32,518 nucleotides of DNA from Treponema sp. (GTDB taxonomy: Bacteria > Spirochaetota > Spirochaetia > Treponematales > Breznakiellaceae): the NCBI GenBank assembly GCA_031256445.1, contig JAIRQN010000099.1, positions 1 through 32,518 of the forward strand. The letters run 5' to 3'. A program made the position numbers and the translations under genes. Each line of letters begins with the position of its first letter. Within the stretch, counting starts at the first letter, position 1. The notes under the pieces were generated by a model that saw only the letters and a list, made by a program, of their open reading frames with translations, ran no database searches and was not told the origin of the DNA. This document shows, piece by piece, positions 1-32,518 of the stretch.

Positions 1-567
1 TACCCAAAAGGTATTGGCTTTGAGCAGGTATGGGCAACATTGGATAGGGTTGCAAAACGGCAGGAAGAAACCGCCTTATCTTTGAAAGACACAGAACAGG
101 TAGTAAAGGAGATAGGCAAACGCTTTGGCGATTTTACCAACCGTTTCGGTGAAGTTATAGAATATATGATCGCCCCTAATCTTCAGGATAAACTCTATGA
201 TATGGGCTTGGATTTTCAAACAGTAAGTTCAAACTTTAAAGTTAATGATTATAAAAATAATATTCATTTTCAAATAGATGTTTTTTTGCAAAACGGCGAT
301 ACTGCTATGCTTGTTGAAATAAAAACAAAACTAACCATTAGTGATATAAATGAACATATAAAACGCATGGAAAAAATGCGTATGTTTGCTGATTTACGCC
401 AAGATAGCGAACTAAAGGTTCGACGCACTTTCTTAGGAGCAGTTGCAGGGGTTGTAATTGAATCTGACGAAAAAGAATACGCATTAAATAACGGTTTTTA
501 TCTAATAGAACCTTCAGGAGAAACTTTTAATATAACTCCTCCGCATAATAAACTTAAAGAATGGTAA
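1..567 (+). CDS. PD-(D/E)XK nuclease-like protein (DUF3782-type), 5' end missing
   Basis: The reading frame is open to the left window edge, so this is the last 188 residues of a longer protein. A TTG at 40 is in frame, but upstream residues in the same frame (…GFEQVWATL) continue the pattern, so I treat the start as lost. The N-terminal part is a charged helix of coiled-coil type, followed by GKRFGDFTNRFGEVIE. The core has QIDVFLQNGD and then LVEIKTK. This gives the D…E-x-K arrangement of the PD-(D/E)XK nuclease fold, as in the DUF3782 families that are often multicopy in spirochaetes and cyanobacteria (family knowledge). The gene is clearly more AT-rich than its neighbours, which suggests transfer. 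Its biological role is unknown; nuclease activity is inferred from the fold only. Confidence 0.7.
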   Translation, partial: YPKGIGFEQVWATLDRVAKRQEETALSLKDTEQVVKEIGKRFGDFTNRFGEVIEYMIAPNLQDKLYDMGLDFQTVSSNFKVNDYKNNIHFQIDVFLQNGDTAMLVEIKTKLTISDINEHIKRMEKMRMFADLRQDSELKVRRTFLGAVAGVVIESDEKEYALNNGFYLIEPSGETFNITPPHNKLKEW

Positions 568-622
568 AATAACTTTCCAATGTGGCAGAGGATTGTCAAT
601 AATTATTTCGAATAAATACCGC

Positions 623-652
623 TTGCGTATTCAGTAAACCGGGCGGTATAAT
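623..652 (+). promoter_or_regulatory. sigma70-like promoter for the DUF362 gene
   Basis: A TTGCGT box (623-628) is followed after 18 bases by a perfect TATAAT (647-652). Transcription would start near 659, right at the AGGAG ribosome binding site (659-663), giving a leader of only about 11 bases before the TTG start at 670. Confidence 0.5.
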
Positions 653-669
653 TTTTACAGGAGAATTTT

Positions 670-2082
670 TTGTCCCAAAAAGCCGCCTCCGTAGTTGTAA
701 AACGCCTGCAAACGCCGCATCAGACAGAACCGTTTACGCGATTTAAACCGCTTTCACAGGCAATGAAGGATGAGATTTTTGCTTCTGTCGCTGATATATT
801 CGAAACGGCGGGCGGAAAGAAACTGCTTAAAAACAGCGCGGACGTATATTTAAAACCAAACGGAATAGACAGCAAGGCGTATTCCTATACACGGCCTGAG
901 GTTATCGAAGCTGTTATCCATTACTGGAAAGAATCAGGCGCGCGGCGCATATATCTGTTTGAAAACAGCACTCAAAGCAATTTTACGCGCATGGTATTCG
1001 CGCTTACAGGCTACAGCGATATTTGCAAACGTTATGGCGCGCGCGAAATATATCTGGATGAAGAAAAAAGCATACCTTTTACCTTTAACGGAAAAGCGCC
1101 GGAATCCCTGGAAAAAGACGGATACATCAAAACAACTTTCATGATACCCATGTTCATAACAGAAAACCTGATTGACAACGCAAACGATAATCTTTATATC
1201 AATCTGCCAAAACTCAAAACACATTCCATGGCCGGCGTTACGTTAGGTGTAAAAAACCAGTGGGCTTTTCCGCAGCCGGGCGACAGGCGGCCGGATCACA
1301 ATTTCAACCTTGCAAGTAAACTTGCCGATGTGCTGGGTTACATACAGCCGGATTTTACGCTAATCGAAGGCATAGAAGCGGTCATTTATGGCCATTACCC
1401 CGCTACAGCCCTTGCAGACAAATGCGTGCTGCCCTTCCGTATACTTTTGGCAAGCGCGAATGTAACGGCGGCTGATCTTACGGGAGCGAAATTATTCGGG
1501 CTGTCGCAGCAGGACGCGCTTCATTTAAAAATCGCGATTGAACGCGGTTACAGCAGGGGCGTAAAGAGCATGGATGATGTGGAAATAATTGGCGATATAT
1601 CGGATTTCAGGGAACATTATAGCTGGGATCTTTACCCTCAGTTTCCCGGTGATGTGACGATTTTAAAAGGAAGCGAGCGCTGCTGCCGCGAAGGCTGCCG
1701 GAACAATCCGCTGACTGTGATACAGTGCATGGCCTATGATTATCAGGGCAAAGGCGGCTGGACTCTGGTTATGGGAAAGGGACACGATCCGGCTTTAATA
1801 GACGCGATTAAAGGCAGGACGCTTGTAGCGGGACATTGCGCAATCGAAGAAACCGGCAGCCGCCTTGTTGCGCGGCTTGGCCGCAAAAATGTTTACTTTA
1901 CGGGTTTCTGCAATGACCTGTGCGCGACCACAAACGCATTATGTCATTTAATGAAAGTAAATCCGCTTTTAATGGCGCCTCTGCCGTTTTTAAAATCAGT
2001 AAAATTATTAATACTGGCGAAACTCAAAGGCTCGCAGGCAAACATACCGTTCATCTTCGCCCACAAGGTCAAAGTTGTTTAA
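670..2082 (+). CDS. DUF362 domain-containing protein
   Basis: A 470-residue protein of the DUF362 family. The diagnostic segment is INLPKLKTHSMAGVTLGVKNQW (residues about 177-198), followed by an Asp/His-containing stretch (DRRPDHNFN). The C-terminal part is Cys-rich (CCREGCRNN, later GFCNDLCATTNALC), so metal or Fe-S binding is possible. The start is TTG at 670 with AGGAG six bases upstream; no ATG fits the N-terminus better. It stands between its own promoter and ychF, so it is probably monocistronic. DUF362 proteins are common in anaerobes but their reaction is not established, so I assign no function. The family call is confident; the role is unknown. Confidence 0.8.
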   Translation: MSQKAASVVVKRLQTPHQTEPFTRFKPLSQAMKDEIFASVADIFETAGGKKLLKNSADVYLKPNGIDSKAYSYTRPEVIEAVIHYWKESGARRIYLFENSTQSNFTRMVFALTGYSDICKRYGAREIYLDEEKSIPFTFNGKAPESLEKDGYIKTTFMIPMFITENLIDNANDNLYINLPKLKTHSMAGVTLGVKNQWAFPQPGDRRPDHNFNLASKLADVLGYIQPDFTLIEGIEAVIYGHYPATALADKCVLPFRILLASANVTAADLTGAKLFGLSQQDALHLKIAIERGYSRGVKSMDDVEIIGDISDFREHYSWDLYPQFPGDVTILKGSERCCREGCRNNPLTVIQCMAYDYQGKGGWTLVMGKGHDPALIDAIKGRTLVAGHCAIEETGSRLVARLGRKNVYFTGFCNDLCATTNALCHLMKVNPLLMAPLPFLKSVKLLILAKLKGSQANIPFIFAHKVKVV

Positions 2083-2127
2083 AAAAGCATGTATTCCCGG
2101 TTTATTCGCGTTATGCTACTATAAACC

Positions 2128-3231
2128 ATGAGTTTAAACTGCGGCATTTTGGGACTGCCCAACGTAGGCAAGTCGACCATATTTTCAGCGTTATGTTCCA
2201 CTGTGGCGGAAGCTGCCAATTATCCGTTTTCCACCGTTAAGGCAAATGTGGGAATCATCAATGTCCCGGATACGCGGCTGGATAAATTGTCCGCAATTTT
2301 TACGCCGGAAAGGACAATCCCGGCAACCGTGGAATTTGTGGATATCGCCGGGCTTGTAAAAGGCGCGTCAAGGGGCGAAGGGCTGGGAAACCAGTTCCTT
2401 TCACATATCCGGGACGCGGCAGTGTACGCGCATGTTGTCCGCTGTTTCGAAAACAGCGATGTGATTCATGTCAACGAAAAAATCGATCCTGCTTCCGATA
2501 TAGAAATAATCGACATTGAGCTTGCCCTTGCCGATTTGCAGACTCTGGCCAAAAGACGGGAAAGGGCGGAAAAAACATTAAAGAATCCGGCAGAGAAAAA
2601 AAACAGCGAATTTGTCCTTTCAATTCTGGATAAAATCGGCCCTGCTCTTGAAAACGCGCAGCCTGTCCGCTCGCTTGGTTTAAACGATGATGAAAAAGCG
2701 GCTGTTTACGACTGCCATTTTATCACGGCAAAACCGCAGCTTTACGTCTGCAATGTTGACGAAAAGGGCATTAAATCAGGCAACGCCTGGACGGAGGCGG
2801 TAAAAAAACGCGCGCAAAACGAAGGAACGGAAGCAGTCAGCATCTGCGGAAAATTTGAAGCCGACCTGTGCGGCATAGAAGATCCGCAGGAAAAAAAAGC
2901 CTTCCTTGATGATCTTGGCCTTGAAGAAACAGGCCTGTCCGCTTTGATTCACAGTACATACAAACTGCTCGGGCTGCGCACTTTCTTTACATCGGGGAAA
3001 GACGAATGCCGCGCCTGGACATTCCGCGCCGGGGACACCGCGCCCAAAGCGGCGGGCGTTATTCACACGGATTTTGAAAAAGGTTTTATAAAAGCCGAAG
3101 TTTACACATGCGAAGATATTTTTCATTACGGAACGGAAGCGAAAATCAAGGAAGCGGGAAAGTACCGTCTTGAAGGCAGGGATTATGCAGTCCAGGACGG
3201 AGATGTAATGTTCTTTAAATTCAATGTATAA
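2128..3231 (+). CDS. ychF: YchF, Obg-family ATPase
   Basis: A 367-residue protein of the universal YchF/OLA1 family, a ribosome-associated P-loop ATPase. The P-loop is GLPNVGKST at residues 9-17, followed by NYPFSTVKANVG and DIAGLVKGASRGEGLGNQFL (switch/G3). The usual NKxD guanine motif is replaced by NVDE (about residue 210), which is the reason YchF prefers ATP (family knowledge). The C-terminus is a TGS domain (FRAGDTAPKAAGVIHTDFEKGFI…). The length is normal. The ATG at 2128 begins right at the expected N-terminus. However, there is no Shine-Dalgarno sequence before it, and -10-like boxes (TATGCT 2112-2117 or TACTAT 2117-2122) lie directly upstream, so the mRNA may be leaderless. Confidence 0.96.
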   Translation: MSLNCGILGLPNVGKSTIFSALCSTVAEAANYPFSTVKANVGIINVPDTRLDKLSAIFTPERTIPATVEFVDIAGLVKGASRGEGLGNQFLSHIRDAAVYAHVVRCFENSDVIHVNEKIDPASDIEIIDIELALADLQTLAKRRERAEKTLKNPAEKKNSEFVLSILDKIGPALENAQPVRSLGLNDDEKAAVYDCHFITAKPQLYVCNVDEKGIKSGNAWTEAVKKRAQNEGTEAVSICGKFEADLCGIEDPQEKKAFLDDLGLEETGLSALIHSTYKLLGLRTFFTSGKDECRAWTFRAGDTAPKAAGVIHTDFEKGFIKAEVYTCEDIFHYGTEAKIKEAGKYRLEGRDYAVQDGDVMFFKFNV

Positions 3232-3257
3232 GCGTACAGGGCCGGAAAATTTTTTAC

Positions 3258-3287
3258 TTGCCGGTTTGCCGAATCCTCTGGTATAAT
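3258..3287 (+). promoter_or_regulatory. sigma70-like promoter giving a near-leaderless transcript
   Basis: TTGCCG (3258-3263), an 18-base spacer, then a perfect TATAAT (3282-3287). The ATG at 3298 is only 10 bases past the -10 box, so transcription should begin about 3-5 bases before the start codon. There is no ribosome binding site in between, only an A-rich run. Confidence 0.55.
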
Positions 3288-3297
3288 TAAAAAAATC

Positions 3298-3738
3298 ATG
3301 ATTGAGCCTTCGGTATTACAGAAGTATTCACTTTTTGGCGGCTTAATGGAAGAACAGATAAAAAGCATAATTCCATTAATGAGCGAGGAACATTATAATT
3401 CTGATGAAATAATAATTCCTGAGGGAAAAGCCAACGACAAGATATTTTTCCTGATTGAAGGCCAGGTAGAAGTAAGCAAAACGGATATATTTCTTTCCCG
3501 TTTCAGCGAAGGAGAAGCTTTTGGCGAGATGGAAGTGCTGGATGTGATGCCGGCTGTCGCTACCATCAAATCCATCACGCCAGTTACGCTGCTGTCAATT
3601 TCAAACAAGACCCTGCGTGAAATTTACAAGCTTGATGTAAAAATATTTTCTCTGATAATTATGAATCTGGCCAGGGATCTTTCCCGCCGACTGCGCAGAA
3701 TGGACGAAAAATTTGCCTCAAATCCGATATTTATGTAA
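3298..3738 (+). CDS. stand-alone cyclic-nucleotide-binding-domain protein
   Basis: A 146-residue protein that is essentially one cNMP-binding (CAP_ED) beta-roll followed by a charged helix (LARDLSRRLRRMDEKF). Family features are FFLIEGQVEVSK and the phosphate-binding-cassette region FGEMEVLDVMPAVATIKS (residues 75-92). No DNA-binding winged helix follows, so it is not a Crp/Fnr regulator itself. The cassette keeps the Gly-Glu, but the usual Arg (…P-R-x-A-T) is replaced (…P-A-V-A-T). Canonical cAMP/cGMP binding is therefore doubtful. It may bind another ligand or act as a structural module. It sits between ychF and the ligase gene with its own promoter. Confidence 0.8.
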   Translation: MIEPSVLQKYSLFGGLMEEQIKSIIPLMSEEHYNSDEIIIPEGKANDKIFFLIEGQVEVSKTDIFLSRFSEGEAFGEMEVLDVMPAVATIKSITPVTLLSISNKTLREIYKLDVKIFSLIIMNLARDLSRRLRRMDEKFASNPIFM

Positions 3739-3767
3739 ATTATACTTAATATTTAACAGGAGATTCT

Positions 3768-5069
3768 ATGATTTTCAACCCGGAGTATGAATGTATGGAC
3801 GAACAGGCGCGGAAAAAACTCCAGCTTGCGTCTTTAAAAAATCTCGCGGAAACAGTATATTCCAAAGTTCCCTTTTACCGTCAGAAATTTAAGGCGGCGG
3901 GCATTACTCCAATGGATATTCACAGTATCGAAGATATTGAAAAACTGCCTTTTACCACAAAGGATGATCTGCGTGATAATTACCCTCATGGGCTGCGCGC
4001 CTGCCCTCAGGACAGAATTGTGGAAGTCCACATGAGTTCCGGCACAACGGGAAAACCGGTTGTGAACGAATATACCATTAAAGATATCGACATCTGGCGG
4101 CAGGCAATGTCCAGAACCCTCTCAGGCGCAGGCTGCACACGCGATGATATAGTTCAGAACTGCTACGGTTACGGGCTTTTTACCGGAGGAGCGGGAGTGC
4201 ATTACGGCGCTCTTAACATCGGCGCGGAAGTCCTGCCCATGTCAAGCGGCAATACGGAGCGTCAATTGATGATTCTGCGCGATTTTGGTTCAAGCATGCT
4301 GACCAGCACTCCCTCTTACGCGATGTACCTCTCTGAAGAAGCGGCGGAAGCCGGAATAGACCTTAAAGGGCTCCCTGTCAGCAAGGGCTGCTTTGGGGCT
4401 GAACCGTGGAGCGAGAACATGCGCGCGCAGATCGAAGAACGTTACAACATGAAAGCCTATGATATTTACGGTCTGACCGAAATAATCGGGCCGGGAGTCG
4501 CTTTTGAGTGTGAAGCGCAGACAGGACTTCATGTGAACGAGGACCTGTTCTACCCGGAGATTATCGATCCGGCGACAGGAAAAACGCTGCCGGCAGGCGA
4601 GAAAGGGGAGCTGGTTTTTACCACCCTTACAAGGGAAGGAACGCCTCTTTTACGCTACAGGACAAGGGATATTACATGTTTTATAAATGAACCCTGTAAA
4701 TGCGGCCGCACCAGTATACGGATTCACCGTCTTTTGGGCCGCACAGACGATATGCTGATTATCAGGGGAGTTAATGTCTTCCCAAGCCAGATTGAGCAGG
4801 CGCTTATAGAAATTGAAGGGACAGAACCCGCGTACCTTATCATTATAAACAGGGGCGAAAGGCATCTGGACGATGTGGAACTTCAGGTAGAAGTGAAAAA
4901 AGAACTCTTCTCTGACGAAACGCGCGGCCTTGAAAACCTTCGCAGCCGTATTGAGCATGTCATGAGGAGCAAACTGCAAATCGGTTTAAAAGTAAAACTG
5001 GTTGAACCAAAAACCATTGAACGTTCCATCGGAAAAGCGAAAAGAGTTATCGACAACAGGAAAATTTAG
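3768..5069 (+). CDS. paaK: phenylacetate-CoA ligase-type adenylate-forming enzyme
   Basis: A 433-residue member of the PaaK family, which activates aryl acids such as phenylacetate with ATP and CoA. Visible motifs are SSGTTGKP (residues 90-97, the AMP-binding P-loop), YDIYGLTE (about 233-240), GELVFTTLTREGTPLLRYRTRD (about 285-306), and a C-terminal AMP-binding domain with GRTDDMLIIRGVNVFPSQIE. Length is normal. The start ATG at 3768 is preceded by AGGAG. The next gene, 27 bases downstream, encodes a double-ACT protein. This pair recurs in anaerobes, often beside indolepyruvate oxidoreductase genes (family knowledge), but those are absent here. The substrate could be an aryl acid from amino-acid fermentation or an aryl acid to be salvaged; the sequence does not decide. 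Confidence 0.9.
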   Translation: MIFNPEYECMDEQARKKLQLASLKNLAETVYSKVPFYRQKFKAAGITPMDIHSIEDIEKLPFTTKDDLRDNYPHGLRACPQDRIVEVHMSSGTTGKPVVNEYTIKDIDIWRQAMSRTLSGAGCTRDDIVQNCYGYGLFTGGAGVHYGALNIGAEVLPMSSGNTERQLMILRDFGSSMLTSTPSYAMYLSEEAAEAGIDLKGLPVSKGCFGAEPWSENMRAQIEERYNMKAYDIYGLTEIIGPGVAFECEAQTGLHVNEDLFYPEIIDPATGKTLPAGEKGELVFTTLTREGTPLLRYRTRDITCFINEPCKCGRTSIRIHRLLGRTDDMLIIRGVNVFPSQIEQALIEIEGTEPAYLIIINRGERHLDDVELQVEVKKELFSDETRGLENLRSRIEHVMRSKLQIGLKVKLVEPKTIERSIGKAKRVIDNRKI

Positions 5070-5096
5070 GCATAAAATATATAATGAGGAGACATC

Positions 5097-5513
5097 ATGG
5101 GAATTAAGCAGATATCAGTTTTTCTTGAAAATACCACAGGCAGGCTCAGCGAAGTTACCAAAACGCTCGCAAAGGCCCAAATAAACCTTAGGGCGATAAG
5201 CATTGCCGATACAGCGGATTTCGGCATTCTTCGCCTTATCGTTGATAAAACAAAAGAAGCGGTAGAAGCGCTGAATACAGCCGGTTTTACTACCAGGCAG
5301 ACAGATGTTGTAGCGGTGGAAATTGAAGATACGCCGGGAAGTCTGGCGAAATTAATGGAACTCTTTCAGCAGTCGCAGGTTAACATTGAATACCTTTACG
5401 CTTCTCTGGAGGGCCAGGTTGGAAAAGCGGTTGTTATTTTTAAATTAAAGGATCATGATAAAGGCCAGAAAATTTTAAACGATAATAATTTTAAAATGGC
5501 GGAAAATTTTTAA
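5097..5513 (+). CDS. double ACT-domain protein
   Basis: A 138-residue protein made of two ACT domains and nothing else. The first starts at ISVFLENTTGRLSEVTKTL (residues 6-24) and the second at VEIEDTPGSLAKLMELF (about 75-91). The D/N-T-x-G-x-L signatures mark the amino-acid-binding turn of the fold. It follows the paaK-type gene in the same direction with a GAGGAG ribosome binding site. It is probably an amino-acid-sensing partner of the ligase (inference from gene pairing). It carries no catalytic domain. Confidence 0.85.
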   Translation: MGIKQISVFLENTTGRLSEVTKTLAKAQINLRAISIADTADFGILRLIVDKTKEAVEALNTAGFTTRQTDVVAVEIEDTPGSLAKLMELFQQSQVNIEYLYASLEGQVGKAVVIFKLKDHDKGQKILNDNNFKMAENF

Positions 5514-5546
5514 GACCTTGCTGTACAGGAAAAAAGGTGGTGCTGC

Positions 5547-7031
5547 ATGAAAATTTTAATGGTTTCCAGTGAAGCCGTTCCCTGGGCAAAGACAGGCGGA
5601 CTTGCCGATATGGTCTCTGCTCTTTCCATTAGCCTTGCCAAATTGGGCCACGAGGTAAAAATTGTCATTCCGCGCTACTATTCAGTTGACCGGGACGGTT
5701 TAAAACTGATGCCGGGAGCAATGGGAACGCCGATGGGCGGCGGCATAGAAGAATGGAGCGCGGTTTACAGCGCCGATATGCCGGGAACGGGTAAAAAGAA
5801 TCCTGTTAAAGTATATTTTATTGATCACGAGATCTTCTTTGGAAGAGACGGCATTTACGGAAGCCCTGCGGAAACAGATTTTATTGATAACCCAAGACGA
5901 TTCACCTTTTTCTGCCGGGCTGTTTTTCAGCTCTGCCGGAAAATTAAATGGTACCCGGATATTCTTCACGCCCATGACTGGCCTTCGGCTGTCGCGCCTG
6001 TCTATTTGAAATTCGCCGAAAGAGTCAGAGGCGGAGAATTTAAAAATACTGTCTCTGTTCTGACAATTCACAATCTTGGCTATCAAGGTATTTATAACAA
6101 GGAAAATTTCAACTATACAGGGCTTGGCTGGGATGTATTTTACTATGCCGGTTTTGAAGATTACGGCATGTTGAATATGCTGAAAGCGGGTCTTTACAGC
6201 GCGGATAAACTCAACACAGTTTCGCCCAATTACGCCGAAGAAACAAAAAAACAGGCTCACGGTTTCAGGCTGGACGGAGTGCTGCGCTACAGAAGCGCCG
6301 ACTACTGCGGAATACTGAATGGTATTGATTACAGCGTCTGGAATCCGGAAAAAGACAAATTAATCCCGTATACCTATTCAGCCAGGAACATAGAAGGGAA
6401 GGTAAAGGCAAAAGAAGCTTTGCAAAAGGAATTCAGCCTGCCCAAGGATATAAGCGTGCCTGTCATTGGCATGGTTACGCGCCTTACGGATCAAAAGGGC
6501 GTGGGAGAGCTGTTCGGCCCTACCTACGGCAGCGCCTGGGCGATTTGCAGGGATATGCAGCTTCAGATTGTGCTTCTTGGCTCCGGAGAAAGCTGGTGTG
6601 AAAATGAGATATCAAGCCTTTCTTCCAGACTTTCCAATTTTAAGGCAAAGATCGGCTACAGTGAGCAGACCAGCCACCTTATTGAAGCGGGCGCGGATTT
6701 TTTCCTGATGCCCAGCCGTTATGAGCCATGCGGCCTTAACCAGATGTACTCCCTTGTTTACGGAACGCTGCCCATAGTGCGCAGGACAGGCGGCCTTGTA
6801 GACACAGTGGAAAATTTTAACGAAGCCACCGGCACAGGAACCGGTTTTATGTTCGATGAGCTTAACCCGTCTTCCATTTACAATACGGTCGGCTGGGCAG
6901 TCTGGGCATGGTACAACAGGCGCAATGATATCGAAAAAATGCGCCTGCGCGGAATGTCGCAGGATTTTTCATGGGAGCGTTCGGCGCGGTTATACGTAAA
7001 AATGTATGAAGACACAACAGGGAAAAAATAG
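5547..7031 (+). CDS. glgA: glycogen synthase (ADP-glucose type)
   Basis: A 494-residue GT5-family glycogen/starch synthase that extends alpha-1,4-glucan from a nucleotide-glucose donor. The N-terminal KTGGLADM (residues 15-22) is the ADP-glucose-binding loop. Further marks are HAHDWPSAV, LTIHNLGYQG, NGIDYSVWNP, VTRLTDQKG and the C-terminal ADFFLMPSRYEPCGLNQM followed by a TGG loop (RRTGGLVDT). After LTDQKG there is an extra loop (VGELFGPTYGSAW) not seen in the E. coli enzyme as I recall it, which makes the protein slightly longer than the usual ~477. The ribosome binding site AAAGGTGG lies upstream of ATG 5547. No other glycogen genes are in the window. Confidence 0.95.
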   Translation: MKILMVSSEAVPWAKTGGLADMVSALSISLAKLGHEVKIVIPRYYSVDRDGLKLMPGAMGTPMGGGIEEWSAVYSADMPGTGKKNPVKVYFIDHEIFFGRDGIYGSPAETDFIDNPRRFTFFCRAVFQLCRKIKWYPDILHAHDWPSAVAPVYLKFAERVRGGEFKNTVSVLTIHNLGYQGIYNKENFNYTGLGWDVFYYAGFEDYGMLNMLKAGLYSADKLNTVSPNYAEETKKQAHGFRLDGVLRYRSADYCGILNGIDYSVWNPEKDKLIPYTYSARNIEGKVKAKEALQKEFSLPKDISVPVIGMVTRLTDQKGVGELFGPTYGSAWAICRDMQLQIVLLGSGESWCENEISSLSSRLSNFKAKIGYSEQTSHLIEAGADFFLMPSRYEPCGLNQMYSLVYGTLPIVRRTGGLVDTVENFNEATGTGTGFMFDELNPSSIYNTVGWAVWAWYNRRNDIEKMRLRGMSQDFSWERSARLYVKMYEDTTGKK

Positions 7032-7033
7032 GA

Positions 7034-7921
7034 ATGACAGCAAGAAAAACCCTTGTTTTTTTCCTGTTGGTTTTTTTTATAACTACAGCTTACGCGGCAG
7101 AAGAAACATCAGCAGAAGAAAAAGTTGTAAAATTCAGGAATTTTGCCAGCATCAGTTCATCGCTTAACTATAATTTTATGGCGTATGAACAAAGCTCCTC
7201 CGATTACAGTTTAATGACTAACCGCCCCTGGGACTTGGGAATTGGAATTGGATTATTAAGTTTATCAATTGGTTTTACATTCAGCCTGCCTTTTTTATAC
7301 GATCAAAATCATGAACAATCACAATCATTTGATATTAATATGAACATATATCATAAAAAAAGTTTTACTTACGCTTATTTTAAATTTTACAGCGGATTTA
7401 ATGACGGAGCGGATTATAACACTGATTTAACGATAATCAATGCCGCTCTTACATGGACGCGGGTATTCAATGACGATCATTCATTGAGAAGCGTTTATAA
7501 TCTGGACAGAAGACAGACTGTATCAAACGGAAGTTTCCTTTTGGGAGGAGGAATGTACTTAACATCGATTCAGGCGAATAATCAATCGGATAATACCGAA
7601 TTTGAAAATTTCCGCGATGGAGAAAACGCTCTTTATTTAGGTCCAAGCGCCGGTTTTTCATATACGTTTGTATTCAGAAGCAATTGCTTTATCAATGTCA
7701 TGTCTACATTCGGAGTTAATATAATGATTTCTGGCTGGAATACATCTTCAGGGTTTCAGGCTTTGCCTAGATTTACATTCGGATATCACGGGAAGAAATG
7801 GTCAGCCAATATATATTCAAAAGGCTCTTATCTTATTGCCGGTGATATCAGCGCTCCTGATTATAATATTTTCACCGGCAATGTCGGCCTTTCATTTGTC
7901 AGAAGATTCGGCGGACGCTGA
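7034..7921 (+). CDS. secreted beta-barrel-like protein, DUF4421-like
   Basis: A 295-residue protein with a clear signal peptide (MTARKTLVFFLLVFFITTAYA, cut before AEET). The rest is rich in aromatic and alternating hydrophobic residues. Segments such as LGIGIGLLSLSIGFTFSLPF and a C-terminal stretch ending …VGLSFVRRFGGR resemble amphipathic strands of an outer-membrane barrel. The layout reminds me of DUF4421 proteins, but I cannot verify this. It begins 2 bases after the glgA stop codon, so it is probably co-transcribed. It is more AT-rich than glgA. The stop codon abuts the stop of the convergent nucleotidase gene with no base between them. Confidence 0.6.
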   Translation: MTARKTLVFFLLVFFITTAYAAEETSAEEKVVKFRNFASISSSLNYNFMAYEQSSSDYSLMTNRPWDLGIGIGLLSLSIGFTFSLPFLYDQNHEQSQSFDINMNIYHKKSFTYAYFKFYSGFNDGADYNTDLTIINAALTWTRVFNDDHSLRSVYNLDRRQTVSNGSFLLGGGMYLTSIQANNQSDNTEFENFRDGENALYLGPSAGFSYTFVFRSNCFINVMSTFGVNIMISGWNTSSGFQALPRFTFGYHGKKWSANIYSKGSYLIAGDISAPDYNIFTGNVGLSFVRRFGGR

Positions 7922-9484
7922 TTAGGGCGTTATGCCGCCTTCTATAATCAGCCTGCCGTCTGTAGCCGGGGTGATAATGCCTCCCTGTGCGTTGATATAT
8001 TCAATTACAACATAAGAAAGCAAAAGCGAGACGTTAAAAGAATCGCCTGCCTGCTTTAATACCTCATAACCGTCGCCGCCGCCGAGAAGATAATCGTTAG
8101 TGCAGAATCTGTAAATTTTTTCCGGGTCCACATCCGCGCCGCCGATTGTCAGCTCTTTTATTGCACCGGAACCGGAAGTCTTGTCGACTGTATAGCGCAC
8201 ATCGCCTGAGAACTGCGGGAAGGCGCCGTTGCCCTGGGGAATTGCCGCGATAAAGTCAAACAGTTCAATAATTTGGGAACCTGTCATGGAAACGATAAAC
8301 AGGTAATTTTCAAAAGGCAGCACCGTTAATACCTGTTCCCTGGTAATCGGCCCTTTTGGCAGTTCGGCGCGTATGTTTCCGCCGTTATGGAAAGCAAAAT
8401 CGATCTCCTGCCTGCTGACATTCCTTAAATACCAGACATTCGCGTCTGTGATCATATTGCCAATCGCGGTTTCCTGATAGCGCGTTAAACGGTTGCCGAA
8501 CACAAACGTATCCGCCGCTTCTCCTATTACTTCCTTCAGCGTTGCTGCGGCTTTATCAATATAGGGCTTAAGCATCGCCGTAATTTCGGCGTCCGGGCCA
8601 ATCGGCACGGGCTTCCAGATAAAATCAGCGAGTTTCCCGTCCTGCACTGTAAGCTTACCGTGGCCCACATATTTCCCCCATTCATTCGCGCTTACAATCC
8701 ATGTGCCGCCTGATTTTTTCGGCTCGCCAAAAAATGAGTGGGAATGTCCGTCGATAATTATGTCAATTCCCATTACTTCCTGCGCGAGCTCCATTGATGT
8801 TATGTGATCAGGCGTTTCTTTCACATCGCCCATATGCGTTAAACCTATTACAATATCAACCTTCTCCCTGTTACGCAAAATCTCCACCGCTTCAAGCGCG
8901 GCTTCTGTTTCGTTAATAAAAACAAGCGATTCATCCGGGCTTGCTATAACCTTTGTTCTCAATGTCGTAATGCCGAAGATTCCAACGGAAAAACCGTCAT
9001 ATTTCTTTACGATATATTGATTCCCTCCCAGGAAAGAGCCGTCTTCTTTTTTAATATTGGAAGAAACAAACGGAAAAGCGGCAGCATCTATCTGCCTGTC
9101 CAGTTTTTCCTGCGTTCCGTCAAATTCATGATTGCCGAATGTGACAGCGTCATAACCCATAATGCCGTAGGCTTTAATATCCGGCTCCGCGTCAAACATA
9201 TTGGAAATCGCGCTGCCAGTGTTAATATCTCCGGCGTCAAGCAGAAGAACCTGCGGATTTAACGCCTTGACCGCCCTTACGTAAGCTGAAATTTCCGCAA
9301 GCCCGCCCTTGCTGTTGTTTGCCAGAGTCGCTCCGTGGAAATCGTTGGTATGAAGCAAAACCAGTTCGTATATTTTACCGGCATTCGCGGCTATATCTGA
9401 CGCCGTGTTTTCCCTTATCGGCGCGGCATACAAGACACCGGTTAACAAAAAAACCGTAAACAGGAACATTCCTTTCGCTCTCAT
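7922..9484 (-). CDS. periplasmic 5'-nucleotidase / 2',3'-cyclic phosphodiesterase
   Basis: A 520-residue UshA-type enzyme that dephosphorylates nucleotides outside the cytoplasm. The signal peptide is MRAKGMFLFTVFLLTGVLYA. The metallophosphoesterase domain shows LLHTNDFHG, LDAGDINTG, TFGNHEFDG, IGLTHMG and DGHSHSFF, which carry the metal-binding His/Asp/Asn residues. The C-terminal 5'-nucleotidase domain shows IGNMITDANVWY, GGNIRAELPKG and CTNDYLLGGGDGYE. The start is ATG with GGAGG upstream. It follows the CNNM/CorC gene after only 15 bases, so it belongs to the tRNA-Cys–corC transcription unit. No lipobox or cell-wall anchor is seen, so it should be a soluble periplasmic enzyme supplying nucleosides for uptake. 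Confidence 0.93.
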   Translation of the reverse strand: MRAKGMFLFTVFLLTGVLYAAPIRENTASDIAANAGKIYELVLLHTNDFHGATLANNSKGGLAEISAYVRAVKALNPQVLLLDAGDINTGSAISNMFDAEPDIKAYGIMGYDAVTFGNHEFDGTQEKLDRQIDAAAFPFVSSNIKKEDGSFLGGNQYIVKKYDGFSVGIFGITTLRTKVIASPDESLVFINETEAALEAVEILRNREKVDIVIGLTHMGDVKETPDHITSMELAQEVMGIDIIIDGHSHSFFGEPKKSGGTWIVSANEWGKYVGHGKLTVQDGKLADFIWKPVPIGPDAEITAMLKPYIDKAAATLKEVIGEAADTFVFGNRLTRYQETAIGNMITDANVWYLRNVSRQEIDFAFHNGGNIRAELPKGPITREQVLTVLPFENYLFIVSMTGSQIIELFDFIAAIPQGNGAFPQFSGDVRYTVDKTSGSGAIKELTIGGADVDPEKIYRFCTNDYLLGGGDGYEVLKQAGDSFNVSLLLSYVVIEYINAQGGIITPATDGRLIIEGGITP

Positions 9485-9499
9485 TTTTTCCTCCGCATA

Positions 9500-10768
9500 T
9501 TAAACATGATTTATTTTAACTTCCATAACGCGCTGGCGCAATACCTTTGAAACGCAGATTGAGAGATTCTGCCAGACAAGGGTTTCTCCTGCGCGCGGCA
9601 CCCTGCCAAGATTTTCTATAATCCAGTTAGCGACAGTAGTTTCAGGAATCCCTTCGGTGTTATCTGTCATTTTTTTCAATTCGCTTTTCTCTGTAATAAT
9701 ATCCAGCATATCTGTAAATTTAACGCCGCCTAGCACCCGGAAACTGCCGTCGCTTTCTTCTATTACAGGTTCCTTAACATCATCATGCTCATCCCAGATT
9801 TCACCTACCAGCTCTTCAACAATATCCTCGATGGTGACAACTCCCAGAGTGCCGCCGTGTTCGTCAACAACAACCGCTATATGCGTCTGCTTTTCCTGTA
9901 AAATTCGCAGAAGCTTTGTTATTTTTATGGTCTTTGTAATAAAGGTGACAGGTTTAACAATCTGCGCCGGAGTTTTTATTCCTTTCATCACTTCATGATA
10001 AAAATCTTTCATAAGCATAATGCCCGTTATATTGTCAATTGAATCTGTGAATACCGGAAGCCTCGAAAAGCCGGTTTCGACAAAGAGCCGGTCAATTTCA
10101 TCGACTGTGGAGGCGGTTGAAACGGCGGCGACATCTATCCGCGGGGTGAAAATTTCTGAAACCTTCAAATCGTCAAATTCGATAACCTGGCGGATCATCT
10201 TCTCTTCGTGAATGTTGATCGTGCCTTCCTGCCTTACCTCCCCCACAAATGTCAGCAATTCGTCCTCTGTGGTTGTGCGGTCAGTCTTTACGGGGAAAAT
10301 TTTCATAAGGAATCTTTTCCACGCGGATGTTAAAAAATTAATCGGCGTAAAAATAAAAACAAAAACGCGCAGAAGCGGCGCGGTCCGCAGCGCGACCAGT
10401 TCCGGGATTTCCTTTGCCAGCGTTTTCGGAGAAATATCGCCGATAAGGACAAGCAGGGTTGTCATCATCAAAGTGGCTACGCTGACTCCCTTGCTCCCGA
10501 AAAGGCCGATAAAAAGCGCGGTTGCAAGAGAGGATGCGGCGATATTTACCGTGTTATTCCCGATCAATACAGATGAAAGTACCTTGTCATAGGCTTCCAG
10601 CATTTTTAGGGCAAGACGCGCCCTTTTGCTTTTAACAGCAAGACTTTTAAGTTTTATCCTGTTTAAAGAGGAAAAAGCCATCTCGCAGGCGGAAAAGAAT
10701 ACGGAAAAAGACAGTAAAACCACAAGAGAAACAATTAATGCAACATAGTATGAGCGGGATTCGTCCAT
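9500..10768 (-). CDS. CNNM/CBS/CorC-type membrane protein (hemolysin family)
   Basis: A 422-residue protein with three modules. First is an N-terminal CNNM (DUF21) membrane domain with helices around residues 8-28, 63-110 and 128-150, including SACEMAFSSLNRIKL and GDISPKTLAKE. Next is a CBS pair (VSEIFTPRIDV…, VVVDEHGGTLGVVTIEDIVEELVGEI). Last is a CorC_HlyC domain (C-terminal ~80 residues). Family members are linked to Mg2+/Co2+ transport; the old name hemolysin is misleading. The ATG at 10768 is the only sensible start because the membrane helix begins a few residues later. It lies 6 bases after the last base of tRNA-Cys and has no Shine-Dalgarno sequence, which is unusual. Confidence 0.92.
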   Translation of the reverse strand: MDESRSYYVALIVSLVVLLSFSVFFSACEMAFSSLNRIKLKSLAVKSKRARLALKMLEAYDKVLSSVLIGNNTVNIAASSLATALFIGLFGSKGVSVATLMMTTLLVLIGDISPKTLAKEIPELVALRTAPLLRVFVFIFTPINFLTSAWKRFLMKIFPVKTDRTTTEDELLTFVGEVRQEGTINIHEEKMIRQVIEFDDLKVSEIFTPRIDVAAVSTASTVDEIDRLFVETGFSRLPVFTDSIDNITGIMLMKDFYHEVMKGIKTPAQIVKPVTFITKTIKITKLLRILQEKQTHIAVVVDEHGGTLGVVTIEDIVEELVGEIWDEHDDVKEPVIEESDGSFRVLGGVKFTDMLDIITEKSELKKMTDNTEGIPETTVANWIIENLGRVPRAGETLVWQNLSICVSKVLRQRVMEVKINHV

Positions 10769-10774
10769 AATGGA

Positions 10775-10846
10775 AGGCGCCGATCAGAATCGAACTGATG
10801 CATAACGGTTTTGCAGACCGCTCCCTTACCGCTTGGGTACGGCGCC
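10775..10846 (-). tRNA. tRNA-Cys (anticodon GCA), CCA not encoded
   Basis: Reading on the - strand, the acceptor arms GGCGCCG (complement of 10840-10846) and CGGCGCC (10776-10782) pair fully. The D stem is CCC/GGG. The anticodon stem GCGGT/ACCGT encloses the loop CTGCAAA with anticodon GCA. The T stem ATCAG/CTGAT encloses TTCGATT. The discriminator is U (10775), as expected for tRNA-Cys. The next bases read TCCA rather than CCA, so the 3' end must be added after transcription. A36-A37-A38 matches the recognition sequence of MiaA/MiaB-type modification. Confidence 0.96.
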
Positions 10847-10856
10847 GGATAGTTCA

Positions 10857-10885
10857 AAATTACCGGAATTTGGAGTAATTGTCAA
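10857..10885 (-). promoter_or_regulatory. promoter for tRNA-Cys
   Basis: On the - strand a perfect TTGACA (complement of 10880-10885) is followed after 17 bases by TAATTT (complement of 10857-10862), a weak -10. The box begins right beside the aminotransferase stop codon, and transcription would start a few bases before the tRNA. Confidence 0.5.
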
Positions 10886-10886
10886 G

Positions 10887-12161
10887 TTAAGACAGCAACT
10901 TCTGCGCGCTTGCCAGCTTTACCGCAGCGCAGAAAATTTCCAGCGCATCGCGAAGTTCCGAAAGGGGCGGGCATGTCGGAGCTATGCGGATATTTGCATC
11001 GTGCGGATCGCTGCCGTCAGGATATGTGGCTCCTGCGGGGGTAAGAGCGACGCCGGCCTGCGCGCATAATGCGACGATGCGTTTCGCGCATCCGTCAAGG
11101 GAATCAAAGCTGATGAAATATCCCCCTTCCGGCTCTGTCCACCGGGCGATACCCAGACCGTCCAGTTCTCTTCGCAGCGTTTCATAAACAAGCCTGAACC
11201 TGGGTCTTAAGATCACAGCGTGTTTTTCCATATGCGCCATAACGCCCGCGGCGTCTTTAAAGAAGCGGGCATGCCGGAGCTGATTGAGTTTATCAGGGCC
11301 TATTGTCTGCGCGGTCAGACGTTTGCGGATATATTCGCAGTTGGATTTTGAAGAAGCCATGCAGGTTACGGAAGCGCCGGCAAAACTTACTTTGGAAAAT
11401 GACGCGAAAACATGCGGCATATTCGGATTCCCGCTTTTTTCGCAAAGACGGATAATATTTGGAATTACCGCCTTTGTGCTGCCAAGATCATGGAAAGCAT
11501 ACGCATTATCCCAATAAATACGGAAATCATCCGCGGCGGGTTTAAGATTTGCAAAACGCCTGACTGTTTCATCGGAATAAACAATGCCTGTAGGGTTTGA
11601 AAATTTCGGCACGCACCATATGCCTTTGATCATTGGATCGGAAGAAACCAATTTTTCCACCATGTCCATATCCGGGCCGTCAGGACCCATCGCGACAGGA
11701 ATCATTCCGATATGAAAATATTTGCAGATTGTAAAATGACGGTCATATCCCGGAGAAGGACACAGGAATTTTACCTGCCCCTGGCTGTTCCATGGCTGCC
11801 CTTCCCTTACTCCGTGAGACATATTAACGGCTACATTGTCAAACATCAGGGAAAGCGAAGAATTACCGCCGACAATTACCTCATCCGGCGTTAAATCCAG
11901 AAGCTCGGCGAATATTTTTTTCATTTCGGGAATACCGTCAAGCCCGCCGTAATTGCGGCAGTCGGCTCCGTTTATAGAGTGGTAATCTTCAGCGGAAAGG
12001 CAGGTCAGCATTTCATTGCAAAGCGCCAGTTGTTCATCAGAAGGAACTCCGCGCGTCATATTGAGTTTTTTGCCATTTTCCGCGTATTTGGAAAAAGCGT
12101 CTTCCAGTTCTTTTTTAACGGCGGATAATTCCGCCGCGCTCATATCAGCATATTGTTTCAT
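10887..12161 (-). CDS. class I aminotransferase, Asp_aminotransf (PF12897-like) family
   Basis: A 424-residue PLP-dependent aminotransferase. It belongs to the group related to MocR aminotransferase domains and annotated as aspartate aminotransferase (PF12897), not to the classical AspC group. Marks are NMTRGVPSDEQL, NYGGLDGIPEMKKIF, VGGNSSLSLMFDNV, PKFSNPTGIVYSDE (substrate/PLP loop), DNAYAFHDL (Asp and Tyr contacting PLP) and ASFSKVSFAGASV with the Schiff-base Lys. The C-terminal domain has EGGYFISFD and RIAPT. AAGGATGACAAC precedes ATG 12161, so the start is well supported. It has a candidate promoter at 12181-12209 and looks monocistronic. Aspartate as the main substrate is inferred from the family. 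Confidence 0.88.
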   Translation of the reverse strand: MKQYADMSAAELSAVKKELEDAFSKYAENGKKLNMTRGVPSDEQLALCNEMLTCLSAEDYHSINGADCRNYGGLDGIPEMKKIFAELLDLTPDEVIVGGNSSLSLMFDNVAVNMSHGVREGQPWNSQGQVKFLCPSPGYDRHFTICKYFHIGMIPVAMGPDGPDMDMVEKLVSSDPMIKGIWCVPKFSNPTGIVYSDETVRRFANLKPAADDFRIYWDNAYAFHDLGSTKAVIPNIIRLCEKSGNPNMPHVFASFSKVSFAGASVTCMASSKSNCEYIRKRLTAQTIGPDKLNQLRHARFFKDAAGVMAHMEKHAVILRPRFRLVYETLRRELDGLGIARWTEPEGGYFISFDSLDGCAKRIVALCAQAGVALTPAGATYPDGSDPHDANIRIAPTCPPLSELRDALEIFCAAVKLASAQKLLS

Positions 12162-12180
12162 GTTGTCATCCTTGTTGTTT

Positions 12181-12209
12181 ACAATACACTTTTAGGATGA
12201 TTTAGCCAA
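12181..12209 (-). promoter_or_regulatory. candidate promoter for the aminotransferase
   Basis: On the - strand TTGGCT (complement of 12204-12209), a 17-base spacer, then TATTGT (complement of 12181-12186). Each box matches the sigma70 consensus at four of six positions. The rest of the gap 12162-12302 shows no gene and no convincing terminator. Confidence 0.4.
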
Positions 12210-12302
12210 TAGTATGATAATCTCTGAAATATCTGCGCATATGCCCTGCCGACTCCAGGCGGCTGTAGTTTTTTTAAGCACGCTTTGGCGCGGCTTATTT
12301 AC

Positions 12303-13223
12303 TCACTTTACGATAAACGACTCAAAACCCGCCGCGCGCAGATCGGTACTCACGCGGTTTGCGTCTGTTTCTGCCGGCACTATAACCGCCCACATTTCAC
12401 CGCGCTGTTCCAGAACAGGAGAAAAACCGGCGCTTTTCAATTTTTCCATATGCGCGCGGGCATTAGCCTGATTACCGAAGATTCCTGTTTGCAGTTTCAG
12501 CGCGGGAAGCTGCGCTGCATTTGGCACAGGCTGAACAGGAGCCGCTGAAGATCGATTACCCGCCTGAATATCAAGCATGCCAAGCAGCAACCAGAACGGG
12601 CTTGGTTTAATTGCGATTGAAGATGCCGCGGCTCCCGCGGCAAGGCGGCCTTCCGGGCTGTCAGGAAATTCCGCGATGAGCCGCTTGCGCCAGTTTTCGG
12701 CTTTTTCTTTATCTGACAATTTCCAGAGCATAAAAAGTATTTCGCTTTTCATTTGGTTATATTCGGATATGTCGGCGATAGCGCCAAGAGTCGATGTATC
12801 TCCGGTTCTTATGGCTTTTATGCCGGTATCCAGAAACCGAGCGCGGGCTGATTTTGCAAGTAACGGATCCAGCGCGGTGGCGGCCCTGTCCCATTCGCCC
12901 ATCGCGGCAAGGCAATAAGCGCATGATAAAAGAGCGTCATCGTCAACTTTACCGGGAATCGCAATGGCGGCTTCAAGCCAGTTTTTTGCCGCGCCTTCAA
13001 TGTCGCCTGACAGTTGACGAAGCTGAGCGAGTTTTACAAGGACGCCGCGCCTCTCCTGCGCGGAGACACCCTGCGCAGAGGCTGCTTTTTCCAGAGTCTG
13101 GATTTCCGCTTCCAGAGAAACGCCGCTTTGCGCATAGGCGGCTTTTAACCCAAATGAACACAGGGCAAGAGTGAAAACGCCTGATAATAAAACACGCCTG
13201 TTATGCGTCATCGGCGCCGCCAT
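12303..13223 (-). CDS. SPOR-domain protein with helical repeat region
   Basis: A 306-residue exported protein. A signal or anchor helix (RVLLSGVFTLALCSFGLKAAYA) is followed by a helical region with tetratricopeptide-like character (about residues 35-200; VKLAQLRQLSGDIEGAAKNWLEAA, CAYCLAAMGEWDRAATAL). The C-terminus is a SPOR domain (LPALKLQTGIFGNQANARAHMEKLKSAGFSP…, last ~70 residues). SPOR domains bind denuded septal peptidoglycan, so a role at the envelope or division site is likely (family knowledge). Two starts are possible, ATG 13223 or ATG 13211. Both overlap the end of the LapA-like gene and neither has a clear ribosome binding site, so translational coupling is likely. Confidence 0.85.
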   Translation of the reverse strand: MAAPMTHNRRVLLSGVFTLALCSFGLKAAYAQSGVSLEAEIQTLEKAASAQGVSAQERRGVLVKLAQLRQLSGDIEGAAKNWLEAAIAIPGKVDDDALLSCAYCLAAMGEWDRAATALDPLLAKSARARFLDTGIKAIRTGDTSTLGAIADISEYNQMKSEILFMLWKLSDKEKAENWRKRLIAEFPDSPEGRLAAGAAASSIAIKPSPFWLLLGMLDIQAGNRSSAAPVQPVPNAAQLPALKLQTGIFGNQANARAHMEKLKSAGFSPVLEQRGEMWAVIVPAETDANRVSTDLRAAGFESFIVK

Positions 13224-13533
13224 TTACGGGTTTTTTGCGTCTTTTGGAGAAAAACCTTTCCCTTGCGGCAGCCGCGTCCTGTTTGATTTTTTCGTTATCT
13301 GAAGACTCCGCTGATATTTTGGGCTGTCCGCGGCGTTTTCTGCCCGCCGTAAAAATTAAAGGCAGCGTAAAAACCATTCCAAGGACAAATGAGCAGAATA
13401 TCGTAATAAATACCGGAACTTCCTTAAACACAGTAAAACCAAAACTTATATCGCATCTGTTATTAAGGTTAAAGGCGATAAAAATCAGAAATGGCGTTAA
13501 CAGAATTATAAATATTACCAATCGCCAGGGCAT
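13201..13533 (-). CDS. LapA-like (DUF1049) two-helix membrane protein
   Basis: A 110-residue inner-membrane protein with two helices (residues 4-22 and about 40-62) separated by NLNNRCDISFGFTVFKEVPVF. This segment is the hallmark of the LapA/YciS (DUF1049) family. A basic cytoplasmic tail follows (KRRGQ…RERFFSKRRKKP). In E. coli the family helps assemble lipopolysaccharide-related functions; here the role is only inferred. GAGGT precedes ATG 13533. The 3' end overlaps the SPOR gene. Confidence 0.75.
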   Translation of the reverse strand: MPWRLVIFIILLTPFLIFIAFNLNNRCDISFGFTVFKEVPVFITIFCSFVLGMVFTLPLIFTAGRKRRGQPKISAESSDNEKIKQDAAAARERFFSKRRKKPVNGGADDA

Positions 13534-13588
13534 AATTACCTCACTTTAATATAATCGAAAATGAAACGCAGCTTCATTATAACCTCTT

Positions 13589-14938
13589 TTATAATATCTC
13601 TTTTGCGCGAAATGTATTTCCTTTTAAAGACGAAAACGTCACTTTTCCAAAAGAGCCAATCATTGACTTTGAGCCGGGAACAACCGCCATTTCGTCTTTC
13701 TCTGTCCTTGTAATTAATTCATCGGCATTTTTTCTGGAAATCCCCTCTACCAATACCGTTTCAGTGCAGCCAATCCTGTCTTTTAATAACATATTTGTGT
13801 GTTTCTTTTGAAGAGTAATCACTGCTGAAAGCCTTTCCCGCTTTACATCTTCACCGATTCTGCCGGGAAGGCCGAAGGCTTTTGTTCCTTCGCGCGGGTT
13901 AAAATGGTACATGTAAGAATACAGGAACTTTACTTCATCCATTAGTTGAAGCGTCCGCTGTACGTCTTCTTCTGTTTCGCCGGGAAAACCGACCAGAATG
14001 TCTGTGGACAGGCTGACCCCCGGCATGGCGGCGCGGATACCGGCAACAAGTTTCAGGAAATTTTCTGATGTATAGCCGCGGTTCATCGCGCTTAGTATCC
14101 TGTCAGAACCATGCTGAACAGGCAGATGCAGATGGCGGCAGAAAATATTGCTGCCTGCCAGCACTTCAATAACTGCGGATGAAAAATTACCGGGATTTGC
14201 CGAAAGGAAGCGAAGCCACTTAACGCCGCTTTTCCCGGCTTCCTGCGCGATAAATTTGAGCAGCCCGGAAAAATCCATATTATCATTTTCCCAAAAATAT
14301 TTGTTAACATTTTGCCCAAGCAGAGTTATTTCTTTCACTCCCCTTTCGCCTGTAAGGCGGATCTCCTGCGCGATGTTCCGCGGATCGCGTGACACTTCCC
14401 TGCCCCGGACATAGGGGACAATGCAGTAAGAGCAGAAATTATTACAGCCGTGCATAATAGGAACAAAACTGCGGAATCGGCCTTCCTCCAGATGTGAATT
14501 CGAAAAAGAGAAAACCGCTTTTTCATTCAGATCGTTAAATGAAATTTTTAAACCTGCGTTTCCGCCGTCTTCGCCGTTTCCGCCGTTTTCAGCGGCCTGC
14601 AGTATAAGAGGGAATAAAGAGCGCGCGCCGGTGCCCATAACATAATCGACTTCCGGATGCCTGTCAATGAGCTTTTCACCTAACCGCTGCGCCATGCAGC
14701 CGGCCAGAACAAGGGTAAATTTTTGCCCGTGTTTCTTTTTAAGACCGGCGTAATGCGCAATTCTGCCCATTGCCCTTTTTTCGGCAGTCAGCCTTACAGA
14801 GCAGGTATTAAGCAGAACAAGGTCGGCATGTTCGCTGTCTTGCGCCTGCAGCCATCCGCGTTCTTTGCATGCAAGAGCCAATGCCGCCGATTCGGCGCTG
14901 TTCATCTGGCAGCCGTAGGTTTCAAAAAAATAATTCAT
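13589..14938 (-). CDS. miaB: tRNA-2-methylthio-N6-dimethylallyladenosine synthase
   Basis: A 449-residue radical-SAM methylthiotransferase that adds the 2-methylthio group to i6A37 of tRNAs reading UNN codons. The N-terminal UPF0004 domain supplies three Cys of the auxiliary 4Fe-4S cluster (TYGCQMNSAES, LLNTCSVR, LAGCMAQR). The radical-SAM CxxxCxxC is in HGCNNFCSYCIVPYVRGRE. PVQHGSDRILSAMNRGYT and LVGFPGETEED are family marks. The C-terminal ~65 residues form a TRAM RNA-binding domain. Length is normal. ATG 14938 starts the standard MNYFFETYGCQMN N-terminus but has no Shine-Dalgarno sequence, and AT-rich -10-like sequence touches it. A suitable substrate, tRNA-Cys, is encoded at 10775-10846. 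Confidence 0.96.
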   Translation of the reverse strand: MNYFFETYGCQMNSAESAALALACKERGWLQAQDSEHADLVLLNTCSVRLTAEKRAMGRIAHYAGLKKKHGQKFTLVLAGCMAQRLGEKLIDRHPEVDYVMGTGARSLFPLILQAAENGGNGEDGGNAGLKISFNDLNEKAVFSFSNSHLEEGRFRSFVPIMHGCNNFCSYCIVPYVRGREVSRDPRNIAQEIRLTGERGVKEITLLGQNVNKYFWENDNMDFSGLLKFIAQEAGKSGVKWLRFLSANPGNFSSAVIEVLAGSNIFCRHLHLPVQHGSDRILSAMNRGYTSENFLKLVAGIRAAMPGVSLSTDILVGFPGETEEDVQRTLQLMDEVKFLYSYMYHFNPREGTKAFGLPGRIGEDVKRERLSAVITLQKKHTNMLLKDRIGCTETVLVEGISRKNADELITRTEKDEMAVVPGSKSMIGSFGKVTFSSLKGNTFRAKEIL

Positions 14939-14960
14939 TTATAATAATGTTTACAGACGA

Positions 14961-14993
14961 TTAAGGATTACAGGGTTTACCCTCTAACCTTAA
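14961..14993. other. nested inverted repeat upstream of miaB
   Basis: Outer arms TTAAGG (14961-14966) and CCTTAA (14988-14993) enclose inner arms AGGGT and ACCCT with a 2-base loop. It lies in the 70-base gap between the small membrane-protein gene and miaB. There is no T-run, so it is not a clear terminator; it may be a weak processing or regulatory structure. Confidence 0.35.
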
Positions 14994-15008
14994 GTCCCTG
15001 TCTCCTGA

Positions 15009-15389
15009 TTATGATCTCCTTTTAAGACCGATAAAAAATTTGATCCCGTTCCAGATGCCCAGCCCAAGAAGGCCAATCGCGCCGATGCTCAGGAGCGTGC
15101 CTGATATTGCCGCGACAACCGGGATGCCTGTTTTGGAAAGAAAGGTTAACGCGCCCGCCGCTGTCATTAAAAGGCCGGCTTTTTTATCCGCCGGATCTTT
15201 TGAAGCAATCGACATAATTCCAAGCACAAGCACAATCCCGCCGGCGATAAAACCAAGCCCTCTGAACCTGGAAATAATATTCAGAATAAAAAGAAAAATA
15301 CCGGCGGCGCTGTAGCCTACTGCGGTTATGCCAAGTTTTGATAAAGCTGATGTTGAAGGAATTTCGTTCCTTTTTTCAATATCATTCAT
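15009..15389 (-). CDS. small membrane protein, four predicted helices
   Basis: A 126-residue protein I do not recognise. A short polar N-terminus (MNDIEKRNEIPSTSALSK) is followed by about four hydrophobic Gly/Ala/Ile-rich segments (about residues 19-40, 43-62, 70-92 and 95-118) and a basic end (GLKRRS). Its start overlaps the folD stop by 4 bases (ATGA), so it is translated with folD. There are no catalytic motifs and the function is unknown. It could be a membrane-stress or small integral protein found only in relatives. Confidence 0.65.
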   Translation of the reverse strand: MNDIEKRNEIPSTSALSKLGITAVGYSAAGIFLFILNIISRFRGLGFIAGGIVLVLGIMSIASKDPADKKAGLLMTAAGALTFLSKTGIPVVAAISGTLLSIGAIGLLGLGIWNGIKFFIGLKRRS

Positions 15390-16258
15390 GGTTTACTCCT
15401 CTGAGCAGATTCTACAACATTTTGCATTAACATTGCGATAGTCATCGGACCTACACCGCCAGGCACAGGCGTATAAAAAGAAGCCTTCTGTGCAACAAGG
15501 GGATCTGCATCGCCGCAGACACGGTAACCTTTTTTTTCCTGAGCGTCTTTAACGCGGTTTATTCCCACATCAATCACAACAGCTCCTTTTTTAATCATAT
15601 CAGGCTTTATAAATTCCGGTTTTCCGGCAGCAGCGATTAAAATATCAGCCTGCAAAGTGTGAAAATTCAAATCTTTTGTCCCTGTATGACAGATGGTTAC
15701 AGTAGCGTTAAATTCTTTTCGTATCAGAAGATTTGCAAGCGGCTTTCCTACAATGTTCGATCTTCCCGCTATTACCACATGAGCGCCGTTAATTTGAATA
15801 TTGTACTCCCGAAGCAGGGCAATAACCCCATGAGGAGTACACGGCAAAAATCCCGGCTTCTGTAAAACCATACTCCCGACAGAAACAGGGTGAAAACAGT
15901 CAACGTCTTTTTCCGGAGCCACAGCGGAAAACACCTTCTCTTCGTCAATTTGCGCGGGCAAGGGAGATTGAACCAAAATACCATGAACCTTCCTGTCGCT
16001 GTTAAGTTCCGCGATTATGGAAAGGAGCTCCTCTTCTCTTGTGTTTTCCGGCAGCCTGATATCGCGGCTGTCCATTCCCGCCTGTGTGAGCGCTTTTTCC
16101 TTGGATTTAACATATGAAAGGCTTGCCGGGTCTTCGCCTGCCAGAACCACCGCAAGGCAGGGAACAATACCTTTTTCTTTTAATTCCGCCGCTCTTATTT
16201 TGACGCTCTCGCGGATTTTGCTGGAGAGTGATTTCCCATCCATTAATATTGCTGCCAT
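15386..16258 (-). CDS. folD: bifunctional methylene-THF dehydrogenase / cyclohydrolase
   Basis: A 290-residue FolD, which interconverts methylene-, methenyl- and formyl-tetrahydrofolate. Marks are YVKSKEKA (with the catalytic Lys), LVQSPLPAQIDEEKV, EKDVDCFHP, the Rossmann motif VIAGRSNIVGKPLANLL, and the C-terminal PVPGGVGPMTIAML. Length is normal. The ribosome binding site AGAGG precedes ATG 16258. It lies 18 bases after thiN and overlaps the next gene. In acetogenic or one-carbon-using relatives the enzyme also serves the Wood-Ljungdahl methyl branch, but nothing else from that pathway is in the window. Confidence 0.96.
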   Translation of the reverse strand: MAAILMDGKSLSSKIRESVKIRAAELKEKGIVPCLAVVLAGEDPASLSYVKSKEKALTQAGMDSRDIRLPENTREEELLSIIAELNSDRKVHGILVQSPLPAQIDEEKVFSAVAPEKDVDCFHPVSVGSMVLQKPGFLPCTPHGVIALLREYNIQINGAHVVIAGRSNIVGKPLANLLIRKEFNATVTICHTGTKDLNFHTLQADILIAAAGKPEFIKPDMIKKGAVVIDVGINRVKDAQEKKGYRVCGDADPLVAQKASFYTPVPGGVGPMTIAMLMQNVVESAQRSKP

Positions 16259-16276
16259 AAAAACCTCTGTCCCTGT

Positions 16277-16960
16277 TTACTGCGGCGTGTTTGGTAATAT
16301 TACCATGAAGCGGCCTTTTTGGGCAGTGACAGAAAAATCACCGTTTACGGCGACATTGCTCACGCCAAAAAACCCTCTGTCCCATGTAAGTCCGTCAAGC
16401 GGCCACTTTAACCCTGTGCTTTCAGCTTCCCAGGGACCCGCGCCCAGAGGGAACACCGAAACAACCGCTCCCTTTTCGGGACACCCGCGAAGACTGTTAT
16501 CTGCAAACCGCCGTTCATTCGCTTGATTGCCGCTCTTTAAGTCAGCGTCAACGCAGCGGATATCCGCGCCTTCCGTTATCCAGCGGCATGGAAAAATCTC
16601 CCTTTCAAAGAGAGAGCGTATTCCAAAAAGATGATCTATCCTGCCGCCGCCGCCGCCAATAATCCATATTCTGCCGCAGTCCTTCTTTACAGCTAACGAA
16701 AAGGCAAGTTCGGTATCCGTAAAATCCTTGTCATGGGGCATGCGGATAACGCGATCCGGCGGCAGTGAAGCAAGGCGCGATTTATCATCAAGGGAGTCCA
16801 TGTCGCCGATTACCCAGTCAGGCTTTATTCCTGCCCTGTCAGCCGCCGCAAGCCCTGAATCAGCGGCGACAATCAAAACATTTTGCGTCTCCGCTTCCAG
16901 TAATTTACAAACAACCTGCGCCGGCGGCCCTTCCCCGCCTGTAAAAATTAAACCTAACAA
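16277..16960 (-). CDS. thiN: thiamine pyrophosphokinase
   Basis: A 227-residue thiamine pyrophosphokinase, which makes thiamine diphosphate from thiamine and ATP. Marks are ADSGLAAADRAGIKPDWVIGDMDSLDD (substrate and Mg2+ Asp residues), HDKDFTDTELAF, and the Gly-rich IGGGGGRIDHLF. The C-terminal part is the small TPK beta domain. The start is TTG 16960 with AAAAGGA six bases upstream; there is no ATG that fits. It is the first gene of the thiN–folD–membrane protein group. No TPP riboswitch is visible in the 117-base divergent gap to the CCA-adding enzyme. Confidence 0.9.
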   Translation of the reverse strand: MLGLIFTGGEGPPAQVVCKLLEAETQNVLIVAADSGLAAADRAGIKPDWVIGDMDSLDDKSRLASLPPDRVIRMPHDKDFTDTELAFSLAVKKDCGRIWIIGGGGGRIDHLFGIRSLFEREIFPCRWITEGADIRCVDADLKSGNQANERRFADNSLRGCPEKGAVVSVFPLGAGPWEAESTGLKWPLDGLTWDRGFFGVSNVAVNGDFSVTAQKGRFMVILPNTPQ

Positions 16961-17027
16961 AAAATTTCCTTTTCATTAACCGCGAGCTTCATAAAAGATT
17001 AAAAATTTCTCTCCTCTTCTTCGTTCG

Positions 17028-17056
17028 TGGCAAATTTTCTTTAAACCAAGTATACT
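17028..17056 (+). promoter_or_regulatory. weak promoter candidate for the CCA-adding enzyme
   Basis: TATACT (17051-17056) is a good -10, but the -35 at the right distance (TGGCAA, 17028-17033) is poor. Transcription would start just before the AAAGGA ribosome binding site (17065-17070). Confidence 0.3.
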
Positions 17057-17077
17057 GAGTCTGCAAAGGAAATTCAA

Positions 17078-18463
17078 TTGAAAGCTGGTATAGACCCAAT
17101 ATTAAGGGAAATTGCCTCAATTTTTAACAATAACGGCAAAGAGATATACCTTGTGGGCGGAGCTGTCAGGGATATGCTCATGGGAAAAAAGATACACGAT
17201 TGGGACCTGGCTACAAACGCGGTACCCGAAGAAGTAACCGCTATAATTAAAAACGCCGGAGGCAAGGTTGTCCCAACCGGCATTAAACATGGAACTGTTA
17301 CAATTTTTTATAAAAAACAAAGCGCTGAAATTACAACATTCAGAACGGAAGAAGGCTATTCGGACGGCCGCAGACCGGATCGGGTTAACTACGCAGGAGC
17401 TGTGGAAGAAGACCTTTCGCGGCGCGATTTTACAATGAACGCTGCCGCCCTGCGCCTTCCCGCGGGAGAGATTGTCGATCCCTTTGGCGGAGAGAAAGAT
17501 ATCAAAGCCGGCATTATCCGCTGCGTAGGGAACGCGGCGCAGCGGTTCAGCGAAGACGGACTGCGCCCTCTGCGGATGGCGCGCTTCGCTTCTGTGCTTG
17601 GTTTTGAGATTGAAAAAAACACCCTGGACGCTGTAAGCGGTGCGCTTGATGTAAGCGCGAAAGTGTCCAGTGAGCGGGTACGCGATGAAATTGATAAAAT
17701 ACTCGCAAGCGCCCGGCCTTCGCGGGGACTGCTCCTGATGGAAAAGACAGGCCTTCTTAAGCTTTTTCTTGAAGAACTTTCGGCCTGCCGGGGCATTGAA
17801 CAAAAAGGCTTTCATCAGTTTGATGTGCTGGACCATTCGCTGCATGCCTGCGATTATGCGGCGGCAAACGGCTTTTCCGGCGAAGTGCGCCTTGCTTCGC
17901 TTTTTCACGATGTGGGAAAACCATGTGTCAGGGAAATGGATAAAAGCGGCGTCTGGAATTTCTACCGCCATGAAGAAGTTTCAGCTGACATGTGCCGCGC
18001 TATTATGGTCAGGCTGCGCTACCCCAATGCCGCGATTGACACAGTTTGCCATTTAATAAAAGAACATATGTTCTGCTACTCGGAAAACTGGACAGACGCC
18101 GCAGTCCGCAGGTTTATTGCCCGCACAGGAGAAGAAAACCTTGAAGATATTTACCGCCTGCGCCGCGCCGACATTTACGGCTTTTCATGCAAGAATCCGG
18201 ATTATCGTTCGATAGAACAGCTTGCCGAAAGAGTGAAAAACGTAATGAAAGAAAGCCGCGCCTTTACGTTAAAAAACCTTGCCGTTAGCGGAAATGATCT
18301 GATGGCGGCGGGAATCCCGGCAGGCAAAATGATGGGCGTGATTCTAAAGGAACTGCTGGAAACTGTGCTTGACGATCCGGCGCAGAATACGCGCGGGAAA
18401 TTACTGGAGATAGCGCTTAAAATTTATGGGAAGAGAATTAACGGATACATGCAGGAAGATTGA
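17078..18463 (+). CDS. cca: CCA-adding tRNA nucleotidyltransferase
   Basis: A 461-residue class II nucleotidyltransferase. The head domain has LVGGAVRDMLMG, DWDLATNA (catalytic D-x-D), GIKHGTVTI, TTFRTEEGYSDGRRPD and DLSRRDFTMNA. The neck has RFSEDGLRPLRMARFAS. A C-terminal HD phosphohydrolase-like domain follows (ASLFHDVGKP, HEEVSA). The family includes full CCA-adding, partial CC- or A-adding enzymes and poly(A) polymerases. The tRNA-Cys in this window lacks CCA, so CCA addition is the likely job. The start is TTG 17078 with AAAGGA seven bases upstream. It is the only + strand gene between two long - strand blocks. Confidence 0.92.
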   Translation: MKAGIDPILREIASIFNNNGKEIYLVGGAVRDMLMGKKIHDWDLATNAVPEEVTAIIKNAGGKVVPTGIKHGTVTIFYKKQSAEITTFRTEEGYSDGRRPDRVNYAGAVEEDLSRRDFTMNAAALRLPAGEIVDPFGGEKDIKAGIIRCVGNAAQRFSEDGLRPLRMARFASVLGFEIEKNTLDAVSGALDVSAKVSSERVRDEIDKILASARPSRGLLLMEKTGLLKLFLEELSACRGIEQKGFHQFDVLDHSLHACDYAAANGFSGEVRLASLFHDVGKPCVREMDKSGVWNFYRHEEVSADMCRAIMVRLRYPNAAIDTVCHLIKEHMFCYSENWTDAAVRRFIARTGEENLEDIYRLRRADIYGFSCKNPDYRSIEQLAERVKNVMKESRAFTLKNLAVSGNDLMAAGIPAGKMMGVILKELLETVLDDPAQNTRGKLLEIALKIYGKRINGYMQED

Positions 18464-18512
18464 ATCGCGCATATCACCACATAAAAGAAGTAAAGCCTGC
18501 CCCCGGTTTTTA

Positions 18513-18537
18513 AACATGTCTGGCATTACAGCATGTT
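18513..18537. terminator. hairpin between convergent genes, possible terminator
   Basis: AACATG-T-CTG (18513-18522) pairs with CAG-CATGTT (18529-18537) with one bulged base and a 6-base loop. It overlaps the stop codon of the CsgG-like gene and lies 50 bases after cca. Neither side has a strong T-run, so termination is only a guess. Confidence 0.35.
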
Positions 18538-19444
18538 ATTGTTTGGTATAAACGCTTGCGGTACCATAATGTTCTTTGGTATTTCTTTGTCCCAAATTTA
18601 AAGTACGCTTGCCGGAATTAATGAACCAGTAATCCGTATATTTTGAACCAACTCTTGAAACAAAGTTCGCCGCGGAAGGATCATGGGACCAGCCTTCATT
18701 TTTGGTTACAGTTCCTGATATCGCGTAACCAGTTGGGTGGGTAGAAGCCATATTGCCGCCGTTTCTGTGCGGCGTCCATGTAAGATTTTCGATGGTATAA
18801 GCGGTATTTGAAGTTCTGTTAAGGAATGTAAGCCTGTTTGCCTGTATTGTCAATACAGTATTGGCGCTGGAGTTAACCCATGTCCCGATATATTCAGCAG
18901 GAGCGCCGGACTGAGTCGAGACCGCCGCCGTTACGCGAACAGGCTCAGGTTCAGCGACAATTCTGGTTAAAAATGAAAGACGGTTGTCCTGCGCAAGGTT
19001 AATATTATGCATTCCAAGCATCTGGGCGGTCTCTACCGCTATTATCCTTAGCCGCAGCCGGATTCCGGACCCTGTGTCGATTATTGAACCCGAGATAATG
19101 GATTGCGCTCCAAGTTTATGTCCAATTGCCTGCGCCGATTCGTTGCTCACCTCGCCTGATAACTGAAAATCCATTTCCTGCCGGATTATATCCAGATTCG
19201 TCCTGTCTACTACAGTCAATTTGCCGTCATTTACAATATGGCCGATTAATTCCTCAACAACATACTCCGATAATTTGGGCCAAACAGAACTGAAGTTAAG
19301 CACTACTACCTTGGTATTTGGCTGTATTCTTGTGTTCAGATAGGCGATTGAATTTTGCAGAGCCGTGTCAATGCCGACTGCATTCTGGGAAAAAGCAAAT
19401 ACCGGGAATAAAAGTATCAAAATAAATAAAAAAAACTTATTCAT
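18536..19444 (-). CDS. secreted CsgG/LpoB-like protein with an extra C-terminal beta domain
   Basis: A 302-residue protein. The signal peptide (NKFFLFILILLFPVFAFS) has no lipobox Cys, so it should be soluble or attached in another way. Residues about 25-160 form a CsgG/LpoB-like domain (KVVVLNFSS, EYVVEELIGHIVNDGKLTVVDR, AQAIGHKLGAQSIISGSI). The last ~110 residues (EYIGTWVNSSANTVLTI…) look like a separate lipocalin-like beta domain ending in a Trp/Tyr-rich section. ATG 19444 with AAGGAG five bases away is the best start; the in-frame GTG six bases earlier overlaps that site. The ribosome binding site overlaps the deoC stop codon, so translation is coupled. A role in envelope assembly is possible but unproven. 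Confidence 0.75.
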   Translation of the reverse strand: MNKFFLFILILLFPVFAFSQNAVGIDTALQNSIAYLNTRIQPNTKVVVLNFSSVWPKLSEYVVEELIGHIVNDGKLTVVDRTNLDIIRQEMDFQLSGEVSNESAQAIGHKLGAQSIISGSIIDTGSGIRLRLRIIAVETAQMLGMHNINLAQDNRLSFLTRIVAEPEPVRVTAAVSTQSGAPAEYIGTWVNSSANTVLTIQANRLTFLNRTSNTAYTIENLTWTPHRNGGNMASTHPTGYAISGTVTKNEGWSHDPSAANFVSRVGSKYTDYWFINSGKRTLNLGQRNTKEHYGTASVYTKQ

Positions 19445-19454
19445 AGACACTCCT

Positions 19455-20117
19455 TTAATACCCGGATGCGCAGCCGCCGGTAAGCATTTTTACCGCGGAA
19501 CTTGTGCCAATCCGGCGGACGCCCGCTTTAATAAAGGCTTCCAAATCCTCCCGTGTTTTTACGCCTCCGGCGGCTTTGATTTTTACATCAGGGCCAATGT
19601 GCTTTTTAAACAGTTCAATGTCATAAAGCGTTGCGCCCGCTGTTCCAAAACCGGTTGAGGTTTTTATGTAATCGGCTCCGGCCTGCGTTACAATGGCGCA
19701 CATTCGGATTTTTTCTTCGTCCGTAAGAAAACAGGTTTCTATTATTACTTTCAGAATTAAATTGCCGCACGCGCTTTTTAACAGTTTTATTTCTTCAAGA
19801 ATATAATCAAAATTGCCGTTCTTTACATCGCCGATATTAATGACCATGTCAATTTCACGCGCTCCGCCAGAAACAGCCATTTCCGCCTCCAGAACTTTCG
19901 CGGCTGTAATGGAATAGCCAAGAGGAAAGCCTACGACAGTGCAGATATTTAAATTGCCGTATTCATTGCTGATCGGCTTTACATAAGAAGGCGGAACGCA
20001 TACAGAAGCCGTTTTGAACATAACAGCTTCGCCGCAGAGCGCTTTAATCTCCAGCCACGAAGATGTCATCCTTAATAATGTGTGATCGATATAGCCCAGA
20101 ATTTCTTCGTTCGTCAT
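19455..20117 (-). CDS. deoC: deoxyribose-phosphate aldolase
   Basis: A 220-residue DeoC, which cleaves 2-deoxyribose 5-phosphate to glyceraldehyde 3-phosphate and acetaldehyde. The Schiff-base Lys is in ADYIKTSTGFG, and the second active-site Lys is in VKIKAAGGVKT. KVIIETCFLT and the phosphate-binding IGTSSAV complete the barrel. Length is normal. AGGAG precedes ATG 20117. It lies 23 bases after the second purine permease and 10 bases before the CsgG-like gene, so it belongs to the operon end of the hydrogenase block. The context points to nucleoside salvage or fermentation. Confidence 0.96.
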   Translation of the reverse strand: MTNEEILGYIDHTLLRMTSSWLEIKALCGEAVMFKTASVCVPPSYVKPISNEYGNLNICTVVGFPLGYSITAAKVLEAEMAVSGGAREIDMVINIGDVKNGNFDYILEEIKLLKSACGNLILKVIIETCFLTDEEKIRMCAIVTQAGADYIKTSTGFGTAGATLYDIELFKKHIGPDVKIKAAGGVKTREDLEAFIKAGVRRIGTSSAVKMLTGGCASGY

Positions 20118-20140
20118 AAAACCGCTCCTATGGCTTTTAT

Positions 20141-21514
20141 CTACAGATGGTTAACAGCCATCAGGACAAAGTAAAATATAAATAACAAGGCTGCGCCAAA
20201 CATAATTGGGTTAACCTCTTTAACCTGCTTTTTGCAAACCTTGACTATGCAGTAGGAAATAAATCCGAACGCGATACCATAAGAAATGTTATACGCAAAG
20301 ATCATAATCATTACGGTAAAAAAAGCGGGAATTGCTTCGTCAAGCTCTTTCCAGTTAATGCCCGCGAAAGATTCTGCCATAAGGACGCCGACAATAATCA
20401 GTATAGGAGAGGTAGCCGCGGAAGGAGCCATGCCAAAAATGGAAACCAGAGGTATACATATTAAGAACAGAACGGCGACAATTACAGACGTAAACCCAGT
20501 GCGGCCGCCTTCGCTGATACCGGAAGCGCTTTCGATGTAGGTTGTTGTATTGGAAGTGCCGAATAACGCGCCGACAGATGTCGCTGTAGCGTCGGCAAAT
20601 AACGCCTTGTCCATTTTTGTTTTAAAACCTTTTATATGGGCTTTTTCATCATTAAAGTCAAAAATGCCGGACTTACGGCCTGTGCCAATGAATGTGCCGA
20701 TAGTGTCAAAGGTATCGGTTAAACTGAAAGCAAAGATTGTAATCAGCGCGATGTACGCTCTGCCGTCTGAAAAAAGGCTTTTTAAACCAACTTCGCCAAA
20801 GAAAGCGAATGATACGTCTTTTATTCCGGATAAAACTCCTGTTGTGAAAATCTTTTCCGGAATTTGCGTTATACCCATTGGAATTCCAATCAGCGTGGCA
20901 GCGATAATGCCGATAAGAAGCGCTCCCTTTACTTTTAACATTAATAAAACAATAGTGATGACAAGACCTGTAACCGCAAGAATAGGATCCAAATTGCGGA
21001 CGCCTTCCATGGTAATTTCGTTAAAATGAGTGAGCGTAGGAACCGCCCCAAACTGGATTATGCCGCCGTTAATCAGGCCTATATACGCAATATAAAGGCC
21101 AATGCCGCCGCCAATCGCCAATTGCAGTGATTTTGGAATAGCCATTATAATCGCCTTGCGCAGCTTGGTAACAGTAATAATTATATTGATGATGCCGCAG
21201 ATAAACACTATCGCCAGAGCTTCCTGCCATTTGAATCCTATCCCAAAACATACCGTATAGGTAAAGAAAGCGTTCATTCCCATTCCGGGGGCAACGGCAT
21301 ACGGCACATTCGCTGCCAGACCCATTACCAGAGTTCCGACAGCGGCTGCAATGACGGTAGCAACAAAAACGCCGCTCCAGCTCATACCGGTTTCAGAAAG
21401 CAGGCTGGGATTGACAAACATGATATACGCCATTGTAAAAAATGTCGTAAAACCGGCTAAAATCTCCGTGCGGACGCTGGATCCGCTGTTACTAATTCCG
21501 AAAAATTTGTCCAT
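20141..21514 (-). CDS. NCS2-family purine permease, copy 2
   Basis: A 457-residue membrane transporter of the AzgA/PbuG branch of NCS2, which takes up hypoxanthine, guanine or adenine with protons (family knowledge). Marks are TTFFTMAYIMFVNPS, AVAPGMGMNAFFTYTV, LTDTFDTIGTFIGTGRKSG and GTSNTTTYIESASGISEGGRTG, with about 12-14 hydrophobic segments. The first Met of the open frame (21535) is not used in my view. ATG 21514 begins MDKFFGIS exactly like the neighbouring copy and has AAGGA upstream. It is a tandem duplicate of the gene at 21581-22969. Confidence 0.92.
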   Translation of the reverse strand: MDKFFGISNSGSSVRTEILAGFTTFFTMAYIMFVNPSLLSETGMSWSGVFVATVIAAAVGTLVMGLAANVPYAVAPGMGMNAFFTYTVCFGIGFKWQEALAIVFICGIINIIITVTKLRKAIIMAIPKSLQLAIGGGIGLYIAYIGLINGGIIQFGAVPTLTHFNEITMEGVRNLDPILAVTGLVITIVLLMLKVKGALLIGIIAATLIGIPMGITQIPEKIFTTGVLSGIKDVSFAFFGEVGLKSLFSDGRAYIALITIFAFSLTDTFDTIGTFIGTGRKSGIFDFNDEKAHIKGFKTKMDKALFADATATSVGALFGTSNTTTYIESASGISEGGRTGFTSVIVAVLFLICIPLVSIFGMAPSAATSPILIIVGVLMAESFAGINWKELDEAIPAFFTVMIMIFAYNISYGIAFGFISYCIVKVCKKQVKEVNPIMFGAALLFIFYFVLMAVNHL

Positions 21515-21535
21515 GAAAAATCCTTGTATCCACAA

Positions 21536-21571
21536 ACGGGCAACTGTCGGCGTAAAGCGGCAATTGTCCGT
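21536..21571. other. long imperfect hairpin between the two permease genes
   Basis: Arms 21536-21549 and 21558-21571 pair over 14 positions with one mismatch and two wobble pairs around an 8-base loop. It begins 9 bases after the first permease stop codon. On the transcribed strand only a short T-rich tail (TTTGTGG) follows, so it may be a weak terminator or an mRNA-stability element. Confidence 0.5.
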
Positions 21572-21580
21572 GAACCGTTG

Positions 21581-22969
21581 TTAGAGTTTGTTTACCGCCA
21601 TCAGGATAAAATAGAATATAAACAACAAAGCCGCGCCAATAAGAATTGGATGAACTTCTTTTATCTGTTTTTTGCAAATCTTGACAATGCAGAAGAAAAT
21701 AAAGCCCGCCGCGATACCATAAGAAATATTATACGCAAATGTCATAATAGTGATGGTAAAGAACGCCGGTATGGATTCGTCAAGATCTTTCCAGTTAATG
21801 CCGGCAAAAGATTCCGCCATAAGTATGCCGACAATGATCAGAACCGGAGCCGTAGCCTGAGCCGGAACCATTCCGAAAAGAGCAACTAACGGCAGGCAGA
21901 TAAGGAATAACGCGGCGACAATAACCGAAGTAAAACCTGTGCGGCCGCCTTCGCTGATACCCGACGCGCTTTCGATATAAGTCGTGGTGTTGGAAGTGCC
22001 GAACAGCGCTCCAATGGAAGTAGCTGTGGCGTCCGCGAAAAGGGCTTTATCCATTTTTGATTTAAACCCTTTTGATTCGTTTAAAGCTTTTTCATCCGCT
22101 TCATCAAAAATGCCGGTTTTACGGCCTGTGCCGATAAAGGTTCCAATGGTGTCAAAGGTATCGGTTAAACTAAAAGCAAAAATTGTAATCAGTACAATAA
22201 AGATCCTGCCTTCGCCAAAAAGGCTTGCGAAACCAACATCGCCGAAAAAAGCGAAAGAAACATCGCCAATCTCGGAAAGCCTTGACATATCAAAGATTTT
22301 TTCCGGTAAATGGGTTATGCCCATCGGGATTCCGATGACAGTAGTGGCGATAATACCGATAAGCATCGCGCCTCTTACCTTCAGCATCATCAGGATAACA
22401 ATGATTGCCAGCCCAATGAGAGCAAGGACAGGGCCTGCGGCGTTAAACTGGCTGAGCGCCGGAACAGCGTTCGCGCCGGGGGTAAAACCTTCCGATGTGG
22501 CTCCGAAGTTAATCAAACCGGCGTTCTTTATGCCGATATAGGCAATAAAAAGGCCGATGCCTCCGCCGATAGCCAGTTGCAGCGACTTTGGAATTGATTT
22601 GATTATCATCTTCCTCAGTCTTGTTACGGTAATAATTATATTGATAATACCGCAGATAAAAACCATCGCCAGCGCTTCCTGCCATTTAAAGCCAAGCCCA
22701 AAACAGACAGAAAAAGTGAAGAACGCGTTCAGCCCCATGCCGGGAGCGACAGCATACGGCACTTTCGCGACCAAGCCCATGATTAAAGTCCCTATAGCCG
22801 TGGCAATAATTGTAGCGACAAAGACGCCGTTCCAGCTCATTCCCGAAGCTGACAGAATACTTGGATTGACAAACATGATATACGCCATCGTGAAAAATGT
22901 CGTAAAACCGGCCAGAACCTCAGTGCGGATATTTGATCCGCTGCCGCTGATCCCAAAAAATTTGTCCAT
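21581..22969 (-). CDS. NCS2-family purine permease, copy 1
   Basis: A 462-residue AzgA/PbuG-type transporter, the first of the tandem pair to be transcribed. It shows the same marks as copy 2 (TTFFTMAYIMFVNPS, APGMGLNAFF, DTFDTIGTFIGTGRKTG, GTSNTTTYIESASG). It also has an insertion (TSEGFTPGANAVPAL) in the loop after the GIKNAGLINFG segment, so its substrate range may differ. AGGAG precedes ATG 22969. The start lies only 15 bases after the hydA stop codon, so it is probably on the hydrogenase transcript. Exact substrate is not determined by sequence. Confidence 0.93.
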   Translation of the reverse strand: MDKFFGISGSGSNIRTEVLAGFTTFFTMAYIMFVNPSILSASGMSWNGVFVATIIATAIGTLIMGLVAKVPYAVAPGMGLNAFFTFSVCFGLGFKWQEALAMVFICGIINIIITVTRLRKMIIKSIPKSLQLAIGGGIGLFIAYIGIKNAGLINFGATSEGFTPGANAVPALSQFNAAGPVLALIGLAIIVILMMLKVRGAMLIGIIATTVIGIPMGITHLPEKIFDMSRLSEIGDVSFAFFGDVGFASLFGEGRIFIVLITIFAFSLTDTFDTIGTFIGTGRKTGIFDEADEKALNESKGFKSKMDKALFADATATSIGALFGTSNTTTYIESASGISEGGRTGFTSVIVAALFLICLPLVALFGMVPAQATAPVLIIVGILMAESFAGINWKDLDESIPAFFTITIMTFAYNISYGIAAGFIFFCIVKICKKQIKEVHPILIGAALLFIFYFILMAVNKL

Positions 22970-22984
22970 AATATCTCCTAATTA

Positions 22985-24733
22985 TTATTTCGTGTATAAC
23001 GGCAACTCCACATATTTCGTGTGAAGCAGTTGATGCGCTTTATGTCCGCCCGGCTCTCCAAGGAATTCATCGTAAACCTGGGTAATGAACGGATTCAGGT
23101 GAGAACAGCGGTACTGCGATTTTTCATCGTCTGTGTAAATACCGCTTGTCCGTTTTTTCCTGATTTCGTCCGTGCAGCCGTAGGGCTGGCCTCCGCCCGC
23201 GATACATCCGCCGCGGCATGCCATTACTTCGACAAAGTGATAGGGCGGCTCCTGCCCTGCCTCTTTCGCGGCGCGGATTTTATCCAGAACCGCGGCGATG
23301 TTGCCCATCTGGTGCGCGACCGCGATGCGGATCTTTGTGCCGTTTCCAAAATCAACTTCCCCCTCCTTAACGCCTTCAAGCCCGCGGGCGGGTTTAAAGT
23401 TAACATCGGGGAGTTCTTTCTTTGTTACAAGGTAGTAAGCGCTGCGGACAGCGGCTTCCATTACGCCGCCTGTTACGCCGAAAATTGTTCCCGCGCCAGT
23501 GTACGGCCCTAATGGACTGTCCGCTTCTTCATCGTCCAGCTTGAGTATCTCAATACCCGCCTGTTTGATCATGCGTGCGAGTTCCCTTGTCGTTATCACT
23601 ATGTCAACATCGTAGCCGTGGCCGGCGCTCTTCATGTCGTCGTTGCGCCGCGTTTCCCATTTCTTTGCTGTGCATGGCATAACAGATACTGAATATACCT
23701 TGTCGGGATCCACCTGCGCTTTTCCCGCCCAGTACGCCTTTATCATCGCTCCCATCATCTGCTGCGGCGATTTTGCCGTAGAGAAGTTGGGGATCATGTC
23801 GGAGTAGTATTTTTCCATGTAATCGACCCACGAGGGGCAGCAGGAAGTAATAAGGGGGATTGTGCCTTTTTCTGTCAGGCGTTTCACAAGTTCGGAACCT
23901 TCTTCCATAATTGTAAGGTCAGCGGAGAAATTTGTATCAAAGACCGTCTTAAATCCAAGACGGCGCAGGGCGGCGTAAATTTTCCTTGTGAACACAGTTC
24001 CCGGCTCAAGGCCGAACTCTTCAGCTAACGCGACGCGGACGGCGGGGGCAATCTGCACCACTGGATGCTTTTGCGGGTCCTGAAGCGCGTTCCACACCTT
24101 TACGGTATCGTCGCGTTCGTAAATCGCGCCAACGGGGCAGTGGGCGGCGCACTGGCCGCACTTGATGCACGGGCTTTCACCTAACGGAGCGTCCGCCGCG
24201 CTGGCGATCTTTCCCTTGATGCCCCGGCCCAGAAATTCAAGGGCCCACACATTCTGCACTTCCTGGCACACTTTTACGCATCTGCCGCAGCGGATGCACT
24301 TTTCGGGGCAAAGTACAATCGCGGGGTTGGAATCGTCAACCGGAAGATCGTTCTTTACCTTTTTGAACGGCGCCTGCCGTATCCCGAATTCTGCCGCCAA
24401 ATCCTGAAGTTCGCAGGACTGGTTGCGCGGACACTGGAGGCAGTCATCAGGATGATTGGAAAGGATGAGTTCCAGCACAGTGCGCCGCACGGATATAATT
24501 TCCGAATCGTGGGTAATAATATTCATGTTGGGTTCGCATGCCGTAATGCAGGCGCGCACCATCTTCGCCGATCCCGCCATTCTTACAATGCACAGGCCGC
24601 AGGAAGCCCACGGCGGAAGATCGGGGTTGTAGCAGAGCGTTGGAATTTTTATATTCACCATTTCCGCCGCTTTAAGGATCGTCGTCCCCGGTTCAACTTC
24701 CAGCGCTTTACCGTTAATTGTTATGTTAATCAT
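22985..24733 (-). CDS. hydA: [FeFe] hydrogenase catalytic subunit HydA
   Basis: A 582-residue H-cluster subunit that makes or oxidises H2 in the cytoplasm. It has, in order: a 2Fe-2S ferredoxin domain (C34, C45, C48, C62); a His-Cys3 4Fe-4S site (H94, C98, C101, C107); two 4Fe-4S sites (CIRCGRCVKVC, CIKCGQCAAHC, residues about 146-199); the H-domain with L1 TSCCPSW (296-302), L2 MPCTAKKWE (352-360) and L3 EVMACRGGCIAGGGQP (502-517); and the small-subunit tail. All H-cluster Cys are present, and the enzyme should be active if HydE/F/G maturases exist elsewhere. No PAS domain is seen, so it is not the sensory type. It is 13 bases after hydB. The composition fits the trimeric NAD-linked, bifurcating class (family inference). 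Confidence 0.96.
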   Translation of the reverse strand: MINITINGKALEVEPGTTILKAAEMVNIKIPTLCYNPDLPPWASCGLCIVRMAGSAKMVRACITACEPNMNIITHDSEIISVRRTVLELILSNHPDDCLQCPRNQSCELQDLAAEFGIRQAPFKKVKNDLPVDDSNPAIVLCPEKCIRCGRCVKVCQEVQNVWALEFLGRGIKGKIASAADAPLGESPCIKCGQCAAHCPVGAIYERDDTVKVWNALQDPQKHPVVQIAPAVRVALAEEFGLEPGTVFTRKIYAALRRLGFKTVFDTNFSADLTIMEEGSELVKRLTEKGTIPLITSCCPSWVDYMEKYYSDMIPNFSTAKSPQQMMGAMIKAYWAGKAQVDPDKVYSVSVMPCTAKKWETRRNDDMKSAGHGYDVDIVITTRELARMIKQAGIEILKLDDEEADSPLGPYTGAGTIFGVTGGVMEAAVRSAYYLVTKKELPDVNFKPARGLEGVKEGEVDFGNGTKIRIAVAHQMGNIAAVLDKIRAAKEAGQEPPYHFVEVMACRGGCIAGGGQPYGCTDEIRKKRTSGIYTDDEKSQYRCSHLNPFITQVYDEFLGEPGGHKAHQLLHTKYVELPLYTK

Positions 24734-24746
24734 TTTCTATCCTCCC

Positions 24747-26561
24747 TTAAGCCTTGATAACCGCGTTAAATTTACAGGTGACAATACACTCGCCGCATTT
24801 CAAACAATCCGTCTGATTGATGATATACGGAGGACGTTTCTTGTCAGGGTACTTGGCGGCATCTTCCGGGACAATGCAGTTGGCGGGACATTTCTTCGCG
24901 CACGCGCCGCAACCGATACATTTTGGAGCGTCAATAGAAAAGCTGATCAGCTTTTTGCATTTGCCGGAACGGCATTTTTTATTGTGAATATGTTCAAGAT
25001 ACTCTTCTTTAAAGTTACGAAGAGTGGACATTGTCGGGTTTGCCGCGGTACAGCCGAGCATACACAGCGAAGCCCTTGTCATCGCGTTGCCGATTGATTC
25101 AAGCTTTTCAAGGTCTTCGTCACAGCCCTTGCCCTCGGCGATTTTTTCCAGAATTTTTAATATCTGCGTAGTGCCGATGCGGCATGGCGAACATTTCCCG
25201 CAGCTTTCCTCAACGCAGAATTCCATGTAGAAGCGCGACACGTCAACTACGCAGTCGTCTTCGTCCATTACGATCATGCCGCCCGAACCCATCATGGAGC
25301 CGTTGGCTGTAAGCGATTCAAAATCAATCGGCACATCAAGGGATTTTTCAGTCAGGATGCCGCCCGAGGGTCCTCCCGTCTGAACGCCCTTGAACTTTTT
25401 CCCGCCCTTTATGCCGCCGCCGATGTCAAATACAATTTCGCGTAATGTCGTTCCCATCGGCACTTCGATTAGTCCCGAACTTTTTACCTTGCCGGTAAGG
25501 GCGAAAACTTTTGTTCCCTTGGATTTTTCGGTTCCAATCTTCGCGAGCCACGCCCCGCCCCTTGCGGTAATTACAGGGACATTCGCCAGGGTTTCAACGT
25601 TGTTAATGATTGTTGGTTTCCCCCAAAGCCCCTTGTTTGCCGGGAAAGGCGGTTTGGGAACGGGCATTCCCCTGTTGCCTTCCACGGATTTAATGAGCGC
25701 GGTTTCCTCGCCGCAGACAAACGCGCCCGCTCCAAGGCGGATTTCAATATCAAAATCAAAACCGGAGCCGAGTATGTTTTTGCCCAGCAGCCCGTAATCG
25801 CGCGCCTGAACCAGCGCTATTTTTAAACGTTCAATCGCAAGCGGGTATTCCGCGCGGATGTAGACATAACCCTGATTGGAGCCGATTGCCTTACCGGCTG
25901 TTATCATGCCTTCTATAATTGAATGAGGGTCGCCTTCTATTGTAGAGCGGTCCATGTACGCGCCGGGATCGCCTTCGTCGGCGTTGCAGATAACAAACTT
26001 CTGATCGCCCTGCGCTTTCCTGGCAAGATCCCACTTGAGCCATGTGGGGAAACCAGCGCCGCCCCTTCCGCGAAGCCCTGAAATTTTCATTTCTTCGATA
26101 AGCTGTTCCTGCGTCCATTCAAAAAGAACTTTCTCAAGGCCGGAATAGCCTTCGCGGGCGATATATTCATCAATTATCGTGGGATCAATAACGCCGCAGT
26201 TACGCAAAACTACGCGGTACTGTTTCTGGTAAAACGGAATATCTTCCACAACGGCGGACTGCTTTTTTTCTTCGCCTTCGTTGTAAAGGAGCCGTTTCAC
26301 TTCGCGCCCTTTTACAATATGCTCCGCGATAATATCTTTCGCGTCTTCGGGTTTTACTTCAACGTAAAAAGAATCTTCAGGCAGAACCTTTACGATCGGC
26401 CCTTTTTCGCAAAAACCGAAACATCCGGTTTTTACAATCTGTACCTGATCCTTAACGCCGTGTTTATCCGCCTCGGCGTTAAGCTGCGCAAAAAGTTCTA
26501 TGCCCTTGTTGGATTCGCAGGCTGTGCCGCCGCAGACCAGTATGTAATGGTTATACGCCAT
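24747..26561 (-). CDS. hydB: NuoF-like hydrogenase subunit HydB
   Basis: A 604-residue flavoprotein subunit. The N-terminal thioredoxin-like 2Fe-2S domain has C10, C15, C47 and C51. The FMN/NAD(H)-binding domain has SGLRGRGGAGFP (161-172), ICNADEGDPGAYMDR and GAGAFVCGEETALI. An SLBB domain follows, then the NuoF 4Fe-4S site (ESCGKCSPC, 452-460, plus C500). The C-terminus adds two ferredoxin 4Fe-4S sites (CIGCGACAKKC, 548-558; CLKCGECIVTC, 586-596), as in HydB of bifurcating hydrogenases and unlike NuoF of complex I. Its job is to pass electrons between NADH (or NADPH), ferredoxin and HydA. It is 13 bases after the small 2Fe-2S gene. Confidence 0.95.
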   Translation of the reverse strand: MAYNHYILVCGGTACESNKGIELFAQLNAEADKHGVKDQVQIVKTGCFGFCEKGPIVKVLPEDSFYVEVKPEDAKDIIAEHIVKGREVKRLLYNEGEEKKQSAVVEDIPFYQKQYRVVLRNCGVIDPTIIDEYIAREGYSGLEKVLFEWTQEQLIEEMKISGLRGRGGAGFPTWLKWDLARKAQGDQKFVICNADEGDPGAYMDRSTIEGDPHSIIEGMITAGKAIGSNQGYVYIRAEYPLAIERLKIALVQARDYGLLGKNILGSGFDFDIEIRLGAGAFVCGEETALIKSVEGNRGMPVPKPPFPANKGLWGKPTIINNVETLANVPVITARGGAWLAKIGTEKSKGTKVFALTGKVKSSGLIEVPMGTTLREIVFDIGGGIKGGKKFKGVQTGGPSGGILTEKSLDVPIDFESLTANGSMMGSGGMIVMDEDDCVVDVSRFYMEFCVEESCGKCSPCRIGTTQILKILEKIAEGKGCDEDLEKLESIGNAMTRASLCMLGCTAANPTMSTLRNFKEEYLEHIHNKKCRSGKCKKLISFSIDAPKCIGCGACAKKCPANCIVPEDAAKYPDKKRPPYIINQTDCLKCGECIVTCKFNAVIKA

Positions 26562-26574
26562 TTTTCATCTCCCT

Positions 26575-26970
26575 TTATTTGTTTAGAATATCTATGGCAG
26601 GACGGTCCAGAATGTGGCCGCTCAGCATTTCTTTGCCGATTAAATGTTTTTGAATGATCTCTTTGGCAACCGCGTCATTCACATTGCCGTAAATAACAGG
26701 CGGCATCCCCGGAACGATGACTTCGACAGTAGGTTCTGAATGACAAAGCCCCATACATCCGGTTTGGCGCACAAGGCATGAGTCCACGAGCTTGTGCTCG
26801 TCAAGACCGGCGATAAAAGCGTCAAGGGTCTGTTTCGCGCCCGCGGCGATACCGCAGGTTCCCATGCCGACAATAACCTGCGTTTCCTTGCCGTCCGCCT
26901 CGCGCTTGCGCATATCGTTCTTTTTTTCATCCCTCAGTTTTTTTAAATCATCAAGACTCATCTTTGCCAT
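26575..26970 (-). CDS. thioredoxin-like 2Fe-2S ferredoxin, HndB-like
   Basis: A 131-residue protein with a charged helical N-terminus (LDDLKKLRDEKKNDMRKRE) and a thioredoxin-like 2Fe-2S domain. Possible ligands are C39 (GTCGIAAGA), C65, C72 and C76 (TGCMGLC). It resembles HndB, a component of NADP-reducing [FeFe] hydrogenases (family knowledge). The frame opens at a TTG 12 bases further upstream, but the GGAGG ribosome binding site sits inside that extension. ATG 26970 is therefore the real start. It lies between the ATPase gene and hydB. Confidence 0.88.
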   Translation of the reverse strand: MAKMSLDDLKKLRDEKKNDMRKREADGKETQVIVGMGTCGIAAGAKQTLDAFIAGLDEHKLVDSCLVRQTGCMGLCHSEPTVEVIVPGMPPVIYGNVNDAVAKEIIQKHLIGKEMLSGHILDRPAIDILNK

Positions 26971-27021
26971 GTTTTCCTCCAAAACCTGTTAAATTAAAAT
27001 ATTTAATGCCAATATTAACCT

Positions 27022-27561
27022 CTATGATTCACTCTCTTCGAGCGAATTTAAATACTCTCCAAGCAGGATCAATGATCCTGTATCTTCCAGCCCGCCCAGA
27101 GCTTCGGCAAGTTCCGATTTACGGACCTCGTATTCATCGTTTGGTTTACGGCGGCGCAGAATAATATCCGCGCTGCCTTCAAACATTAAAATCGTTCTGA
27201 ACATTCCCGCAATGTCGCCGGTCGGCGGTATGTCAACATTTTTCGCGTCAAACCAGGCTGTTACCGTAGTGCCGCTTCCCTTTACGGAATTTATTTCCGA
27301 GCCGCCGCCTGACTGCTCCGCTGTCTGAATCAGAAACGGCAGCCCAAGTCCTACCTTCCGGTTTGGATGCTTAATTCCGTCAGTAACAAAAGGATCAACC
27401 GCTCTTTTTAACTCCTCCTCTGTCATCCCCTTGCCATTGTCTTTTACAAGAAAACGGAATTCATTATCGCTCTCGCTTACCTCAAGTTCAACCAAACCGG
27501 CGCCCGCCTCTACGGCGTTCTGCGTAATGTCGGTAATAAGGTCAGCAAGCGTAAAATGCAT
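27022..27561 (-). CDS. GHKL ATPase-domain protein of the hydrogenase operon
   Basis: A 179-residue protein with a histidine-kinase-type ATP-binding domain: N box DITQNAVEAG (N15), G1 DNGKGM (41-46), G2 VGLGLPF (70-76) and a TTVTAWF strand. There is no dimerisation/phospho-acceptor His domain, so it is not a full sensor kinase. The last ~65 residues (IAGMFRTILMFEGSADIILRR…) are an unknown extension. Similar ATPases are found inside hydrogenase operons of fermentative bacteria (for example, as I recall, the Acetobacterium hydCEDBA set). A regulatory or assembly role is a guess. There is no Shine-Dalgarno sequence close to ATG 27561; a perfect hairpin touches the start instead. Confidence 0.85.
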   Translation of the reverse strand: MHFTLADLITDITQNAVEAGAGLVELEVSESDNEFRFLVKDNGKGMTEEELKRAVDPFVTDGIKHPNRKVGLGLPFLIQTAEQSGGGSEINSVKGSGTTVTAWFDAKNVDIPPTGDIAGMFRTILMFEGSADIILRRRKPNDEYEVRKSELAEALGGLEDTGSLILLGEYLNSLEESES

Positions 27562-27562
27562 T

Positions 27563-27585
27563 GTTAAAAACCCGCGGTTTTTAAC
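27563..27585 (-). promoter_or_regulatory. perfect 10-bp hairpin abutting the ATPase start codon
   Basis: GTTAAAAACC (27563-27572) and GGTTTTTAAC (27576-27585) pair perfectly around CGC. The structure ends one base before the ATG at 27561. On the transcribed strand AAAGGA (complement of 27595-27600) lies 9 bases before it, so folding would bring this possible ribosome binding site to a normal distance. It could also bind a regulator or act as an attenuator. Confidence 0.5.
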
Positions 27586-27630
27586 CTGGGAGTATCCTTT
27601 GGAAACTCCGGGCGCATTAAAATAATTTGT

Positions 27631-28119
27631 TTAAACATTCTGATACTTGGCAATAATACCGGGAAGCATGTCCTTGGTGATTTTTCCGAAAGTATCAGTT
27701 CCAACCGTGAGCACAGGCGCAAGTCCGCAGCAGCCGACGCACCGGACAGGGTCTACAGAAAATTGACCGTCTTCGGTTACGCCGTCCGGTTCGATTCCCA
27801 GAAGCTTCCGTATTTCATCAAGCAGATCCTGGGAGCCTTTTAAATAGCAGGCTGTTCCCAGACATACAGAAATCTTGTGCTTTCCCGGCTTTGTTGTTTT
27901 AAAAAAGTGATAAAAAGTGATTACCCCGTATATCCGGGCCAGGGAAATTCCGGTAAGCCTGGACAGCTTTTCAGCCGCAGGGCGGGGAATAAAACCGAAA
28001 AATTCCTGGGTTTTATGGAGAATCATGATAAGACTCCCTGGTTTTACCTTCCATTCATCAATAAAAGCGAGCAATTCAGGAGGAAAGGTAATTTCTTCCT
28101 TCGCGATAGCTTGAGCCAT
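27631..28119 (-). CDS. hydC: NuoE-like hydrogenase subunit HydC
   Basis: A 162-residue thioredoxin-like 2Fe-2S subunit, the first gene of the operon. Helical N-terminal half (LLAFIDEWK…LMILHKTQEFFGFIPRPAAEKLS…IYGVITFYHFF) is typical of NuoE. The ligands are C86 and C91 (CLGTAC) and C127 and C131 (CVGCC). It carries electrons between the NuoF-like subunit and the ferredoxin sites. The frame opens 12 bases earlier at a TTG, but GGAGG lies in that extension, so ATG 28119 is the start. It is preceded by a strong promoter. Confidence 0.95.
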   Translation of the reverse strand: MAQAIAKEEITFPPELLAFIDEWKVKPGSLIMILHKTQEFFGFIPRPAAEKLSRLTGISLARIYGVITFYHFFKTTKPGKHKISVCLGTACYLKGSQDLLDEIRKLLGIEPDGVTEDGQFSVDPVRCVGCCGLAPVLTVGTDTFGKITKDMLPGIIAKYQNV

Positions 28120-28148
28120 GAAAACCTCCAAAGAGATAATGTTAAATG

Positions 28149-28177
28149 ATTATAGATTGATATGCGGAATTTTGCAA
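28149..28177 (-). promoter_or_regulatory. strong sigma70-like promoter of the hydrogenase operon
   Basis: On the - strand TTGCAA (complement of 28172-28177) is followed after exactly 17 bases by a perfect TATAAT (complement of 28149-28154). Transcription would start near 28142, giving a leader of about 23 bases that includes the GGAGG before hydC. Confidence 0.7.
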
Positions 28178-28204
28178 GCTATTTGAGGCATGACCTTTTT
28201 CAGG

Positions 28205-29971
28205 TTATTTCTCCCGCAGGAGCGTCTTGAGTTCCTGAATGTTTTTAATAATTTCACTGCGCTGCATTTTCTGGAAACGCGCAGGTATCATTTCCTTTGA
28301 AGTGCATTCAAGCACCGCGACAAGGTTTTGCAGCTCAACATCGTACGGGTAAGCCGAAGGAAGGAAATCGCTCATCGATTCTTCCATATCTTCGCGTTTT
28401 ACAAAAACGCGGTCATCCATCGCGGCGGCTCTTTTTGCGCGGACAAGAACGGCTTCCAAATCGGCGCCTGAATACTCGTGTTTGTACTTTTTAAAAAGAT
28501 CGGAGACAGAAAAGTTGCGGATATCCAGGTCAAGTTTACGGACCAATGTTTTAAAGAGCTCTTCCCTGTCCCTGTCTGTTTCCGGGTAAAAGAGCGCAAG
28601 ATGCTCTTCTACGCGGCCCTGGCGTTTTAAGTCGATTGGTATTAAATCCGGACGGCAGGTAATAAGGAACCAGATTATTTTACCGCGGTACTCGGTGTTG
28701 CCCATAAAACTGGCAATCTGCGCGAAGACGCGGTTGCTTGTGCCTGAATCTCCTTCCTGCGCACGGTCGCCCAAAAAAGCGTCCGCTTCGTCAATCATAA
28801 CTCCGACAGGCGCCATCGCGACAAGGATGTTCAGCACCCTTTCAAGATTCGATTCCGTTTCGCCCTGCCACTTGGTCCGGAAATTGCGGAATTTAACCAT
28901 CGGGATTCCAATCTCTCCGGCGAACGCGCTGACCATAAAACTTTTTCCTGTTCCGACAGGACCGGCTATCAGATAACCCATCGGCAGCACGTCGGGACGG
29001 CCCATTTTGATCGCCTTCGCTGCGTTCTTGAAACGTTTCTTTACAAAGTCATGCCCCGATACATGGGAAAGATCGAAAGATGTTTCCATAAACTCCAAAA
29101 GGCCCGCGGCTTCGTTTTCGATAATTTCCTTTTTTTTCATCCGCATAAAATCAAGCGTTATCGGCTTGTTTTCTTCGTAACTTTCCGCGGCAAGGCGGTT
29201 CAAATTCATTAAATTAATTCCCGATGTTACAGAGGCGAGTTTTTCCGGGGTAAGATTTCGCTCAAGCAAAAGCCTGCCTTCTTTTTCCCTGGAATGAAGA
29301 AAACTTTCCCTTACCTTGGCGTCAGGAAACGGAACGCTGATCTTTACGGTAGAAGGAGAACCGGCAAGACGCGAAGAAATATCAGCAAGATTTTCCGTTA
29401 AAAGAATAATTGATATGTCGCCGTTTATAAATTTGGGATCTGTTGCCCACCGGTTAAACGTTACCATACAGTAACGGTCGGTATCCGAAAGACGGATTAA
29501 ATCCCCTGCGGGAACTATTTGTTCCGCAAAGTCAATAATAAACACCATGCGGCATTTTTCACGCTTATCCTGCGGTATTCGCGAGAGAAAATATTTTTCT
29601 AGATAGGGAAAACTTTTTTCCGGGTCTCTGGAAATAAAATCGTTTATTTCCGCGTCAAAACTTGCGGTAAGCCCGTGAATTGCGGAAATATATTCTTTTT
29701 CCATTTCAGGTTCGCAGAAAGAAACTCCGCTGGAACGGTCATAATACGCGATTATATCCTGATTGCCGAATAAAATTTCAGAGATATAATCCTGCACTCT
29801 TGTAAAAGTAAATTCGCCTTCTTTTCTTTCGTGCGGAAGAAAATCGCGGATGTTTCCGTGCAGTATGTAAAGGTTTGCCGTTTTGGAGCCATACTTGGTC
29901 GCAAGCTCCTGCGCCCATTTAGGCAGTATTTTGATATATTTATGAATTCTGTAAATATACTGATCCGGCAT
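28205..29971 (-). CDS. AAA+ ATPase with degenerate first module (Ycf46-like layout)
   Basis: A 588-residue cytoplasmic ATPase. The C-terminal AAA+ module is complete: Walker A GPVGTGKS (337-344), Walker B VGVMIDEAD (389-397), sensor 1 region (LITCRPDL) and RQGRVEEH with a possible Arg finger. The N-terminal half keeps Walker B-like (CRMVFIIDFAEQIV) and sensor-like (ISIILLTENLADISSRL) segments but no Walker A, so it looks like a dead first AAA module. The same layout occurs in Ycf46-type proteins (family recollection). ATG 29971 with GGGAGGGG just before it is chosen over the in-frame Met at 30022. It ends 72 bases downstream of nothing but the hydrogenase promoter region. The substrate is unknown. 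Confidence 0.8.
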   Translation of the reverse strand: MPDQYIYRIHKYIKILPKWAQELATKYGSKTANLYILHGNIRDFLPHERKEGEFTFTRVQDYISEILFGNQDIIAYYDRSSGVSFCEPEMEKEYISAIHGLTASFDAEINDFISRDPEKSFPYLEKYFLSRIPQDKREKCRMVFIIDFAEQIVPAGDLIRLSDTDRYCMVTFNRWATDPKFINGDISIILLTENLADISSRLAGSPSTVKISVPFPDAKVRESFLHSREKEGRLLLERNLTPEKLASVTSGINLMNLNRLAAESYEENKPITLDFMRMKKKEIIENEAAGLLEFMETSFDLSHVSGHDFVKKRFKNAAKAIKMGRPDVLPMGYLIAGPVGTGKSFMVSAFAGEIGIPMVKFRNFRTKWQGETESNLERVLNILVAMAPVGVMIDEADAFLGDRAQEGDSGTSNRVFAQIASFMGNTEYRGKIIWFLITCRPDLIPIDLKRQGRVEEHLALFYPETDRDREELFKTLVRKLDLDIRNFSVSDLFKKYKHEYSGADLEAVLVRAKRAAAMDDRVFVKREDMEESMSDFLPSAYPYDVELQNLVAVLECTSKEMIPARFQKMQRSEIIKNIQELKTLLREK

Positions 29972-29988
29972 TTCCCCTCCCCACGGGC

Positions 29989-30017
29989 AGTATATAAAAA
30001 AAAGCGCGGTGAGTAAA
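29989..30017 (-). promoter_or_regulatory. promoter of the AAA+ gene, embedded in a terminator
   Basis: On the - strand TTTACT (complement of 30012-30017) lies in the loop of the terminator hairpin, followed after 17 bases by TATACT (complement of 29989-29994). Boxes match the consensus at four and five of six positions. Transcription would start near 29982, just upstream of GGGAGGGG. Confidence 0.5.
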
Positions 30018-30028
30018 GGCACCGCGCT
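29996..30028 (-). terminator. Rho-independent terminator of the LPP20-type lipoprotein gene
   Basis: Perfect 9-bp stem AGCGCGGTG (30003-30011) / CACCGCGCT (30020-30028) with an 8-base loop. On the transcribed - strand it is followed by eight T. It starts 8 bases after the stop codon of the gene at 30037. This is the only textbook intrinsic terminator in the window. Confidence 0.93.
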
Positions 30029-30036
30029 GTATTGGA

Positions 30037-31242
30037 TTATTTTTTAGGCAGCATCTGAGAGAGGTAATTGGACAACAGATTTTTATATTCGGCATTTATT
30101 TTGCGTTCCGCGGCCGTAAAAGCGCGGTTATCGGCTTCTTCCTGCGTGTTATGGCCTTCGCGCTGGTTAAACGTCCAGGGCAATAATACATTTCTGTTTG
30201 TTGAATCGGTAAGATCCGCGCTTAATTCAATTCTGGAATATTTTAAGTTACCGGTCATTACAACAGGAGATACGACTATATTAACCTGCAGAACATACCG
30301 CGAATTATTTCCGCCGCTCTGGAAACCTATATCCGAAAGAGCTTTGGCAAAAGCGCCCTGAACTCTTCCGGATTTATCATTCCTGACAACAACCCCTACA
30401 GGAATTGATTTGGTAATATTCTGCGCATCAAGCCTGTAATCATTGCCCCTTTTTACTCCGCCGGGAGTTGCGGCGCCCAATACATTAATAAGGTTAACAT
30501 AGGTCATGTTCAAATCCGCTACTGTCGCGGCAAACTGGTATCTGGAAAATCCTTCCAGTGAATTTCTTTGGGCTTGACTCATATTCGTAAGGTTTTTAAT
30601 CATTTCAAGATTCGCAAGTATCATGTCCGTATATATCTGGATGGTTCTTGCTTTATCCATTACGGCGACCGCGTAAAAAACATTGCCTCTTGTATCATGC
30701 CATACATCCCTGATCTCAGCGCCAACCAGAGTGTCCATTGAAGCGGATGTATTGATGGTATTCTGAACTGCAAGATTATCGCTCCAGCCTGAAGTCACGC
30801 CGTTTTTAACAGCTTCCTGATATGTATTGGTGATTGTCGTATCCGCCTTAATGGATTGACCAAAGAAAGCGACAAGATTACCCAGCGCGTTGGCTTCCGC
30901 CATTTCGCGGCTTGAAGCTTGTCCTACCGCCGTGACGAATTGAGCTCTGCTGTAAACATCATCCGCAGAATCTACCCATGCAGGCCTTCCGCCGGTGCGA
31001 ACAGCCGAAGATCCGGCTGCCTGCGCGCCTGCGGCAGGCGCGCCAGCCGTACCCGCAGCGGGAGAAGCCGGCTGATTACCGTCCATTCGGTTGAGCGCGC
31101 TTTGCGCCAAAGCCTGGGCTTCAGCGGGGGAAGCGCCCTGATTCGCGGGAGGCGGCGTGCTTCCGCATGCGGAAACCATGAAGAATAAAAGGCATAACAA
31201 CCCAAAACCAATGTTTGAACGTAAAAATTTAACATTTAACAT
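30037..31242 (-). CDS. LPP20-family lipoprotein
   Basis: A 401-residue exported lipoprotein. The lipobox is in FFMVSACGS, so the mature protein begins at Cys. A Pro/Ala/Gln-rich linker (…GTAGAPAAGAQAAG…) follows. Then comes an LPP20-like domain with RPAWVDSADDVYSRAQFVTAVGQA and MAEANALGNLVAFFGQSI, typical of spirochaete members. The C-terminal half has a second beta-rich region (VGVVVRNDKSGRVQGAFAKALSDIGF…YVLQVNIVVSP). ATG 31242, eight bases after AAGGAGG, is preferred to the TTG at 31248, which sits almost on the ribosome binding site. It is followed by the terminator. Function is unknown; envelope location is well supported. Confidence 0.85.
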   Translation of the reverse strand: MLNVKFLRSNIGFGLLCLLFFMVSACGSTPPPANQGASPAEAQALAQSALNRMDGNQPASPAAGTAGAPAAGAQAAGSSAVRTGGRPAWVDSADDVYSRAQFVTAVGQASSREMAEANALGNLVAFFGQSIKADTTITNTYQEAVKNGVTSGWSDNLAVQNTINTSASMDTLVGAEIRDVWHDTRGNVFYAVAVMDKARTIQIYTDMILANLEMIKNLTNMSQAQRNSLEGFSRYQFAATVADLNMTYVNLINVLGAATPGGVKRGNDYRLDAQNITKSIPVGVVVRNDKSGRVQGAFAKALSDIGFQSGGNNSRYVLQVNIVVSPVVMTGNLKYSRIELSADLTDSTNRNVLLPWTFNQREGHNTQEEADNRAFTAAERKINAEYKNLLSNYLSQMLPKK

Positions 31243-31317
31243 AAACAATTCCTCCTTAAATAAATTTATGAACAGGTCAATTGTAAATCAATATCTCTAC
31301 AAAAGACTCGGATTTTC

Positions 31318-32151
31318 CTATAATTTTTTGGCTATTGCCAGCGTCCATACTGTTCTGTTACTCATGTCAAACCATGTATCCAGAACATAAAAACTGTTTA
31401 AAGTACCGTATGAATAAGTCATGTTATCATTTGATGTTTTATATCCGAATAAATTCGCGGAATTCTGATAAAGCAAATCGGTGCTTCTTGATTGTGCGTT
31501 AATACTCCTGATAATGCCAAAGATTGCGTTGTTACGTGAATTTTTATACGTATCTGCCAGCGAAGAATACCGTCCGGAAAAACCGACGCATACTTCATAA
31601 CCGTCAATTTCATTTGGAGGATTATCAACCCAATCCGGTTTTTTATTATTGCCGCTGTACTTGGGTTTATAGTTAACGGGAACAGGCAGAGACAACGGGT
31701 AGACAGTTCTGATAAACAGAACATTATCAATTTCTATGGCGTCTTTATCCGAATCAAACTGAAGCGAGTTTACAAACTGAGCCGCGCTGTTCGTATCAAA
31801 ACGCAGAGAAGTGTAGGTATTATGGGTATAATCAAACGCTCCGGAACCGACATTAAGCTCAATCGCGTATTCGCCTGATACCTGCATATACATAACAATA
31901 CGGCTTGCCGCGTCTTCCAGAGCCAACTGTATTGTCTCACTCGGATTCGATCTTTTACTGGCCGCTCCAATAAAAACCAATCCGCCGCTTTCGGGCGTTG
32001 ACAGGAAAAAATTCGCCTCTTCGGGTTTAGCGCTTTCAGCAGTTTTAACAAATGGAGCTGATAATGACGAGGGTAATACAGACGGCTTTCCGGCGCAGGC
32101 TGCCAATAAAAACAAAAAAATTAAAAAAAGCGGACAAAATCTTTTTACCAT
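31318..32151 (-). CDS. lipoprotein, LPP20-related
   Basis: A 277-residue lipoprotein with signal MVKRFCPLFLIFLFLLAAC and lipidation at the Cys of LLAAC. Two stretches resemble the LPP20 fold: LVFIGAASKRSNPSETIQLALEDAASRIVMYM (about residues 58-90) and KPDWVDNPPNEIDGYEVCVGFSGRYSSLADTYKNSRNNAI (about 170-210), the latter with the same P-x-WV-D-x-P start as the next gene. It is therefore probably a divergent paralogue. ATG 32151 has only a weak AGAGAG before it, and a strong hairpin lies just upstream. It is AT-rich. Function is unknown. Confidence 0.75.
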   Translation of the reverse strand: MVKRFCPLFLIFLFLLAACAGKPSVLPSSLSAPFVKTAESAKPEEANFFLSTPESGGLVFIGAASKRSNPSETIQLALEDAASRIVMYMQVSGEYAIELNVGSGAFDYTHNTYTSLRFDTNSAAQFVNSLQFDSDKDAIEIDNVLFIRTVYPLSLPVPVNYKPKYSGNNKKPDWVDNPPNEIDGYEVCVGFSGRYSSLADTYKNSRNNAIFGIIRSINAQSRSTDLLYQNSANLFGYKTSNDNMTYSYGTLNSFYVLDTWFDMSNRTVWTLAIAKKL

Positions 32152-32165
32152 TATTTCTCTCTTTA

Positions 32166-32197
32166 AAGCAAATTCCGGATTGCTCCGGAATTTGCTT
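32166..32197. other. 14-bp perfect inverted repeat between lipoprotein genes
   Basis: Arms 32166-32179 and 32184-32197 are perfect complements around the loop TTGC. The structure stands between the stop of the gene ending at 32217 and the start at 32151. On the transcribed strand it is followed by TTTAAAG rather than a T-run, so it is a weak terminator at best or an intercistronic stabiliser. Confidence 0.6.
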
Positions 32198-32216
32198 ATA
32201 ACATCCTGGGTTTTAA

Positions 32217-32518
32217 CTAATTATCAACAGATAACGGTTTTTCGCTCTTCGAAAGCTGGGCGTCAAGCATGTCAAGAGCCTGCTGGGCCTTGAACTGCGC
32301 GAAAGCCGCTTCCTGATTGCCAAGAAGGCTGGCTACTGATGATTTCGCATCGGATTTCTTGTACTCTACAAGATACCACCATGTGCCATCCGGCGCCGAC
32401 CAGCGTTTAATCGGCCTTGCGCCTGACACGTCCATATTGGTTATCTGGCGGCTGACATCTTCCTGCATGGAAGCGTTTGCCTGGTTACTGACATTACCGG
32501 CGTCAAGGTTATAGTCCG
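32217..32518 (-). CDS. probable LPP20-related envelope protein, 5' end missing
   Basis: The frame is open to the right window edge, so only the last 100 residues are seen. An internal ATG at 32468 is not needed as a start, since upstream codons (…DAGNVSNQANAS) read on smoothly. The segment SRQITNMDVSGARPIKRW, followed by APDGTWWYLVEYKKS, resembles the end of LPP20-type lipoproteins, where a regular strand pair precedes a helical tail (here QEAAFAQFKAQQALDMLDAQL). It is the first of three tandem genes of this kind. The family call is tentative because the lipobox part is outside the window. Confidence 0.6.
   Translation of the reverse strand, partial: DYNLDAGNVSNQANASMQEDVSRQITNMDVSGARPIKRWSAPDGTWWYLVEYKKSDAKSSVASLLGNQEAAFAQFKAQQALDMLDAQLSKSEKPLSVDN

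Follow-up and report, generated by a model that had tools for sequence, protein, structure and literature searches.

In a multimeric [FeFe]-hydrogenase operon of Treponema sp., the start codon of a GHKL ATPase gene is preceded almost directly by a perfect hairpin, HP2, which is the 3' member of a two-hairpin repeat related to the Rfam candidate RNA TD-2. HP2 lies in the gap between hydC and the ATPase gene on a 32,518-nucleotide stretch of DNA, the whole of which we refer to as the window. Its pairing is conserved among hairpin-bearing relatives at the same junction, and most of these relatives carry a GGAGG Shine-Dalgarno sequence at the apex. We think it probable that the repeat is used in this gap as an RNA start-site hairpin that limits translation of the ATPase, any effect on translation being a prediction from sequence.

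The operon lies on the minus strand and reads hydC, GHKL ATPase gene, hydD-like gene, hydB and hydA (Table 1). The Shine-Dalgarno duplex energy is -3.7 kcal/mol for the ATPase gene and -10.5, -9.3, -7.5 and -9.8 kcal/mol for the other four genes. The window's apex has changed from GGAGG to GCGGG, and the ATPase gene is therefore the only one of the five that lacks a good Shine-Dalgarno sequence. A short inverted repeat, GTTTT-GGAGG-AAAAC, flanks the Shine-Dalgarno sequence of the hydD-like gene (window 26971-26985) and ends at its ATG. Elsewhere, genomes G017 and G026 each have two copies of the ATPase gene.

Table 1. Features of the hydrogenase operon and its hydC-ATPase gap in the window.
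Feature	Position	Strand	Remarks
hydC (thioredoxin-like [2Fe-2S] subunit)	27631..28119	-	ATG 28119, Shine-Dalgarno GGAGG
HP1, GGAGUUUCC-AAA-GGAUACUCC hairpin with a single internal mismatch	27589..27609	-	decayed copy of a dispersed GGAGTTT...AAACTCC palindrome
AAAGGA, candidate Shine-Dalgarno of the first-pass annotation	27595..27600	-	apex and 3' arm of HP1
Linker between HP1 and HP2, 3 nt	27586..27588	-	
HP2, perfect 10-bp hairpin with loop GCG	27563..27585	-	inverted repeat of the first-pass annotation
HP2 apex GCG plus first GG of 3' arm (GCGGG)	27571..27575	-	GGAGG (Shine-Dalgarno) at the homologous place in most hairpin-bearing relatives
GHKL/HATPase_c ATPase gene (HydE-like)	27022..27561	-	ATG start
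hydD-like gene (no Pfam hit)	26575..26970	-	ATG 26970, Shine-Dalgarno GGAGG
hydB (NuoF-like flavin and Fe-S subunit)	24747..26561	-	
hydA ([FeFe]-hydrogenase catalytic subunit)	22985..24733	-	

The first-pass annotation of this DNA had described a perfect hairpin abutting the ATPase start codon, and this is borne out. Read on the minus strand (27585..27563), HP2 is GTTAAAAACC-GCG-GGTTTTTAAC, with 10/10 pairs around a 3-nt loop and a predicted energy of -8.1 kcal/mol. A single base (27562) separates it from the ATG at 27561-27559, leaving the start codon outside the stem in the window genome; the order ahead of the gene is ...GGAGTTTCCAAAGGATACTCC CAG GTTAAAAACC GCG GGTTTTTAAC A ATG. Directly upstream of HP2 lies HP1 (predicted -8.8 kcal/mol), which the annotation had not mentioned; the two form one element, with HP2 as its 3' half and HP1 as its slightly decayed 5' half. 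The window contains two perfect stems of at least 10 bp with loops of 3-8 nt, compared with 0.43 per window expected under a first-order Markov null; the second of them (14 bp, 4-nt loop, AAGCAAATTCCGGATTGCTCCGGAATTTGCTT, 32166-32197) is close to the window end. Allowing up to three mismatches, the HP2 sequence is single-copy in its own genome. Since the predicted fold of the 111-nt leader is not unusually stable overall (z -1.18) and perfect stems of this size are no more than mildly rare over 32 kb, the case rests on comparison. The stem by itself is modest evidence, and its exact position and conservation are decisive.

For this comparison, 117 hydC-ATPase junctions were extracted. The close relatives named in genome records are Treponema MAGs, many of which seem to come from termite-gut projects, judging by isolate names rather than by statements in the records; the wider set is mostly metagenome-assembled genomes as well. 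At many junctions hydC and the ATPase gene abut or nearly do so and there is no Shine-Dalgarno sequence (duplex energies mostly near 0 to -4 kcal/mol), which suggests translational coupling. Other junctions carry an insert with HP2 immediately before the start codon and often HP1 ahead of HP2. Examples of HP2 are GCTAAAAACC-GGA-GGTTTTTAGC in L026, GCTAAAAAACC-GGA-GGTTTTTTAGC in L137, GTCAAAAACCC-GGA-GGGTTTTTGAC in L138, GGTCAAAACCCC-GGA-GGGGTTTTGACC in L218 and CATTAAAAAATC-GGA-GATTTTTTAATG in L015, where the stem includes the start codon; the start codon likewise falls within the stem end in L019, L048, L059, L093, L136, L229 and L257. In L021 and L051, ACG takes the place of the relatives' ATG in the ATPase frame, after a strong Shine-Dalgarno sequence GGGAGGTTTTT, a possible non-standard start.

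The hairpin is dispensable, given the many relatives that lack it: among 98 junctions placed on an ATPase tree, 32 abut and another 40 have other gaps, in both cases without a hairpin. When hairpin presence, called at a 7-bp threshold that was chosen with the sequences already in view, is mapped on this weakly resolved tree, it requires 19 changes, at least seven of them forced by well-supported branches; a single origin of the hairpin is not resolvable on such a tree. We also considered gap lengths divisible by three as a sign of coding and rejected this, as many are not divisible and a 51-nt repeat unit accounts for the long gaps.

Where the hairpin is present, its pairing is maintained through sequence change. 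In 22 distinct junction sequences, chosen for an apparent hairpin and hand-centred on the apex before alignment (both of which favour structure), 95.9% of HP2 positions form standard pairs compared with 76.3% after shuffling (0/500 shuffles). Two-sided changes number 40 versus 11.5 in shuffles, and covariation is 0.546 versus 0.158 in shuffles and at most 0.156 when the partner is slid by 1-3 columns. The shuffled and slid controls were made from the same selected set, and the covariation therefore describes pairing kept among hairpin-bearing junctions, not among all junctions. Among the six sequences closest to the window, the HP2 stem is 93.3% paired versus at most 65% when slid; this clade holds too few changes for its pairing percentage to be separable from shuffles (66/500). 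An alignment of the junction had been put forward in the first-pass annotation as a check on the hairpin, and the compensatory changes it called for are found across the 22 junctions. With HP2 conserved in this manner, the structure-dependent start site proposed there is credible.

In most hairpin-bearing relatives, GGAGG spans the apex and 3' arm at a distance of 3-10 nt from the start codon, and its duplex energies range from -9.5 to -10.7 kcal/mol. Intermediate values occur in L012 (-7.0 kcal/mol) and in L015 and L093 (both -6.6 kcal/mol), and the window and its near relatives have apices GCGGG, GCAGG, ACAGG, TGCGG and GAAGG, at -3.2 to -4.0 kcal/mol. Loss of the apex Shine-Dalgarno sequence in the window lineage may reflect decay rather than function.

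The two-hairpin element at the junction belongs to a dispersed family. For the HP1 palindrome, G004 has 80 matches to the pattern GGAGTTT-N4-24-AAACTCC, G011 has 19, G008 15, G007 13 and the window's own genome three, versus 0-2 matches to a reversed control pattern in the genomes covered. Dispersed HP1 copies commonly have a second hairpin within a few bases, perfectly paired and variable in sequence. What is dispersed is the unit HP1+HP2, whose arms vary, and not the sequence of HP2. HP2 as an exact dispersed repeat was rejected: AAAAACCGGAGGTTTTT was found in 3/40 genus genomes, twice at the junction and once beside a tRNA-like sequence. Counting adjacent hairpin pairs of every kind gives 13 over 280 kb of G008 (1 when shuffled) and 11 over 75 kb of G004 (0 when shuffled), and the window has exactly one such pair, HP1+HP2. 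Several dispersed two-hairpin copies adjoin tRNA genes or tRNA-like 3' ends (L132, L141, L142, L286, L287, L291, L295 and L302).

A covariance model of the two hairpins, R1, was built from eight hydC-ATPase junctions of other genomes, most of them from other genera. It matches window 27563-27609 over its full length at 48.2 bits (E 5.6e-9, an E-value that the tool itself describes as rough), the best match in the 2.8-Mb genome. R1 also matches TD-2 loci (about 28-42 bits) and dispersed copies, which reach 56.5 bits, and it has matches in 32/40 genus genomes, with 47 copies in G004. Rfam names the dispersed element TD-2 RNA (RF03162, clan CL00124), with L159 scoring 61.2 bits against a gathering score of 48.7; TD-2 occurs in many genus genomes, and some genomes from another family of the order have it in abundance. 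Against the Rfam TD-2 model, the orthologous copies at the junction reach 27.5-37.2 bits, below that gathering score, and every TD-2 match among the junction loci falls at the junction.

HP1 and HP2 show the TD-2 arrangement of a central GAGUUU...AAACUC hairpin followed after 2-4 nt by a hairpin with A-rich and U-rich arms. The window copy has no match to the Rfam TD-2 model even at E 5, and at the gathering score Rfam reports only a tRNA in the window. There is no 5' hairpin with an AUGGAU-like loop in window 27610-27640, and the apex of the window's 3' hairpin is GCG rather than ANGGAU. The window copy is therefore filed as TD-2-related, not as TD-2, and we take the element to be a repeat of this kind that resides at a ribosome-binding site. 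None of the 17 TD-2 loci examined has a same-strand ORF start codon within 12 nt downstream, and placement at a start codon is thus special to the hydC-ATPase junction. A literature search for TD-2 found nothing.

Taken together, we favor a reading in which the hairpin of the relatives would present a Shine-Dalgarno sequence in its apex, with the start codon at or just past its base, so that ribosome entry at the ATPase start would be damped by the mRNA hairpin. The non-structural ATPase would then be made in lower or conditional amounts relative to HydC, HydD, HydB and HydA. Both junction types, the coupled one without a Shine-Dalgarno sequence and the one with a hairpin-held Shine-Dalgarno sequence, fit a low need for the ATPase under this interpretation. 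In the window, the drift of the apex to GCGGG predicts weak initiation, which might rely on residual apex pairing, on AAAGGA bridged by HP2, or on reinitiation after hydC; HP2 itself may help by bridging or may simply remain through decay.

Bridging would amount to a split ribosome-binding site like those of phage T4, with AAAGGA as the Shine-Dalgarno sequence and HP2 bringing it from 33 to 10 nt from the ATG. The first-pass annotation had placed AAAGGA about 10 bases from the start when folded and over 30 when unfolded, and this geometry is right: the distance from 27600..27595 is 33 nt linearly and 10 nt with HP2 skipped, which agrees with the ~5-11 nt expected of a T4-type split site. Its further statement that AAAGGA is the only possible site holds insofar as no other good linear Shine-Dalgarno sequence exists at the window's ATPase start, and it does not generalize, as most hairpin-bearing relatives have GGAGG in the apex. 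L004, L005 and L007 share with the window (L001) the AAGGA in the HP1 apex, together with the hairpin and a weak apex, and the mechanism is known from T4 genes 38 and 25 (PMC3014915). Against this, AAGGA arises automatically from the HP1 palindrome, which spells it as TTTCC-GAA-GGAAA (with CCGAAGG seen among relatives and also in a dispersed copy), and that copy, L145, lies away from the hydC-ATPase junction and from any gene start. The distant Shine-Dalgarno sequence is neither free nor conserved: its GGA is paired within HP1 in the predicted fold, and upstream AAGGA is absent from L013, L014 and L219, all three of which retain HP2. A split site is possible in the window genome, is not what the conservation shows, and on the whole strikes us as rather unlikely.

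We regard with similar doubt the view that a repeat was inserted or duplicated between the genes and left hairpins that no longer serve any function in the window genome. The dispersed nature of the family, with its 47 copies in G004, is consistent with such a neutral remnant, as are the loss of the apex Shine-Dalgarno sequence in the window, the many relatives without a hairpin and the tandem 51-nt duplications at the junction in one genus (HP1 plus the 5' part of HP2, in the gaps of L138, L221 and L223). A remnant does not readily account for strong two-sided covariation at one orthologous site in 22 distinct sequences, for the retention of GGAGG in most of these junctions, or for L026, which has lost HP1 and kept HP2.

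A CsrA-type operator, in which CsrA binds an apex GGA over the Shine-Dalgarno sequence and represses the ATPase while TD-2 copies act as operators or sponges, appears very unlikely. A csrA gene is present in the window's own genome (G000:C68:18069-18227, E 1.2e-23) and in 33/40 genus genomes, known binding sites of CsrA consist of GGA within a hairpin loop (PMC7652899), and most outer loops of TD-2 copies, unlike the middle ones, read ANGGA(U/C). The window apex, however, is GCG and has no GGA, the GGA of AAGGA in HP1 is predicted to be paired rather than displayed in an ANGGA loop, junction apices read C-GGA-G without an A two bases ahead of GGA, and SELEX disfavoured long stable stems (PMC7652899). 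In TD-2 loci L186, L187, L189, L190, L195, L197, L199 and L201, both outer hairpins have GGA loops and resemble CsrA/RsmA binding RNAs, and most of the genomes concerned carry csrA. A broader and still speculative idea, which we hold to be unlikely, is that TD-2-type repeats are portable CsrA-responsive RNAs with paired ANGGA hairpins, one of which was co-opted as an ATPase start-site switch in termite-gut Treponema and repeatedly gained, lost or remodelled between species.

An intrinsic terminator or attenuator within the operon, the latter raised in the first-pass annotation, is highly improbable: although a mechanical scan lists HP2 as terminator-like, it counts only 3 G-C pairs, the tail AATGCATTTT on the 3' side is the gene start rather than a U-tract, and relatives have the start codon at the same place. 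Nor does any evidence support the annotation's other suggestion, a DNA operator for a redox regulator, the element being a dispersed RNA-like repeat. A translated leader peptide of 17 codons (27617..27564, stop TAA 2 nt before the ATG) is open in the window, with similar frames in L005, L007, L012, L013 and L057, but is scarcely credible and was ruled out on the broken frames in L004, L015, L019, L047 and L093; L005 and L007 also lack an ATG for it, the window's leader ATG has no visible Shine-Dalgarno sequence, and the codon phase varies between genera.

In the reading we prefer, the hairpin-limited start site, a dispersed structured repeat akin to a candidate RNA would serve a defined gene of an energy-metabolism operon as its ribosome-binding site, which would make the junction element a handle on TD-2 RNA function. 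Species with the hairpin, without it, or with a lost Shine-Dalgarno sequence would form a natural series for start-site hairpins that set [FeFe]-hydrogenase subunit ratios.

The element can be compared with several known systems. With TD-2 RNA it shares the genus, the dispersed copies, the order of the GAGUUU...AAACUC hairpin, 2-4 nt and an A-rich/U-rich 3' hairpin and, in the window's relatives, a GGA apex on that 3' hairpin; it differs in the window's shortened 3'-hairpin apex, which has lost ANGGAU, in the missing 5' AUGGAU hairpin and in its place exactly at a start codon, unlike the sampled TD-2 loci. Start-site hairpins that sequester a Shine-Dalgarno sequence or start codon are known, for example in T4 gene e (PMC3014915), and in most hairpin-bearing relatives the stem similarly covers or abuts both; the junction hairpin, in contrast, derives from a dispersed repeat and exposes part of its Shine-Dalgarno sequence at the apex instead of enclosing it in the middle of the stem. 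T4 genes 38 and 25 likewise have a hairpin between a distant Shine-Dalgarno sequence and the start (33 to 10 nt here), whereas the distant sequence in the window is weak and itself lies in a hairpin, and most relatives have a good one in the apex. Finally, the hydABCDE operon of Acetobacterium woodii also encodes a histidine-kinase-like ATPase within an [FeFe]-hydrogenase operon, the product of hydE, which resembles the one described here and does not belong to the active enzyme (PMC3315566).
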